A stretch of 64,000 nucleotides of DNA from Cycloclasticus sp. symbiont of Bathymodiolus heckerae (GTDB taxonomy: Bacteria > Pseudomonadota > Gammaproteobacteria > Methylococcales > Cycloclasticaceae), in contig LWTL01000120.1 of assembly GCA_002101235.1 (NCBI GenBank), forward strand, positions 1 to 64,000, written 5' to 3'. The notes under the pieces are model-generated. The model worked only from the letters and a program-made list of their open reading frames with translations, was not told where the DNA came from and searched no databases. Positions 1 to 64,000 of the stretch are shown one piece after another. Both the position numbers and the translations under genes were made by a program. The stretch's first letter is position 1. Every line of letters begins with the position of its first letter.

Positions 1-128
1 AAAAATGGACAATGCCGATTCATAATTGGAGCCAGGCATTATCCCAACTAGACATTTATTTTGAAGGCCGCCTAGATAGCGCGCTGGAAATTTAAATTAA
101 CCCTGACACAGAATTTTGAACGGTCCCC
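1..128 (+). mobile_element. Right end of an IS256-family insertion sequence
   Basis: The first 95 bases finish a transposase reading frame, and the next 33 look like the right terminal inverted repeat of the same element: it runs GACACAGAATTTTGAACGG followed by TCCCC at 110-128, the style of end seen in many proteobacterial IS256 elements. The outer boundary is placed at about 127-128 because the C run is the usual tip. The left end lies outside the window, so the 8-9 bp target duplication cannot be checked. The element sits about 31 bases beyond the stop codon of arfB and does not interrupt a recognisable gene here. Confidence 0.75.
3..95 (+). CDS. IS256-family transposase, C-terminal fragment
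   Basis: The frame is open from the window edge and ends with TAA at 93-95, giving about 30 residues. The peptide contains KWTMPIHNW and later IYFEGRLD, which match the conserved last segment of IS256-family (Mutator-type, DDE) transposases, where a W-x-x-P-I-x-x-W stretch sits just before the C-terminus. The catalytic DDE residues lie upstream, outside the window, so I cannot say whether the enzyme is intact. Recognition rests on the short tail plus the matching inverted repeat that follows. Confidence 0.75.
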   Translation, partial: KWTMPIHNWSQALSQLDIYFEGRLDSALEI

Positions 129-159
129 GTTGTATATGATAGATGTTTTACACACAGCT

Positions 160-573
160 TTATTCAGAAATGTATTTCCTTAATTTTTTTAACTTTCCGC
201 GCTGAGTTTTACTGTCTACCCGCTTCTTTCTCGCGTTTTTGCTTGGCTTGGTTGCGCGCCGAGTCTTTTGTGTAACTGTTACACTTTTTATTATAAAGAT
301 TAAGCGTTCTAGTGCATCTGCTCGGTTCTTTTCTTGAGTACGATGCTGCTGCGCTTTGATGATGATAACGCCGTCTTTATTAATACGCTGATCTTTTCGC
401 GTGAGTAATCGTTGTTTTAAAAGCTCTGGTAGCGATGAAGATTCAATGTCGAAGCGCAAGTGAATGGCTGATGAGACTTTGTTAACATTTTGCCCGCCGG
501 CGCCTTGGGCGCGAATGGCGGTGAGTTCTATTTCTTCGTCATTAATGGAGAGGTGTTCTGAGATGCGGAGCAT
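160..573 (-). CDS. arfB: ArfB (YaeJ) peptidyl-tRNA hydrolase, ribosome rescue
   Basis: This 137-residue protein is a release-factor-like hydrolase that frees ribosomes stalled on mRNAs lacking a stop codon. The GGQ motif that attacks the peptidyl-tRNA ester is at residues 26-28, within the usual GAGGQNVNK context. The C-terminal 40 residues are very rich in Lys and Arg, as expected for the ArfB tail that enters the empty mRNA channel. Length agrees with the family (about 140). It starts at ATG 573, 27 bases after the upstream DUF3622 gene, so the two are probably co-transcribed. It lacks the codon-recognition domain of RF1/RF2, which excludes those proteins. Confidence 0.93.
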   Translation of the reverse strand: MLRISEHLSINDEEIELTAIRAQGAGGQNVNKVSSAIHLRFDIESSSLPELLKQRLLTRKDQRINKDGVIIIKAQQHRTQEKNRADALERLIFIIKSVTVTQKTRRATKPSKNARKKRVDSKTQRGKLKKLRKYISE

Positions 574-600
574 AGGTGGAAGTCTTTCAAGGCGACGATG

Positions 601-822
601 TTACTTGCGCTTTTCTGACCGGCGCTTATTTTGTTCGCTTTGTGTCGTGGTAAATAAGGCGAGTTGTTCTTCAGCCCAAGCAATTGCTTCTTTTTTTGTT
701 TTGAAACCTGCTTGAGTTTTACTAACGACGTTATTCTTTGCGCTGGCACGGCGAATAATCTCAGCTTTCCATCTGCTTTTTTCTTTGGATACTGCGATGC
801 TATATTTTTTGTTTTGAGTCAT
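601..822 (-). CDS. DUF3622 family small protein
   Basis: A 73-residue basic protein with the pattern of the DUF3622 family: an N-terminal beta-rich part, a central conserved VSK motif (in VVSKTQAGF, about residues 32-40), an aromatic-alanine helix (AIAWAEEQL) and a Lys/Arg-rich tail. The family's function is unknown. The gene lies between the CvfB-like gene (29 bases upstream in transcription) and arfB (27 bases downstream), all on the minus strand, so a link with translation or RNA is possible but is only inferred from position and charge. Confidence 0.75.
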   Translation of the reverse strand: MTQNKKYSIAVSKEKSRWKAEIIRRASAKNNVVSKTQAGFKTKKEAIAWAEEQLALFTTTQSEQNKRRSEKRK

Positions 823-851
823 GATTTATTAGGTACTGTAAAAATAAAGGG

Positions 852-1688
852 TTACTTTTCGATGAGACGAATGCCGTCTTTAGAAATCGTAATAATGCGT
901 TGCTTGTATAGGCCACCGATAGCTTTTTTGAAAGCACCTTTGCTCATGCCGAAGGTATCAGAAATTATATCGGGATGAGATTTATCATGTAGAGGCGCAA
1001 AGCCTTCGTGCTTTTCTAAGTAATTTAGAATTATTTTGCTGTATTTATCGCGAGTTTCTTTACCACCTTGCAAGCTCAAGTCTATTTTCCCATCGGGGCG
1101 TATGCGTTTAATAAAACCTTTTTTAGACTGTCCAAAACTTAGTTGCTGAAAGACATCATTGTCATATAAAACGCCCCAATGACTATTATTAATAATCGCT
1201 TTAAAACCAAGGGGTGTGCTATTGGCAATAATTAGGTCAACTTGTTGTTGTGGTGAAAAGTCGTGAGGTGTTTCATCATCGAGAAATTTGTCTATTTTTG
1301 ATGATGCAACGATACGGCCGTCATTTTTGTCGAGGTACAGGTAAACAAGGTACGACTTATCGACTTCCATTGGTCTGTGTTGTTCTGCAAAAGGTACAAG
1401 AACATCTTTTTCTAACCCCCAATCTAAAAAAGCACCGACATGTGTGCGGGCTACAACATTTAGGTAGGCGAATTCACCGACTTTTGCCTTAGGCGTTTTG
1501 GTGGTCGCAATGGGGCGATCTTCAGAGTCGAGATAGAGAAAAACGTAAATAGATGCGCCGACTTCCAAATCGTTAGGTGCATATTTTCCTGGTAATAATA
1601 CTTCGCCAAGTTCTTTAGCGTCTAGAAAGAAGCCGAAGTCGAGAGCTTTAACGACTTCCAGTTTATATGTGTTGCCAACCTTGATCAC
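852..1688 (-). CDS. CvfB-like S1 RNA-binding protein
   Basis: A 278-residue protein of the CvfB/YitL family. These contain three S1-type OB folds followed by a winged helix and bind RNA; the Staphylococcus CvfB affects virulence gene expression. Here the S1-like repeats fall at about residues 1-60, 65-130 and 140-210, each with the G-x-F/A-L/I-x-W pattern (for example VGAFLDWGLE near residue 85), and the C-terminus after residue 220 has the helix-rich form expected for the winged helix. It is the first gene of the set with DUF3622 and arfB. The role in proteobacteria is not established. Confidence 0.85.
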   Translation of the reverse strand: MIKVGNTYKLEVVKALDFGFFLDAKELGEVLLPGKYAPNDLEVGASIYVFLYLDSEDRPIATTKTPKAKVGEFAYLNVVARTHVGAFLDWGLEKDVLVPFAEQHRPMEVDKSYLVYLYLDKNDGRIVASSKIDKFLDDETPHDFSPQQQVDLIIANSTPLGFKAIINNSHWGVLYDNDVFQQLSFGQSKKGFIKRIRPDGKIDLSLQGGKETRDKYSKIILNYLEKHEGFAPLHDKSHPDIISDTFGMSKGAFKKAIGGLYKQRIITISKDGIRLIEK

Positions 1689-1772
1689 GGTTTTGCCTGA
1701 GTAAGAATTCTAAAGCTGAGATTATACAGGCCGAAGGGCTCTGTTGACTTAAAAGAAGTTGCAATACAACGT

Positions 1773-2179
1773 TTAGCGGTTATCCCAATAGCGCTGCATT
1801 TCATAATATAAAAATGAAGCAGTCCATGTGATTAGCACAAGACCCGTTAATGACTCAAGTCACCTATAGGCTGAATATCACCGAAGCCTAAGGTTGTGAA
1901 GATGGTGAATGATAGGTATGTGCAATCGAGCAAAGTACCATCAAAATTTCCCTCTAGGTGACCCCAGTTATCAGCATGGTGCATAAAATAGTAGGCTAGC
2001 GCAAAGACGAAAACTTCAACGGCATGTGCGATCAATGCAGCGAAAACACCAAATAAAATTCTAAGCCGGTGCTTTAAATGCATTTTTGGTATAAAGCTGG
2101 AAATGCGATACAGAAATTCATAATGAATGATGACGGCTGTAGCTACGACACATGAATTTAGAATAAATACCGATAACAT
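1773..2179 (-). pseudogene. Two-helix K+ channel family protein, broken by a small deletion
   Basis: Reading from ATG 2179 the frame gives 110 residues: two hydrophobic segments (about 1-20 and 42-66) and a pore signature TTLGFGD near residue 97, typical of the ion-channel-2 family. It then meets TAA right after the sequence GDLSH, at about 1847. In the next frame the expected family ending follows at once: ESLTGL, then LITWTASF, and a natural stop (TAA, 1773-1775). Family members normally have about seven residues between the GDL and ESLTGL equivalents; only two bases remain, so a loss of about 19 bases is inferred. The start overlaps the EEP gene stop by one base (TAATG). The truncated form would lack the second pore-lining helix. 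Confidence 0.75.
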
Positions 2180-3246
2180 TAGTTGCCCTTGTTTAGACTA
2201 AAATTCGCAATAAGCGGGTAATGATCTGAAATGCTTGAGGTATCGTGTCGGCGAATTGTTTTTGATGTGCAGTGGAGTAAAGAGGAGTAGAACAAATAGT
2301 CTAACGTTCGGTCGGGTTCAGTAACATCTGGATCGTTGGAGTAAAAGCTGTGCCACTTTATAGGATCAGTCTCGATGTCGGTCATGCTAGGAATGCAGGA
2401 AAAATGGTCGGTTAAATCGCATAGTTCGGATGCGGGACGATAATACGTTTGCTGCCTGGGTTGAAGCGTTTCGTACTGCTTAGGGGGCAGTAAATTGAAG
2501 TCGCCACCAATAACCCAAGGTAAGTTCTGTTCATTAAGTTTCGTTAACAAAGTGCGGACATGGTCGACTTGTTTTTGTAATGTATCAGACTGCTTTGAAA
2601 AAGCCTCCAAGTGAGTGTTGAGTAATACTAACTCGCCTCCTTCTTCATATGGCACATGAGCTTCAAGAACGGCCCGTTTGATGCCCAGGTGTTTGGCAAT
2701 CACGTTGTCTGGGGTTAACGCCAGCTGGTGACGCCTTGAGCTTGAAATGGGGTGTTTTGATACGATGCTAAGCTTCATGCCTGCACGGCCTAAAATTCGT
2801 GGGTGTGGCACAAAACCAGACTTCCAATAAAATGCTGACGTGTGGTGTTGATAGCTTTGTGGTAACAACTTAAGTAATGCGGCAAGTTGATCTTGTTTAT
2901 AAGTGCGCTTGGCACCATCATCGATTTCTTGCAATAGTATGAAGTCAGGGTTTTCATCAATGATAACCTTGGCAACATCTTCTGTTGTTTTTTGAATAGC
3001 CCTCGGTGATGGGCTGCTATCAGGACCATTTCCATCAGGGACATCAAACCAAAATACGTAATCCTTTCCGGCCATAAATTGTACGTTGTAAGACAGTACT
3101 TTTATGGGGGCACTTCTCTTGAGTAAAGGGGAGTTAGCTGATGATGTAATGGCTTCTTGTTGTTTATCTTTAGGATAAAACCCGGACGCTAGAACGCCTA
3201 AGACAGCTAATAATAAAACCCCTACAAGAGTGATAATAATAGTCAT
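2179..3246 (-). CDS. Endonuclease/exonuclease/phosphatase family protein, membrane-anchored (copy 1)
   Basis: 355 residues with an N-terminal membrane anchor (about 3-22) and an EEP (DNase I-like) domain from about 48. Metal and catalytic motifs are all visible: N54 in SYNVQF, E107 in LLQEID, H212 in NTHLEA, D249 and N251 in GGDFN, and D341-H342 in SDHYPL. The fold covers nucleases, phosphodiesterases and sphingomyelinase-like enzymes, so the substrate cannot be told. With its anchor the domain probably faces the periplasm. A clear paralogue lies at 7646-8728. It begins two bases after the TAXI gene and overlaps the channel gene by one base, which indicates a single transcript. Confidence 0.88.
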   Translation of the reverse strand: MTIIITLVGVLLLAVLGVLASGFYPKDKQQEAITSSANSPLLKRSAPIKVLSYNVQFMAGKDYVFWFDVPDGNGPDSSPSPRAIQKTTEDVAKVIIDENPDFILLQEIDDGAKRTYKQDQLAALLKLLPQSYQHHTSAFYWKSGFVPHPRILGRAGMKLSIVSKHPISSSRRHQLALTPDNVIAKHLGIKRAVLEAHVPYEEGGELVLLNTHLEAFSKQSDTLQKQVDHVRTLLTKLNEQNLPWVIGGDFNLLPPKQYETLQPRQQTYYRPASELCDLTDHFSCIPSMTDIETDPIKWHSFYSNDPDVTEPDRTLDYLFYSSLLHCTSKTIRRHDTSSISDHYPLIANFSLNKGN

Positions 3247-3248
3247 TA

Positions 3249-4529
3249 TTAGCGTAGTTTTTTCCTTACCAAATTGATGTGCACGAGTAGTTGATACACT
3301 TTTTCTGCATATGAAAGCGGTGTTTTAACCTTGTTCACTTCGTTTTCGATATGGCTGAGTTCTTTGTCGAGTTGTTCGCGTTGTGAGTCACTTAATTGTT
3401 GGCCGTGAATCTTGTCGTCAACGGTATGAAGCTCTTCATACCAACGGTAAATACGTGAGCTAATTCGCCAGCGGTATAGAGGAGGCATGACTTTAAATAA
3501 AGGAATCAGTAAGGCGAGTAGAGGGATAATCATGACGACAAAGCGATCGATCATAATGGCTGTCCAAAAGGGTAAGTAGCGCATTAAGAATGGCGGGCCA
3601 TTTTTATAAAATCGGTCGGCTACATCACTAATAGGAGCAGTCAAATTAAGGTTGTTTGGAAATTGATGCGCAGCTGAAAAAACATCGGAGGGTTGATGTG
3701 TTTCTTTAATCGCCTGAAGTACCAATACAGACAATGCAGGGTGAAAGTCAGCGTTCATCAATAAATTAGCAGTAGGTGCTAATAAGGTTTTGCTGCTAGA
3801 GGGGATGTTATTTTGTAAGTCGATAACGCCTTCAGGTAGCGTTATTTTTGATACAAAAGGGTGTAAACGTTTGTACGCTTCTGCGCGATTTAAAGAAACA
3901 AGGTTAACGGAGGGGGCTTGTAAAAGCTGACGAATAACAGATGATTCTACGGAACCAATAAAGAAAGCAGCGTCTATGTCGCCAGATAAAAGTTTTTCAG
4001 CGGCAGATGAGCCCGTATTATCAAGCAGGGTCATATTGGAGGCGGTGAGCCCATTATCGTTCAGTAGCATTATCGCGAGGCTTCGGGTGCCGCTACCGTC
4101 AGGGCCAATAGCTACTTTTTGAGACTTTAGGTCGGTTAGTTTATTAACTTGAAGGTCTTTACGGTGAAAAATCCATGCAGGCTCATAATACAAACTGCCA
4201 AGTGATAAAAGACTGGTGTCCGGTTGAGTGAGTCCGCCTTGTACAAAAGCCAGATCAACTTTAGTTGATTGTAGGCGTTGTAAGTTCTCGGTAGAGCCTG
4301 CTGATGTTTCAATGTTTAGGGTAATGCCTTGTTTTGCTAAATGCTCTTTGTATTTGAGTGCGTAAGCATAATAGCCGCCTTCTTTACTGCCTGTGCTAAT
4401 GCTGATAGTTGTGGGCGGCGCAGGTTCTACAAATTGGTAGGCTAACCAAAAGCCAGCGACTAATAAAACAGCGCCTACCGCAATGCTGATTAGCGAGTCT
4501 TTTTGAGATGTTCTTTTCGATACGGACAT
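3249..4529 (-). CDS. TAXI-family TRAP-type solute-binding protein with C-terminal membrane helix
   Basis: 426 residues. An N-terminal hydrophobic helix (13-34) precedes a TAXI-type substrate-binding domain (about 40-310) with the characteristic STGSKEGGYY start, LAFVQGG, and IGPDGSGTR motifs. A second membrane helix (about 328-348) is followed by an 80-residue charged helical tail. This double-anchored architecture recurs in proteobacterial TAXI proteins. No TRAP permease gene (DctQM-like) is nearby, so transport is not assured; it may act as a sensor or pair with a permease elsewhere. It is 17 bases after rlmKL and 2 bases before EEP copy 1. The substrate is unknown. Confidence 0.85.
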   Translation of the reverse strand: MSVSKRTSQKDSLISIAVGAVLLVAGFWLAYQFVEPAPPTTISISTGSKEGGYYAYALKYKEHLAKQGITLNIETSAGSTENLQRLQSTKVDLAFVQGGLTQPDTSLLSLGSLYYEPAWIFHRKDLQVNKLTDLKSQKVAIGPDGSGTRSLAIMLLNDNGLTASNMTLLDNTGSSAAEKLLSGDIDAAFFIGSVESSVIRQLLQAPSVNLVSLNRAEAYKRLHPFVSKITLPEGVIDLQNNIPSSSKTLLAPTANLLMNADFHPALSVLVLQAIKETHQPSDVFSAAHQFPNNLNLTAPISDVADRFYKNGPPFLMRYLPFWTAIMIDRFVVMIIPLLALLIPLFKVMPPLYRWRISSRIYRWYEELHTVDDKIHGQQLSDSQREQLDKELSHIENEVNKVKTPLSYAEKVYQLLVHINLVRKKLR

Positions 4530-4546
4530 GCGCTATTTCCCTGCGT

Positions 4547-6754
4547 TTAGTTATTAATCGATAAGTTCCAACAATAATGTATTTTAGGATTTCGTTCAAA
4601 GTCTTTTGGCAATGTTTGTTTGCTGATGTTTTGCACGTTCAGTTTTTCAAGAGCGGCTTCATCAAGCTTGAACTTCCTAAAATTCGTTGAAAAGATAATG
4701 GTGCCTTTTTTCGTGAGTAGCTGAGCCGCTTTGTTGATTAATTCAACATGGTCACGTTGTATATCAAATACATTGTCCATACGTTTGGAATTTGAAAATG
4801 TTGGCGGGTCGATAAAGATCAGTTCGTACTTTCGTTGTTCTTGTATTGCGGTATCAAGCCATTCCATACAGTTAGCACGAACAAGTTGATGCTTGTCCAA
4901 ATTCAGCTTATTCAGTTCAAAGTTATTTTTCGCCCAGTCTAAATAGGTTTTAGACATATCCACGGTTGTAGATGTGGTTGCGCCACCAAGTGCCGCGTGT
5001 ACGGTTACGCTGCCGGTATAGGCAAACAAATTTAAGAACTGTTTGCCGTTGGCATTGTCGTGAATCCATTGTCTGATGGGGCGGTGGTCTAAAAACAAAC
5101 CCGTGTCGAGATAATCTTTAAAGTTAACTAAAAAGGAAGCGCCGCCTTCTTGGACTGTGTGGAAACCACCATCGGTGCCTTGCTTTTCGTATTGTGTGCT
5201 GCCTTTTTGCCGGCGGCGAATTTTGAGTGATAACTGTCGATGAGGCACGCCGAGCACTTCAGGCATAACGGCTAATGCGTCGCGCAAGCGTTGGATAGAT
5301 TTTTTCTCATCAATTGTTTTGGGTGCTTCATATTCTTGAACATGAACCCATTTCTTTTCACCTAAATAAATATCTATGGCCAGCGCGTACTCGGGTAAAT
5401 CAGCATCATATAAGCGGTAGCAAGACACATCGTTTTTCTTAACCCAAGACTTTAGTTTTTTTATATTTTTACGTAAGCGATTGGCAAACATAGTCGCCCC
5501 TTCGCTCCATTCGCCACTTGTGGGCAATAGCGCTTTTTTCAGTGAATCGCCAATATATTGCTGAGCACTTGCACTTTCTCCTTCAAAATGACGTTCGGCA
5601 GTCACTGAAAAGTTATAAACTTTACAAGGAAGAGCACCATTAAAGAGTTGATAAGACTTATGCGATTTAAGCGAAACCTGAAAAGCTAACGGTGTATTAC
5701 CGGTGAAAACAGAGGCTTGCCAACCATTAAAGCGAGCTTTAAGGACACTGCCAATTTCTTGATACAAAGGCTCAAGTTCTTTAATTTCGCCAAGGCGTTC
5801 ACCGTAAGGTGAGTTAACAACAAAGAGCCCCGGTTTCCAGTCTTCCTCAGGTGCCACTTTGGATAGCGGAAGGCTGACTGCTTTAATCAAGCCACTAAGG
5901 TTAGCTGATTTGATATTGGCTTTGGCAATACCGGCGTGTTTTATGCTGATATCCGAGCCCATGATAGGTGGTATTTTTGCGATGCCTTTTTCACGGCGGT
6001 ATTCCGCTTCTTTTATTAACCGTTCCCAAATTGGAGAGTTAAATTGTGCCCAGCCGAAAAATCCGTAGTAGTCACGAAGTAAGCCGGGTGCTACATCGCC
6101 AGCCATCATGGCTGCTTCAGTAAGTAAGGTGCCAGAACCACACATGGGGTCGTATAACGCGCCGCCTTCAGCCGCTATTTTTGGCCAGCCTGCACGTATT
6201 AAAATAGCAGCAGCAAGGTTTTCCTTTAGGGGCGCTTCAACAGATTCTGCGCGGTAATGCCTACGGTGCAAGCTATCGCCGGATAAATCTAAACTTAGCG
6301 TTACTTTGTCTTCATTGATATAAGCATTAATACGAACATCAGGTTGCTCACGTTCTACATTAGGCCGGTCATCAAATTTTTCTTTAAATTGATCGACAAT
6401 GGCATCTTTCACCACTTGTTCCGCGTAACGAGAGTGGTTTATTTTTGATCGACGTATTGAAGCATCAATGGCAAACGTTTTAGATAGGTCAAAATGTTTT
6501 GTCCAGTCTATTTTTAAGGCGCCAGCATGTAGTTTTTCAGGTGTTTGTGCGCTGTAGTAGGCAATGGGCATAAGGACGCGGTTTGCAAGACGAGACCATA
6601 GACAAACACGATAGGCCATTTCCATGTCGCCTTCAAAATAAGCACCACCTGCGGCATGTTGAACTTCGGAGGCGCCAATAGTTTGTAGCTCATCCGCAAG
6701 AATGAGTTCCATACCCTTGGCTGTGCTGGCGAAATAGCGAATAGCTTGTGACAT
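4547..6754 (-). CDS. rlmL: Bifunctional 23S rRNA methyltransferase RlmKL
   Basis: 735 residues, the gammaproteobacterial fused form that makes m2G2445 (RlmL half) and m7G2069 (RlmK half) in 23S rRNA using SAM. The N-terminal THUMP region spans about 45-160; the first SAM motif is DPMCGSGT at 202-209; the catalytic motif IV of the RlmL half is NSPYGERL from N314. The second methyltransferase has LFAYTGS at 576-582 and DPP at 649-651. In the family the first motif IV is normally N-P-P-Y; the Ser at 315 is unusual. Neighbours are the hydrolase 16 bases upstream and the TAXI gene 17 bases downstream. Confidence 0.97.
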   Translation of the reverse strand: MSQAIRYFASTAKGMELILADELQTIGASEVQHAAGGAYFEGDMEMAYRVCLWSRLANRVLMPIAYYSAQTPEKLHAGALKIDWTKHFDLSKTFAIDASIRRSKINHSRYAEQVVKDAIVDQFKEKFDDRPNVEREQPDVRINAYINEDKVTLSLDLSGDSLHRRHYRAESVEAPLKENLAAAILIRAGWPKIAAEGGALYDPMCGSGTLLTEAAMMAGDVAPGLLRDYYGFFGWAQFNSPIWERLIKEAEYRREKGIAKIPPIMGSDISIKHAGIAKANIKSANLSGLIKAVSLPLSKVAPEEDWKPGLFVVNSPYGERLGEIKELEPLYQEIGSVLKARFNGWQASVFTGNTPLAFQVSLKSHKSYQLFNGALPCKVYNFSVTAERHFEGESASAQQYIGDSLKKALLPTSGEWSEGATMFANRLRKNIKKLKSWVKKNDVSCYRLYDADLPEYALAIDIYLGEKKWVHVQEYEAPKTIDEKKSIQRLRDALAVMPEVLGVPHRQLSLKIRRRQKGSTQYEKQGTDGGFHTVQEGGASFLVNFKDYLDTGLFLDHRPIRQWIHDNANGKQFLNLFAYTGSVTVHAALGGATTSTTVDMSKTYLDWAKNNFELNKLNLDKHQLVRANCMEWLDTAIQEQRKYELIFIDPPTFSNSKRMDNVFDIQRDHVELINKAAQLLTKKGTIIFSTNFRKFKLDEAALEKLNVQNISKQTLPKDFERNPKIHYCWNLSINN

Positions 6755-6770
6755 GAGAGTTCCTTAATGC

Positions 6771-7649
6771 TTATTTAGCAAAGCAAGTTGTTAAAATGGT
6801 TGCCTTGTTTGTCGTGCATGCAATGAAGCGTTCAATATCATCGAGCACTGGCGCAAAGTATAAAAATGGTGCGTCGGCTAAGGCAAGCAAGGTACCAATG
6901 TGAGCCATGTCTTTGTAGATCACTAACTCAGCTTTACCGCCCATTTTAATTGTTTTTGCTGCCATATGTTGACTGTTTGTGATGGATAGCGTTTTGTCCT
7001 TTTTTCCATGCAATAACAACATAGGAGGCTCTGAGCCATCTATAAAATGAATAGGTTGTGTGTTGTTATGATTTTTCGCAAGGCGAAAGACTTGTTTAAT
7101 GTCAGCGTCGGTAATATTGAAATCATATGGGCCGGATAGACCAATAAAGCCTGCGATTTTTGGTGCTTCAATATGCTGGGCACTTAGGTAAGGTTTATTT
7201 GCTATCAACATGGCGGCAATATGTGCGCCAGCAGAGTGACCCATTAAATATACCTGCGATGGGTCGCCGCCGTGCTGTTGAATGTTGTCTAGAGTCCAAC
7301 GAGTAGCCTTAGCAGCGTCGTTAATAAATTCGGGAAATTCTACTTCTGGAAATAAGCGGTAATTAGGGATAACGGTGATAAACCCTCGCTTTGCTAATGC
7401 TTGTCCTACGAATTGATATTCTTCTTTACTGCCGCTCTGCCAGCGGCCACCGTAAAAAAATATAATAACGGGCGCGTTGGCATTCAGGGCTTTTGGCAAA
7501 TGAATGTCCAAATGTTGGCGGCTTAACGAACCATATTCGGTGTTTGAAATAAGTGCTGAGTCACCATCTGGAACAATTGTGTTTAATGTCTTTAATGAGC
7601 AGCCACTTATTGTTAGTAATAGGACTATAAGAAAGAGGAGCTTGTTCAT
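6771..7649 (-). CDS. Alpha/beta hydrolase lipoprotein (BD-FAE/esterase-like)
   Basis: 292 residues. The N-terminus is a lipoprotein signal: a hydrophobic core ending in TISGC with the acylated Cys at 17. The rest is an alpha/beta hydrolase of the esterase/lipase group: oxyanion region FFYGGRW (65-71; family HGG changed to YGG), nucleophile elbow GHSAG with S139, Asp218 in HGKKDK and His250 in MAHIG. It probably hydrolyses small or acylated esters at the cell envelope; the substrate is unknown. Its start overlaps the stop of EEP copy 2 by four bases (ATGA), implying translational coupling and perhaps a shared pathway. Confidence 0.88.
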   Translation of the reverse strand: MNKLLFLIVLLLTISGCSLKTLNTIVPDGDSALISNTEYGSLSRQHLDIHLPKALNANAPVIIFFYGGRWQSGSKEEYQFVGQALAKRGFITVIPNYRLFPEVEFPEFINDAAKATRWTLDNIQQHGGDPSQVYLMGHSAGAHIAAMLIANKPYLSAQHIEAPKIAGFIGLSGPYDFNITDADIKQVFRLAKNHNNTQPIHFIDGSEPPMLLLHGKKDKTLSITNSQHMAAKTIKMGGKAELVIYKDMAHIGTLLALADAPFLYFAPVLDDIERFIACTTNKATILTTCFAK

Positions 7650-8728
7650 GGAAGAGTAAACGTGGCGATGATAGGCATATGATCAGATAAAGTGAGTGAT
7701 TTATCTTGTTCCACAAAGGCTTCGGTAGACTTCAGTTGGGGGCTGTAGAAAATATAATCAATAGTTCTGTCGGGTTGGTTAACGCGTGGGTCGTTTGGAA
7801 AGTACGTGAACCATTGTTGGCGCTGTTCTCCCTTGGTTGCTTGGAGATTGGGTATGGCTAAGTGGTGCTGATAAAGCGTGTGAATGGCAGACGTGCTTTC
7901 GTGACTGTAGCGTTGTTCGTTGGGTAATAATTCGTAGGTGTTAGGTGGTAACAGGTTAAAGTCACCACCGATAACCCAAGGGATACTGTTAACACTAAGT
8001 GAGGTTAAGTGCGTATCAATTTGAGTGATTTGTTTTTGGAGGGTATTAGTGCCTTTTGAAAAAGCAGATAAATGTGTGTTCAAAATAGCTAAGTCATTCG
8101 AACCTTTAACGGGCAAACGAACGTCTAATAAAGCGCGTTTAAAATTAAATAACTGATTAATGGGATCTTGTGGGATAAGGCTTAATTGCAGACGTGTCGC
8201 AGCGGTTATTTTATATTTTGAAATAACGCTAAGTTTTGTGCCAACCGCGCCCATTATTTTAGGGTGTGGGACATAGTCGGCTTTCCAATACAGGCTGCTT
8301 GCATGGCAGGCGTAATTGTTGGGTAGTAGCGCTAATAATTGAGCTAATTGGTCAGCATGGTCCGTTCGTTTGGCGCCATCATCAACTTCTTGTAATAAAA
8401 TAATGTCAGGGTCTTGTTGTTTGATGTGCTCAGCTAAGACATGCAATGTTTTGCTGATATCTGCTGTTGATGGACGCTCGTCGGGTCCTTTGCTATCGGC
8501 TACGTCATAAAAAAAGACGTAGTTCTTACCCGCCATGAACTGTACGTTTTGGTTGTACAGTTTGATGCTTTGCCCAGGGTTTAATGTTGGCGCATCAGCG
8601 GTGCAATGCACGCCTTCTTGCTGAATAGGCTCGGGGTGGAAGGTACTGAACCAGACGGCTGAAAACACACCGGTTAGCAGTAAGCTAAGTGAGGATAAGA
8701 TCCAATAAAATACTTTTCTAATGGTCAC
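7646..8728 (-). CDS. Endonuclease/exonuclease/phosphatase family protein, membrane-anchored (copy 2)
   Basis: 360 residues, paralogue of the protein at 2179-3246. It shares the order membrane anchor (about 8-27), NVQFMAGK motif with N61, a G-P-D-x-x-P-S segment, LLQEVDDGAKRT with E114, NTHLSAFSKG, GGDFNLLPP and SDHMPI. The near identity of these blocks, including an unusual FMAGK-x-Y-V-F segment not needed for EEP catalysis, shows a common origin and probably similar substrates. It follows the SPOR gene by 17 bases and overlaps the hydrolase. The substrate (nucleic acid, phosphoinositide-like lipid or other phosphodiester) is not determined by the sequence. Confidence 0.88.
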   Translation of the reverse strand: MTIRKVFYWILSSLSLLLTGVFSAVWFSTFHPEPIQQEGVHCTADAPTLNPGQSIKLYNQNVQFMAGKNYVFFYDVADSKGPDERPSTADISKTLHVLAEHIKQQDPDIILLQEVDDGAKRTDHADQLAQLLALLPNNYACHASSLYWKADYVPHPKIMGAVGTKLSVISKYKITAATRLQLSLIPQDPINQLFNFKRALLDVRLPVKGSNDLAILNTHLSAFSKGTNTLQKQITQIDTHLTSLSVNSIPWVIGGDFNLLPPNTYELLPNEQRYSHESTSAIHTLYQHHLAIPNLQATKGEQRQQWFTYFPNDPRVNQPDRTIDYIFYSPQLKSTEAFVEQDKSLTLSDHMPIIATFTLP

Positions 8729-8745
8729 AGTGGTTTCGCTAACCG

Positions 8746-9336
8746 CTACTTTAATTTGATGGCAATACTGTCAATATTGTTATGGTGTAAGCGATTTTGA
8801 ATTTTATCGACTATTCTAAACGAGGTGTAGGGCCCCGATTTAACACGGTGCCAAATAGAGCCGCTTTGGTTAACTGTTTGTACGACAGACTCAATGCCAA
8901 GCAAGGCGATACGTGCTTTTAATGTGTCGGCTTGGGCCGCTTTTCTAAACGATCCTATTTGAATAATGAACGTGCCAGGTTTGCTTTTACCCGTGCCTTC
9001 TAATCGACGGCGTTCTTCAATTTCGTGTTCAGGAATAACGATTTCCATTTCAGGTAAGATTTGATAAAAATCAAAACGAGGTTTGGTGCTTGCAATTGGG
9101 TCAGGTTTAGGTGGCGCTAAATTGGTTTTTTTCTTAACGTCACGAACATCATTCTGCAAAATATTAGGTTTTTGAATATGAGTGGTTGTGGGGGCGGATG
9201 TCTGCTCCAAATCGGATAAAAACATCATAAAGCCGCCGATAAGCAAGCCGGTAATCAGCCACCAATAGCCGGGTATCGGTTTTTTCTTTTTCTGAGCATT
9301 ATTGTGGTTAACGCGGTTTTTATAATCCCTTGGCAT
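8746..9336 (-). CDS. SPOR-domain cell division protein (FtsN-like)
   Basis: 196 residues: a short basic cytoplasmic N-terminus (KKKKPIPGYWW), one membrane helix (about 24-41), a Pro/Lys/Thr-rich periplasmic linker, and a C-terminal SPOR domain (about 118-196) with the beta-alpha-beta pattern FIIQIGSF ... WHRVKSGPY. SPOR domains bind denuded septal glycan, and the short bitopic form next to argS is the usual place for ftsN-like genes in gammaproteobacteria. The essential short FtsN motif in the linker is not obvious, so I leave the symbol open. Its start overlaps the argS stop by one base (TAATG). Confidence 0.88.
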   Translation of the reverse strand: MPRDYKNRVNHNNAQKKKKPIPGYWWLITGLLIGGFMMFLSDLEQTSAPTTTHIQKPNILQNDVRDVKKKTNLAPPKPDPIASTKPRFDFYQILPEMEIVIPEHEIEERRRLEGTGKSKPGTFIIQIGSFRKAAQADTLKARIALLGIESVVQTVNQSGSIWHRVKSGPYTSFRIVDKIQNRLHHNNIDSIAIKLK

Positions 9337-11093
9337 TACATAGACTCCGGTGCGTTAACGCCAAGTAGGTTTAAACCATTGTGTAATACTTGTTTTGTTG
9401 CATTAATAAGAGCAAGCCTCGCTTGCATAAGCTCTTGGTCTTCAATGATAAATTTATGCGAATTGTAGTAGCTGTGAAACTGCGTCGCTAAATCGCGTAA
9501 ATAATGCGTCAACTGGTGGGGCTCATATTGCTGAGCGGCCTGCAGTAATTTTTCTGGATAACGGCTCAGGGTATTCACGAGATTAACTTCGTGTGTTTCC
9601 GTTAACTTGTTCACGTTGCTAATGCCATCGCTGACTTGGTAAGCGAGTCCTTTTTCAGCGAGTAGCCGCATGACGCTACAGACACGTGCGTGGGCGTATT
9701 GGACGTAAAAAAGCGGGTTCTCGTTGGATTGTGACGTCGCTAAGTCAAGATCAAAATCCATGTGTTGTTCGGCTTTGCGCATGACGTAAAAATAGCGGGC
9801 CGCATCAGAGCCAATTTCATCACGTAATTCGCGCAAAGTAACGAATTGCCCAGAGCGAGTGGACATTTGCATTTTTTCGCCGTTTTTATACAGTACAGCA
9901 AATTGAACGAGGAGTACTTTCATGCGTTCAGGGTCAGCCCCCATGGCTTGCAAGGCGGCTTTAACGCGAGGTACATATCCGTGATGGTCCGAACCCCAAA
10001 TATCAATAATATCGAAACCGCGTTCCAATGTGTGCAAGTGATAGGCGATGTCAGAAGCGAAGTACGTTGTTTGTCCATTGTCGCGAATCACAACGCGATC
10101 TTTTTCATCGCCAAAGTCCGTTGATTTAAACCACCATGCCCCGTCTTTTTGGTACATGTGGCCGGAGGCTTTTAGCTTTTCAATGGCGTTATTAATGGCT
10201 CCATTGTCCATGAGGGAGCGTTCAGAAAACCAGTCGTCATAGTGAACGCCAAAGCCTTCAAGGTCGTTGCGAATATCACCTAAAATAGAGGAGAGTGCGG
10301 CATCAAATATAAGCGTGTAGCTGTTTTGCCCTAATAACTCTTTTGCACGCAAAATAAGCGCGTCGATGTGTTTTTCTTTATCGCCACCGGCTGGCTCGTC
10401 GGAGGTGATGTTATTAAATACATCAGCTGCATTGGCTAGAAATTTATCGCCGTGCTGCTGCTTTAAATTGTTTGCAATGGTTAGAACGTAATCGCCTTTG
10501 TAGCCATTGCTTGGGAATGTGAATGATTGGTCGCAGGCGTCAAGGTAACGTAGCCAAACACTGGTGGCTAAAATATCCATTTGGCGACCGGCGTCATTGA
10601 CGTAGTATTCGCGGTGTACTTGGTAACCAATGGCGGTAAGCAGGTTGGCGAGTGTTGCGCCATAAGCGGCGCCACGACCATGCCCAACATGTAGCGGGCC
10701 GGTTGGGTTAGCGGATACAAATTCTAGTTGCACCTTTTTGCCATCTGCAATATTCGATGTTCCGAAACGTGCGCCTTGCTCAATAATAGTGCTGATGACG
10801 CTATGTTGGCTCAGCGGGTTAATGAAAAAGTTGATAAACCCAGGGCCTGCGATATCAACGCGTGAAACGTCTGCGTCTGCAGGTAAATGATCAATGATAC
10901 TTTGCGCAATTTGTCGCGGGTTCTTTTTAGCTGCTTTTGCTAACGTCATGGCAACGTTACTTGCATAGTCACCGTGAGAAGCATCGCGCGTACGCTCAAT
11001 CTTAATCGTGGGTGCAACCTCGTTAGGCAACTCGCCTTGAGACTGTAACGATGATATGGCTTGCTGAAGAAGAGACGCCAAACGTGTTTTCAT
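9336..11093 (-). CDS. argS: Arginyl-tRNA synthetase
   Basis: 585 residues, class I aminoacyl-tRNA synthetase charging tRNA-Arg. The N-terminal additional domain (about 1-115) leads to the HIGH motif HVGH at 135-138 in [13 protein letters not shown]; the KMSKS equivalent is KMQMSTRSG, where the loop lacks a canonical second Lys, as is common in ArgRS. The C-terminal DALR anticodon-binding domain follows with a typical FHSYYNSHK segment. Length matches the family (about 577-590). It lies 87 bases after priA and overlaps the SPOR gene, the usual gammaproteobacterial arrangement. Confidence 0.98.
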
Positions 11094-11180
11094 ATGAGTG
11101 TATTGCCAGGTTGTACGCAGGGAAGAACTTGAAGTGCGTATTATCGCCTGTGGGGTAAAACTTGCAAGCCTAACTGAGGG

Positions 11181-13382
11181 CTAATAAAGGTCAACGGGGT
11201 CTATGTCGATAGACCAGCGAATGCGACGAGCAGTTTTTAATTTTTCAATAGCGGGCAATATTGTTCTTAAAAATTGATGCAATGGTTTACGTTGGGCCGA
11301 TTCAAATAGTATCTGGTAGCGGAATCGCCCCGCTCTTTTTAGCATAGGCGCTGGAACCGGCCCTAAGACGTTAATGTCTTGCTGACTGGAAGGCGTAATA
11401 AGTTGCATCACCTCGTTTAAAAATGACAAGATATCATTTTCATCAATGGCATTCACACGAAGTAAGGCTTGATAGTGATACGGTGGAAGTTGTGCTTGTT
11501 GCCGTTCAGAGAGGGCGTCGGCGGCAAAATTCGAATAACCGCGTTGAATAAGGGTGTTAAGCAATGGGTGATCGGGGTGGTGCGTTTGAATAAGTACGCG
11601 TCCTGCTTTTTGTTCGCGTCCTGCACGGCCAGACACTTGCGTAATCAGTTGCGCCATACGTTCGCTGGCTCTAAAATCACAACTAAACAGCCCCGCGTCA
11701 ATATCGGCCATGCCGACTAAGGTGACGTTAGGGAAATGATGGCCTTTGGCGAGCATTTGTGTACCGACAAGAATTTGCGCGTCGCCTTCGTGAACTTTGT
11801 CGATAACCGTTTGCATTGCATCTTTGCGGCGCGTGCTGTCACGATCTATTCGCGTTATGGGCGTGTGCGGGAAGAGGGTGCTTAATGTTTCCTCTATTCG
11901 CTGTGTGCCTAAGCCCAAAGGAAATAGTTCGGGCTGTTGGCAATCAGGGCAGTTAGTGGGTATAGCGTGCTCATCCCCACAGTGATGGCAGCGAAGTAAA
12001 TTAATATGCTTATGCACCACCATGCGTGAATCGCAGCGCCTACATTGTCCCACCCAACCGCAGCCATGGCACATCATAACGGGTGCAAAACCTCGACGGT
12101 TAACGAATAAGATGACCTGCTCGCCTCGTTCCAGTGTTTTTGTAATAGCCTTTATCAGTGGCTTGCTTAAATGATTATTGAGCTGTTGGTTTCTGCAGTC
12201 AATCAGCCGAATATCGGGTTGTGATGCGCCAGCAGTCCTTTCGGTTAATACCAATTGTGTGAAACGCTGTGTTTGAACGTTATAAAGACTTTCCAGCGAA
12301 GGCGTTGCGGTGCCTAAAACGATGGGAATGCCGTAGTTGCGTGCGCGCATGATGGCAATATCGCGAGCAGAATAACGAAATCCTTCTTGTTGTTTAAATG
12401 AAGAGTCATGTTCTTCGTCTAAAATAATCAGGCCGGGGTTCTTCATTGGCGTGAAAACAGCGGAGCGTGTGCCGAGTAGGATGCTGGCAAAGCCTTCTTT
12501 TAGGCGTAACCAAGCTTGTGCACGTTGGGTGTCATTTAATCCGGAATGTGAAATGACCATTTGCGCAGCTAAGCGTTGTTTAAAGCGCTTAGCTAATTGT
12601 GGCGTTAAGGTGATTTCGGGTAATAAAATGAGTACCTGCTTCCCTGTTGTGATGATTTTTTGTATCGTCTGTAGGTATACTTCTGTTTTTCCGCTACCGG
12701 TAACACCATCTAATAAAAAGGTCTGAAAACAATCTTGCGCATGGGCAATTGCGTCAATGGCAGTCTGTTGTGCAGGGTTCGGGGTGAAACTTGGTGATTG
12801 TATTTGATGGGTTGCCGCCACATGTTCTTGAGAAACAGTGACCCAGCTTTTTTCGACCATACTTTTAAGAGGGGATCTCCAATCCCAACCTAGTTCAGCA
12901 AACACATCGGAAGCTACAGGGTTGTTAAACTGTTGTAACTGTTTCCATAAGGCAGCCTGTCTAGGTGAGCGCTTTAAGTCGCTCTCGTGTAAATCATCAC
13001 CTTCCTTTGATAGTGAATAAAGCGTTGCCAATGTGACGGTAGGCGATTTTGTTGAGCGGACTTGTTTGGGTAGTGCTTGAGCAAATACTTCGCCTATGGG
13101 GTGGTGATAGTAATCGGAGGCCCATTTATATAGGGCAATATCCTGCTCGCAAAGCAAAGGCTTGTTATCAAGTAATTCGCTAATAGGTTTGAGTTGTTTG
13201 TTACTTAAGGTGGTTTCAGACGAGATGGCTAGAATAACCCCCGTCTTTTGTTGCCGGCCAAAAGATACAATAACGCGTTGCCCTATTGCATAGGTGTCGC
13301 GATTTGAATGCGCAATCGGGAGATAATCGAAAATACGATGCAAAGGTGTGTCGACAGCAATATTTAAATAAAATTTAGGCAT
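11181..13382 (-). CDS. priA: Primosomal protein N' (replication restart helicase)
   Basis: 733 residues. PriA reloads the replisome at stalled forks; it is a 3'-5' superfamily 2 helicase. The N-terminal 3'-end DNA-binding domain covers about 1-105, Walker A is GVTGSGKT at 226-233, the DEAH-box equivalent is DEEH at 322-325, and a zinc-binding module with eight Cys in C-x2-C pairs lies at about 440-485. Motifs V and VI (LVGTQMLAKGHHFP, QVSGRAGR) follow. The size equals E. coli PriA (732). The upstream region carries DnaA-box-like sites, described separately. Gene start ATG 13382 agrees with the homologous N-terminus. Confidence 0.98.
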   Translation of the reverse strand: MPKFYLNIAVDTPLHRIFDYLPIAHSNRDTYAIGQRVIVSFGRQQKTGVILAISSETTLSNKQLKPISELLDNKPLLCEQDIALYKWASDYYHHPIGEVFAQALPKQVRSTKSPTVTLATLYSLSKEGDDLHESDLKRSPRQAALWKQLQQFNNPVASDVFAELGWDWRSPLKSMVEKSWVTVSQEHVAATHQIQSPSFTPNPAQQTAIDAIAHAQDCFQTFLLDGVTGSGKTEVYLQTIQKIITTGKQVLILLPEITLTPQLAKRFKQRLAAQMVISHSGLNDTQRAQAWLRLKEGFASILLGTRSAVFTPMKNPGLIILDEEHDSSFKQQEGFRYSARDIAIMRARNYGIPIVLGTATPSLESLYNVQTQRFTQLVLTERTAGASQPDIRLIDCRNQQLNNHLSKPLIKAITKTLERGEQVILFVNRRGFAPVMMCHGCGWVGQCRRCDSRMVVHKHINLLRCHHCGDEHAIPTNCPDCQQPELFPLGLGTQRIEETLSTLFPHTPITRIDRDSTRRKDAMQTVIDKVHEGDAQILVGTQMLAKGHHFPNVTLVGMADIDAGLFSCDFRASERMAQLITQVSGRAGREQKAGRVLIQTHHPDHPLLNTLIQRGYSNFAADALSERQQAQLPPYHYQALLRVNAIDENDILSFLNEVMQLITPSSQQDINVLGPVPAPMLKRAGRFRYQILFESAQRKPLHQFLRTILPAIEKLKTARRIRWSIDIDPVDLY

Positions 13383-13480
13383 TAAAAATGAACAATATTT
13401 GTTTGTTGTAAGTTAGCCTGAAAAGGTTGAAAAAATCTACAAAAAAACGCTAAGTTAATGACATAGCTATGGTTTTGCTC

Positions 13481-13515
13481 TTATCCACATTTTCTGTGGA
13501 TAACTTTGTGGATTG
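13481..13515. promoter_or_regulatory. Inverted pair of DnaA boxes plus a weaker third box
   Basis: TTATCCACA (13481-13489) and TGTGGATAA (13495-13503) are perfect consensus DnaA boxes facing each other across five bases; a degenerate TGTGGATTG follows at 13507-13515. They lie about 100 bases upstream of priA in AT-rich DNA. They might regulate priA, titrate DnaA, or belong to an origin-like element; no origin-linked gene (dnaA, mnmG, rpmH) is present. Confidence 0.6.
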
Positions 13516-13630
13516 TTAATTCAGAGTGCCCTCAAGAGCCTATTTAAAAAGGGCTGTCATTAAATTGTAACAAAATAACGCAACTTTAAATTAGTCATAT
13601 AAAACAACAAGATACGATATATTCGTGTTT

Positions 13631-13879
13631 TTAATTTGTCGCGACGCAACACGATAATTTTGGTGAAAACAATATTTTTAACGATGTGCATAAGAAGCCA
13701 TAACCTATAAGGGTTTTAGCTATATTTTCGTCAAAACAAGCTGAATTTAGATCATTTAATTTGAATGATTGCAAGTGATTTTTAGGTTGTTTTTTTAGGT
13801 GGTTATTTGCAGCATAATGAATAACCTCACCGAGGAATGTTGGCAGTGGTTTTGTCATCGATTCCTGTTGGCTTTTCAT
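13631..13879 (-). CDS. Doubtful small open reading frame, no known family
   Basis: A frame of 82 codons from ATG 13879, or 75 codons from the internal ATG at 13858, which has an AGGA sequence just upstream. The predicted peptide has mixed composition (Lys/Asn-rich, a hydrophobic stretch near the C-terminus, two adjacent Cys) and I recognise no family. It lies in AT-rich intergenic DNA upstream of priA and contains a DnaA-box-like sequence. It may well be a chance frame. Confidence 0.2.
   Translation of the reverse strand: MKSQQESMTKPLPTFLGEVIHYAANNHLKKQPKNHLQSFKLNDLNSACFDENIAKTLIGYGFLCTSLKILFSPKLSCCVATN
13685..13693 (-). promoter_or_regulatory. DnaA-box consensus site
   Basis: TGTGCATAA is the complement of TTATGCACA and fits the TTATNCACA consensus. 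It is the third consensus site within about 210 bases, together with the inverted pair at 13481-13503. Confidence 0.4.
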
Positions 13880-14011
13880 GCTATAGGTGTGTTTGTTTAT
13901 GAGTATAAAAATAAGTGTCGAAAATAGTGTAGAGATGGTTCATTATGACGGACGAAGATAAACCATTAAGGCAAATTTAATTTGCAAGATAGTACATGCT
14001 ATCAAGGTCTA

Positions 14012-14518
14012 ATGTTGCAAGAGAAACGAAAAAAACTTGAGTACGAGCGGTTGGTGTTGGTGTATAGCGACGAGCTTTTTCGTTACGCTTTATGGTTATG
14101 CCGCGATAAGAGTATGGCCGAAGATCTCGTGCAGGAAACTTGCATGAGAGCGTGGAAGTCGCTGGAAAAATTGCGGGATAACACATCCAGTAAAGCGTGG
14201 TTGATGACGATTTTGCGTAACGAGCATGCGCGTCAATATGTACGCTACCGACCTGATATGGTTGACTTGGATTTGGATATGTTGAGCCTAAGAGATACAG
14301 ATAATGATACAAGTCCAGATGCGTTTGCCTTAAAACAGGCGCTGAATGAATTGGCCAATGAATATAAAGAACCGCTTTTATTACAAGTGATCGGTGGGCT
14401 GAGTTGTGAAGAAATTGCGTCTGTTTGTAATATTACAAAAAGCGCCACAATGACGCGGCTATTTAGGGCAAAGCAAAAACTAAGAGACGTATTGCGGCCT
14501 GATGAGGACGAGCGATGA
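14012..14518 (+). CDS. ECF-type RNA polymerase sigma factor
   Basis: 168 residues from ATG 14012, preferred over an upstream TTG (13982) because AAGG lies at proper distance and the family begins about here (MLQEKRKKLEYERL). Region 2 (about 10-75) includes AEDLVQETCMRAWKSL for core binding and -10 melting; region 4 (about 115-160) includes LSCEEIASVCNITKSATMTRLFRAK, quoted in part: an HTH with LSCEEIA. There is no region 1.1 or 3, so it is an extracytoplasmic-function sigma. Its stop overlaps the next gene, a zinc-type anti-sigma factor, by four bases (ATGA), the normal layout for a sigma/anti-sigma pair. The inducing signal is unknown. Confidence 0.92.
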   Translation: MLQEKRKKLEYERLVLVYSDELFRYALWLCRDKSMAEDLVQETCMRAWKSLEKLRDNTSSKAWLMTILRNEHARQYVRYRPDMVDLDLDMLSLRDTDNDTSPDAFALKQALNELANEYKEPLLLQVIGGLSCEEIASVCNITKSATMTRLFRAKQKLRDVLRPDEDER

Positions 14519-15219
14519 AATGTAATGAATTTGAATTTGAGTATACGGTAGCGCCGAATGAAATAGCCGGCGACGCTTGTGAGCACCTGCAAATATGCGC
14601 TCAGTGCCAGATATTTGTTGAACAAGAAAGTACATTTGAGTCGCAGTTAGCTGAGGTTGTGAACGGCGCAACACCGGAAGGTTTAAGGCAGTCGCTTCGT
14701 GAGCACGTACGTCAAGAAGAAAAGGGTGCTTGGCGTTGGCCAAAAGCGTCTATGGCGTTGGCCGCTTCATTACTGTTGGCGGTTGGGCTTGTGAATATAA
14801 ATTTCACGCAAGAGCAAAGCCAGGTAACCCAATTGCCGATTGACCAACTTGTTGTAGAGCACTTTTCGCACGACGGGGCTCATTCAATGGAGGTCTCGCA
14901 TCAATTGGACCCTCGTCAATTGTTGAAAGTGAGTGATCAATTTGGCGTGCGAGTAACGTTAGGAGAGCATATTAGCTTTGCTGAGAAATGCCCCATTGGT
15001 GATAGTTATGGTTTGCACATGGTTTATCAGTATAAGGGCGAGCCCATTACCATTATTTATATGCCTGAAGTCACTCTGAATAAAATATTACCCTTCCAAT
15101 ACGCTGGGCTCAAAGGCTGGATTAAGCCGCTTGAAACAGGCTCAATCGCGGTACTAGGTGGTGCAACTATTGATCTTCCAGAGGAAGAGCTTGCCGAGAA
15201 AGCCATTGAGTGGCTTTAG
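14515..15219 (+). CDS. DUF3379-type membrane anti-sigma factor with zinc motif
   Basis: 234 residues. The N-terminal cytosolic part carries the zinc-binding anti-sigma signature H24-x3-C28-x2-C31 (EHLQICAQC). One membrane helix lies at about 79-97 (MALAASLLLAVGL), and the periplasmic C-terminal half (about 100-234) matches the DUF3379 type of proteins found next to ECF sigma factors in gammaproteobacteria. It probably holds the sigma factor at the membrane until an envelope or redox signal releases it. A Cys at about 161 in the periplasmic domain stands out (EKCPIGDSY) but its role is unknown. Overlap with the sigma gene indicates coupled translation. Confidence 0.82.
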   Translation: MKCNEFEFEYTVAPNEIAGDACEHLQICAQCQIFVEQESTFESQLAEVVNGATPEGLRQSLREHVRQEEKGAWRWPKASMALAASLLLAVGLVNINFTQEQSQVTQLPIDQLVVEHFSHDGAHSMEVSHQLDPRQLLKVSDQFGVRVTLGEHISFAEKCPIGDSYGLHMVYQYKGEPITIIYMPEVTLNKILPFQYAGLKGWIKPLETGSIAVLGGATIDLPEEELAEKAIEWL

Positions 15220-15283
15220 ATAAAAAAGTAGCGCGCACAATTTATTTTGTTATTCTGATAGTAGTTATCTATTGGGTGAATAT

Positions 15284-15925
15284 ATGTTGAAAGGTGTCGG
15301 CTCTCGGCAGCAAGAATTATTGACGTTTCTGTTGCATAACAAGCAGGGAATGAGCTTTGATGCGTTAGCTCAAGAGCTAGGTATTAGTAGGGCGGCTGTG
15401 CAGCAACATATTGCTTCATTGGAACGTAATAAATTTGTGGAGGCAGGGTCTCATCACAAAACAGCAGGGCGCCCTGTACGTTTGTATGTGATCACCGAAG
15501 CGGGTATTAACCTTTTTCCGAAACAATATTCTTGGTTTTCCGAGCTAGTGCTTGAAGATATTCGTGAAACCCAAGGTGATGAAGGTTTGGCTAGCTTTAT
15601 GAGCCGGCTTGGCACAAGGACGGCAGATTCGTTAAAGCCTCAGGTGGAAGCGCTAAGCGATGAAGGGAAGGCGGAATTTTTAATTAAGACTATGCGTGAG
15701 ATGGGGTATCAGGCGAGCATCCAGCATAACGCAGCGGGGCAAAGCGACTCGATTAGTGCTTGCAACTGTGTCTATCACAACCTTGCGATGAAGTATGAGC
15801 AAGTGTGTGAGTTTGACCGTTCGCTAATTTCAACGGTGCTAGGGAAGGATATAGAGCAAATAAGCTGTATGGCAAAAGGCGGACGGACGTGCGAATTTAA
15901 GCTGTTAGATAAAAAGGTAGACTAA
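15284..15925 (+). CDS. HTH transcriptional regulator with SufR-like Cys cluster
   Basis: 213 residues from ATG 15284, chosen over TTG 15272 because GGGTGA lies nine bases upstream. An N-terminal winged HTH (about 8-75) with a recognition helix around ISRAAVQQHIASL is followed by an effector domain with Cys160, 162, 175, 195 and 203; the C162-x12-C175 spacing and the final G-x-x-C resemble the Fe-S-binding regulators of the COG2345/SufR group. It likely senses iron-sulfur, redox or NO status. It is convergent with the ferredoxin reductase and truncated haemoglobin genes, which are plausible targets, but no operator was identified. Repressor of suf genes is only an analogy: no suf genes are here. 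Confidence 0.82.
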   Translation: MLKGVGSRQQELLTFLLHNKQGMSFDALAQELGISRAAVQQHIASLERNKFVEAGSHHKTAGRPVRLYVITEAGINLFPKQYSWFSELVLEDIRETQGDEGLASFMSRLGTRTADSLKPQVEALSDEGKAEFLIKTMREMGYQASIQHNAAGQSDSISACNCVYHNLAMKYEQVCEFDRSLISTVLGKDIEQISCMAKGGRTCEFKLLDKKVD

Positions 15926-15978
15926 TTAAGCGAGAGTGCTTATTCAGTAAAGCTCTAGGCAGTTAAATGGCTAAGCAG

Positions 15979-16953
15979 TTACTTAGAATCACTGGCGGTA
16001 AATGCATCAGCAAGAATACGGTGCAATGGTGCGCCAGCAAGATAAGCCTTTCGTTGGGCCTCTTTCACCATATTAGGATGCCCGCATAAATAAATTTGAT
16101 GATTTTTTAAATCCGGAAAATCGCTAAGTGCTTCATCATGAGCGCGGCCTGATTGAAATGGTGACGACGCCTCTTCACCGGACAAGCACGGCAAGTAATT
16201 AAAGTTATGGGTTGTGTTTGCCAATTTGCTGAGCTCCTCAACCCAATATAATCCTGCCTGATCGCGGCTACCGTGATAAAGGTGGATGGGCCCTGTGTGC
16301 CCTTGTGCTAACGCATCGTATAAAATGCCGGCCAGAGGCGCTAAGCCGGTTCCGGTTCCAATGAGTAGTAGAGGCTGTTCTGGATCGCTTTGAATATAAA
16401 AACAATCGCCAAAAGGCCCTTGCATTTCGATAGTGTCGCCAGTATTTAAAGATTGGTGCGCCCATTCGCTAAACTTCCCGTCAGATAATTTGCGGATATG
16501 GAGTTCCAGTGTATTGTCGGTTTTCTTACAGTTAGCGATAGAATAACTTCTAACTAAACCATCGTGCCGCCTAAGATTTATAAATTGCCCTGGGTGAAAA
16601 TCAAAGTTATCAGGATGTTTAATAATGAGTTCAATAATATCGTCGCTTAAAGGCTTAGTGCTGACGATGCTAACGGTTAAAAACGGTTGCTCGTTGGGGT
16701 CGAGCTCAAGCTCCATATCTTCGGTAGGGTGGCACTGGCAGGCTAAGAGAAAGTTTCTAGCACGCTGAGTTTCTTGCAACCATTTTTGTGATTCTGGTGG
16801 CGGTGTTTGGTTAGGGGAACGTATTAAGCAGCTCTGACACAAGCCTTGTTGGCAAGCATATGGAATATCAACATGGTTGGCGAGTAGCGTCGTTAGAACA
16901 GAGTCGCCTTCATGCTGAGTATATGTTTTCGAGTTAAGCGTCAGTTTTGGCAT
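15979..16953 (-). CDS. 2Fe-2S ferredoxin/FNR-type NAD(P)H reductase
   Basis: 324 residues joining a plant-type 2Fe-2S ferredoxin (about 1-88) to a ferredoxin-NADP reductase module. Cluster ligands are C34, C39, C42 and C72 (CQQGLCQSC, then LLACQC). The flavin motif RSYSIAN lies at about 134-140 and the nucleotide motifs are IGTGTGLAP and YLCGHP. Databases often call this architecture CDP-6-deoxy-3,4-glucoseen reductase-like, but it equally serves as the electron-transfer part of oxygenases and globins. The truncated haemoglobin gene lies 59 bases upstream on the same strand, so it may reduce that haem. No oxygenase subunit or sugar gene is nearby. Confidence 0.88.
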   Translation of the reverse strand: MPKLTLNSKTYTQHEGDSVLTTLLANHVDIPYACQQGLCQSCLIRSPNQTPPPESQKWLQETQRARNFLLACQCHPTEDMELELDPNEQPFLTVSIVSTKPLSDDIIELIIKHPDNFDFHPGQFINLRRHDGLVRSYSIANCKKTDNTLELHIRKLSDGKFSEWAHQSLNTGDTIEMQGPFGDCFYIQSDPEQPLLLIGTGTGLAPLAGILYDALAQGHTGPIHLYHGSRDQAGLYWVEELSKLANTTHNFNYLPCLSGEEASSPFQSGRAHDEALSDFPDLKNHQIYLCGHPNMVKEAQRKAYLAGAPLHRILADAFTASDSK

Positions 16954-16968
16954 AGTTTAGATCATTCG

Positions 16969-16996
16969 CAGTGCTACCGTATGACCGATAGCACTG
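16969..16996. repeat. Inverted repeat between globin and reductase genes
   Basis: The arms CAGTGCTA (16969-16976) and TAGCACTG (16989-16996) are perfectly complementary and flank a 12-base loop. The structure lies between two minus-strand genes and has no T run on either side, so it is not a standard terminator. It could be an RNA-processing hairpin, an attenuator or a protein-binding site. Confidence 0.45.
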
Positions 16997-17012
16997 TGTA
17001 GATTAGCGATGT

Positions 17013-17381
17013 TTATTTTCCGAGAATATCGTTTCGTGTAGGCTCGCAAACTGCAACAACTTCACCAATTAACTCGTCAGATATGCCAAGTTCAGTTAAT
17101 GTTGCGCCTAAGTTTTCTACAACAGCGTCAAAGTGACTGTCATTAAGACCTCTTTCAACAAGGTGGGCGTGACCAGTACGGAGGTCTGCGCCGGTGTAAT
17201 TATTTGGGCCACCAAAAGCCATTGTTAAAAAAGCTTTTTGTTTAGCAAGTTGCCCAGCCATGTCTACACCGTCAAAGAAGTTATTAATGCGGTCATCGGC
17301 TAATACTTTGCGGTAGAAAAGGTCAACAGCTGCGTCAACAGCAGCTTCGCCGCCTAGTTTTTCATATAAAGAGTCGCTCAT
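17013..17381 (-). CDS. Group I truncated haemoglobin
   Basis: 122 residues, the size of the family. B-helix F22-Y23 precede the haem pocket, with Y23 at the B10 position; Gln44/Gln48 lie where E7/E11 polar residues stabilise bound ligand; the F8 proximal His is H71 (GHAHL, by the H-x2-L spacing). The Gly-Gly near residues 10-11 and the FFDGVDM segment are typical. Such globins bind O2 and NO and often act as NO dioxygenases when given a reductase. The reductase downstream (59 bases) would be a natural partner. The start ATG 17381 has a recognisable family beginning (MSDSLYEKLGG). Confidence 0.93.
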   Translation of the reverse strand: MSDSLYEKLGGEAAVDAAVDLFYRKVLADDRINNFFDGVDMAGQLAKQKAFLTMAFGGPNNYTGADLRTGHAHLVERGLNDSHFDAVVENLGATLTELGISDELIGEVVAVCEPTRNDILGK

Positions 17382-17469
17382 GGTTTCATATCCTTAAGTT
17401 ATAGTGAATGGAATATTTAGTGTAACGCGAAAGAAATCTTTTGCAATAAAAATATATTAGAAGCTTTTA

Positions 17470-20400
17470 TTAATGGTTTGGCGGGCTATCTTTTTTTGTC
17501 AGTACAAGATAAAAAGCAGGCACAATAAACAAGGTGAAAAGGGTGCCAATGCCTAAGCCACTTGCAATGACAAGGCCTATGTCAAAGCGGCTAACTGCGC
17601 CGGGTCCGGATGCAAATAGCAAAGGAATCATTGCGACAATCATAGAAACGGTAGTCATTAATATAGGTTTTAAGCGCACAGCGGCGGCTTGTTCTATCGC
17701 GGCTTTAATGGGCAGTTTCTCATGTATTCTTAGCTGGTTTGCGAACTCAACAATTAAAATACCATTTTTTGTTATTAAACCGATGAGCGTAATTAAACCC
17801 ACTTGCGTGTAGATGTTCATTGTGGCGGCGCCAAGCATTAAAAAAGCAAGGGCGCTAGCCAACGATAGCGGGACCGAAATTAAAATAATGAGTGGGTCTC
17901 GCCAGCTTTCGAATTGCGCGGCTAAAACTAAGTAAATAACTAATAGTGACATGAAAAAAGTCAGCACAAGGGCGCTACCTTGCTGTTTGTATTGCCGAGA
18001 GCTACCGGTGTAATCCCATTTAAAGCCGCGTGGGAAGAGTCTGGCCGCTTCTTCTTCAAGATATTTTAGTCCGCTACCCATTGTAATGCCGGGGCGCAAA
18101 ATACCTTCAATCGTTAAGCTATTTAATTGTTGAAGCTGTGTGCGCTTACTGGGTTCAACGGTATGGGATAAAGTAATGAGTGAGCTCAAAGGTATTTGGC
18201 CACCGGATGAGCTTCTAAGGTAGATGTTGTTTAGCTTCTCAATGTTGAAGCGGTCATTATCTGCAACTTGCGGGATAACTTTGTAACTGCGACCTTGCAT
18301 GCTGAAACGGTTAACGTAGCCTTCGCCAAAATAGGCCGAGAGGTTTTGACCAATATCTTCCATGCTGATACCCAAGTCTGCCGCGCGGTCTTTATTAATT
18401 AATAAATTAACTTTAGGGCGATCAAATTCTAAGCTCTTTTGTAGAAAAATAAAGTTACCGCTTTGCATAGCGTTACTAATTAATTCACTGGCGGAGTCAC
18501 TTAGGTGCTCATAACTGGTGTCGGCTATAACGACAAACTGTACCGGCAGACCACCGCCCGCGCCGGGCAAGCCGGGGCGCTGAACAACGGCGGTTCGCAT
18601 GCCGGTGATGGCCGCTACTTTCTGCTGCAATTCGGGTTTTACTTGCATCTGTGTGCGGCTTCTTTCCGATTGGGGGGGCATTTTAAAGCCAGCGAGCATT
18701 TTGTTGCTATCACCACCGAAGCCAAGCAAGATGAAGCTTTGTTCGTATTCAGGAACAGTTTCAAAAATATCGAGAAGTGTTTCTGTTTGTTTTTTTAGAA
18801 AATCTAACGTAGCTGTTTGAGGAGCGGCCCCAAAGGCAAGTAATAGGCTGCGGTCTTCAGTGGGAGCGAGTTCCTTTTTGGTCAGCATGTACATGGGGTA
18901 TAAGCTGATTAAAATGGCTATAGAAAAGGCGATGGGTATAGAAGGTGTGGCTAATAAAGGGTGCAGGGCTTTTTTGTAACGGTTAGTTAAACGATTAAAA
19001 AAACGCTCAACAGATTGTTCAAAGCCGTGAATATCGCCAGCAGGTTTTAGTACTTTAGCGCTGAGCATGGGCGCGAGGGTTAGGGCGATAATGCCGGATA
19101 TAAAAACAGCAGCAGCGAGTGAAAAAGCAAACTCGGTAAAGAGTGTGCCAACTAGTCCGCCCATAAAGCCGATAGGGAAGTAGACGGCAATTAACGTTGT
19201 TGTCATGGCGATAATGGGCAAGCCAAGTTCTCTCGCCGCATCAAGCGCTGCTTGCAAAGGTGTTTTCCCCATTTCAATGTGACGATGAATATTTTCGACT
19301 ACGACGATAGCGTCATCAACCACCAAACCTATAGCCAAAATCATTGCCAATAAGGTGAGTAAATTAAGCGAAAATCCCAGTAATAGCATAATAAATGCAG
19401 CGCCAATTAAGGACAGTGGGACAGTAAGCGCAGGAACTAAAGCTGCGCGAAACGAGCCTAACGAAAGGAATATAATCACGATAACAATGCTTAATGACTC
19501 AAGTAGTGTTGAGCCGACCTCATTGATTGAATCGTTAATAAATTTACTGGCGTCGTAGGGCAGCTGTACATTTAAGCCGGCCGGTAAGTTTTGTTCTATT
19601 TCAGCGATAGCGAACTGTACTCTTTGCGCAACTTCAAGCGGGTTAGAACCAGGTGCTTGATCTACGGCAATAAAGATAGCGGGTTTACCGTTGAAGAGGT
19701 TTTGGCTATCGTATCCTTCTGTTCCCAGCTCGGTGCTGGCTACGTCAGATAAGCGGATAAAAACATCGTTACGCTTTCCTACAACCAATGAATAAAAATC
19801 ACTTTCCTTGGCTATATCGGTTGTCGCGTCAAGGTCGACGCTAACAAACCCGCCTTTGGTGCTGCCAACGCTGGACAGGTAATTATTATTACGTAACGCT
19901 TGAGAAACGTCACTGGCTGTAATACCTAAAGCAGTCATGCGCGCAGGGTTTAGCCAAACGCGCATAGCGTAAATATTGTTTCCCAATAACTTAGCTTGAC
20001 CAACGCCATCTATGGATTGGAGTTTAGGCTGTATTACACGGAGCAGATAATCGGCAATTTGTGCCGGGCTCATCGTGTCGCTTGAAAAAGCGATGTACAT
20101 TAATGAGGTGGTTGACCCCGTTTTAGAGGTGATAACAGGGTCTTGTGCCTCAGCGGGTAAAACGTTGCGCTGACTTGCAACTTTAGCTTGAATGTCGGCA
20201 ATAGCTGCATTGGCGTCGTAATTCAGCTTCATATGGGCGTCAATGGTTGAACGCCCTTGACGGCTAGTAGCTGAAATATAATCAATACCTTCAGCTTGAG
20301 CAATGGCCTGCTGTAATGGAGTTGTTATAAAGCCCTGTATTAACTTGCTGCTGGCACCGGGGTAAGAGGTACTAATTGAAATAACGGTGTCTTTTGTTTC

Positions 20401-20514
20401 GGGATATTCTCGAATTTCTAAAGAACTTAATGAGCGTAAGCCAAGCACTAAAATAAGCAAGCTGACGACACTGGCGAGGACAGGGCGAGTAACAAAAATG
20501 GAGGTGAATTTCAT
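17470..20514 (-). CDS. RND efflux transporter, inner-membrane permease
   Basis: 1014 residues of the HAE1 branch (AcrB/MexB type) of proton-driven multidrug pumps. There are 12 membrane helices in two halves, with large periplasmic loops after helices 1 and 7. The proton-relay Asp pair is D400-D401 in LVVDDAIVVVENIHRH, equal to D407/D408 of AcrB. The pair with the adaptor gene 15 bases upstream on the same strand is the usual order. There is no outer-membrane TolC-type gene in the neighbourhood, so it must use a shared channel. The substrate range cannot be read from sequence. Confidence 0.94.
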   Translation of the reverse strand: MKFTSIFVTRPVLASVVSLLILVLGLRSLSSLEIREYPETKDTVISISTSYPGASSKLIQGFITTPLQQAIAQAEGIDYISATSRQGRSTIDAHMKLNYDANAAIADIQAKVASQRNVLPAEAQDPVITSKTGSTTSLMYIAFSSDTMSPAQIADYLLRVIQPKLQSIDGVGQAKLLGNNIYAMRVWLNPARMTALGITASDVSQALRNNNYLSSVGSTKGGFVSVDLDATTDIAKESDFYSLVVGKRNDVFIRLSDVASTELGTEGYDSQNLFNGKPAIFIAVDQAPGSNPLEVAQRVQFAIAEIEQNLPAGLNVQLPYDASKFINDSINEVGSTLLESLSIVIVIIFLSLGSFRAALVPALTVPLSLIGAAFIMLLLGFSLNLLTLLAMILAIGLVVDDAIVVVENIHRHIEMGKTPLQAALDAARELGLPIIAMTTTLIAVYFPIGFMGGLVGTLFTEFAFSLAAAVFISGIIALTLAPMLSAKVLKPAGDIHGFEQSVERFFNRLTNRYKKALHPLLATPSIPIAFSIAILISLYPMYMLTKKELAPTEDRSLLLAFGAAPQTATLDFLKKQTETLLDIFETVPEYEQSFILLGFGGDSNKMLAGFKMPPQSERSRTQMQVKPELQQKVAAITGMRTAVVQRPGLPGAGGGLPVQFVVIADTSYEHLSDSASELISNAMQSGNFIFLQKSLEFDRPKVNLLINKDRAADLGISMEDIGQNLSAYFGEGYVNRFSMQGRSYKVIPQVADNDRFNIEKLNNIYLRSSSGGQIPLSSLITLSHTVEPSKRTQLQQLNSLTIEGILRPGITMGSGLKYLEEEAARLFPRGFKWDYTGSSRQYKQQGSALVLTFFMSLLVIYLVLAAQFESWRDPLIILISVPLSLASALAFLMLGAATMNIYTQVGLITLIGLITKNGILIVEFANQLRIHEKLPIKAAIEQAAAVRLKPILMTTVSMIVAMIPLLFASGPGAVSRFDIGLVIASGLGIGTLFTLFIVPAFYLVLTKKDSPPNH

Positions 20515-20529
20515 GCGGAGTTTGTGTGA

Positions 20530-21630
20530 TTAGCCAGGTGTTGGCTTTTCAGCTACGCTAATTTCAATACCGTTTCTTAGCTTTACATGACCTTCGTTAA
20601 CTACCGTGTCGCCGAGAGATAAACCGTGCAGTATTTCAATTCGACCGTTGCGTCGTACGCCTGTTTTAATTGCGCGTTGTTCAACGACTGTTTTGTCGTC
20701 ACGTTTAAGAACAATAAAAACATTCTCTCCGTACGTATTATATGAAATAGCTGTTTCTAATAGGCTTAAAACGGGTAGGGGTTTGGATAGTATGATGCTG
20801 ATATTGGCAAACATGCCGGCCCGAAGCTTCATGTCGGGGTTATCCATAATAGCCCTAACAGCAATTGTTCGTGTGTCTTGATGTAGGCCGGGGTTTATAG
20901 CTTGAATATGACCTTTAAAAACATCGTCTTGGTAAGCCTGAACTTTAATCAGCACGTCTTGATTGACACGCAAATCGGCGAAGTTACGTTCTGGCAATGT
21001 AAAGTCGACAATAGTGGACTCGAACGATACCAAGGGGGCGATTTGATAACCTTTGTCAATATACTGGCCAAGGCTAACTTGGCGAATGCCTATTTCGCCA
21101 TCAAATGGCGCGCGTAAAAGTTTTTTATCTAAGGTGCTTTGTTGGGCGGCAACGGCTGCTTTTGCGATATCTAATTCTGCGCGAGCTTCATCATGGCTAG
21201 AACGGGATGTTGCTTTGCTTTTTAGGAGTTTAACTTGTCGTTTAAGCTTTATTAGAGCCAGTTTCTCACTGGCAATTAGGCCTTTTAATATAGCTCGATC
21301 TGTTGCTGTGTTTAGCTCAAGTAATAAGTCGCCTTTTGTAACAGGTTGGCCAGAGACAAAATGCAGTTTCGTTACAATGCCGGCCACTTCATTGCTTAAC
21401 ACTACGCCTAATACGGGATTGATGTTACCGACGGCGGATAAGTGAGTTGCCCACTCTTCTTGCACGGTCTGAGTTGTGGTGACCAAGGGGGGGGGAGGAG
21501 CTTTGCGAGAAGACATTGCTGACTTTATTTGTAGAAATTTAGAGCCAAAAAGCCCGCCGAAGACAAGCAAAATAAGCAGTAGCAGTAAACCGATCTTTTT
21601 ACCCAAAACCCTCTCCGTTAGGCCAGTCAT
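20530..21630 (-). CDS. RND efflux periplasmic adaptor subunit
   Basis: 366 residues of the membrane fusion protein family linking the RND pump to an outer-membrane channel. An N-terminal membrane anchor (about 12-32) precedes a proline stretch, then a biotinyl-lipoyl half motif (GIVTKLHFVSGQPVTKGDLL), an alpha-helical hairpin (about 115-165), the second half motif LRAPFDGEIGIRQVSLGQY, and a C-terminal beta domain. It is not a signal-peptidase II lipoprotein, unlike AcrA. It precedes the permease by 15 bases. The upstream gap to the divergent lipoprotein gene is about 126 bases and presumably holds the promoter. Confidence 0.94.
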   Translation of the reverse strand: MTGLTERVLGKKIGLLLLLILLVFGGLFGSKFLQIKSAMSSRKAPPPPLVTTTQTVQEEWATHLSAVGNINPVLGVVLSNEVAGIVTKLHFVSGQPVTKGDLLLELNTATDRAILKGLIASEKLALIKLKRQVKLLKSKATSRSSHDEARAELDIAKAAVAAQQSTLDKKLLRAPFDGEIGIRQVSLGQYIDKGYQIAPLVSFESTIVDFTLPERNFADLRVNQDVLIKVQAYQDDVFKGHIQAINPGLHQDTRTIAVRAIMDNPDMKLRAGMFANISIILSKPLPVLSLLETAISYNTYGENVFIVLKRDDKTVVEQRAIKTGVRRNGRIEILHGLSLGDTVVNEGHVKLRNGIEISVAEKPTPG

Positions 21631-21756
21631 GTAGTGAATGTTAGAGTAAGCATTGTACGATGATCACCTATGTTGCTCAAATATTAATAATAACGAGGTG
21701 CTTGAAACAAGCTTACTAAGCATAATAGACTACGTTGGATAGAAACATTAGGGTTC

Positions 21757-22170
21757 ATGATGAAAAAGATTAAATGGTTTTGGGTGTTGATGATTTGCAT
21801 GTTGTCAGCCTGCGCGCATGTTAAAGAACAAAAAAGTTTTGAGAAACTAGATGCACAACAAAAACTATTTATGAAGGCGATGCGTTGGAAATCATATGAA
21901 ACAGCCGCCAGTGTTATCCGCTTCAAGAATCCTGCGCGTCGTTTAGCGCCTATTGATGACCTCTCTAAGATAACGATTACTTCTTATGACCTAGTTGGCT
22001 CTATGCCTAATTTTGAAGAAGGTACTGCAGTGGCGTATGTGTTATTTGATTATATTCAAGATGATACTGGCCGTGTGTATAGCATTAAACATACTCAAAA
22101 CTGGTGGTTTGATGAAGAGTCAAAACGTTGGTATCTAGCCAGTGATATGCCAAGTTTTAAACTTAATTAA
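21757..22170 (+). CDS. Small lipoprotein of unknown function
   Basis: 137 residues. The N-terminus is a lipoprotein signal with a hydrophobic core and LSAC lipobox (Cys19, counting from the first of two adjacent ATGs). The mature part has a Trp- and Tyr-rich composition (WWFDEESKRWYLASDMP) and resembles small outer-membrane lipoproteins found beside envelope genes, but I cannot name the family. It is divergent from the RND adaptor and convergent with the next gene: only four bases separate its stop (22170) from the stop of the minus-strand gene at 22175. AGGG just upstream supports the start. Confidence 0.7.
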   Translation: MMKKIKWFWVLMICMLSACAHVKEQKSFEKLDAQQKLFMKAMRWKSYETAASVIRFKNPARRLAPIDDLSKITITSYDLVGSMPNFEEGTAVAYVLFDYIQDDTGRVYSIKHTQNWWFDEESKRWYLASDMPSFKLN

Positions 22171-22174
22171 CGGG

Positions 22175-22765
22175 CTATTTTCCAGTGTTAGATAGTGCTT
22201 CACGGAGTTTGCTCGTTTTTTCACGGTAGTCTTTAAAATCGCCAAAATCTAAAAAGTCTTGGTAATGTTGGTGTGTTCCTAGTATTTTCTTCGCGTGTTT
22301 TATTGGACACCAATACAATTCGGTGAGGCCGATAATCTCTCTTGCGTAAGCGATGACTGCATTTCCATAGCTGCAGTAAGCGCAGTTTATTTTTTCAATA
22401 ATATTTAAATAAGGCAATTGCTGTCTATCAGCAATAAAGTAATTAGCGCGTTTCACCTTAGAAATTTTGTATAAAGGGAAGCAAACTGCTTGATAAATTT
22501 CAATGGTGATATGTAGAAGAGCCAAAGGAACAATCATGCTGTAAATAAAAGGAATGGATAAAATAGATTGAATCCGGCTAGCCTTTAACCATTGGAGCAA
22601 GCTAGCCTTCAGTGCTTTTTGTTGTTCCATTATCTTCTTTTCGAACTCAACCTTCGCGCCGTTTATGTTGTAAAAAAAGTCTTGTTGCTGCTCCTCTATT
22701 AATTGTTCAAGCTCTTCTTCCAGGCCGCGCATCTCGTCGATAATGCTAGTGATGGTTCTGTTCAT
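22175..22765 (-). CDS. Unknown protein with coiled-coil N-terminus and conserved Cys pair
   Basis: 196 residues. The first 60 residues are charged and form a predicted coiled coil (EELEQLIEEQQQDFF). A hydrophobic segment (about 70-92, IPFIYSMIVPLALLHI) could insert in or bind a membrane. Further on, Cys-x2-Cys (CAYCSYGN) and YWCPIKH suggest a metal or redox site. I know of no function and cannot name the family. It overlaps the upstream acyltransferase-like gene by four bases, so the two products probably work together. Confidence 0.75.
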   Translation of the reverse strand: MNRTITSIIDEMRGLEEELEQLIEEQQQDFFYNINGAKVEFEKKIMEQQKALKASLLQWLKASRIQSILSIPFIYSMIVPLALLHITIEIYQAVCFPLYKISKVKRANYFIADRQQLPYLNIIEKINCAYCSYGNAVIAYAREIIGLTELYWCPIKHAKKILGTHQHYQDFLDFGDFKDYREKTSKLREALSNTGK

Positions 22766-23916
22766 AATGTTGACTCTTTAAAAGGTAATGAGGGGGTCAA
22801 GTGCTCAATGTAAGCATTAACATGTTGAGTTTCTTCCGTCAGAAAGTTATTTATTGCTGACTTGAATTCGGGGTTGGAAATAGAGTGGTTTGAATAAGTT
22901 TTAATTGGTTGGAATCCTCTTGATATTTTATGTTCCCCTTGGGCGCCAGAATCAAAGCGAGAAAGTTTTTGTTGAATGCAAAACTCAATGCCTTGGTAAT
23001 AGCAAACTTCAAAATGAAGAAAGTCATATTCTTGCTCACAGCCCCAGTAGCGTCCAAAGAGAGTTGTATCATCTTTAAAGCATAATGCAGCGCCTATTAA
23101 CTGGTCGCCTTTCAATGCGCAAATCATAACTAAATTATGGGGCATGCTCTTGAGCAGTAAATGGAAAAATACTAAATTCAAATAGCCTTGTTGGCCACTA
23201 CGTTTCAGATAAGTCAGGTGGTAAAAACGGTAAAATTGAGACATTAGTTCTTCACTAATGTCCGTGCCAGTAATCACACGTGTAGCAATTCCTTGTTGCT
23301 TTATAGCCGCGCGTTCTTTGCGAATGGCTTTACGCTTGCGTGATTTTAATGCGCTGAGGAAGTGATCGAAAGACGTGTAGTCTTTATTAAACCAATGATA
23401 TTGAATGCCAATGCGTTGAGCCCAGCCAGACTGTTTCAGTAACGTAGACAAAGCAGACTCTGGAAAAAGCATGTGCCAGCCAGAAAGTTCGTTGTTGGTG
23501 AACTTATCTCGAATTGCTTGGTCGATAGTTTTGATTATGTGCAGTTTTTCGTGAGTGGACTGAATGTTATTGCTAAAGGCTAAACGAGGTCCGGTACTGG
23601 GTGTGAACGGAATGGCGGATAGTAGTTTGGGGTAGTAATTCAACCCATGCTGTTGATACGCATTAGCCCATGCGTGGTCAAAAACATATTCGCCAGATGA
23701 ATGGCTTTTAAGAAAACACGGCATAGCAGCAATTAGCTGACCTTGCTGTGTTACTACAATGTGCTGAGGACGCCACCCTGTTTTGGTGTTACAGCACTGG
23801 CTTTGTTCTAAAGTTGCCAAGAAGGCATGCTGAATAAACGGGTTGGATGTGTTAAATAAGGTGTTCCAATCAGTCGCGGAAATGGCTGAGATGCTATGGA
23901 GAAGTTTTACATTCAT
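22762..23916 (-). CDS. GNAT-type N-acyltransferase, DUF482/COG3146 family
   Basis: 384 residues of the family called peptidogalycan biosynthesis/recognition protein. It has the GNAT double fold of the FemABX type: GPRLAF near residue 110, a long basic segment RKRKAIRKERAAI near 190, and the terminal FDSGAQGEHK motif, which is a hallmark of the family. These are predicted amino-acyl or acyl transferases, but the substrate is not established. It overlaps the unknown Cys protein by four bases. The start is ATG 23916; a divergent MutS-like gene lies on the other strand about 45-90 bases away. Confidence 0.82.
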   Translation of the reverse strand: MNVKLLHSISAISATDWNTLFNTSNPFIQHAFLATLEQSQCCNTKTGWRPQHIVVTQQGQLIAAMPCFLKSHSSGEYVFDHAWANAYQQHGLNYYPKLLSAIPFTPSTGPRLAFSNNIQSTHEKLHIIKTIDQAIRDKFTNNELSGWHMLFPESALSTLLKQSGWAQRIGIQYHWFNKDYTSFDHFLSALKSRKRKAIRKERAAIKQQGIATRVITGTDISEELMSQFYRFYHLTYLKRSGQQGYLNLVFFHLLLKSMPHNLVMICALKGDQLIGAALCFKDDTTLFGRYWGCEQEYDFLHFEVCYYQGIEFCIQQKLSRFDSGAQGEHKISRGFQPIKTYSNHSISNPEFKSAINNFLTEETQHVNAYIEHLTPSLPFKESTL

Positions 23917-24002
23917 AGTGATAAGATTAACTAAAAAAGCAGGTTAATGCGCGAGTCATTTTGACAAGCATTACGGGCATCATTATTGAGGAGAAAGAGG
24001 TT

Positions 24003-25619
24003 TTGAAAAAAGCATTGAAAATGCGAGGTTTGTTTCAACATATCCGGAATCTTATGTTGGGCGAAGAGTCGTTAAGAGGTAACAGTGGAATACCGGATGG
24101 CAAAGGATTAATTGATCAAAATTCTTATAGTGTCATCGAAGTTGATAAGCTCTTAAATGTTGTAGACCATGCCAAGACTCTGGTGGGTAAAGATACGATT
24201 CATAAGGCGTTTGCGCAAAATATTTTAACCCCCGCGCAAATAGAAGAAAAACATAAAGCGCTAGAAGAAATAGCAAATGATGAAACATTAAGAACGGAGC
24301 TCTCATTGCTGCTCGACAATGCAGCTGAATATGAAGACTCTTTCTACCGGTTGTTATTTTCTGATTTTATCGGTTTTATGTTTTCGCCAGATACGGAGAG
24401 GATGGAAGTAGCGGGGTATGGTTACGATTTATATGGAAAAGCCACGAAATTTTTACCCGGTGTCGTTGCCGATGCAGAGGGGTTGAAACAACCTCAAAGC
24501 GCGTATATTCAGGATATTATTAATGAAATAAAAAGCTTTTCAGGTACTCGCCCTTTCCAGTTAATGCAGGGGCCTGTTTTTAGCTGGCTTGGGAAGTTTT
24601 ATTTAAAGGATGAAAAAAAGGGTAAGCCCGGCATTAAGTTACGCTTATCTTTGTTTAAGCCGGCGCTGGCACCGTTAATTTTATTAATGACAGTCCTACT
24701 GCCGTATGCGCTGAATATTGGGATGGGGCAATTTACAACAATATCATTGTTACCGTTAACGCTCCTTCTTTTTTATCTCCCGATTGTTGGCGGCTTTGAT
24801 AAAGATGCCTTTATTGTTCCCTTAAGGCGAATTTATTCACGCTCAGATGAAGTTGAAAAAGTGGTTAGTGTGATCGGAAAGCTAGATGAATTAATGTCAT
24901 ACCACCGCTATGCTGAAAAGAGTGTGCACGCAACAGTGTTACCAACAATGGTTGTGTCAGATAACCAGTATATTAAGGTTGAAGGAGCTGTAAACCCAGT
25001 ATTAGGTTTTAGTGATGAGTCCTATGTGGCCAATGACTTTGATGCTAGTCAGCATAATCTAGCGTTTTTTACCGGCCCAAACAGTGGCGGTAAAACGGCT
25101 TTTTGTAAAACATTGGCTCAAATCCAATTATTATCTCAAGTGGGTTGTTATGTTCCTGCGCAGTCGGCCACGTTAACAGTAGCTGACCGAGTGTATTATC
25201 AGACGCCAGAAATCAACACCTTGGATCATGATGTCGGACGTTTTGGAACTGAGCTTAAGCGCACGCGTGATATTTTTAAGGAAGCCACGACGAATAGCCT
25301 GGTTATTTTGGATGAGTTAGCCGAAGGCACCACGCATAAAGAGAAGCTGGAAACATCGTTAATGATTTTGGAAGCATTTAAACGATTAGGTTCAATGACT
25401 ATTTTGGTGACGCACAACCATGAGTTGGCGGAACACTATGTTGATAAAGAAAGCGCTGTTTTTAGACAGGTTGAGTTTGATGGTGAGCGAGCAACGCATC
25501 GGTTTGTGAACGGCATTTCTATCATTAGTCACGCAGATCTCGTTGCGCGTTCGGTTGGGTTCTCTAAAGAAGATATAGAGCGGATGCTAGAAGAGAAACT
25601 TGCTACTGCAAAGGCGTAG
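24003..25619 (+). CDS. Membrane-anchored MutS domain V-like ATPase
   Basis: About 538 residues from TTG 24003 (GAGGAG lies nine bases upstream; TTG 23961 and ATG 24021 are alternatives). The C-terminal third is a MutS ATPase: Walker A GPNSGGKT at about 358-365, Walker B LVILDE at about 433-438, and the TH of VTHNHEL. Unlike MutS it has no mismatch-binding Phe-x-Glu domain; it has an N-terminal helical part and two membrane helices at about 220-240 and 245-263 preceding the ATPase. It resembles membrane-linked MutS-related proteins known in several bacterial groups and may act on DNA or another substrate at the membrane. Function unknown. The MOSC gene starts within its stop codon. Confidence 0.82.
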   Translation: MKKALKMRGLFQHIRNLMLGEESLRGNSGIPDGKGLIDQNSYSVIEVDKLLNVVDHAKTLVGKDTIHKAFAQNILTPAQIEEKHKALEEIANDETLRTELSLLLDNAAEYEDSFYRLLFSDFIGFMFSPDTERMEVAGYGYDLYGKATKFLPGVVADAEGLKQPQSAYIQDIINEIKSFSGTRPFQLMQGPVFSWLGKFYLKDEKKGKPGIKLRLSLFKPALAPLILLMTVLLPYALNIGMGQFTTISLLPLTLLLFYLPIVGGFDKDAFIVPLRRIYSRSDEVEKVVSVIGKLDELMSYHRYAEKSVHATVLPTMVVSDNQYIKVEGAVNPVLGFSDESYVANDFDASQHNLAFFTGPNSGGKTAFCKTLAQIQLLSQVGCYVPAQSATLTVADRVYYQTPEINTLDHDVGRFGTELKRTRDIFKEATTNSLVILDELAEGTTHKEKLETSLMILEAFKRLGSMTILVTHNHELAEHYVDKESAVFRQVEFDGERATHRFVNGISIISHADLVARSVGFSKEDIERMLEEKLATAKA

Positions 25620-26395
25620 TGGGAACGCTTGATGCGATCTTTGTCTATCCAATAAAAGCGATGCCTGGCGTTCAAGTGGATGCTGTGACGATAACGCAAG
25701 GTGGTGCGCTTTTTAATGATCGCCGATGGGCTATTAAAGATGAGCAGGGGCGGCTGATCAATGGTAAAAACAATAAACGCATTTTTTCACTTCAGGCTTC
25801 GTTTGATCTAACGTCAGAGGTGGTTTCATTTCCTAGCGACAAAGGGGATGAAATGTTTAAGTTGGCTGATCGTGTCGGGCTATCAAATTATTTTTCTGAA
25901 AAGTTAGGAAAAAAAGTATTTTTAGAAGAGGATAGCCAGCAGGGTTTCCCTGACGATATGAATGCATCAGGGCCGAGGATCATATCTAAAGAGTCGTTAA
26001 ATGCGGTGTTGTCGTGGTATCCAACCTTATTCATAGAAGATATTCGCGCGCGTTTTCGTATTAACTTAGAGGTTTCATCAGTGCCTGCTTTTTGGGAGGA
26101 TCAGCTCTTTGAAGCGAACGAAGAACCAAAAATCATTCAGGTTGGCGACGTAAAGATTCAATCATCGAACCCCTGTGCGCGTTGCTCAGTGCCGACAAAG
26201 GATCCAAAATCAGGCAAGCCACATAGCGATTTTTACGAAACGTTTATTAAGCAGCGCGAGCAAACTAGACCGAGTTGGACGGACGATAGGTGTTTTGATC
26301 ATTGGTATCGTTTAAGCGTTAATACGAATATATATTCAACGCAAGTAGGTATGCGGATAGCCGTGGGTGATAAGGTGAGTATTGTCGGGCTATAA
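25619..26395 (+). CDS. MOSC domain protein (YcbX-like, molybdenum cofactor sulfurase C-terminal type)
   Basis: 258 residues from GTG 25619, which overlaps the stop of the MutS-like gene (TAGTG). The N-terminal MOSC_N domain begins with the classic YPIKAMPG pattern and N-G-K-x-N-x-R; the C-terminal MOSC domain holds the conserved Cys in NPCARCSVPT. MOSC proteins handle Moco-bound sulfur or act with molybdoenzymes detoxifying N-hydroxylated compounds. The 2Fe-2S domain of E. coli YcbX is absent, so a separate electron donor would be needed. No other Moco gene is adjacent except moaB at 32773. The overlap suggests an operon with the ATPase, whose meaning is unclear. Confidence 0.88.
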   Translation: MGTLDAIFVYPIKAMPGVQVDAVTITQGGALFNDRRWAIKDEQGRLINGKNNKRIFSLQASFDLTSEVVSFPSDKGDEMFKLADRVGLSNYFSEKLGKKVFLEEDSQQGFPDDMNASGPRIISKESLNAVLSWYPTLFIEDIRARFRINLEVSSVPAFWEDQLFEANEEPKIIQVGDVKIQSSNPCARCSVPTKDPKSGKPHSDFYETFIKQREQTRPSWTDDRCFDHWYRLSVNTNIYSTQVGMRIAVGDKVSIVGL

Positions 26396-26477
26396 ATAGA
26401 AGAATTATCGATTGTTGAAAAGTCGGCAATGGCATAAAGTGTGCTTTATTAAAAAAATAATATTGTGGTGAGGGTTA

Positions 26478-26924
26478 ATGACTAACGAGAATGTTGTACA
26501 AATGAAAGAACGCAGTCAAACGAATGTATTGATTGAAGAGTTACTTATAGAGCGCAAGCAGGTGTGGGATATTTATTGCATCGTGACGGGGATAAATGAG
26601 GCGAAGACCGGTAAATCGATGGAAGAACTGGTTCGAGAATTCTGTCAATTAACGGTCGACTATATTTCATTAGGGCATTTTGGCGTTTATCAACGAATTC
26701 TAGATGGCAATGAGCGACGTAAATCGGTGCTATTGTCCGCCGAAGAAATATACCCAAAAATATCCAAAGCAACAGAGTCAGTTTTAGACTTCAATGATAA
26801 ATATCAAGAGCTTACGCCGCTGTTGATTTTGAATGACTTGGCGAATGACTTATCCGATGTGGGCGAACACTTAGCGAATAGAATTGAATTAGAAGACGAG
26901 CTAATAGGTAAGATGCTTGCCTAA
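26478..26924 (+). CDS. rsd: Rsd/AlgQ anti-sigma-70 family regulator
   Basis: 148 residues, mostly helical, of the Rsd/AlgQ family that binds region 4 of the housekeeping sigma factor and shifts RNA polymerase to alternative sigmas. The start MTNENVVQMKERSQ, followed by ERKQVWDIYCIVTG and a conserved FCQLTVDYISLGHF segment, is clear. The pattern YQELTPLLILNDLANDLS near the end fits helix 4 and 5 of the family. GGTG precedes the ATG. The NUDIX gene starts only a few bases after its stop (7 bases to ATG 26932), so they may be co-transcribed. Confidence 0.88.
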   Translation: MTNENVVQMKERSQTNVLIEELLIERKQVWDIYCIVTGINEAKTGKSMEELVREFCQLTVDYISLGHFGVYQRILDGNERRKSVLLSAEEIYPKISKATESVLDFNDKYQELTPLLILNDLANDLSDVGEHLANRIELEDELIGKMLA

Positions 26925-26931
26925 GACTGTT

Positions 26932-27474
26932 ATGCAGTATTGCCCCCAATGTGGCAATAAAACAGAATCAAAAATTCCAAAGGGCGACAACCGTCACCGA
27001 GATGTCTGTGACGCATGTGATCTTATTCATTATAAAAACCCTCGCATTATTGCCGGCTGCATTCCTGTTTGGGAAGATAAAATCTTGCTGTGTAAGCGTG
27101 CGATTGAGCCGCGTAAAGGGTTCTGGACATTGCCTGCAGGGTTTATGGAGTTAGGCGAAACAACTGAGCAAGCCGCTATTCGTGAAACCTTAGAGGAGGC
27201 GGAGGCTGTTGTTCAAACGCATGAGCTTTACGCTGTTTTTAATCTGCCGCATATAAATCAAGTTTATATGATGTACCGCTCGGCATTGTTAAAGCCAGAG
27301 TTTTCTAGTGGCATTGAAAGTTTGGACGTCCAATTGTTTTCAGAGCAAGAAATTCCGTGGGGTGATTTGGCTTTTAAAACGATGCGTATGTCCTTGGAGT
27401 ATTACTTCGAGGACAGAAAGGCGGGGTCGTTTAAGTTTAGATCCACCGATGTAGAAAGACCAAAATGTCGATAA
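26932..27474 (+). CDS. NUDIX hydrolase with N-terminal zinc ribbon
   Basis: 180 residues from ATG 26932 (the TTG at 26917 is possible but overlaps rsd and extends past the family start). A zinc ribbon with Cys pairs (CPQCG and CDACD) precedes a NUDIX domain with box GFMELGE-x7-RETLEE near residues 70-90; the last Gly of the box is replaced by Ala-Glu. It resembles the NudC-like and ADP-ribose/NADH pyrophosphatase group, though it lacks the characteristic NudC SQPWPFP-type signature after the box. Substrate is unassigned. It is followed after 14 bases by a second, different NUDIX gene. Confidence 0.85.
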   Translation: MQYCPQCGNKTESKIPKGDNRHRDVCDACDLIHYKNPRIIAGCIPVWEDKILLCKRAIEPRKGFWTLPAGFMELGETTEQAAIRETLEEAEAVVQTHELYAVFNLPHINQVYMMYRSALLKPEFSSGIESLDVQLFSEQEIPWGDLAFKTMRMSLEYYFEDRKAGSFKFRSTDVERPKCR

Positions 27475-27488
27475 TTAGGTGGTAAAAC

Positions 27489-28070
27489 TTGCCTATGAAA
27501 CGCGAGCAAATTATTCAATCGCTAGAACCATTAGCAACATTACAGAGCTGGTCGAGCTATAAGCGTAGCGATGGCTTACGTGATGCGGCTGTTCTTATCC
27601 CCCTTGTGGAGCGAGAGCAATGGCAGGTTTTACTGACCAAACGCACGGATCATTTGCATCATCATGCGGGTCAAGTGAGCTTTCCTGGTGGGCGAGCAGA
27701 TGCCATTGACGTGTCACCGTTACATACCGCGCTGCGAGAGACAGAGGAAGAGGTAGGTATTCAGTCTGATTTTATAGACATTGCCGGTGTTATCGAGCCC
27801 TTTCTAACGGTGACCGACTTTAATGTCATCCCAATTGTTGGTTTTGTTGACCCTTCCTTTGCTCTTTGTATAGATGAGTTTGAAGTGGCTGAGGTGTTTG
27901 AAGTGCCACTGTCTATACTCGCAGACCAGTCTCGTTACGAGCGTAAAGAAATTTTCTGGCAAGGCGAAAATAGATTTTATTGGGAGCTGATGTACCAAGA
28001 CTACCAAATATGGGGTGCTACAGCGGCTATGCTGTATGCGTTTGCCGGTCGTTTAAAGGCGCTTAGGTAA
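27489..28070 (+). CDS. CoA pyrophosphatase (NudL-like NUDIX hydrolase)
   Basis: About 193 residues from TTG 27489, supported by AGGTGG six bases before it; the in-frame ATG at 27495 is an equally credible start. The motif LLTKRTDHLHHHAGQVSFPGGR, here shortened, is the UPF0035 signature of coenzyme A diphosphatases, with RETEEEVG of the NUDIX box following. Such enzymes split CoA and its derivatives to phosphopantetheine and 3',5'-ADP. The following gene is on the other strand, five bases beyond the stop. Confidence 0.9.
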   Translation: MPMKREQIIQSLEPLATLQSWSSYKRSDGLRDAAVLIPLVEREQWQVLLTKRTDHLHHHAGQVSFPGGRADAIDVSPLHTALRETEEEVGIQSDFIDIAGVIEPFLTVTDFNVIPIVGFVDPSFALCIDEFEVAEVFEVPLSILADQSRYERKEIFWQGENRFYWELMYQDYQIWGATAAMLYAFAGRLKALR

Positions 28071-28075
28071 TCGTA

Positions 28076-28549
28076 CTATTCGACGTCTTGAGTGGGGCGA
28101 TACTTTAACTGCAAACCTTGTAAAAAATTGCGTAAGACTTGGTCTTTGCAAAGACGGTAATGTTTATGGTCTACACGGCGGAAAAAAGCGCTTAACTCGT
28201 GTTTGCTGAGCGTAAAACCATTCTGAGACATAAATTCCAAAACGTCTTCGTTTTTCATATCGAATGCAATCTTAAGTTTACGCAGGATAATATTGTTCGT
28301 TAATTTCTTGTCCGGCTCAGGCGTAGCACCTTCTTTCTTGCCGCGCCTGTGAACAATCAGGCCATTCAAAAAAGTTGAAAAGTGAATATCATTACAGCTG
28401 GCGTAACTTTCATCGTCATCTTTCTTAAGCCAATTGCTCACCTGTTCGCGTGTTACGGTTAAATCAGCCAGTTTAAATAACTCAATCATCGTTGAGTCAT
28501 TAAAATTAAAGGTATAGCGAAGGCGGCGTAAAATGTCGTTATTGGTCAT
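28076..28549 (-). CDS. DUF1456 family protein (YehS-like)
   Basis: 157 residues made of two similar halves of about 65-70 residues; each half begins with a version of N-D/N-I-L-R-K/R-L-R/K (NNDILRRLRYTFN, NNIILRKLKIAFD), the typical YehS duplication. Function is unknown; the fold is predicted helical and possibly nucleic-acid related. The start ATG 28549 is 86 bases from ogt. It is convergent with the CoA pyrophosphatase gene, with only five bases between stops and no visible terminator. Confidence 0.9.
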   Translation of the reverse strand: MTNNDILRRLRYTFNFNDSTMIELFKLADLTVTREQVSNWLKKDDDESYASCNDIHFSTFLNGLIVHRRGKKEGATPEPDKKLTNNIILRKLKIAFDMKNEDVLEFMSQNGFTLSKHELSAFFRRVDHKHYRLCKDQVLRNFLQGLQLKYRPTQDVE

Positions 28550-28635
28550 AGGGACGGCTTGAAATAAGTTGTTTTGAGTGTGTAGTGCGTATTTTACAGT
28601 GTAATGAGCGTATGCAACGCATTAGAGAGATAAAT

Positions 28636-29148
28636 TTATAATTGCTCTAATGCTAATAACCGTTTTTTAGCCGGCAAACCGCCTGCATAGCCAGTTAATT
28701 CACCCTTGCAGCCAATAACGCGATGGCACGGAATGATGATGCTTATTGCATTGGCACCATTTGCACTGGCAACTGCACGGACGGCTTTTTCATTTTGAAT
28801 GTTTCTTGCTAGGTCGATATATGAGTTTGTCTTTCCGTAAGGAATATCCAGTAAAGCGCTCCAAACGTTCTGTTGAAAAGGCGTGCCTAGCATCAGTAGT
28901 GGAAGTTCAAACTGTGTTAACTCGTTAGCAAAGTAGGCGCGCAGTACAGCGATAGCGTGCTCAATGACGGAGCTATTTTGCTCAATATAAGTGGCGTTTA
29001 ACGATGATTGAATGCGTTTATCAATACGGGTACGCATGCGGCGGTATCTCCAATCACACAAGCAAAGCTTGTCTTTATACGAGCCAATAATCAGCTCGCC
29101 GATGGGGCTTTTAAAAGACTGAGTTGAAACATTATGGTGAGCAATCAT
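28636..29148 (-). CDS. ogt: O6-methylguanine-DNA methyltransferase
   Basis: 170 residues. Suicide DNA-repair protein that transfers the methyl group of O6-methylguanine to its own Cys. The acceptor is C141 in IIPCHRVIG; the helix-turn-helix region and the Asn hinge lie just before in RAVASANGAN, and the glycine loop follows in YAGGLPAKKRL. The N-terminal domain is short but has the ribonuclease H-like pattern. The basic stretch RYRRMRTRIDK near residue 34 is a little unusual. It matches Ogt rather than Ada because there is no N-terminal Ada sensor domain. Confidence 0.94.
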   Translation of the reverse strand: MIAHHNVSTQSFKSPIGELIIGSYKDKLCLCDWRYRRMRTRIDKRIQSSLNATYIEQNSSVIEHAIAVLRAYFANELTQFELPLLMLGTPFQQNVWSALLDIPYGKTNSYIDLARNIQNEKAVRAVASANGANAISIIIPCHRVIGCKGELTGYAGGLPAKKRLLALEQL

Positions 29149-29228
29149 ATTTTTAAGCTAAAAATCAAGTCATTGGGGTGGCTTCTAAACTAATATTTTT
29201 TATAGGAAGCGCGTCTAGTGCGTCAAAA

Positions 29229-29744
29229 TTAATTCTTATTTAGCTGAGACGTGACGCTTTGCTTCGTTGGTTTTTTGTAATTCATGGGGCGAATCGCAAC
29301 GGTATTTTTAATAAGGGTGCAGACTGTTCCGTCAGTTCGTTTGAAGTACATAGTGAATGTGGGTGTGCTGCGGCCTTTCGACTCTAAGTCTTTTTTGATT
29401 CGAGTCTTCATTTCATCACTTAAATCAAAGTGCAAAGTGATGTCTGTATTTGCTTCATGTTGAAAATCTAAGTGTAATGAACGGGTCCATACTGCATAGC
29501 CAGGAAACACTTTCGTGCAGGCGATCGCGGCAATAGGGTCGGCTAGGGATGCTTGGAAGCCACCAAAAATACCGCCGCCGTGATTACGAGAAACCCATGT
29601 CCGGGGTAGCTTTATACGAATTTCTCGCCAATTATTGGTGAGCGTTGTAACGTTTAATCGCATCATCCAGAAAGGTGGGAATAGCTCTAGCTTTTTTTCA
29701 TCAGACAGCCATTTGGCTACGGATATAAAACGTCGTAAGTTCAT
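29229..29744 (-). CDS. DUF4442 hotdog-fold protein
   Basis: 171 residues of the DUF4442 branch of the hotdog superfamily, related to PaaI-type thioesterases. It has the substrate-binding HGGGIFGGFQASLADPIAA block near residues 55-73, which in thioesterases lies at the dimer interface, and a typical sheet-rich C-terminus (TPTFTMYFKRTDG). The reaction and substrate are unknown, though acyl-CoA or acyl-ACP is likely. Its start is directly next to the stop of pepN (29745), so it is probably the last gene of an operon with pepN. It ends 80 bases before the ogt start. Confidence 0.82.
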   Translation of the reverse strand: MNLRRFISVAKWLSDEKKLELFPPFWMMRLNVTTLTNNWREIRIKLPRTWVSRNHGGGIFGGFQASLADPIAAIACTKVFPGYAVWTRSLHLDFQHEANTDITLHFDLSDEMKTRIKKDLESKGRSTPTFTMYFKRTDGTVCTLIKNTVAIRPMNYKKPTKQSVTSQLNKN

Positions 29745-32384
29745 TTAAGCGTCTAAACTTCGAGTGACGATCTCTAGTACATCGTTAGATAAGGGCGTAT
29801 GTGACTGAATGCGCTTCAGTTGAGCCTTAATCAGCACTTGCCTGCTATTATCGTATTTTTTCCAACGGCTAAGCGAGTTGGCTAGTCTTGCGGCTACTTG
29901 GGGGTTTATGGCGTCTACGGTGATAATGTTATCGGCGATAAACGCATAGCCAGAGCCGTCAGAAGCATTAAAGTGTAGAGGGTTTCCTGAAGCAAAAGCA
30001 CTGATTAAACTGCGAATACGGTTGGGTGTTTTGATATCAAAATCGGGGTGTTTTAATAATGCTTTAACGTCATTCAGTGCGCCGATTTTTTCAGAGCAGG
30101 CTTGTAGAGTGAACCACTTGTCGATGACGAGATCTTCTTCTTTCCACTGTTGATAAAATGTGCCGAGGAAGGGAGCACTAATAGCAGAGTCAAGGTGGCT
30201 AAGCTGGCCTAATGCGGCTATTTGGTCAGTCATGTTTTGGGCGTTATTGAACTGCTCAATACATAACGTGTTGATGGTTTCATCATTTAGCGCCATGAGG
30301 TAATCGAGGCATACATTTTTAAAACTGCGTTGGGCAATGTCGAGTGGGTTATTCCCTGCGCCTACATGGTGGTGACGATTGTAATTTTCTAACCATAAAT
30401 CTTTGAGTGAAGATGCTAATGTTTTTTTTACAACGTGATAGGCTTGAAATAAAGTATCAATATCAATGGTGTCCCTTTGCTCGGCAAGATAGCCTTTAGT
30501 GGGCAAGCTGAGCAGTAGAGATTGATACGCTAAATCGTTAAGAGGTGTCTGCAAAATAGTGCTGAAGGTATCAATAAGAGAGCTAGGTAGCGCGGGCAAA
30601 TGTTGTTTGTTTTGTATTGCTGTGACGGTATCAAAAATAAGGCTACTAAAGCAGTTCTGGCCTGCTTCCCAGCGGTTAAATGAGTCGCTATCATGTTGGA
30701 ATAGATGGTTTTTTTGTTCCATCGATAAGTCGTGTTCAAGCCGTACTGGCGCAGAAAACCCACGCAAAATAGATGGGGTAGGTTCGTTCTTGATGTTCTC
30801 GAAACGGAAGCTTTGTTCAAATTCGGTTAACTCTAGAACAATCGTTTGTTGATTGTTACTCAATGTTATTTCTTCGCCACTAGCGTCTATTAAGCCAATG
30901 TTAATGGGCATATGGAACGCTTTTTTAGTGTTTTGCTGAGGAGAGGTAGGGCAATGTTGGGAGAGCGTTAATGTATAAACTTCATCGGCTTTATTAAATG
31001 AACTGGATACATTAACAATAGGTGTTCCTGCTTGGTTGTACCAGCGCTTGAACTGGCTAAAGTCAGTGTCGCTTGCATCTTCGAGCGCAGCAATAAAGTC
31101 TTCGGTAGTCACGGCTTGCCCGTCATGGCGCTCAAAATATAAATCACAGCCTTTTCTAAACGCGGTTTCGCCCAATAAGGTATGAAGCATACGGACTATT
31201 TCTGCGCCTTTTTCATAAATAGTGAGTGTGTAGAAGTTGTTTATTTCTACAAAAGAATCGGGACGAATAGGGTGAGATAATGGGCCTGAGTCTTCGGCAA
31301 ACTGATGAGTGCGAAGCATGTTGACATCTTTAATGCGCTTAACTGCTGCCGATGTTTGATGAGCAGTGAATTGTTGGTCGCGAAAGACGGTAAAGCCTTC
31401 TTTTAAGCTGAGTTGAAACCAGTCGCGACAAGTGACGCGGTTGCCAGACCAATTGTGGAAATATTCGTGACCAATAACCGCTTCGATATTTTCGTAGTCA
31501 GTATCAGTGGCTGTTTTCTTACTGGCTAAAACAAACTTCGTATTGAAAACATTAAGCCCCTTATTTTCCATCGCGCCCATATTGAAATGGCTGACGGCAA
31601 CGATCATGTAAAGATCAAGGTCATACTCACGGCCAAAAGCTTCTTCGTCCCAGCGCATTGAGTTTTTTAAAGATTGCATAGCATGCTGAGTTTTATCAAG
31701 GTCGCTTTCTTCAACATACACTTCGAGGGTTACCTCGCGGCCTGAACAGGTAATAAATGAGTCTTCTAGAACAGCCAAATCACCGGCGACAAGAGCAAAT
31801 AAATAGCATGGTTTTGGGAAAGGGTCATACCAACTTGCGTGGTGCTTGTTTGTGTCGGAGTCTATTTCTTGACCCTCCTCAACGCGGTTTCCGTTGGAAA
31901 GCAGGACGGGGTACTTATCTTTGTCAGCTTCAATGGTCACACTGAAAATAGACATAACATCGGGGCGATCTAAAAACCAGGTGATTCGTCTGAAGCCCTC
32001 TGCCTCGCATTGGGTACAGAGCATGGTTTTAGATTCGTAAAGGCCGCTAAGGGCTGTGTTTTTGCTTGGGTTAATGCGGTTGCTTATCTCTAAACTGAAT
32101 TCATTTTTTGGTTGATGAATGATGAGTGTTTTATCGTTGATTGTGAATTGCTCGTCACTTAGCTCTTCTCCATCTACAGCGATGAACATAAGGCTCAATC
32201 CCTCGCCCATCAGTACTAGTGGCGGCTGCTCTTTTAGGCAAGCCGAGTTTCTTTTGACTGTTAAGCAGGAGTGAACGATGGTGTTATCCGCTGAAAGGTC
32301 AAAATGTAGCTGGGTGTGGCTAATAAGAAACTCAGGAACGGTGTAGTCTTTGAGGTAAATAGTAGTTTGTTCTGTATGCGACAT
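29745..32384 (-). CDS. pepN: Aminopeptidase N
   Basis: 879 residues from ATG 32384, chosen because E. coli PepN begins equivalently; in-frame codons further upstream lie inside the DUF423 gene and lack a ribosome-binding site. It is an M1 zinc metallopeptidase removing N-terminal residues from peptides in the cytosol. The substrate-anchoring GAMEN motif is at 270-274, the zinc motif HEYFH at 306-310 with the third ligand Glu about 19 residues on (SLKEGF). The C-terminal half matches the long alpha-helical domain. Its neighbours are DUF423, eight bases upstream, and DUF4442, immediately downstream. Confidence 0.97.
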   Translation of the reverse strand: MSHTEQTTIYLKDYTVPEFLISHTQLHFDLSADNTIVHSCLTVKRNSACLKEQPPLVLMGEGLSLMFIAVDGEELSDEQFTINDKTLIIHQPKNEFSLEISNRINPSKNTALSGLYESKTMLCTQCEAEGFRRITWFLDRPDVMSIFSVTIEADKDKYPVLLSNGNRVEEGQEIDSDTNKHHASWYDPFPKPCYLFALVAGDLAVLEDSFITCSGREVTLEVYVEESDLDKTQHAMQSLKNSMRWDEEAFGREYDLDLYMIVAVSHFNMGAMENKGLNVFNTKFVLASKKTATDTDYENIEAVIGHEYFHNWSGNRVTCRDWFQLSLKEGFTVFRDQQFTAHQTSAAVKRIKDVNMLRTHQFAEDSGPLSHPIRPDSFVEINNFYTLTIYEKGAEIVRMLHTLLGETAFRKGCDLYFERHDGQAVTTEDFIAALEDASDTDFSQFKRWYNQAGTPIVNVSSSFNKADEVYTLTLSQHCPTSPQQNTKKAFHMPINIGLIDASGEEITLSNNQQTIVLELTEFEQSFRFENIKNEPTPSILRGFSAPVRLEHDLSMEQKNHLFQHDSDSFNRWEAGQNCFSSLIFDTVTAIQNKQHLPALPSSLIDTFSTILQTPLNDLAYQSLLLSLPTKGYLAEQRDTIDIDTLFQAYHVVKKTLASSLKDLWLENYNRHHHVGAGNNPLDIAQRSFKNVCLDYLMALNDETINTLCIEQFNNAQNMTDQIAALGQLSHLDSAISAPFLGTFYQQWKEEDLVIDKWFTLQACSEKIGALNDVKALLKHPDFDIKTPNRIRSLISAFASGNPLHFNASDGSGYAFIADNIITVDAINPQVAARLANSLSRWKKYDNSRQVLIKAQLKRIQSHTPLSNDVLEIVTRSLDA

Positions 32385-32391
32385 AGAAGAG

Positions 32392-32766
32392 TTATTTAGA
32401 TTTGATGGAGGCATAAGCAAGCGTTAGCCAGCCACAGAGTAAGAGTACGCCACCAATTGGAGTGATGGCGCCGAAAATTTTAATTCCGCTTAAGCTAAGT
32501 GCGTATAAGCTTCCGGAAAAGATAAGCGTGCCGCTAAGTATCAGCCAGCCTGCTTTACGTAATAGCGTAGAAGGTTTTTGTTGGAATAATATGCCAATTA
32601 GAATTAAGCCGATAGCATGCCACATTTGATAATCCGCAGCGGTGTGGTAAACGTCCAGTAAATGGGGCGTTAATATTTCTTTAAGCGCATGTGCGCCGAA
32701 TGCGCCGAATGCCACAGCAAGAAAGGCGAGTATCGCGCCGAGTGTAATAAAAGGTGTTTTTGTCAC
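32392..32766 (-). CDS. DUF423 membrane protein (YgdD-like)
   Basis: 124 residues with four hydrophobic helices and the DUF423 marks: FGAFGAHALK in the first helix region, followed by QMWHAIGLI and LFSGSLYALSL-like LIFSGSLYAL, then ITPIGG. The family is small, widely conserved and unnamed in function. It starts six bases after moaB stops (32773) and ends just before pepN, so it belongs to a moaB-DUF423-pepN-DUF4442 transcript on the minus strand. Confidence 0.92.
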   Translation of the reverse strand: MTKTPFITLGAILAFLAVAFGAFGAHALKEILTPHLLDVYHTAADYQMWHAIGLILIGILFQQKPSTLLRKAGWLILSGTLIFSGSLYALSLSGIKIFGAITPIGGVLLLCGWLTLAYASIKSK

Positions 32767-32772
32767 AGCGCG

Positions 32773-33297
32773 TTATTTTTCTAATAAACGCGGCATCACT
32801 TCAACTAAATTGCAGGGGCGTGTGCGGTAATCTAGTTGCGCATTTATTAACTTATCCCATGCGGTTTTGCATGCGCCGGATGAACCGGGAACGCAAAAAA
32901 TATAGTGGCCATTTGCAACACCGGCAATAGCGCGAGACTGCATGGTCGACGTACCAATTTCATCGTAAGAAATCGTGCGAAATACTTCACCAAAGCCGCT
33001 AAGCTCTTTATCGAGAAGAGGTTTTACGGCTTCTGGCGTGCCATCCCGGCCTGTAACACCTGTACCGCCAGTAGTAATAATGGCGTTAATGTTAGGGTCT
33101 ATAATCCACGCGGATAACTTTGCGCGAATACGGTAAATATCATCAATGATGATGGCCTTCTCTGCGCATTGATGCCCAGCACTTGTTAAGCGATCGACTA
33201 GCGTTTTTCCAGAAGTGTCAGTCTCTTCTGTGCGTGAATCTGAGACCACCATAATAGCGATGCTGAGAGGTATAAATTGACGAGAGTTATCAGCCAT
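32773..33297 (-). CDS. moaB: MoaB/Mog family molybdenum cofactor protein
   Basis: 174 residues. MoaB-type proteins adenylylate molybdopterin or assist cofactor assembly. Diagnostic segments: SDSRTEETDTSGK near residue 20, TTGGTGVTGRDGTPE near 75-90 and FCVPGSSGACKTAWDKLI near the end. Length (about 170) fits MoaB rather than the larger MogA/MoeA. It is the second gene after the Do protease (eight-base gap). No other moa/moe genes are in the window; the MOSC protein at 25619 is the only other Moco-related gene. Confidence 0.92.
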   Translation of the reverse strand: MADNSRQFIPLSIAIMVVSDSRTEETDTSGKTLVDRLTSAGHQCAEKAIIIDDIYRIRAKLSAWIIDPNINAIITTGGTGVTGRDGTPEAVKPLLDKELSGFGEVFRTISYDEIGTSTMQSRAIAGVANGHYIFCVPGSSGACKTAWDKLINAQLDYRTRPCNLVEVMPRLLEK

Positions 33298-33305
33298 AGT
33301 TTGTA

Positions 33306-34670
33306 TTATCGAAGAATTATGAAGAAAGCGCTGTTGCCGCGCTGGACATTTAAAAGTAGTGATTTGCGTTTCTTGGCAGCGCTCACCAACTCTAAAATAT
33401 TACGTGTTTGTATGCGGTTAGCGCGGGCAATAATGTCACCTTTTTGAAGGCCGTTAATCGAGGCTTTAGAGCCAGAGCTTATATCGATAACCTTAACGCC
33501 AAACTTGATATTGTTTTGGATTTCGTCAGGAGATAGGTTCGATAACGTTGCGCCGTCTAGTTGGTGATGGACGCGATTGCCGTCGATGGTAGCAATTTTG
33601 CGCTTGCCTATTTTGATTGTAATTTGCTGCTGTTCACCATTACGCAATATTTGTAAGGTGGCTTTATCCCCAACACTGAGTAAACCAAGGCTGTTGCGTA
33701 AGCTAGAGCTGTTTTTCGTCGCCTTGCCATTAACGCTTAATACAATGTCGCCAGGGTGTAAATCAGCTTTTTGAGCGGGTGAATTAGTGTCTACTTGGCT
33801 GATAATGACGCCTTGCTGAATCTTTAGGTTAAAGGCTTGAGAGAGCTCAGGTGTCAGGTCCTGAACGCTAATGCCGAGCTGTCCACGGTTCACTTTCCCA
33901 AATTTAAGTAATTGGTTTTTAAGGCTAATGGCCATATTGCTTGGAATGGCGAAACCAATGCCAACGTTGCCACCGTTGGGTGCAATGATGGCGGTATTAA
34001 TACCAATGAGTTCGCCTCTCAAATTGATGAGTGCGCCACCTGAATTACCTGGGTTTATCGAGGCATCTGTTTGAATAAAATCTTCGTACCCTTCAATGCC
34101 AAGGCCGGAACGGCCTAGTGCACTAACAATTCCTGATGTAACAGTTTGGCCAAGACCAAAGGGGTTGCCAATGGCAATAACGAAATCGCCAACGCGGAGC
34201 TCATCAGAATCGGCAACTTTTAAATCAATGAGTCGCTTGCCTTGGATTCGAATGAGCGCGACATCTGACTCAGGATCGCTACCAACAACGTCCGCGTTGA
34301 AAGAACGACCATCACGTAACGTAACGGTAATTTTGTCAGCCTTGTCGATAACGTGGTGGTTGGTAATGATAAGGCCTTTTTCGGCATCAACGATAACGCC
34401 CGATCCTAGACTTTGCGTAGAGCGTTTTCTAGGGGTGTTCGGGATATTGAAAAACCGGCGAAAGAAAGGGTCTTGTAATAGAGGGTTTTCACGCTGTTGA
34501 ACCATGTTTTTGGTGGCAATGTTTACAACAGCGGGCGTTACTTTTTCAAGGATTGGCGCAAGGCTGGGTAGCGGCTGATTTTCCATCAGGACAGGCAGTG
34601 CAGCGTGTGCTTGCGCGCTTGTGAAAATAGAAAATAAACTAACTACACAAAGAAACTTTAAAGGCGACAT
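33306..34670 (-). CDS. Do family serine endopeptidase (DegQ/DegP-like)
   Basis: 454 residues with signal peptide (about 1-23) and a trypsin-like domain with catalytic triad H106 (TNHHV), D136 (SDVALI) and S210 (PGNSGG), followed by two PDZ domains (about 260-345 and 360-450). Periplasmic quality-control protease-chaperone. Loop LA near residue 60 is of medium length, as in DegQ more than DegP; the C-terminal PDZ2 is intact. The DUF6524 gene lies 16 bases upstream on the same strand. It could also be MucD-like; that cannot be decided here. Confidence 0.94.
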   Translation of the reverse strand: MSPLKFLCVVSLFSIFTSAQAHAALPVLMENQPLPSLAPILEKVTPAVVNIATKNMVQQRENPLLQDPFFRRFFNIPNTPRKRSTQSLGSGVIVDAEKGLIITNHHVIDKADKITVTLRDGRSFNADVVGSDPESDVALIRIQGKRLIDLKVADSDELRVGDFVIAIGNPFGLGQTVTSGIVSALGRSGLGIEGYEDFIQTDASINPGNSGGALINLRGELIGINTAIIAPNGGNVGIGFAIPSNMAISLKNQLLKFGKVNRGQLGISVQDLTPELSQAFNLKIQQGVIISQVDTNSPAQKADLHPGDIVLSVNGKATKNSSSLRNSLGLLSVGDKATLQILRNGEQQQITIKIGKRKIATIDGNRVHHQLDGATLSNLSPDEIQNNIKFGVKVIDISSGSKASINGLQKGDIIARANRIQTRNILELVSAAKKRKSLLLNVQRGNSAFFIILR

Positions 34671-34686
34671 GATGATTTCCTAGTTG

Positions 34687-35106
34687 TTAAACGTCGACAT
34701 CATCTGCGTCAACCTGACCGCTCATTCGGCGACGAATATGAGACCATGACATGCCTGTCGCCATAATGAAGCATAAAATAGTTTGAATGATATACGTGAC
34801 TGCCTGAACGTTGTCGGCAGCGACAATGCCCCAGTCAATAATCATCCAGAAAAGGGTGCCAAAAAGAGCGGTCGCCAAGGCGATGCCAATAATGCCCAGT
34901 GAGCGTAATGTGGCGCGAATATAAACGACCCAGCCAACGAGTAAGACAAGGCCTGAAAACGCCATCACTGATGTGATGTCAGGAATTTTTGTAATCGCCC
35001 AGTGGTAATAAGATAGGCCGGCTGAATTGTAACTTGCAAAGACAAGTGTCAACGCAATACAAAAGCGAATGAAAAAACTTGACCATGAAAATTGAGTTGA
35101 TTTCAA
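34687..35106 (-). CDS. DUF6524-like four-helix membrane protein
   Basis: 139 residues from TTG 35106. This start is favoured by GAGG seven bases upstream; a TTG 18 bases earlier has no such site, and the family begins with a similar F-x-W-x-S-F-F-x-R pattern. It has four hydrophobic segments (about 13-32, 46-63, 71-95, 100-122) and a polar tail ending in acidic residues. I assign DUF6524 from the N-terminal W-x-S-F-F-x-R-F and LSYYHWA segments. Function unknown. It precedes the Do protease by 16 bases, so it may be an envelope-related membrane protein. Confidence 0.65.
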   Translation of the reverse strand: MKSTQFSWSSFFIRFCIALTLVFASYNSAGLSYYHWAITKIPDITSVMAFSGLVLLVGWVVYIRATLRSLGIIGIALATALFGTLFWMIIDWGIVAADNVQAVTYIIQTILCFIMATGMSWSHIRRRMSGQVDADDVDV

Positions 35107-35321
35107 TGAGCTACCTCTATACAAAAGTTAATGATTAATCTCTATTCTAACTGAAAACACAGGCAACCCAATAAAGGTTAAAGTTATTGATAGGCGGCGG
35201 CGTAGAAAGAGCGTGATGTACTTGGCAAAAAGCCAGTTGCTATAGCCGAGGTAACACCATTTTCGTTGCATGGGCTACACTGTATTATGTATAGCAAAGA
35301 AAATGATGATGACGGATAAAT

Positions 35322-38300
35322 TTGAACGCGCAACTTAACCAAAATAGCCATGACCTTTTAAAGAATTTTATACCTTTAAATACATTACCGAGTGCGCGTT
35401 ATACAGAGATTTGCCATGAGTGCCTTGTTGAAGAATGTGCGAAGGGAACGATTTTATTTGAGCAAGGCGATGATGCTAAAGAGTTCATTTACCTCATTAG
35501 TGGGATGATTGGTCTTTACGCGGGCGAGATGGAAATGGAGACCATTGTTACGGGTTCTGAAGCAGCGCGATTTGCCATTGCTCACCATATTCCGCGCAAA
35601 GTTAAAGCAGTCACCAAATCAAAAGCCCGTATCGTACGAATACCAACCCATATGCTTGATATGGAACGCCCCGAAGATAAAGGGCAAACCTATATGGTGG
35701 ATGAGGTTGAAGACCAGGGTGGTGACTGGATGACAACCATGTTGCAATCGCCTGTTTTTCAACGATTACCGGCATCGAATTTGCAAAAGGTGATGATGCA
35801 AATGGAAGAGGTTGCATTTCAAGCCGGTGAGGTCGTCGTTAAGCAAGGTGATGAGGCGGATTACTATTACATTATTAAGTCCGGTGATTGTGAGCTAATT
35901 AGGCAACCATCAGAAGGTGCCAGGCCTGTTAAATTAGCTGAACTACATAGCTGCGATGCGTTTGGCGAAGATGCGCTGCTGTCGGGCAACCCAAGAAATG
36001 TGACTGTGAAAATGAAAGGCAAGGGGCAGATGCTTCGCTTGTCAAAAGCAAATTTCATTTCCTTGGTGAAAGAGCCTGTTTTGCAGTATGTAAGCTTTGA
36101 AGACGGTCAGCAAAAAGTTGATGCTGGTGCTAATTGGTTAGATGTCCGCAGTGTTGATGCATATGTCGATAGCCATATTGAAGGTAGCATAAATATTCCG
36201 TTTTTCTCTCTTCGTATGAAAGTCGCGGAATTGAAGCATGATCAACTTCAAGTGTTGGTTTGCGAGAAAGGTCGAACGAGTGAGGCAGCCGCGTTCTTAT
36301 TGTTAAAATTTGGTTTTAACGCGGTCATTCTAAAAGCTGGTATGAACGGCTTGCAGAAGCAAAAGGCCAAGCCTCACGCCACTGCTAGTCCGGCGAAGGC
36401 ACCGACTCAACCACTGGAAGTTGTAAATATAGCTCAAAGCGGTGACGAGACGGCAGTTGCAAATGAAGTGAAGCAGCAAGATGACGGGCTGCTAACAGCG
36501 GCACAAAATAAGATTATAGAGTTAGAAAAATTCAGCGCACAACTTAACGAAAAACTGAATACATTAGAGCTCGAGCGAAATAATTTACAGCAACAAAATG
36601 AAGAGAAATCAGTGTTGGTTTCTGAGTTACAAGCATCTTCACAAGTTGTGGCAGACGAGCTTGAGGCTAAGAGGGCAGATGAGATAACCAAAGGTGATGA
36701 AAGCAGCCAAGAGTTATTGAGTGAGCGTGAAAAGAACGCATCACTTACGGCAGAGCTAGAAGAGTTAACAGTCGAGCTACGTAGTATTGAAGAGCAAAAA
36801 GACATAGCAGGTAAAGATTTAGAAGATCAACTGGCGACTGCTAAGCAGGAAATGGCTGAGCTTCGGGAACAAGAGGCGGTATTAAGAAGAGACGCAGAGG
36901 AAGCCAAAACTGTACACGAAGAAGGGCTGCGTTCTAAATCGCAAATTGAAGAACAGTTAAAGCAATCAAACAGTGATTCGCTGGAAAAGGTGTCTGAAAA
37001 AGAAGAGCAACTTCAGACATTGAATTCGCAAATTGTTGATATGGCGGCTAGCCTGAAAGGCGCCGAAGAGATGTCGGATGGTTTGCAGAAATCGCTGGAA
37101 GAGAGAAGTTATGAGCTTAAGCAGGCGCAAGAGGCTGAAGTTGGCTTTATAAATCAACAAAAGCTAGAGGCAGAAAGTCAGAAGGGTGAATTTGACGTTG
37201 AGATGGGTACGTTAAATCATCAATTGGCTGAGAAAGTTAGCAAGTTGGCTGTGAATGAGGCGCGCATAAGTGCGCTTGAAAAAGAGAGAGATTTGCTGAG
37301 TGAGTCTGAGCAGAGTAAAGAGCGACTTATCCAAGAAAAACAAGCAGATATTGATTCGTTTAGTCATCAGCTAAATGAATCAGGTGTTCAGCTTGTTGCG
37401 CTGAAAGAGCAAAAGGATAATTTAGAAGCGGTTGTATTGAAAAGTGACGAAGAGTTAGCTGGTTTTATTGATGAGCTAAGTAACGTGAAAATTGAGAGAG
37501 ATGAGTTACGCGAAAAGCTGGACGATTCGGGTAGTGGTCTATCAAAAGTGTTGGCCGAGAAAGAACAGCTAAACGAGAAGTTGAGCCTTTCAATAAATTC
37601 AGTAAATGAATTTGAAGAGCGAGTACAGGCTAGCGAAGCTGAAATTATTGAGTTGAAAGAACGCAATGAGGAAGTTTTGACAGAATCGTCAAATAACCTT
37701 GAAATGGTCGAGGTTGATTTACATAAGGTGGAACTCGAAGTTGAGGGCTTGCGCGAAAAAGTGGCGAATGCCGAGTCGTTACTAAGCGCGGCGACATCTG
37801 GTAAAGAGATGCTAGAAAACGAGTTAACGCAACGTTTAGCCGATATTGAGCATGATTTAAGTGAGTCGGCAATAAAGAACACAGAGCTAGAGAATAAGCT
37901 CGACGAAGCGCAGCGGAGTGCTGAAGAAAAAAGTGCTGAACTAAAAGGATCTTTGGAGCAAGCGCTTAATGAGTCTGCCGAGCAGCTTATAAGGTTTGAG
38001 ACTGAGCTGAAAGAAGCGCAACAAGGTAAGCAAGGTATTGAGGCAGCGTTACAACATTCAGAGTCTGGAAAAGAGGCGCTGGAGGATGAGTTAAAGCAAC
38101 GCCTGCTTAATGCTGAAAGAGCTCTTGAGGATGAGGTAACAAGGAGTGCTGAGTTAGAGAAAAACCTTGGTGAAGAAAAGTCGCAAGCAGAGGATGAACG
38201 TACGAAATTGGAAGCTTCTTTACAAGAAGAGAAGTCGAGAGTCGGATTGGCAGAGCAAGCGCTTAGTGACCATTCTCAACGTGTTCAAAGCGATGTTAGT

Positions 38301-39623
38301 GAGTCGGCTCAGAAGGAAATGCAGCTTGAAGCGACGCTAAAAGAGGTTCAGCAGAACAAGAGCGATGTCGAGCAAGCGTTACAGAATGCGGAGCCTGAAA
38401 AAGGCGCTTTGCAAAATGAATTAGTACAGTTAAAAAGCAAGGTGGAAAGCGATTCTCTTGAGCAGGGGAAATTATCTAAACAGTTGATAGAGGCGCAGCA
38501 AGGAGCTAGTGAAGTAACCAAAGAGCATGAAAGTGATAGAGCACAGCTGGCTGAATTATTGCAGCAAGAGAAAGTTAGCTTTGGGGAAAAAGAGGATGCC
38601 TTACTAGCTCAGCTAGAGGAAGCTAAATTAGAACTGACGGCGCAGCAAGCTGTTCTTGAAGTAAAACAGCGTGATATGGGGAGTTCTCAAGCAGAGTTTG
38701 GGAAAAATGTGTCAACACTTGAAGGTAAACTCGAAGCATCTCGGGTAGAAACAGAAAGTTCGCAGCAGCGATGCGAAGTATTAGAAAGTCAATTGAGCGC
38801 ATTGTCGTCAAGTCAGCAAACAGAAGAGGGCGAGCTTAAGCAGCAAGTGTTTGACTTAGAGTCTAAGCTTCAAGCAGCCCAAGAAAGCATATTATTGAAA
38901 GAAAATGCGGCAGGTGTTGTAACGGCAGAGTTAGTTGCTTTGGAGCAAAGCCAGCTTTCTAACGAGGGCGCATTAAGTGAGGCCCAACAAAAAGTTGAGG
39001 AGCTTGAGCAATCACTGAAAAAAGCTGAAGAAGTGAAAGCTCAGTTAGCAGTAAGTGAAAGTGACACGCATAACGTACAGCTAGAGGAATTGAACGAACA
39101 ATTATTAGTGGCTGAAGATAAGGCAAAGCATGCGTTAGAGAAAGCGAGTGAGTCGCTGGATGCGAAAGAGCTCAGTGAAAAAGAAGTGAGCGCGCTTAAT
39201 GAAGAGTTGGCAACATCGAGTCAGTTAAATAAGGATTTAAACGGTCGCATATCCAGTATGAAAAAAAGCGCACCTAAAGACGCTCATGCTGATGAAGTTA
39301 GAATCGCGGAACTTGAGCAGCAACTAGATGACTCAAACTCTGCTTTAATGGATTTAGAGATCAAAATGGAGACGTCGGCTGTAGAAATAGATGAGGGGCC
39401 GACAGAAGAGGAAAAGAGTGCATTAAAAGCCTTGGAATCAGAGCTTAATTTGGTACGAGAACAAACTGAAAAAGACATACTTGCGATGCAGGTTAAAGTT
39501 GAAAATAGCGAAAAAATGAATTTGGCATTAAAGAAAAAAATTCTTTCTATGCAAACGTTAGCTAATCAAGAAATTGTTGAAGAAGAAACGCCTAAAGAGA
39601 AGAAGAAAGGTTGGTGGAAATAA
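35322..39623 (+). CDS. Giant cNMP-binding-like / rhodanese / coiled-coil protein
   Basis: 1433 residues from TTG 35322. Order: a degenerate cyclic-nucleotide-binding-like domain (about 14-115), a second, better one (about 143-250) with a near-complete phosphate cassette FGEDALLSGNPRNVTV, a rhodanese domain (about 258-345) with active-site loop C314-E-K-G-R-T-S, a Pro/Ala linker (346-385), then about 1030 residues of heptad coiled coil and a basic, aromatic tail GWWK. The cNMP-rhodanese part matches a known proteobacterial gene type; the long coiled coil is the surprise. No signal peptide or membrane helix is seen, so it is cytosolic, possibly a scaffold or length ruler. Its end overlaps the Rieske gene start. 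Ligand and function are unknown. Confidence 0.85.
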   Translation: MNAQLNQNSHDLLKNFIPLNTLPSARYTEICHECLVEECAKGTILFEQGDDAKEFIYLISGMIGLYAGEMEMETIVTGSEAARFAIAHHIPRKVKAVTKSKARIVRIPTHMLDMERPEDKGQTYMVDEVEDQGGDWMTTMLQSPVFQRLPASNLQKVMMQMEEVAFQAGEVVVKQGDEADYYYIIKSGDCELIRQPSEGARPVKLAELHSCDAFGEDALLSGNPRNVTVKMKGKGQMLRLSKANFISLVKEPVLQYVSFEDGQQKVDAGANWLDVRSVDAYVDSHIEGSINIPFFSLRMKVAELKHDQLQVLVCEKGRTSEAAAFLLLKFGFNAVILKAGMNGLQKQKAKPHATASPAKAPTQPLEVVNIAQSGDETAVANEVKQQDDGLLTAAQNKIIELEKFSAQLNEKLNTLELERNNLQQQNEEKSVLVSELQASSQVVADELEAKRADEITKGDESSQELLSEREKNASLTAELEELTVELRSIEEQKDIAGKDLEDQLATAKQEMAELREQEAVLRRDAEEAKTVHEEGLRSKSQIEEQLKQSNSDSLEKVSEKEEQLQTLNSQIVDMAASLKGAEEMSDGLQKSLEERSYELKQAQEAEVGFINQQKLEAESQKGEFDVEMGTLNHQLAEKVSKLAVNEARISALEKERDLLSESEQSKERLIQEKQADIDSFSHQLNESGVQLVALKEQKDNLEAVVLKSDEELAGFIDELSNVKIERDELREKLDDSGSGLSKVLAEKEQLNEKLSLSINSVNEFEERVQASEAEIIELKERNEEVLTESSNNLEMVEVDLHKVELEVEGLREKVANAESLLSAATSGKEMLENELTQRLADIEHDLSESAIKNTELENKLDEAQRSAEEKSAELKGSLEQALNESAEQLIRFETELKEAQQGKQGIEAALQHSESGKEALEDELKQRLLNAERALEDEVTRSAELEKNLGEEKSQAEDERTKLEASLQEEKSRVGLAEQALSDHSQRVQSDVSESAQKEMQLEATLKEVQQNKSDVEQALQNAEPEKGALQNELVQLKSKVESDSLEQGKLSKQLIEAQQGASEVTKEHESDRAQLAELLQQEKVSFGEKEDALLAQLEEAKLELTAQQAVLEVKQRDMGSSQAEFGKNVSTLEGKLEASRVETESSQQRCEVLESQLSALSSSQQTEEGELKQQVFDLESKLQAAQESILLKENAAGVVTAELVALEQSQLSNEGALSEAQQKVEELEQSLKKAEEVKAQLAVSESDTHNVQLEELNEQLLVAEDKAKHALEKASESLDAKELSEKEVSALNEELATSSQLNKDLNGRISSMKKSAPKDAHADEVRIAELEQQLDDSNSALMDLEIKMETSAVEIDEGPTEEEKSALKALESELNLVREQTEKDILAMQVKVENSEKMNLALKKKILSMQTLANQEIVEEETPKEKKKGWWK

Positions 39624-40009
39624 AAGAGATAGAAGTTGATGGTGTGGGCTATGTTCAGGCGGTGGATGTAAAAACGCTTGGCGGTAAATGCTCTAGGGCC
39701 TTCGATATTAATTTGGGTGAGCGAGGTGCTTGTAGCGGTTTTTTTGTGCGTGAGAAAGACATGACGCTGCGGGCGTATAAAAACAGCTGTCCTCATACGG
39801 GGGCGCCTTTAAATTGGACGCCGGACCAATTTTTAACAAAGGAAGGTTTGTATATCCAGTGTTCGATACATGGGGCTATGTTTAAAACGCAAAATGGTGA
39901 ATGCTTCGCGGGCCCGTGTGGTGGGAAGTTTTTAAAGGCATTGAGTTTTGTAGAGCAGTCTGGAATGGCATATGTAGCTTTGTTAGATATCGAAAAAAAC
40001 CCGCCATAA
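39614..40009 (+). CDS. Rieske 2Fe-2S ferredoxin-like protein
   Basis: 131 residues from GTG 39614 (TTG 39611 is an alternative); the start lies inside the end of the coiled-coil gene. It carries a Rieske motif: C-x-H in SCPHTGAPL and C-x2-H in CSIHGAMF, separated by 19 residues, with the loop Cys-free otherwise. It is a stand-alone small Rieske protein with no membrane helix or catalytic domain, so it serves as an electron carrier or redox switch. Overlap with the rhodanese/coiled-coil gene implies coupled translation and a shared task. Two extra Cys lie in GECFAGPCGGK, as seen in related proteins. Confidence 0.9.
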   Translation: MEIKEIEVDGVGYVQAVDVKTLGGKCSRAFDINLGERGACSGFFVREKDMTLRAYKNSCPHTGAPLNWTPDQFLTKEGLYIQCSIHGAMFKTQNGECFAGPCGGKFLKALSFVEQSGMAYVALLDIEKNPP

Positions 40010-40017
40010 GGCGGGTT
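39998..40017. terminator. Bidirectional rho-independent terminator
   Basis: AACCCGCC (39998-40005) and GGCGGGTT (40010-40017) form an eight-pair stem with a four-base loop. On the minus strand it is followed by a run of seven T's, so it ends rpmB-rpmG strongly; on the plus strand a shorter TTCTT follows and it also ends the Rieske gene, whose stop codon lies in the loop. Confidence 0.88.
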
Positions 40018-40039
40018 CTTAAATAAAGCATTTTTAAAA

Positions 40040-40195
40040 CTATTTGATTTTAGCTTCTTTGTACATTACGTGCTTTCTGATGGTTGGATCAAATTTCTTG
40101 ATTTCCATTTTTTCAGGCATGCTGCGCTTGTTTTTAGTCGTTGTGTAGAAGTGACCTGTTTTTGCGCTAGAAACTAATTTTATTGTATCTCTCAT
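40040..40195 (-). CDS. rpmG: 50S ribosomal protein L33
   Basis: 51 residues: a short basic protein beginning [20 protein letters not shown], the exact L33 pattern, with the C-terminal [17 protein letters not shown]. No Cys-pair zinc site is present, so this is the Cys-less (zinc-independent) form. It is the second gene of the rpmB-rpmG operon, 11 bases after rpmB, and is closed by the terminator at 39998-40017. Confidence 0.97.
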
Positions 40196-40206
40196 CTTCT
40201 CAGTCC

Positions 40207-40443
40207 TTAAACTTTTTCGCCGCGAGAGCGAATGTCAGTCAAAATGGCATCAATGCCTTTTTTGTCGATTGTACGCATGCCATTTGCTGAAACACGTAAG
40301 CGTACAAAGCGGTTTTCGCTTTCTACCCAAAAACGATGGTGGTGCAAGTTTGGCTCAAAGCGACGACGCGTTCTATTTTTCGCGTGAGAAACGTTGTTTC
40401 CTGACATTGGGCGCTTGCCGGTGACTTGGCATACTTTAGACAT
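40207..40443 (-). CDS. rpmB: 50S ribosomal protein L28
   Basis: 78 residues, the usual length of L28 in gammaproteobacteria, with [20 protein letters not shown] at the start and the [14 protein letters not shown] segment. Expressed from the promoter at 40500-40528, with rpmG as the second gene. Only one Cys is seen (Cys5), so the protein is of the zinc-free type. radC is immediately upstream on the same strand, as in E. coli (radC-rpmB-rpmG). Confidence 0.98.
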
Positions 40444-40474
40444 GATAAAACCTCTGTTTTAATTGATTGGGTTA

Positions 40475-40486
40475 GCAGTTAACTGC
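40475..40486. repeat. Perfect 12-bp palindrome in the rpmB leader
   Basis: GCAGTTAACTGC lies between the promoter -10 (40500-40505) and the rpmB start (40443), within the expected untranslated leader. It could be a binding site or a short hairpin in the mRNA; no autoregulatory role is known to me. Confidence 0.4.
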
Positions 40487-40499
40487 GAAACGGTGCGAA

Positions 40500-40528
40500 T
40501 TTATACCAGAATACGCCGATTGAGTAAA
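40500..40528 (-). promoter_or_regulatory. Sigma-70 promoter of rpmB-rpmG
   Basis: Read on the minus strand: -35 TTTACT (40523-40528), a 17-base spacer and -10 TATAAA (40500-40505). Spacing is ideal and both boxes resemble the consensus. Transcription would start near 40493, about 50 bases before the rpmB ATG. Confidence 0.65.
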
Positions 40529-40571
40529 GAAAAACGTCGATTTTAGCGTGAAATAGCAATGTTGTAATGGT

Positions 40572-41246
40572 TTAGATATAGCCGTGCTCAGCAAGCGATG
40601 TCGTGCGGCCATTACCGATAATTAAATGGTCTAGAACTCTAACGTCAATGAGTTTTAAGGCGTTTATTAATTGTTGGGTTATGTCGATGTCAGATTGGCT
40701 AGGCTCAGGGTTGCCCGACGGGTGGTTGTGCGCAAAGATAACAGCTGCTGCATTATGTTGTAACGTGCTTTTAACGACTTCACGTGGGTGTACGTTTGCG
40801 CCGTCAATAGTGCCAAAAAATAATTCTTCAAAGGCAAGAACGTGATGCTTGTTATCTAAATAAAGGCAAGCGAATACTTCACGCTGTTGATGGGCCAATT
40901 TGCTTTGCAAGTACCGCTTAGTGTCTTCAGGGTTGTTGAGTGTATCTTGATTGCTGATTGTTTCTTGCAAATAGCGGCGAGACATTTCTAATACAGCTTG
41001 AAGCTGGACGTACTTGGCTTGGCCAAGGCCATGTCCTTCGCAAAACTCATTTTGGTTTGCGTGCATGAGTGCATTTAGCGAGCCGAACTGTTTTAGTAAT
41101 AAGCGTGATAAATCAACGGCAGTAACGCCTTTCGTCCCTGTCCGCAAAAAGATAGCAAGTAACTCAGCATCGGATAATGATGCGGACCCACGACTCAGTA
41201 GTTTTTCACGTGGCCGCTCTTGTTCGGGCCAGTCGGTTATAGACAT
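40572..41246 (-). CDS. radC: RadC family protein (JAB/MPN domain)
   Basis: 224 residues from ATG 41246, six bases after AAGGA; an ATG two codons earlier lies too close to that site. A helix-hairpin-helix like N-terminal part (about 1-95; [12 protein letters not shown]) precedes an MPN/JAB domain with the metal motif [14 protein letters not shown] near residue 170. Despite its name the family's function in repair is doubtful. It is divergent from coaBC (about 94 bases) and upstream of rpmB, the standard dfp-radC-rpmB order. Confidence 0.95.
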
Positions 41247-41340
41247 AATCATTCCTTGATAGTGTTATAAATCTACGACGTAGAATATATCGTGTTGTGT
41301 GACATAATAAGGTTTAGTTTAAAAATATTTAAATTTTATT

Positions 41341-42549
41341 GTGAATAAACTTCAACATCGACGTGTGTTACTGGGCGTAACAGGCGGTATCGCGGCCTAT
41401 AAAGCGGCGGAAATATTGCGCCAGTGCCAAACGTTGGGCGCAGAGGTGCGTGTAGTGATGACGCCAGCGGCAACAGAGTTCATTACACCGTTAACGTTCC
41501 AGGCATTGTCAGGGCAGCCTGTTCATACTAAATTGCTTGATGCGGAAGAAGAAGCAGGCATGGGGCACATTAATCTTGCACGTTGGGCGGATGTAATTTT
41601 AGTTGCGCCTGCGAGCGCTGACTTTATTGCGCGTTTAGCATCAGGTATGGCGAATGATCTATTAACGACGCTATTACTGGCGACGGATAAAACTGTGATG
41701 CTTGCGCCGGCAATGAATAGGTTGATGTTTGATGACGCTAATACGCAAGGGAACCTTCGCAAATTGGAAGGCCAAGGTGTTGTTATTTTAGGCCCAGGTG
41801 AGGGCGTTCAAGCCTGCGGTGAAGTCGGTTTGGGTAGAATGTTGGAGCCTGAAGAGTTAGTGCAAGCGGTTGCGGAGTATTTTCAAACAGGCGAATTGGC
41901 GGGGCTTAATGTGCTGTTAAATGCAGGGCCCACGAGAGAAGCGATAGACCCTGTACGTTACATCAGTAACCACAGTTCGGGGAAAATGGGTTTTGCACTT
42001 GCGCAAGCGTGTGTGGAGGCGGGTGCGCACGTTACGTTGGTCGCTGGCCCAGTACAATTACAAACGCCTTCAGGTTTAGAGCGAATTGATGTAATTAGTG
42101 CGCATGAGATGGCTGAGGCAGTTATGGCGAAATCTAAACAAGCCGATATTTTTATAGCGTCTGCGGCGGTGGTGGATTATACGCCTGTTGAAATTGCGCA
42201 AAACAAGATTAAAAAGAACGCATCAGAAATGCAGTTAACATTAGTTAAAACAACGGATATTTTGACGGATGTGGCGACACAGGATGACTCAACTTTCTGC
42301 GTTGGGTTTGCGGCCGAAACGGACAATTTGGAAGAGTATGCAAAAGGGAAGCTTAAGAGAAAGTCTTTAGATATGATCGCCGCTAACTGGGTGGGCAAAG
42401 ACAGCGGTGGCTTTAACAGCGATCATAATTCATTATCTGTCTACTGGGCAGACGGTGAACAGCAAATTGGCAGTATGCCAAAACCAGAATTAGCACGAGA
42501 ATTAATTACATTAATAGCAAAAAGATATCATGAAAAAAATTCAGCTTAA
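41341..42549 (+). CDS. coaBC: Phosphopantothenoylcysteine decarboxylase/synthetase
   Basis: 402 residues from GTG 41341. The N-terminal half (about 1-185) is the FMN-dependent decarboxylase Coa[12 protein letters not shown] at the start, PAMNRLMF near residue 123 and the Cys-containing substrate lid [13 protein letters not shown] near 160. The C-terminal half is the CTP-dependent ligase Coa[17 protein letters not shown] near 196 and the KIKK motif near 285. It makes 4'-phosphopantetheine for CoA. The last 20 bases overlap dut, and the order coaBC-dut-algC-argB continues downstream. Confidence 0.97.
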
Positions 42550-42985
42550 AGTATTAGATGAGCGTCTAAACGACGTTATCCCGCTACCTGAGTATGCAAC
42601 TACCGGTTCGGCCGGTTTGGATTTGCGCGCCTGTTTGGACGAAACGTTATTACTTAAGCCGGGTGAAACAAAACTCATTCCAACGGGTATGGCGATTCAT
42701 ATTGCTGACGCCAGCTTGGCCGCGGTTATTTTGCCTCGTTCAGGGCTTGGGCATAAGCATGGGATTGTACTGGGAAACCTTGTGGGCTTGATTGATTCAG
42801 ATTACCAAGGCCAGTTGTTTGTTTCGTGTTGGAATCGAGGTAATACAGAGTTCACCATAGAAATAGGCGACCGTATTGCTCAATTAGTTTTTGTGCCGGT
42901 TGAGCAAGTTGAATTTGAGCAAGTTGATAGCTTTAGTGATAGCCATCGTGGTGAAGGTGGTTTTGGGCATACAGGGAAAGGTTAA
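42530..42985 (+). CDS. dut: dUTP diphosphatase
   Basis: 151 residues, trimeric dUTPase that hydrolyses dUTP to dUMP and keeps uracil out of DNA. Five motifs are present: SAGLDLRA (I), PRSGLG (II), GLIDSDYQG (III), NRGN...GDRIAQ (IV) and the C-terminal [10 protein letters not shown] (V) that closes over the substrate. The start ATG 42530 overlaps the coaBC end by 20 bases; the algC-like gene follows three bases after the stop, with AGGG nearby. Confidence 0.98.
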
Positions 42986-42988
42986 TTC

Positions 42989-45370
42989 ATGATAAAAAAA
43001 ATTATCGCTATATTGCTATTGCTGGTCATTGTTGCCGGTGGTGCAGGTTATGCTTACATCGGGCAAATAGAGCAGCAAAACGTTGAACAAGCCGAGCAAT
43101 TAAAAGTGCGGGGGCAAAAAGTAAGTGCTGTGTTATCGAGTAAAGTAAAAAAATGGCGCCAAGCGGTGGGTGTGCTAGCGGCAGACGCGGTATTGATTTC
43201 GGCTTTAAAAGAAAGCGAAGAGGCTGTGAATGATTGGGTTGCAGGCCAAGGCGCTACGTTTGATGACATGATTAAACTACGCGTTATTCGTCCAGGTTTG
43301 ATGCAAGTAGATACATCAGTTAACCCTCCTTTAGGATACGCAGGGCTAGATCTGATCCGAAAGGTTGAGGCGTCGAAAAAAATACAAATGCCTGAAGTGC
43401 ATATGATGACGAGTGATAATCGACATATTGCGATCATTGCGCCGGTATTAGAAGGTGATGAATTACTGGCGGTTGTATTAAGTAGTATTAGTGTGGAGGC
43501 CATACAAAAAGCGTTTAAGTCTGCTGTGAAGGGCGAGCAAGGTGGTTGGTTGCTTTTAAAACAAGGCGGTTTGAAAATCGTTTCTACTGGAGCGCCTTCG
43601 CATAAAGCCGGTTCAGATATCGGGAATATCCCAGTAGCGGGTACGCGGTGGAAAGTTTCGTTTAAAAAGAAAGCACTGGTGGCACCGTTGACACAAAGCG
43701 ACTTATTTACCTATGTGGCCAGTTTGTTGGCGGCGATATTAGTTTTAGGTTTGCTGATAAGTGTTTTAACGAATAAAGACAGACGTAAAAAGCTAGGCGC
43801 ATCGATTAAAAAAAGAACAGTTAAAAAGAAGAAAGTAGCATCTATAGCACCTGAGGGTGATGAGCAGAATTTAGGTGAGGATGAATTAAAGGAGCGGGCG
43901 ATAGCTGATGCGGTTAAAGCGAATGCTGAAAAGAACTCGGGGCAATTAGCGGGCCCTAGCTTTATGAAAGATGATGGTATTGAAGTTGAGACGCAAATGG
44001 ACGTGCTGCGATCAATTTTTAGGGCTTATGATATTCGTGGAATTGTTGATGAAACATTAACGGAAACGGGTGTTTTTGCAATCGGCCAAGCGATTGCAAC
44101 AGAGGCGCTAAGCGTCGGCCAAAAAACTATTGCCATTGCGCGTGATGGGCGCTTGCATAGCCCCAGGTTAAGTGAGTCTCTAGCAAAAGGTATTCAATCG
44201 ACGGGTTGTGATGTGATCGATGTTGGGCAAGTGCCAACGCCTGTGCTGTACTTTGCCACTCACCAGCTGGACACTCAATCGGGTGTAATGATTACAGGTA
44301 GTCACAACCCAAAGAATTATAATGGGTTGAAAATAGTAATTGCTGGTAACACGCTATCGGGTGATGCGATTCAAAACTTATACAAACGCATTGAAATGGA
44401 TGACTTTGAGAGTGGCGAGGGTTCTTATCAGCAACAAATGATGCTGCCTGAGTATATAGGCGCAATTACGGCAGATGTCCGTTTAGGTCGCATGATGAAA
44501 ATTGTGGTGGACTGTGGGAATGGTGTTGCGGGTGAAGCTGCGCCGATGTTGTTATCCACATTGGGTTGTGATGTGGTGCCATTGTATTGTGAAATTGATG
44601 GTAATTTCCCAAATCATCACCCTGACCCGAGTAAGCCCGAGAATTTACAAGAGCTGATCGATAAAGTTAAAGAAGAGGAGGCCGAGCTTGGCTTAGCCTT
44701 TGATGGTGATGGTGACCGCTTGGGCGTGGTTGATTCTAGTGGTAATGTAATTTGGCCAGACCGACAAATGATGTTATATGCAATGGATGTGCTATCTCGG
44801 CAAGCCGGTGCGGATATTATTTATGACGTAAAATGCACGCGTAATCTGGCTAAAGTGATTGCTAAACATGGTGGCAAACCTATCATGTCAAAAACGGGTC
44901 ATTCATTGATTAAGGCCAAGATGAAAGAAACGAATGCAGAACTTGCGGGTGAAATGAGTGGGCATATTTTCTTTAAAGAACGTTGGTATGGTTTTGATGA
45001 TGCGCTTTATACGGCGGCCCGTTTACTGGAAATCGTGACAGCAGAATTTAGGTCTACGACAGAAATTTTTGCAGACTTGCCTGACAGCGTGAGTACGCCG
45101 GAACTTAATATTAGTTTACAAGAAGGTGAGAACTTCAGATTTGTGGAGCAATTACAAGCGGCGGCACAGTTTGAAGACGCTAAGATTATCACCATTGATG
45201 GCATACGTGTTGAGTTTAAGGATGGCTGGGGGTTGGTTCGCGCATCGAATACCACGCCGTCGTTAGTGCTGCGCTTTGAAGCGGATAATGAAGTGGCACT
45301 AGAGCGAATTAAGGGCGTGTTCAAAGAGCAAATGTTAAACATAAAGGAAGATATTGAATTGCCTTTTTAA
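42989..45370 (+). CDS. algC: Phosphomannomutase/phosphoglucomutase, long membrane-anchored form
   Basis: 793 residues. The last 460 are an AlgC-type alpha-D-phosphohexomutase interconverting the 1- and 6-phosphates of mannose and glucose: catalytic Ser438 in TGSHNPKNYNG, the Mg motif DGDGDR at 572-577 and the sugar-binding EMSGH block. Before this lies an N-terminal module with membrane helices at about 5-24 and 241-260 and a periplasmic or extracellular region between them, then a Lys-rich linker. Pseudomonas annotations show similar long forms, so the fusion is probably genuine rather than a mis-start. The role of the sensor-like region is unknown. It lies three bases after dut. Confidence 0.9.
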   Translation: MIKKIIAILLLLVIVAGGAGYAYIGQIEQQNVEQAEQLKVRGQKVSAVLSSKVKKWRQAVGVLAADAVLISALKESEEAVNDWVAGQGATFDDMIKLRVIRPGLMQVDTSVNPPLGYAGLDLIRKVEASKKIQMPEVHMMTSDNRHIAIIAPVLEGDELLAVVLSSISVEAIQKAFKSAVKGEQGGWLLLKQGGLKIVSTGAPSHKAGSDIGNIPVAGTRWKVSFKKKALVAPLTQSDLFTYVASLLAAILVLGLLISVLTNKDRRKKLGASIKKRTVKKKKVASIAPEGDEQNLGEDELKERAIADAVKANAEKNSGQLAGPSFMKDDGIEVETQMDVLRSIFRAYDIRGIVDETLTETGVFAIGQAIATEALSVGQKTIAIARDGRLHSPRLSESLAKGIQSTGCDVIDVGQVPTPVLYFATHQLDTQSGVMITGSHNPKNYNGLKIVIAGNTLSGDAIQNLYKRIEMDDFESGEGSYQQQMMLPEYIGAITADVRLGRMMKIVVDCGNGVAGEAAPMLLSTLGCDVVPLYCEIDGNFPNHHPDPSKPENLQELIDKVKEEEAELGLAFDGDGDRLGVVDSSGNVIWPDRQMMLYAMDVLSRQAGADIIYDVKCTRNLAKVIAKHGGKPIMSKTGHSLIKAKMKETNAELAGEMSGHIFFKERWYGFDDALYTAARLLEIVTAEFRSTTEIFADLPDSVSTPELNISLQEGENFRFVEQLQAAAQFEDAKIITIDGIRVEFKDGWGLVRASNTTPSLVLRFEADNEVALERIKGVFKEQMLNIKEDIELPF

Positions 45371-45383
45371 GGTGGTTTACTAG

Positions 45384-47245
<1,862 letters not shown>

Positions 47246-47267
47246 AGTATTTGTTGGTATGGTTTAG

Positions 47268-47291
47268 TTAATTAAACACACGTTTAATTAA
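47268..47291. repeat. Perfect inverted repeat upstream of the DUF4124 gene
   Basis: The arms TTAATTAAAC (47268-47277) and GTTTAATTAA (47282-47291) are exact complements around ACAC. The position, 23 bases before the DUF4124 start codon and about 200 bases before aceE, suits an operator (TetR-like spacing). On the minus strand it lacks a following T run and does not look like a terminator. Confidence 0.5.
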
Positions 47292-47489
47292 TGATATATA
47301 ATTTAAAACACAATGCTCTTTAGCAACAATAAGTTACTAGAGGAACGGTTGATATTAGTCGCTATGCAGTAAGTATAGTTGAGAATGAAGTATTCCGGTC
47401 GGTCTTGGAATAATAATAAATTTCTCATCTAAACTTGAGGTAATAAAGCGACTTTTTCTGAGTGAACAACGAGAGAATCTGGAGTAGGT

Positions 47490-50168
47490 ATGACAATTGA
47501 TAATTCCCCTTCTATTTTTAACGCGTCCGATAGTGATCCCCAGGAAACACGAGAATGGTTGGAAGCGTTAGAAGCCGTTATTGAGCATGAAGGTAAAGAG
47601 CGCGCTCATTACTTATTAGAGACACTTATTGCAAAGGCGCGTTTAGCAGGTGCGGATATTCCGTTCAGCGCAGAAACAGCCTATGTCAATACCATTGAAA
47701 TTCCACAGCAAGCCCAATATATAGGTGATACAACGTTAGAGCATAAAATTCGATCTTATGTTCGTTGGAATGCAATGGTAATGGTGCTTCGTGCGAATAA
47801 AGATACAAATGTCGGCGGGCATATTGCCAGTTTTGCCTCATCAGCTACTTTATATGATGTGGGCTACAATCACTTTTGGCATGCCGCGAGTGAAACGCAC
47901 GGCGGTGACTTGGTGTATGTGCAAGGCCACGTAGCAACAGGTATTTATGCACGTGCTTTTATGCTGGGCCGTTTAAGTAAAGAACAGATGGACGGTTTCC
48001 GTCAAGAGGTTGATGGTGGTGGACTTTCGTCTTACCCGCATCCTTGGTTAATGCCTGATTTTTGGCAGTTCCCTACGGTATCAATGGGTTTAGGCCCCAT
48101 TATGGCAATTTACCAAGCGCGCTTTATGAAGTACGTTGAAGACCGTGGTTTTGCCAAAACAGATGATCGCAAAGTATGGGCATTTTTAGGGGATGGCGAA
48201 ACAGATGAGCCGGAATCACTCGGCGCAATTGGTATGGCGGGGCGCGAGAACTTGGATAACCTTGTGTTTGTTATTAACTGTAACTTACAGCGCTTAGATG
48301 GCCCTGTTCGCGGTAACGGCAAAATTATTCAAGAACTAGAGTCTGAATTTAGAGGCGCTGGCTGGAATGTTATTAAAGTTATTTGGGGCAACCGCTGGGA
48401 TGCGCTTTTAGCACGCGATACAGAAGGCTATTTGCGTAAACGTATGATGGATTGTGTGGACGGCGATTATCAAACGATGAAAGCAAAAGACGGCGCGTAT
48501 GTACGCGAAACCTTCTTTAATACACCAGAGCTTAAAGCAATGGTAGCGGACTGGTCAGACAAAGATATTTGGGACTTAAACCGTGGTGGACATGATCCTG
48601 CCAAGGTTTTTGCAGCCTATGCCGCGGCGTCTAAAGAAACAAAAAGACCCACCGTTATTTTAGCCAAAACCATTAAAGGTTATGGCATGGGTGAATCTGG
48701 TGAAGCGCAAAACATGACGCACCAGCAAAAGAAAATGAGCCATAACTCATTGCTGCACTTTAGAGATCAGTTCGATCTGCCAATATCTGATGATGAAGTG
48801 GATAACTTAGAATACTTAACGTTTGAAGAAGGCTCGCCAGAACAAGAATACATGAAGAAGAAACGCGCAGACCTAGGTGGCTACCTACCTGCTCGTCGCG
48901 AGAAATCTGATTCATTGCCAATACCTGATTTATCAGTCTTTGAACCGATGCTAAAAGGTACGTCAGAAGGTCGTGAAATTTCAACAACGATGGCGTTTGT
49001 TCGTATTCTTAATATCTTATTAAAAGATAAAGAAATTGGTAAACGCATTGTGCCGATTGTGCCGGATGAGTCGCGTACTTTTGGTATGGAAGGCTTGTTC
49101 CGTCAATTAGGTATTTGGTCGCAAGTGGGACAGTTGTATACACCACAAGATTCAGACCAGTTGATGTTCTATAAAGAAGATAAAAACGGCCAAGTATTAC
49201 AGGAAGGTATTAACGAAGCCGGCGGCATGTGTGATTGGATTGCAGCGGGTACATCGTATTCAACCAGTAATGTACCGATGATTCCGTTCTATATCTTCTA
49301 CTCAATGTTTGGCTTCCAACGTATTGGCGATTTGGTTTGGGCAGCAGCCGACCAACGTGCACGAGGCTTTTTGTTAGGTGGAACAGCGGGTCGTACAACG
49401 CTAAACGGCGAAGGCTTGCAACACGAAGATGGGCACAGTTTATTGTGGGCATCGTCCGTACCGAACTGTATTTCCTACGACCCAACGTTTAACTACGAGC
49501 TAGCAGTCATCATGCACGATGGTTTAAAGCGCATGTTTACAGAGCAAGAAGATGTTTTCTATTACCTCACAGTAATGAATGAAAACTACGCGCACCCTGC
49601 CATGCCAGAAGGTGTTGAAGAAGGTATCCTTAAAGGTATGTACCGTTTCAAACAAGGCGCAGATACTGCAAAACCACGTGTTCAATTATTAGGTTCAGGC
49701 ACCATTCTTAATGAGGTTATTGCTGCAGCAACATTGCTGGAAGATGACTGGGGTATTGAGTCTGACATCTGGAGCTGTACAAGCTTTACAGAGTTGGCGC
49801 GAGAAGGCCAAGCCTGCGAACGTGACAATAGATCAAACCCAACAGCGGAGAAAAAAGTACCGTATGTTGCGCAATGTTTAAACGACTCGAAAGGCCCCGT
49901 AGTGGTTTCTACCGATTATGTTCGTTTATTAGCAGACTCTATTCGTCCCTTTATTCGCAAACATTGCACCGTGCTAGGCACCGATGGTTTTGGTCGTTCA
50001 GATACACGTGAAAACTTACGTCGCTTCTTCGAAGTCGATCGCTTTTATGTAACCGTAGCAGCATTAAATGCATTAGCGGACACAGGCGAAGTAGAAGCAA
50101 GCGTTGTACAGCAAGCGATTGAAAAATACGGTTTAGATACGTCTAAACCAGCGCCTTGGTTAGTGTAA
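47490..50168 (+). CDS. aceE: Pyruvate dehydrogenase E1, homodimeric type
   Basis: 892 residues, the thiamin diphosphate enzyme that decarboxylates pyruvate and acetylates the E2 lipoyl group. Family segments: SETHGGDLVYVQGH near residue 135, GDGETDEPES with the TPP Mg motif (FLGDGETDE ... NCNLQRLDG) near 230-262 and the C-terminal AAEKKVPYV. Length fits E. coli (887). GGAG lies seven bases before ATG 47490. It is the first gene of aceE-aceF-lpdA, with aceF 20 bases downstream. No PdhR box was visible upstream. Confidence 0.98.
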   Translation: MTIDNSPSIFNASDSDPQETREWLEALEAVIEHEGKERAHYLLETLIAKARLAGADIPFSAETAYVNTIEIPQQAQYIGDTTLEHKIRSYVRWNAMVMVLRANKDTNVGGHIASFASSATLYDVGYNHFWHAASETHGGDLVYVQGHVATGIYARAFMLGRLSKEQMDGFRQEVDGGGLSSYPHPWLMPDFWQFPTVSMGLGPIMAIYQARFMKYVEDRGFAKTDDRKVWAFLGDGETDEPESLGAIGMAGRENLDNLVFVINCNLQRLDGPVRGNGKIIQELESEFRGAGWNVIKVIWGNRWDALLARDTEGYLRKRMMDCVDGDYQTMKAKDGAYVRETFFNTPELKAMVADWSDKDIWDLNRGGHDPAKVFAAYAAASKETKRPTVILAKTIKGYGMGESGEAQNMTHQQKKMSHNSLLHFRDQFDLPISDDEVDNLEYLTFEEGSPEQEYMKKKRADLGGYLPARREKSDSLPIPDLSVFEPMLKGTSEGREISTTMAFVRILNILLKDKEIGKRIVPIVPDESRTFGMEGLFRQLGIWSQVGQLYTPQDSDQLMFYKEDKNGQVLQEGINEAGGMCDWIAAGTSYSTSNVPMIPFYIFYSMFGFQRIGDLVWAAADQRARGFLLGGTAGRTTLNGEGLQHEDGHSLLWASSVPNCISYDPTFNYELAVIMHDGLKRMFTEQEDVFYYLTVMNENYAHPAMPEGVEEGILKGMYRFKQGADTAKPRVQLLGSGTILNEVIAAATLLEDDWGIESDIWSCTSFTELAREGQACERDNRSNPTAEKKVPYVAQCLNDSKGPVVVSTDYVRLLADSIRPFIRKHCTVLGTDGFGRSDTRENLRRFFEVDRFYVTVAALNALADTGEVEASVVQQAIEKYGLDTSKPAPWLV

Positions 50169-50188
50169 ATGGGGATAAGGAGAATTAG

Positions 50189-51763
50189 ATGAGTAATTTA
50201 ATAGAAGTAGCCGTTCCCGATATTGGTGATTTTGACGCGGTAGAAGTAATTGAGGTATTGGTTTCTATAGGTGATGTTGTTGAAGTAGAGCAAGCGTTGC
50301 TAACACTTGAAAGTGATAAAGCCAGTATGGAAATTCCGTCATCAGCAGCCGGTATTGTTGAAGAAATTTTAGTTAATATTGGTGACTCAGTTGCCGAAGG
50401 CTCTATTGTCGTACGCTTAAAGCAAGCAGTAGCCAGTGAAATCGTTGTTGAAACAGCGGCTGAACCTGTTGCTGCGCCAGCTGCATCGGCAGAAGCCATT
50501 AACATTCATGTGCCAGATATTGGTGACTTTGATGAAGTTGAAGTCATTGAAGTGAACGTTGCCGTAGGCGACACAGTGGAAGAAGAGCAATCACTTCTTA
50601 CGCTGGAAAGCGACAAAGCCAGTATGGAAATTCCATCTACAGCGGCAGGAGTCGTTACTGAAATTAAAGTAGCCGTAGGCGATAATGTCGCTGAAGGTAG
50701 TTTGATTGTTGTTCTATCAGGTGTAGGCTCTGCGCCGCCAAGTGTAGCGGCTCCAGTTGCAGAAAAAACACCGGCTCCAGCAGCCACACCTGCACCTGTT
50801 GCGGCTAAACAGCCAAGCAAACCAGCGGCAGCTGTTAGTACATCCAAACCAGCTGGGCATATTCATGCAAGCCCAGCGGTGCGTAAATTAGCGCGCGAGC
50901 TAGGTGTTGATTTAGCAACGGTAAAAAAAGCAACAGGCCCTAAGAACCGCTTGCTGAAAGAAGATATTAAAAGCCATGTGAAACAGCTTATTGCTGGTGG
51001 CATAAGTTCAGCACCAACAGGCGGCAGCGGTATACCACCTATTCCAGAAGTTGATTTCTCAAAATTTGGTGAAATAGAAAGCAAGCCATTAAGTAAAATC
51101 AAACGCTTAACCGGTACTAACTTAACCCGTGCTTGGCTGAACGTGCCGATGGTAACGCACCACGATTTAGCCGACATTACTGAGATGGAAGCGTTCCGTA
51201 AATCACTTAAAGGCGATGCCGAAAAACGTGGAGTAAAAGTGACTTTCTTAGCCTTCATTATGAAAGCATTAGTAGCGGCATTAAAAGAGTTTCCACAATT
51301 CAATGCATCATTAGCAGCCGATGGGCAAAGCCTTATTTACAAAAAGTACTACAACCTAGGTATTGCCGTTGCAACGCCGAATGGTTTGGTCGTACCTGTT
51401 TTCAAGGATGTGGATAAAACCAGTATTTTTGATTTAGCAGAACAAATGAGTGTTATCAGCAAAAAAGCCCGTGACGGCAAATTATCACCCAAAGAAATGC
51501 AAGGTGGCTGTATGACTATCTCTAGCTTAGGCGGCATTGGTGGTAAAGCGTTTACACCGATTGTTAATGCGCCAGAAGTGGCTATTTTAGGCGTGACACG
51601 TGGTGATATACAGCCTGTTTGGAACGGCAAAGAATTTATACCGCGCCTCATGTTGCCATTAGACGTAACGTACGATCATCGTGTGATTGATGGTGCAGAT
51701 GCTGCGGCATTCGTGGTGGCTCTATCGGGCTACTTAAACGACATTCGTCGCGTATTACTGTAG
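50189..51763 (+). CDS. aceF: Pyruvate dehydrogenase E2 (dihydrolipoamide acetyltransferase)
   Basis: 524 residues. Two lipoyl domains (about 2-75 and 102-175), each with an E-S-D-K-A-S motif whose lysines are K44 and K143. An Ala/Pro linker follows, then the E1/E3-binding domain at about 226-262 (HASPAVRKLAREL) and the catalytic acetyltransferase domain with H497 and D501 in DHRVIDGAD. Two lipoyl domains instead of the three of E. coli. It is 20 bases after aceE and eight bases before lpdA. Confidence 0.98.
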   Translation: MSNLIEVAVPDIGDFDAVEVIEVLVSIGDVVEVEQALLTLESDKASMEIPSSAAGIVEEILVNIGDSVAEGSIVVRLKQAVASEIVVETAAEPVAAPAASAEAINIHVPDIGDFDEVEVIEVNVAVGDTVEEEQSLLTLESDKASMEIPSTAAGVVTEIKVAVGDNVAEGSLIVVLSGVGSAPPSVAAPVAEKTPAPAATPAPVAAKQPSKPAAAVSTSKPAGHIHASPAVRKLARELGVDLATVKKATGPKNRLLKEDIKSHVKQLIAGGISSAPTGGSGIPPIPEVDFSKFGEIESKPLSKIKRLTGTNLTRAWLNVPMVTHHDLADITEMEAFRKSLKGDAEKRGVKVTFLAFIMKALVAALKEFPQFNASLAADGQSLIYKKYYNLGIAVATPNGLVVPVFKDVDKTSIFDLAEQMSVISKKARDGKLSPKEMQGGCMTISSLGGIGGKAFTPIVNAPEVAILGVTRGDIQPVWNGKEFIPRLMLPLDVTYDHRVIDGADAAAFVVALSGYLNDIRRVLL

Positions 51764-51771
51764 GGGATATT

Positions 51772-53493
51772 ATGGCTAATTTAATAGATATAACCGTTCC
51801 TGATATTGGCGATTTTGACGATGGCGTAGAAGTGATCGACATAACGGTTTCTGTGGGCGATAGCGTTGCGGTTGAAGACAGTATTGTTACGCTAGAAAGT
51901 GACAAAGCATCAATGGATATTCCGTGCACATCAGCCGGTATTGTTAAAGAAATACTCGTAGCGATAGGCGATAAAGTATTAGAAGGTGCGCCGCTTATTA
52001 AGCTTGAAAGTAGCGATGCGGCGGCAACGCCCGAAGTAAAACCAGGATCGGCTCCAAGTGCCGCGCCCGCACCTAAAGCAGCAGGTGATTTGCATGCAGA
52101 AGTGCTTGTTATGGGCGCAGGCCCAGGTGGCTATACAGCGGCTTTTCGTGCGGCCGATTTGGGTAAAAAAGTAATATTAATTGAACGTTACTCATCACTG
52201 GGTGGCGTTTGCTTGAATGTGGGCTGTATTCCATCAAAAGCATTGTTACATCAAGCACAAGTGATTCATGAGGCGGCAGAAATGTCTGCGCACGGCGTAA
52301 CGTTTGAACCGCCAAAGCTCGATATTGACGCTATTCGTACCAATAAAGAAGGCATTATTAAACGCTTAACAGGCGGTTTGGCGGGCTTAGCTAAACAGCG
52401 CAATGTAACCGTAGTTAATGGGTATGCCGAGTTTGCATCTAGCCATTCTGTGGTCGTTGAGCATGAAGGCAAAAGCCAAACGATATCGTTTGATAACGCT
52501 ATTATTGCCGCTGGCTCTCAGCCTGTAAAAATACCCGGCTTCCCATACGAAGATGAACGTTTAATGGATTCAACAGGCGCGTTAGCGTTGGCGGATGTTC
52601 CAGAAAAAATGTTGGTTGTAGGCGGTGGCATTATCGGTTTAGAAATGGCCACGGTTTACCATGCGCTCGGTTCTAAAATTACCGTTATAGAGCTGATGGA
52701 TCAGTTGGTTGCAGGTTGCGATAAAGACTTGGTTAAGCCGCTGCACAAACGCCTGACTAAACAGCTTGAAAATATTTACCTAAAAGCAAAAGTATCGGGA
52801 ATAGAATCAACCGATGCAGGTTTAAAAGTAAGCTTTGAAGGCGCTGGCGTGCCTGAGTCAGAAGTGTTTGATCGCGTTTTATTATCGGTAGGCCGTAAGC
52901 CAAACGGTGGTTTAATTGCAGCAGAAAAAGCAGGCGTAAATGTAGATGAGCGCGGCTTTATTACCGTTGATAAACAAATGCGTACAAACGTGCCGCATAT
53001 TTTCGCCATTGGTGATGTGGTAGGTAACCCAATGCTGGCGCATAAAGCCGTGCATGAGGCCAAAGTAGCAGCAGAAGTTATTGATGGCGAAAAAGTAGCC
53101 TTTGATCCATTAACCATTCCATCAGTTGCCTATACCGATCCTGAGATTTCATGGATGGGGCTAACAGAAACAACCGCCAAAGCCGATGGTATTAAATACG
53201 AAAAATCCGTATTCCCTTGGGCTGCCAGTGGTCGTGCGTTAAGCATAGGCCGTGATGAAGGGCTAACAAAAATTCTTTGGGACCCTGAAACAAAGCGTAT
53301 TTTAGGCGCTGGTATTGTCGGCACAAATGCAGGTGAGCTTATTGCAGAAGCTGTTTTAGCCTTGGAAATGGGCGCTGACGTGGACGATATGTGCTTAACC
53401 ATTCATCCGCACCCAACCTTGTCTGAAACCTTATGTTTTGCAGCAGAAATGCAAGCAGGCTCCATTACAGATTTATATATTAAAAAGAAATAA
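51772..53493 (+). CDS. lpdA: Dihydrolipoamide dehydrogenase with N-terminal lipoyl domain
   Basis: 573 residues. An extra lipoyl domain (about 1-75, K45 in ESDKASMD) and Ala/Pro linker precede the flavoprotein disulfide reductase. FAD-binding GAGPGGYTA lies at about 117-125, the redox disulfide is in GGVCLNVGCIPSK, the NAD-binding GGGIIGLE follows, and the active-site His-Glu pair is HPHPTLSE near the end. Lipoyl-tagged E3 is common in PDH operons of gammaproteobacteria. This E3 serves PDH and perhaps other 2-oxoacid complexes. Confidence 0.98.
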   Translation: MANLIDITVPDIGDFDDGVEVIDITVSVGDSVAVEDSIVTLESDKASMDIPCTSAGIVKEILVAIGDKVLEGAPLIKLESSDAAATPEVKPGSAPSAAPAPKAAGDLHAEVLVMGAGPGGYTAAFRAADLGKKVILIERYSSLGGVCLNVGCIPSKALLHQAQVIHEAAEMSAHGVTFEPPKLDIDAIRTNKEGIIKRLTGGLAGLAKQRNVTVVNGYAEFASSHSVVVEHEGKSQTISFDNAIIAAGSQPVKIPGFPYEDERLMDSTGALALADVPEKMLVVGGGIIGLEMATVYHALGSKITVIELMDQLVAGCDKDLVKPLHKRLTKQLENIYLKAKVSGIESTDAGLKVSFEGAGVPESEVFDRVLLSVGRKPNGGLIAAEKAGVNVDERGFITVDKQMRTNVPHIFAIGDVVGNPMLAHKAVHEAKVAAEVIDGEKVAFDPLTIPSVAYTDPEISWMGLTETTAKADGIKYEKSVFPWAASGRALSIGRDEGLTKILWDPETKRILGAGIVGTNAGELIAEAVLALEMGADVDDMCLTIHPHPTLSETLCFAAEMQAGSITDLYIKKK

Positions 53494-53511
53494 ACGCGGT
53501 ATTCTAGGCTG

Positions 53512-54288
53512 ATGACTGTCGAATTAAACTTTACAAAATACGGTGATATTCATGAGCCGCTTTTAATCTTGCACGGCTTGTTTGGCAGTGCGCGCAACTG
53601 GCATGGCGTTGCGAAACAGCTGGCAGAGCGCTATACAGTTTATACGCTAGATCTGCGAAACCATGGTTCTTCGCCGCATGCGGATGATATGGATTATGCC
53701 TCCATGTCTGCGGATGTTTCTGCGTTTATGGCGCGGCAGAATTTAACCAGTGCAACGGTTATTGGCCATAGTATGGGCGGTAAGGTAGCAATGGAGTTGG
53801 CGCTGTCTGATTCAAGTAAGGTGAATAAACTGGTTGTTGTGGATATTGCGCCTGTTGTCTACAAGCATAATTTTGATGATGTACTCGTTGGTTTGTACCA
53901 TGTGCCTGTTGATACAGTTTCTTCTAGAAAAGATGCGGATGCCTACTTGGCAGAAAAAGTTAAAGATGTGGGTTTGAGGCAGTTTCTGTTACAAAACTTG
54001 GTGACGAATACAGCGGGTGGCTATCAATGGCGTGTGAACTTAGCCAGTATTGAGGAGAACATGCCGGATATTATGGGTTTTTCATCGAAAAACGATAGAG
54101 CATATTCAGGTAGAACACAGTTTATTAAAGGTGGTAAATCTACTTATTTAGCATCACGCTATAAAGGAACGGCCCTCAATATGTTTCCTAATGCGGAATT
54201 TAAAACGATTGATCAATCGGGGCATTGGCCTCATATTGAGTCGCCACAAAAGTTCATGGCGACATTAGATCAGTTTTTAGCCGCTTAG
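53512..54288 (+). CDS. Alpha/beta hydrolase, YbfF-like esterase
   Basis: 258 residues with the fold and order of YbfF-type esterases: LLILHGLFGSARNW at the oxyanion site, nucleophile S87 in VIGHSMGGKVAME, and His238 in SGHWPHIESP. The acid is probably Asp111 or nearby (VVVDIAPV). It hydrolyses short acyl thioesters or esters in the family; the physiological substrate is unknown. It lies 18 bases after lpdA and may be read with the PDH operon. Confidence 0.9.
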   Translation: MTVELNFTKYGDIHEPLLILHGLFGSARNWHGVAKQLAERYTVYTLDLRNHGSSPHADDMDYASMSADVSAFMARQNLTSATVIGHSMGGKVAMELALSDSSKVNKLVVVDIAPVVYKHNFDDVLVGLYHVPVDTVSSRKDADAYLAEKVKDVGLRQFLLQNLVTNTAGGYQWRVNLASIEENMPDIMGFSSKNDRAYSGRTQFIKGGKSTYLASRYKGTALNMFPNAEFKTIDQSGHWPHIESPQKFMATLDQFLAA

Positions 54289-54356
54289 AAAGGTGCTTTG
54301 AAATAGTCGATCAATATGGCTATAAAGTTCTAGGGTTTCTAGCCGATACAAGAGGC

Positions 54357-55511
54357 ATGAAGTCATTTAATCGTATCTTTTTTGCGCTGTCAGCGTCGCT
54401 CTTATCTTTTTGCGCCTTTGCGCAACAGTACCAAGCATCATTTACAGATTCGCAGTGGGAATTTACTGGGAATCGAGTTGCCTGCGCAATTAAACACACT
54501 ATCCCTCAGTATGGCTCCGGTATTTTTGAGCAAAAAGCGGGTGAGAGAGTGAGTTTTGTATTAACCGCTAAATCGTATGTGCCGCCAATACAAACGGCGA
54601 TGTTAAGCTCGGTCGCGCCAGCATGGATGCATAATGAATCGTCATTAAAGCTTGCAACAATTAAAACGAAAAGCCAACAGGTTGTTGTCAGTAGTGATGT
54701 GGCAGAACGCATGCTGCAGGAGCTATCAAGCGGGCGTTTCTCACAATTCAGCTATCAGCCTAAGTTAGTTAAAGGGAAAGTAAACGTTGTTGTGTCGTCC
54801 GTTAATTTTCTAGATGCGATGATTCAATTTGAATCATGTCGTCAAGGCCTATTACCGTTTAGCCGACAAGATGTGCACCACCAATTGTCGCTGTTCAATA
54901 ATTTGGGCACGGAAATAACGCATAGAAATAGAAAGCTTTTGAGCAAAGCAGTAACGTATGTAAAAGAAGCTGGCGATGAAGAACGTATTGACTTAGTTCG
55001 GGGCACGGATGGTTTCTCGGTTAAAGATGGCCGTCGATTTTATGATAAGCGCGTCAAAAAAATTCGTGAGTTTTTGATAGGAGAGGGCATGCCAGAAGAG
55101 CAAGTGATCGCGTTGGATGATCCAGAAGCCTTAGATACTCCGAAAGGCAGTGTGCGTATAAAAATTGCAGGCCCAGAACCTTTTAAGCATATTTACTTTA
55201 GGTCGGGCTCAGTCAGTTTAAATAAGCGAGATAATATTAAGCTAGATTATTTATTAGAGTATATGCGGTTACAAAAACCAGAAGGCACATTGGTGTTGAA
55301 GGGTTATAGTGATAGCGAGGGCCCTCGTCATGTGAATATGCTGATGTCCAAAAAACGTATAAAAATTATTAAACAATACCTTTTATCTAAAGGGATTGAA
55401 GAAAGTCGAATTACCACGAAAGCGTATGGTGAAAGTAAGCCTACGGCAACCAATCGCTACCCAACAGGGCGGCAGCTCAATAGGCGTGTTGATATTTCAA
55501 TTTCAGGGTAA
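54357..55511 (+). CDS. motY: MotY-like OmpA-family protein with an extra middle domain
   Basis: 384 residues; signal peptide about 1-22 (cleaved after FAQ-like AFA). The N-terminal domain (about 23-160) is MotY_N: YQASFTDSQWEFTGNRVAC, a typical start of the T-ring protein of sodium-driven flagella. The C-terminal OmpA domain (about 270-384) binds peptidoglycan: GYSDSEGP and GESKPTATN. In between (about 165-270) is about 100 residues, resembling the second half of an OmpA domain (RRFYDKRVKKIREFLIGEG). Vibrio MotY is about 290 residues, so this form is longer. The gene stands alone between an esterase and argG. Confidence 0.8.
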   Translation: MKSFNRIFFALSASLLSFCAFAQQYQASFTDSQWEFTGNRVACAIKHTIPQYGSGIFEQKAGERVSFVLTAKSYVPPIQTAMLSSVAPAWMHNESSLKLATIKTKSQQVVVSSDVAERMLQELSSGRFSQFSYQPKLVKGKVNVVVSSVNFLDAMIQFESCRQGLLPFSRQDVHHQLSLFNNLGTEITHRNRKLLSKAVTYVKEAGDEERIDLVRGTDGFSVKDGRRFYDKRVKKIREFLIGEGMPEEQVIALDDPEALDTPKGSVRIKIAGPEPFKHIYFRSGSVSLNKRDNIKLDYLLEYMRLQKPEGTLVLKGYSDSEGPRHVNMLMSKKRIKIIKQYLLSKGIEESRITTKAYGESKPTATNRYPTGRQLNRRVDISISG

Positions 55512-55534
55512 AGCCTAAGTGACTCTCAATCGGG

Positions 55535-55540
55535 TATAAT
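55535..55540 (+). promoter_or_regulatory. argG: Likely -10 element of argG promoter
   Basis: TATAAT, an exact consensus hexamer in the context CGGGTATAATTCG, lies about 33 bases before the argG start codon. The -35 region is weak (nothing better than AAGCCT at about 17 bases). An ARG-box operator was not evident. Confidence 0.5.
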
Positions 55541-55572
55541 TCGCGCATTATTTTTAAGTCGCGAGTTATGCA

Positions 55573-56790
55573 ATGTCAAAGCAAGAAGTCAATAAAGTTG
55601 TTTTAGCCTATTCAGGCGGACTAGATACATCCGTTATTCTTAAGTGGTTGGAAGATGTTTATGACTGTGAAGTCGTTACCTTTACGGCTGATTTAGGGCA
55701 AGGCGAGGAAGTAGAGCCGGCGCGCGCTAAAGCAGAAGCTTACGGCATTAAAGAAATTTATATTGATGACCTTAAAGAAGAGTTTGTACGTGACTTCGTA
55801 TTCCCTATGTTCCGTGCTAATACCATTTATGAAGGCGAGTATTTATTAGGTACGTCTATCGCGCGGCCACTAATTTCAAAGCGTTTAATTGAAATTGTGA
55901 ATGAAACAGGCGCTGATGCTATCTCACATGGAGCAACCGGCAAAGGTAATGACCAAGTGCGTTTTGAATTGGGCGCTTATGCGTTGAAACCAGACGTAAA
56001 AATTATCGCGCCGTGGCGTGAGTGGGATTTAACCTCGCGAGACTCCTTAATGGCATATGCTGAAAAAGCAGGTATTGCCGTTGAAATGAAGCGTGGTAAA
56101 AAATCACCGTATTCAATGGATGCAAACTTACTGCATATTTCATACGAAGGCGATATTTTAGAAGATCCGTGGACAGAGCCAGAAGAAGATATGTGGCGCT
56201 GGTCAGTGTCTCCAGAAAAAGCACCTGAAACTGCAACGTACATAGAGCTTGAATACAAGTGTGGCGATATTGTAGCAATTGACGGCCAAGCCATGTCACC
56301 AGCGACAATATTAGCCGAGTTGAATAAAGTAGGTGGCGCCAACGGTATTGGCCGTGCTGATATTGTGGAGAATCGTTATGTTGGTATGAAAGCGCGAGGC
56401 TGTTACGAAACGCCTGGCGGCACTATCATGCTAAAAGCGCATAGAGCGATAGAATCAATAACGTTAGACCGTGAAGTCACTCACCTAAAAGACGAATTGA
56501 TGCCTCGCTATGCGAGCTTAATTTATAACGGTTACTGGTGGAGTCCTGAACGTGAAATGTTACAAACGATGATTAATGCATCGCAAGTGACTGTGAATGG
56601 TCGTATCCGCCTGAAGCTTTATAAAGGCAATGTTATTGTTGTTGGGCGAGAGTCTTTAAGTGACAGCTTGTTTGATGAGAACATAGCCACCTTTGAAGAC
56701 GATGGCGGTGCTTACAACCAAAAAGATGCAGAAGGCTTTATTAAGTTAAATGCTCTGCGCATGCGAATTGCAGCAAGAAAGAAAAAGTAG
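55573..56790 (+). CDS. argG: Argininosuccinate synthase
   Basis: 405 residues, the short form. It joins citrulline and aspartate with ATP. The PP-loop for ATP is [10 protein letters not shown] near residues 11-20; other markers are [13 protein letters not shown] near 117 and [14 protein letters not shown] near 179. It is the only enzyme here between argB and arginine, but argB (45405) is not in the same operon. It starts at ATG 55573 after a promoter at 55535. Confidence 0.98.
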
Positions 56791-56803
56791 CACGCAAAAA
56801 AAA

Positions 56804-56826
56804 CGCCCTCCAAACTGCAGAGGGCG
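56804..56826. terminator. Hairpin after argG with a T-run on the minus strand
   Basis: CGCCCTC (56804-56810) pairs with GAGGGCG (56820-56826) around a nine-base loop. Eight A's precede it on the plus strand, so the transcript that gets the U-run is the minus-strand one. On the plus strand no U run follows. It may be a bidirectional or antisense terminator; argG lacks another visible stop signal. Confidence 0.45.
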
Positions 56827-56942
56827 CAAAAGGACTCTTGGGTCGATTGAGGTCGAGAGGGCAGTTGATCGTTAGGAAAGAGAGAAACCTACGCTGCAAT
56901 TAAGAGTTGTAAATAGCATACCGATATTTCTGGAATTGAAAA

Positions 56943-56959
56943 TGTGGCAAATTGTCGCA
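56943..56959. promoter_or_regulatory. Imperfect copy of the copper receptor operator
   Basis: TGTGGCAA and TTGTCGCA, one A between them, match the perfect site at 57113-57129 in the right arm exactly and in six of eight positions in the left arm, with the same spacing. Confidence 0.5.
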
Positions 56960-57111
56960 GGCACCGAGATGGCTTGGTTGTTATTTATATGAGTTAGCCA
57001 GGCGTTTATTTTTTCTTTGTGTGGCTATAAGACAAGCCCTGGGAATGCGCCGCCACCTGAGGCACCCTTTTTCCCTCGGGTGTTGGCTCCTCTTTGTTGA
57101 CAATGCGCAGG

Positions 57112-57130
57112 GTGCGACAATTTGTCGCAC
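57112..57130. promoter_or_regulatory. Perfect 19-bp operator-like palindrome before the copper receptor gene
   Basis: GTGCGACAATTTGTCGCAC has exactly complementary nine-base arms around a central T. It lies 62 bases before the start codon, just downstream of TTGACA (57097-57102), where a bound repressor would overlap the promoter. A second weaker copy is at 56943. The regulator is unknown. Confidence 0.65.
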
Positions 57131-57192
57131 GCCCTTTAAAAACATACCTGTTAAGATTCTTTTGTTGTAAAAAAACAAAACAAAAGGATGTT

Positions 57193-59277
57193 ATGAAACA
57201 GTTCAAATTAAGCTTACTGTCTGCTGCAATCGTTGCGATGTCTGCAAATGCGGCTGATTACAGTAACCAAACAATTATTGTCGAGGGTAGTAGCATGCGC
57301 CCAGGCGCATTTGGAGTTGCTCCAGAATCTTTAGCACTAAAAGATACCGCGGCGTTATTAAAGCGGATTCCAGGTGCAAACGTTAACCGTAATGGCCCAT
57401 TAACCGGTATTGCATCATATCGTGGTCAATTTGGTTCGCGTATTAATGCGGTGGTTGATGGTATGTCATGGAAAGAAGTGGGGCCAAACAGTATGGATCC
57501 CCCGTTAAGTCACATTCCCGCAGCATTAACAGATACTTTAACGGTTTACCGTGGCATTGCACCAGTTAGTAGTGGCATTGAAACAATCGGTGGCTCAATG
57601 AGTGCTGAGTCTCGTAAAAGTAAATTTACGAGCGGTAAAGACTTTGAATTTCATGGCTTAGCATCACTTGGATATAGTGAAGCAGATAACGGTTTGACAA
57701 GTGCAGTGCTCGGTACATATGCAAATGATAGTCACCGTTTTCATGCGAGTGTTAGCCAAGAAAAAGGTAATGATTACGAGTTTGATGGCAGTAAGTCAGT
57801 AGATCCTAGTCAGTATGATAGAGATGCTTATACAGTGGGTTACGGCACGAAATTCGGTGCGCATGAATTAGGCTTTAATTACAGTAATAATGATACGGGC
57901 CATACAGGATCAGCTTCATTACCAATGGATATTATTTGGGTAAGGGGCGGTATTTTCTCAGCTGATTACAGTGTTCAGTTGGGTGATGATAGATCGTTTG
58001 AAGCATCTTACTATTATCAAGATATGCGTCACTTGATGAATAACTTCACCTTGCGCTCTAACGGAGTAGGAGGCAATAAGGAACGCCAGAATGTAACATT
58101 GGTGGATGGCGGTGGTTTATCGTTGGTTTATAACATGCCTTTGGCTGGTGGACGTTTAAGTCTAGGCCTTGAAGGTGATAAGTCTAAGCATGATGGTTTT
58201 ATTACTTCTCCAACGGTTGCTGCTTTTGGGGTTGATAACTTTAATGGTGCTGAAAAAAATCGCTACAGTACATTTGCTGAATGGAAAGGTGATGTTGCTG
58301 AAGGTTTAGAGCTTGAAACCGGTGTTCGTTATACGCAAGTGGATATGGATTCTGATAGTGTGAATCATCATATGGCGACGGCTGGTGCGAATCCGTTCCG
58401 CGTATTACGTGATGCATTCAATAATAGTGATTTATCGCAAACGGATCATAACTGGGACTTCGATGTTATTTTAAGGCAGACGATATCAAATGAATTAACA
58501 GCGGAAGTTGGTTTTGCTCGTAAAACACGCTCAGCAAGTTATCAAGAACGTTACTTATGGACACCGTTAGAAGCGACAGGTGGTTTAGCCGATAACAGAG
58601 TTTATATTGGTGATGTTAACTTGGATTCAGAAACAGCTTATCAGTTTGAGCTTGGACTTGAGTATGCAGCTGGAGGTTTATATGTGGCTCCACGTGCGTT
58701 CTACCACCGTGTGAATGATTACATTCAAGGTGAGGAAATTACTGGAACAGTTGCTAATACAGTTAGAGGCATGGCAACAGGCGGAGCAAGTACAACCGTT
58801 TTACAGTTTACCAATGTAGATGCAGAGCTTTACGGTATGGATGTTGAATGGGGTTATGACCTTGTTGGTGATTTTCGCTTAGATGGAACAGTAAGTTATG
58901 TTCGAGGCCGTCGTATTGATGGAGGTGGAGATAATCTTTATCGTATTGCACCGCTTAATACTCGTGCACAGTTAACTTATGAGCAGAACACTTGGTCTGT
59001 TGCTACAGAGGTAGAGGCTTATTCTGCTCAAAATGATGTTGCGTCATATAACTCTGAGCTAAAAACAGGTGGTTATGCCTTGTTACATATTCGTGGCGAT
59101 ATGCAACCTGTTGCAGGTGTGAATATTGGAGTTGGTGTGGAAAACATACTGGACAAAAATTATGCAGATCATACGTCAGCAATTAATAGAGCCGCAGGTA
59201 ATAGTGATGTTGCGGTTGGGGACAGAATTCCCGGGCAAGGCCGTAATGTTTATATTACAGCGAGCTATGAGTGGTAA
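57193..59277 (+). CDS. TonB-dependent copper receptor (OprC/NosA type)
   Basis: 694 residues from ATG 57193 (AAGGA upstream). Signal peptide about 1-21. The plug domain holds the copper receptor family pattern: LLKRIPGANVNRNGPLTG, then GPNSMDPPLSHIP and YRGIAPVSSGIETIGGS. The rest is a 22-strand beta barrel ending in an aromatic residue (YEW). OprC-type receptors bring copper into the periplasm, and NosA serves N2O reductase; no nos genes are near. Copper-binding Met residues seem present (SMRP, GMSW, SMDPP) but were not assigned. It is preceded by two operator-like repeats and closed by the terminator at 59301. Confidence 0.88.
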   Translation: MKQFKLSLLSAAIVAMSANAADYSNQTIIVEGSSMRPGAFGVAPESLALKDTAALLKRIPGANVNRNGPLTGIASYRGQFGSRINAVVDGMSWKEVGPNSMDPPLSHIPAALTDTLTVYRGIAPVSSGIETIGGSMSAESRKSKFTSGKDFEFHGLASLGYSEADNGLTSAVLGTYANDSHRFHASVSQEKGNDYEFDGSKSVDPSQYDRDAYTVGYGTKFGAHELGFNYSNNDTGHTGSASLPMDIIWVRGGIFSADYSVQLGDDRSFEASYYYQDMRHLMNNFTLRSNGVGGNKERQNVTLVDGGGLSLVYNMPLAGGRLSLGLEGDKSKHDGFITSPTVAAFGVDNFNGAEKNRYSTFAEWKGDVAEGLELETGVRYTQVDMDSDSVNHHMATAGANPFRVLRDAFNNSDLSQTDHNWDFDVILRQTISNELTAEVGFARKTRSASYQERYLWTPLEATGGLADNRVYIGDVNLDSETAYQFELGLEYAAGGLYVAPRAFYHRVNDYIQGEEITGTVANTVRGMATGGASTTVLQFTNVDAELYGMDVEWGYDLVGDFRLDGTVSYVRGRRIDGGGDNLYRIAPLNTRAQLTYEQNTWSVATEVEAYSAQNDVASYNSELKTGGYALLHIRGDMQPVAGVNIGVGVENILDKNYADHTSAINRAAGNSDVAVGDRIPGQGRNVYITASYEW

Positions 59278-59300
59278 ACGTTAGAAAGTAAGAAAAGAGA

Positions 59301-59326
59301 AACGGGGCGCATTGCCCCGTTTTTTT
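59301..59326 (+). terminator. Rho-independent terminator of the copper receptor gene
   Basis: AACGGGGC (59301-59308) and GCCCCGTT (59314-59321) form an eight-pair stem with loop GCATT, followed by seven T's. It lies 24 bases after the receptor stop and also separates it from the convergent thiE. Confidence 0.92.
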
Positions 59327-59347
59327 ATACCTAAAGTATAGGGCCGG

Positions 59348-59971
59348 CTAAAATAATTTAGCGAACTGCTGGCAGGTTTTAGCAATACCTGACGATGAGA
59401 AAGCAGCGTCAACTACGGCAGTATAGTTAGCGCCTGCTTTAATGATGGGCTCGGCATTTTTTAAGGTTAAACCGCCGATAGCAACAATAGGTATGGAGAG
59501 TTGTTTCGCTGCCTTTTTTAGTAGATCGGTCGTTGCTAATGGTTCGCCAGGTTTTGTTGACGAATGAAAGAAACGACCGAAAGCAACGTAGTTAGCCCCC
59601 TGTTTTTGAGCGGCTATTGCAAGTGAAATGTCATGGTGACAGGTCATGCCTATAATTGCTTTTTCGCCCAATAATGTGCGTGCAACTTTAATTGAGCCAT
59701 CACTTTGCCCAAGATGGACGCCTTCAGCATGGCATGCCAATGCAAGTTGAGGGTCATCATTAATAATTAAAGGCGTTTTGTATTTCAAACAAAGCGTGTG
59801 GAGGGCGCGGGCCATTAATAGTCTTTGTTCGGGGTTGCTGGTTTTGTCACGATATTGCAAGAGTGCGACACGGCCTTTTAATACTTGCTCCACCTTGTGC
59901 AGTAATAAAGTGCTATCAGCCATATCCGGCGTGATCACATATAGGCCGCTGTTGGGTCGAGTTACGCCCAT
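59348..59971 (-). CDS. thiE: Thiamine-phosphate synthase
   Basis: 207 residues, TIM-barrel enzyme that couples HMP-diphosphate with HET-phosphate to thiamine phosphate. Features: GLYVITPD at the start, LQYRDKTSNPEQRL near 38, LIINDDPQLAL near 70 and VAFGRFFHSSTKPG near 130, with the AIGGLTLKNA phosphate site near 168. The reduced FHSSTKPG loop is somewhat longer-lived than the standard T-x-T-K loop but fits. It overlaps thiD by one base (TAATG). Confidence 0.95.
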   Translation of the reverse strand: MGVTRPNSGLYVITPDMADSTLLLHKVEQVLKGRVALLQYRDKTSNPEQRLLMARALHTLCLKYKTPLIINDDPQLALACHAEGVHLGQSDGSIKVARTLLGEKAIIGMTCHHDISLAIAAQKQGANYVAFGRFFHSSTKPGEPLATTDLLKKAAKQLSIPIVAIGGLTLKNAEPIIKAGANYTAVVDAAFSSSGIAKTCQQFAKLF

Positions 59972-60759
59972 TATTTAATACGGCATGGGAAACGTTGCCC
60001 GCGGCCAAGTTGTTCGGCGTGTTGAATACAATGATTGGTATATTCTTGCGCTTGCGTTACAGCACTGAGGATATCGGTGTTTTTCGCGATTAAAGCGGTA
60101 ATTGCGGACGCTAACGTGCAACCTGTTCCGTGAAACTCACCTGGTCTGCGAGGCCATTGATGAGAGGCGATAAGTTTATTCTTATGGAATAAACGATTGT
60201 TTATATGCTCGCCAGCAATATGACCGCCGGTGATTAAAGCGTAACTCGGACCTAATTCAAGTAAAGAAAAACCTAATGACTCAATGCTTGAGGTGATAGG
60301 CAAACCGGTTAGTTTGTAAGCCTCTAGAGTATTCGGGGTAATAACAGTGGTTAATGGAATTAACTTATTTTTAATAGCAGAAATAAGTTGATCATCAGCA
60401 AGGGCTGTTCCATTGCCCGATGCTAGAACCGGGTCAAATATAACGGGGATATTGGGGTGTTGCAGTAAAACTGTTTCAATAGCTTCAACGCAGTCGATAG
60501 AGCCAGTTAAACCGATTTTAATGGCGGCAATAGGCATATCAGCAAACAAAACATTGGCTTGCTCAATGATGTTATCTGCATTGAGTGAAATAAGTCTGTG
60601 TACGGTTCTGGAGTCTTGTACTGTTAAACAAGTAAGTATTGAACAAGGGTGGCAGTGGTAATGATTAAAGACCTCGGTGTCTGCTTGAATTCCTGCGCCA
60701 CCTGTTGGGTCGTGCCCCGATATGCTTAGTACGATAGGTTTTTTGGAGTGGTTGTTCAA
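59971..60759 (-). CDS. thiD: Hydroxymethylpyrimidine (phosphate) kinase
   Basis: 262 residues, ribokinase-fold kinase making HMP diphosphate. The N-terminal SISGHDPTGGAGIQADTEVF motif, the FDPVLASGNG motif near 110 and the catalytic GTGCTLASA near 212 are clear. Together with thiE it forms a two-gene operon; no TPP riboswitch was found in the 129 bases upstream. It is divergent from metH. Confidence 0.95.
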   Translation of the reverse strand: MNNHSKKPIVLSISGHDPTGGAGIQADTEVFNHYHCHPCSILTCLTVQDSRTVHRLISLNADNIIEQANVLFADMPIAAIKIGLTGSIDCVEAIETVLLQHPNIPVIFDPVLASGNGTALADDQLISAIKNKLIPLTTVITPNTLEAYKLTGLPITSSIESLGFSLLELGPSYALITGGHIAGEHINNRLFHKNKLIASHQWPRRPGEFHGTGCTLASAITALIAKNTDILSAVTQAQEYTNHCIQHAEQLGRGQRFPCRIK

Positions 60760-60888
60760 TGAGTCAAAAAAATCTTAAGTGTTTGTTGATAAAGGGATGT
60801 TAGAGGAATAAATAACGAACAACAAGTGCCTGTTAGGGTGCGAAAAGCGTAAAATGCGCGCTTATTCCTTATAAACACGTACAGTTCG

Positions 60889-63800
60889 ATGAATCAGACA
60901 GAAAAACATACTCAGCTTTTAGACCTGTTAAAGCAACGCATTTTAATGCTTGACGGTGCCATGGGCACGATGATTCAGTCGTACAACTTTACCGAAGAAG
61001 ACTATCGCGGTGAGCGTTTTGCCGATTGGCCAAGTGATGTAAAAGGCAATAACGATTTATTATCGCTAACGCAAGGGGTTACTATTCGTGCCATTCACCT
61101 AGCGTACCTTGAAGCGGGTGCAGACATTGTTGAAACCAATACGTTTAACTCAACAACTGTGGCGATGGCGGACTATGACATGCAAGCGTTATCGTATGAA
61201 ATTAATGAGCAATCTGCTCGAATTGCGCGGCAAGCAGCGGATGATATAGAAGCAAAATATCCAGAGCGCTCATGCTTTGTTGCCGGCGTGCTAGGCCCCA
61301 CTAATCGTACAGCCAGTATATCGCCGGATGTGAACGACCCTGCTTTTAGAAATGTAAGTTTTGATGAATTGGCAAAAGCATATACCGAATCTATTGATGC
61401 CTTGCTTAAAGGCGGTGCCGATATTTTATTGGTAGAAACTATTTTCGATACGCTTAATGCGAAGGCCGCATTATTTGCTATTGAGCAGTATTTTGAAGAC
61501 CACCAAGTGCGTTATCCGGTGATGATTTCTGGCACGATCACCGATGCGTCAGGTCGTACCTTATCCGGTCAAGTAACCGAAGCGTTTTGGAATTCGGTGC
61601 GTCACGTAAAGCCGATTAGTATTGGTTTTAACTGCGCGTTGGGTGCTGAAGAGTTGCGTCAATATATTGAAGAGCTTTCACGCGTTGCGGATACTTATAT
61701 TTCTGCGCACCCTAATGCAGGCTTGCCCAATGAATTTGGGGGTTACGATGAGTCGCCAGAAGACATGGCTGTACACATTAACGAATGGGCAAAGAGTGGC
61801 TTTTTAAATATTATTGGCGGCTGCTGTGGTACATCGCCAGAATTCATTACAGCAATGAAAGAAGCCGTTGCAGATTGCGAACCCAGACAAATTCCAGAGT
61901 TAGATGTGTCATGTCGTTTGTCGGGTTTAGAACCGATGAATATCACGTCAGATTCGCTATTTATTAATGTCGGTGAGCGAACAAATGTGACCGGTTCAGC
62001 TCGTTTTAAACGGCTGATTAAGGAGCAAGATTACGAAACAGCCCTAGATGTTGCGCGTCAACAAGTCGAAAGCGGTGCGCAAATTATTGACATCAATATG
62101 GATGAAGGCATGTTGGAATCAAAAGCAGCGATGATGCGCTTCTTGAATTTAATTGCAGCAGAGCCAGATATTTCAGTCGTGCCGGTGATGATCGATTCAT
62201 CCAAGTGGGATATTTTAGAAGCTGGGCTAAAGTGCGTCCAAGGTAAAGCGGTGGTTAACTCCATCAGTTTGAAAGAGGGCGAAGAGAACTTTATCAATCA
62301 AGCAAAAACCATTATGCGATATGGCGCAGCTGTTATCGTTATGGCGTTTGATGAAACAGGACAGGCGGATACGTTTGAACGTAAGGTGGAAATTTGTACT
62401 CGTGCTTATAACGTACTGACTAAAAAAGCAGGCTTCCCGCCAGAAGATATTATTTTTGACCCGAATATTTTTGCAGTCGCTACGGGTATTGATGAGCACA
62501 ATAATTACGCAGTAGATTTTATTGAAGCGACCCGCGTTATTAAGCAAACCTTGCCACATGCCATGGTGTCTGGCGGTGTGTCGAATGTGTCATTCTCCTT
62601 TCGCGGTAATAACGCAGTAAGAGAAGCGATTCATGCGGTATTTTTATACCACGCTATTAAAGCGGGCATGGATATGGGTATTGTGAATGCAGGGCAGTTA
62701 GCTGTGTATGACGATATTCCAGCAGAGCTACGTGAAGCAGTTGAAGACGTTATTTTAAACCGTACGCCGAGTACGGGTGAAAGCGCGACTGAGAATTTAT
62801 TAGACATCGCGGCAAAGTACTTAGATGTTGATTCTGAAGAAGCTGTTAAAGAAGCAGCGCAATGGCGCTCATGGCCGGTTAAAAAGCGTTTAGAGCACGC
62901 TCTAGTTAAAGGCATAACTGAGTTCATTGAAGAAGATACTGAACTGGTTCGCCAAGAAGTAGACCGCCCCTTGCATGTGATTGAAGGGCCGTTAATGGAT
63001 GGCATGAATGTCGTGGGTGACTTGTTTGGTGAAGGCAAAATGTTTTTGCCGCAAGTGGTTAAATCGGCACGGGTAATGAAAAAAGCCGTGGCGTATTTAA
63101 TGCCGTATATGGAAGAGGAAAAAGGCGATGTGATTGCCAGTAATGGCAAAATACTCATGGCGACGGTTAAAGGCGATGTGCATGATATCGGGAAAAATAT
63201 TGTGGGGGTTGTTTTACAGTGTAATGGCTTTGAAGTGATTGATTTGGGCGTCATGGTGCCGGCGGATACCATTCTTAAAAAAGCACGTGAGCATAATGTG
63301 GACGTGATTGGTTTAAGTGGGCTGATTACACCATCGCTCGATGAAATGGTACACATGGCGAAAGAGATGGAGCGCCAAGGATTTAAAGTGCCCTTAATGA
63401 TTGGTGGCGCAACAACATCACGCGCACACACGGCGGTAAAAATTGAGCCAAATTATCGTGGCGCGAGTGTTTATGTCACCGATGCATCACGGTCGGTTGG
63501 TGTGCTAACAAACTTAATGGATTCAGAGCGCTCAGAGCCTTATAAGCAAAAAGTTCGTGAAGAATATACGGAAGTGCGTGAGCGCCATAAGGGGCGTCAA
63601 TCCACTAAACGGCAACTTAATATTGGTGATGCGCGAAATAATGCAACACAGGTAGACTGGGAAAGCTTTACGCCGGTTAAGCCGAGCTTTTTAGGAACAA
63701 AGACACTGAATGATTATCCTTTGGATGAAATCGCCGAATTTATTGATTGGTCCCCCTTCTTCCATACATGGGAACTGATTGGTAGTTACCCGAAAATTCT

Positions 63801-64000
63801 TGATGACGAAATTGTTGGCGAGCATGCGAGGGATTTATTAAAAGACGCAAAAGCTATGCTGCAAAAGATCATTGATGAAAAATGGCTTGTTGCACAAGCG
63901 GTGCTTGGCTTTTACCCTGCGAACAGCCGTGTTGATGACGTGGTGGTTTATACCGATGAGTCGCGCAGTGAAGAGCGAGCTGTTTTACACCAACTGCGTC
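60889..64000 (+). CDS. metH: Cobalamin-dependent methionine synthase, 5' part
   Basis: The frame is open from ATG 60889 to the right edge, 1037 complete codons of about 1230. The homocysteine-binding domain has zinc ligands C249 (NCALG), C312 and C313 (GGCCGT), matching E. coli C247, C310 and C311. The methyltetrahydrofolate domain follows (MDEGMLE; VRTNPDT-type segments replaced by local variants), and the cobalamin domain has the lower-ligand H765 in DVHDIGKN. The AdoMet-activation domain begins near the edge and is cut. It makes methionine from homocysteine and needs B12; no cobalamin riboswitch was visible upstream. It is divergent from thiD, with a 129-base gap. Confidence 0.96.

Follow-up and report, generated by a model that had tools for sequence, protein, structure and literature searches.

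The window, 64,000 nucleotides of contig LWTL01000120.1 from the Cycloclasticus symbiont of Bathymodiolus heckerae (2.13-Mb genome), carries an open reading frame of 1433 codons followed on the same strand by a small Rieske [2Fe-2S] protein gene (Table 1). The large frame begins with TTG, to which an ATG is aligned in seven congeners. Its product contains two cyclic nucleotide-binding domains (CNB; PF00027, jointly 86.3 bits against a gathering score of 27.5), a rhodanese domain, a long coiled coil and a short conserved tip. This agrees with the initial annotation, whose reading of a degenerate first CNB, a near-canonical second CNB and a rhodanese is borne out by Pfam and by residue conservation; the rhodanese Cys is indeed at residue 314, and the claimed overlap between the 3′ end of the large gene and the Rieske frame, which ends at 40009, is likewise present. 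CNB1 lacks the ribose-binding Glu, but its decay is not random, as the domain retains a signature of its own (ARF[AP]LAHQxPRK, ARFAxAHxxPRK in the feature list). A structure model of the head (CNB1, CNB2 and rhodanese) has a mean pLDDT of 82.6 and a pTM of 0.56, the latter leaving the domain packing uncertain and any coupling between domains unreadable.

Table 1. Features of the locus, with coordinates in the window and the evidence for each.
Feature	Position	Strand	Evidence
DegP-type protease gene, upstream marker, divergent from the large gene	33306..34670	-	Same place in most order loci read
CNB-CNB-rhodanese-coiled-coil protein, 1433 aa	35322..39623	+	ORF, Pfam; congener ATG alignment
CNB1, ribose-binding Gly-Glu absent	35433..35651	+	PF00027, 29.3 bits, over cut-off
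CNB2, canonical phosphate-binding cassette FGEDALLSGNPRNVTV	35811..36071	+	PF00027, 66.3 bits
Rhodanese domain, aa 264-346	36111..36359	+	PF00581, 48 and 52.4 bits
Rhodanese active-site Cys314 codon (CEKGRTS loop)	36261..36263	+	Sequence; Cys in 75/81 heads
Coiled-coil rod, ~residues 365-1395	36414..39506	+	3.5-residue periodicity, low Pro, dN/dS 0.18-0.20
Conserved C-terminal tip, residues 1396-1433, end KKKGWWK	39507..39620	+	dN 0.08 vs L046; genus tails
Purine-rich tract and GTG start of Rieske gene, within KKKGWW codons	39603..39616	+	Sequence; ten genus members compared
Rieske [2Fe-2S] protein	39614..40009	+	PF00355 40.5 bits, alignment, fold matches, start comparison
rpmB, downstream marker, convergent	40207..40443	-	Same place in most order loci read

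The overlap between the two genes is found within the genus. GTG followed by GAA or GAG lies at the same point before the stop codon of the large gene in nine of ten genus members, and the tenth (L049), in which the large gene is one codon longer, also has GTG-GAA. The Rieske gene thus compared probably starts at GTG 39614 rather than TTG 39611, which would make the overlap 10 nt. Numbered from this GTG, the cluster ligands C59, H61, C83 and H86 are invariant in 18 sequences, and the fold matches Rieske proteins.

Neither the length of the frame nor its setting is explained by error or mobility. The initial annotation had allowed for the long coil being an assembly artefact; the same arrangement occurs in two single-contig genomes of the genus, which excludes this. 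The chance that the gene is a misassembly or a chance ORF is negligible, and this explanation was rejected, since frames of 1102-1513 aa (753-1167 residues beyond the head) are open in intact congeners, the two single-contig genomes included, and every part of the protein is under purifying selection. A mobile-element origin was also rejected, there being no plasmid match and conserved synteny: the large gene lies between degP and rpmB in most loci read of the home order, and rpmB-radC-dfp-dut-algC-argB is kept beside the head gene in two loci outside it (L119 and L120). Between the protease and the large gene, a small hydrophobic protein is encoded on the minus strand (34687-35124) and is conserved in the genus loci read; similarity searches found no counterpart in other families. 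Further downstream, a plus-strand gene (42989-45370) encodes a phosphomannomutase/phosphoglucomutase-type protein of 793 aa with an extended membrane and sensor-like region at its N terminus, also found in L119, L120 and L126.

The rod of about 1030 residues is a genuine coiled coil, as had been proposed: its hydrophobic periodicity is 3.5 residues (z = 8.7 against shuffles), and it contains 18% Glu and 0.7% Pro, with a single Pro in residues 364-1318. Internal duplication was rejected as its source, no self-matches being found within the coil. Among close congeners, the head has a dN/dS of 0.06 and the coil one of 0.18-0.20, with values of 0-0.14 at the C-terminal end. The comparison with the more distant L046 has a saturated dS; its dN values are 0.10 (head), 0.65 (coil) and 0.08 (last 38 residues). 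By these measures, both ends of the protein are held by selection and the rod drifts in sequence and length, the coil ranging from ~90 to >1400 residues among relatives. Such fast evolution and variable length fit a spacer or scaffold better than the cytoskeleton-like role of the initial annotation, which is unproven. The basic GWWK tail is present as described, but it is partly dictated by the overlapping start codon: the final codons AAG AAG AAA GGT TGG TGG AAA TAA also provide the Rieske gene with its GTG start and a purine-rich tract; W1432 and K1433 are therefore doubly constrained, and the motif alone is weak evidence. Contact of the tip with the membrane or a partner is suggested by the conserved last 38 residues, by the transmembrane (TM) tails of relatives and by basic tails, among them GRLFRRK in L116, whose downstream gene does not overlap.

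Far from being a one-off combination, the 345-residue head defines a class-wide family. It is encoded in 170/301 genomes of the home order and in 170/369 Gammaproteobacteria genomes sampled (E ≤ 1e-30), and outside the class it was found in few genomes (five in one search), all with head-sized ORFs. The same domain order, when sought in other genomes, is conserved in relatives. Their architectures comprise head only (~350 aa), head with coil, head with coil and TM segment, and head with coil, TM segment and an FGE-sulfatase domain; TM segments were called by a simple hydropathy threshold, and the FGE domain was identified by Pfam in L118, by NCBIfam relatives in L120 and by a C-terminal GFRxxR signature in the others. 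Head-only forms are common (72 of 150 class-level ORFs listed are <430 aa). The second CNB carries its Glu in 80/81 heads and its Arg in 77/81, with genus member L049 among the few to lose the Arg. The first CNB has Pro in 80/81 heads and Arg in 75/81, and the usual Gly-Glu is absent. The rhodanese Cys is kept in 75 of these heads and lost in six, with five Ser and one Gly as substitutes in a table of 78 heads; the Gly occurs in a Rieske-linked relative (L116 4655-9709). On a quick tree of the 81 heads (midpoint-rooted, with SH-aLRT as the only support), architecture labels are clustered far beyond shuffled labels, and L116 joins the members of the order in a starred group.

Other arrangements also occur at head loci. 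Two different long head genes adjoin near Sel1-repeat genes in L114, L130 and L132 (divergent pairs) and in L131 (tandem pair), and L134 contains a tandem of two head-only genes 40 bp apart (7774-10002). TM-type heads in L098, L100 and L104 adjoin NERD-domain genes, and TerB genes recur near heads in L100, L104, L108, L117 and L122.

Association with the Rieske gene extends well beyond the genus, and its dismissal as a genus quirk was rejected. Linkage was scored by looking for Rieske hits on the contig of each of the 150 listed class-level heads; 18 of the heads listed have a same-strand Rieske gene no more than 9 kb downstream of the head domain, with 0.18 expected. The coupling singled out by the initial annotation is thus conserved, including far outside the genus, but as a property of long forms: among the heads listed, it is found for 17/45 ORFs of ≥1000 aa, 1/19 of 700-1000 aa and 0/86 shorter ones, leaving short-coil and head-only members without it (Fisher p = 1.5e-8 for ≥1000 aa against shorter among the heads listed, two own-genus genomes left out and related genomes not being fully independent). 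At least seven changes are required on the head tree, indicating that the link was gained or lost repeatedly. The Rieske gene also occurs alone. Congener G031 (L056 5886-6415) keeps it with the large gene cleanly missing and 68 bp between the DegP side and the Rieske gene, which indicates that the Rieske protein has a role of its own, and across the class Rieske relatives mostly lie away from heads. In six loci read, a PfkB-family sugar kinase gene lies between the head gene and the Rieske gene; these loci (L118, L119, L120, L126, L109 and L116) share the operon order CNB-CNB-rhodanese-coil, kinase, Rieske, and all but L116 have the TM segment and FGE domain. A PfkB-family kinase directly follows the head gene in L127, with no Rieske gene nearby, and a YjbQ gene lies between head and Rieske genes in L128.

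The components of the system are familiar, and their combination is undescribed, widespread and accompanied by a conserved operon. Sequence and fold searches identify PKG/PKA regulatory modules as the nearest relatives of the tandem CNBs (e.g. 4z07 and 3of1); the likeness lies in the two CNBs with a canonical cassette in the second, and what the protein shares with the PKA regulatory subunit is the tandem CNB fold. Unlike those modules, the protein is bacterial, lacks the ligand Glu in its first CNB, is fused to a rhodanese and coiled coil, and has no known kinase partner. Mycobacterial Pat (NF058543) similarly fuses a CNB in cis to an enzyme domain, but the match covers the CNB and, at 45.8 bits, is far below the cut-off of 460; the acetyltransferase is absent, with a rhodanese in its place, two CNBs and a long rod. 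The rhodanese resembles single-domain PspE and GlpE in fold and active Cys (30-38 bits), though it falls below the family cut-offs and is a cytoplasmic fusion under two CNBs. The Rieske protein shares the small soluble fold and cluster ligands of dioxygenase ferredoxins (CarAc, 3gce; biphenyl, 1fqt), from which it differs in an extra Cys pair (C97/C102, invariant in linked Rieske proteins besides the four ligands), a PDQFL stretch conserved between the ligand loops, and a genetic tie to the CNB-rhodanese protein instead of an oxygenase. By analogy, the presence of cNMP domains in sulfur operons has a precedent in Family 2B encapsulins, whose operons combine a cNMP domain with cysteine desulfurase and rhodanese genes (PMC8346489), though there the fold is that of a capsid, the rhodanese gene is separate and the coiled coil is absent. 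Membership of the SMC or crescentin families was rejected on scores: SMC reached 32.6 bits over the coil only, against a cut-off of 567, and the crescentin rod profile did not match the 1433-aa protein. A CBASS/Pycsar-type defense effector was also rejected, as PADLOC matches (17-25 bits) cover only CNB2 and do not extend beyond the shared CNB. The initial annotation knew of no system with this combination, and no description of a CNB-rhodanese-coil fusion was found in the open-access literature searched; database annotations may name the domains. An Acinetobacter paper was dismissed as a prior description, its 'rhodanese' and 'cyclic nucleotide' belonging to different genes.

On these comparisons, the favored interpretation, put forward tentatively and given somewhat less than an even chance, is a membrane-associated, cAMP-responsive scaffold that carries a rhodanese and has the Rieske protein as its redox partner. 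The genome encodes a class I adenylate cyclase; a class III cyclase gene was looked for in the genome and not found. Cyclic AMP from the class I enzyme would bind CNB2, with CNB1 in a structural or allosteric role, and the resulting change in shape would expose or hide the rhodanese site, with C314 as the presumed persulfide carrier. The heads would be held off the C-terminal tip by a dimeric coil that, with ~0.15 nm for each of 1030 residues, could reach ~150 nm, and the tip would contact the membrane or a partner, through basic-aromatic residues here and a TM segment in related lineages. The co-translated Rieske protein would be a dedicated redox partner, moving electrons to or from the persulfide, or else a redox reporter. 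For the large protein, we infer ligand identity, catalysis, dimerization, membrane contact and Rieske interaction. The more elaborate version is unlikely to hold in full: a PKA-R-like sensor would gate the transfer of persulfide at the tip of a long membrane-tethered rod, the Rieske protein would be the electron partner, and in other lineages a sugar kinase would take part, as would an FGE-type domain that follows the TM segment. Such a system would link cAMP, sulfur and redox across the class.

The cAMP-responsive scaffold is consistent with the retained CNB2 Glu/Arg and rhodanese Cys, the cyclase gene, the conserved ends with a drifting rod, the TM and TM-FGE tails, and a Rieske link confined to long forms. 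Against it stand the six heads without the Cys, including Rieske-linked L116, which argue that catalysis is not universal, the few losses of the CNB2 Arg (L049 included), the Rieske gene of G031 without a head, and the double constraint on GWWK. The missing Cys makes a non-catalytic docking role of the rhodanese possible, and with the solitary Rieske gene of G031 and the many class relatives away from heads, it counts in favor of a cNMP-dependent adaptor that would gather clients through a rhodanese serving as a binding module, next to a housekeeping Rieske gene kept by co-transcription. This adaptor is an unlikely explanation that nonetheless deserves serious weight; against it, the Cys persists in 75/81 heads, and the Rieske link is far above chance and specific to long forms.

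The same Cys losses and the ~1030 residues of heptad coil would also suit a crescentin-like filament-forming protein, in which the head would be a cNMP-controlled assembly switch and the rhodanese mainly a docking fold, and an FGE-type relative does show a weak crescentin-rod match (16.6 bits; the cut-off is 100). Given a coil that varies from ~90 to >1400 residues, many head-only relatives, and a rod that is the least conserved part of a protein itself without a crescentin match, a filament appears improbable. A different ligand, another nucleotide or a nucleoside, would make the protein a sensor of metabolic state; the cyclic-nucleotide Glu is missing from CNB1 throughout the family, and trypanosome PKA regulatory subunits, which are among the fold matches, bind nucleosides (PMC10959531). 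The canonical CNB2 cassette, kept nearly everywhere, and the cyclase gene make this quite improbable.

Work on bacterial cAMP has centered mostly on Crp-type transcription factors. In about half of the sampled Gammaproteobacteria genomes, a tandem CNB module resembling the regulators of eukaryotic kinases is joined to a sulfurtransferase fold. If cAMP does gate the rhodanese, this would represent a non-transcriptional output of cAMP tied to sulfur and redox. The conserved operon of head-coil protein, PfkB-family kinase and Rieske protein makes such gating directly testable.
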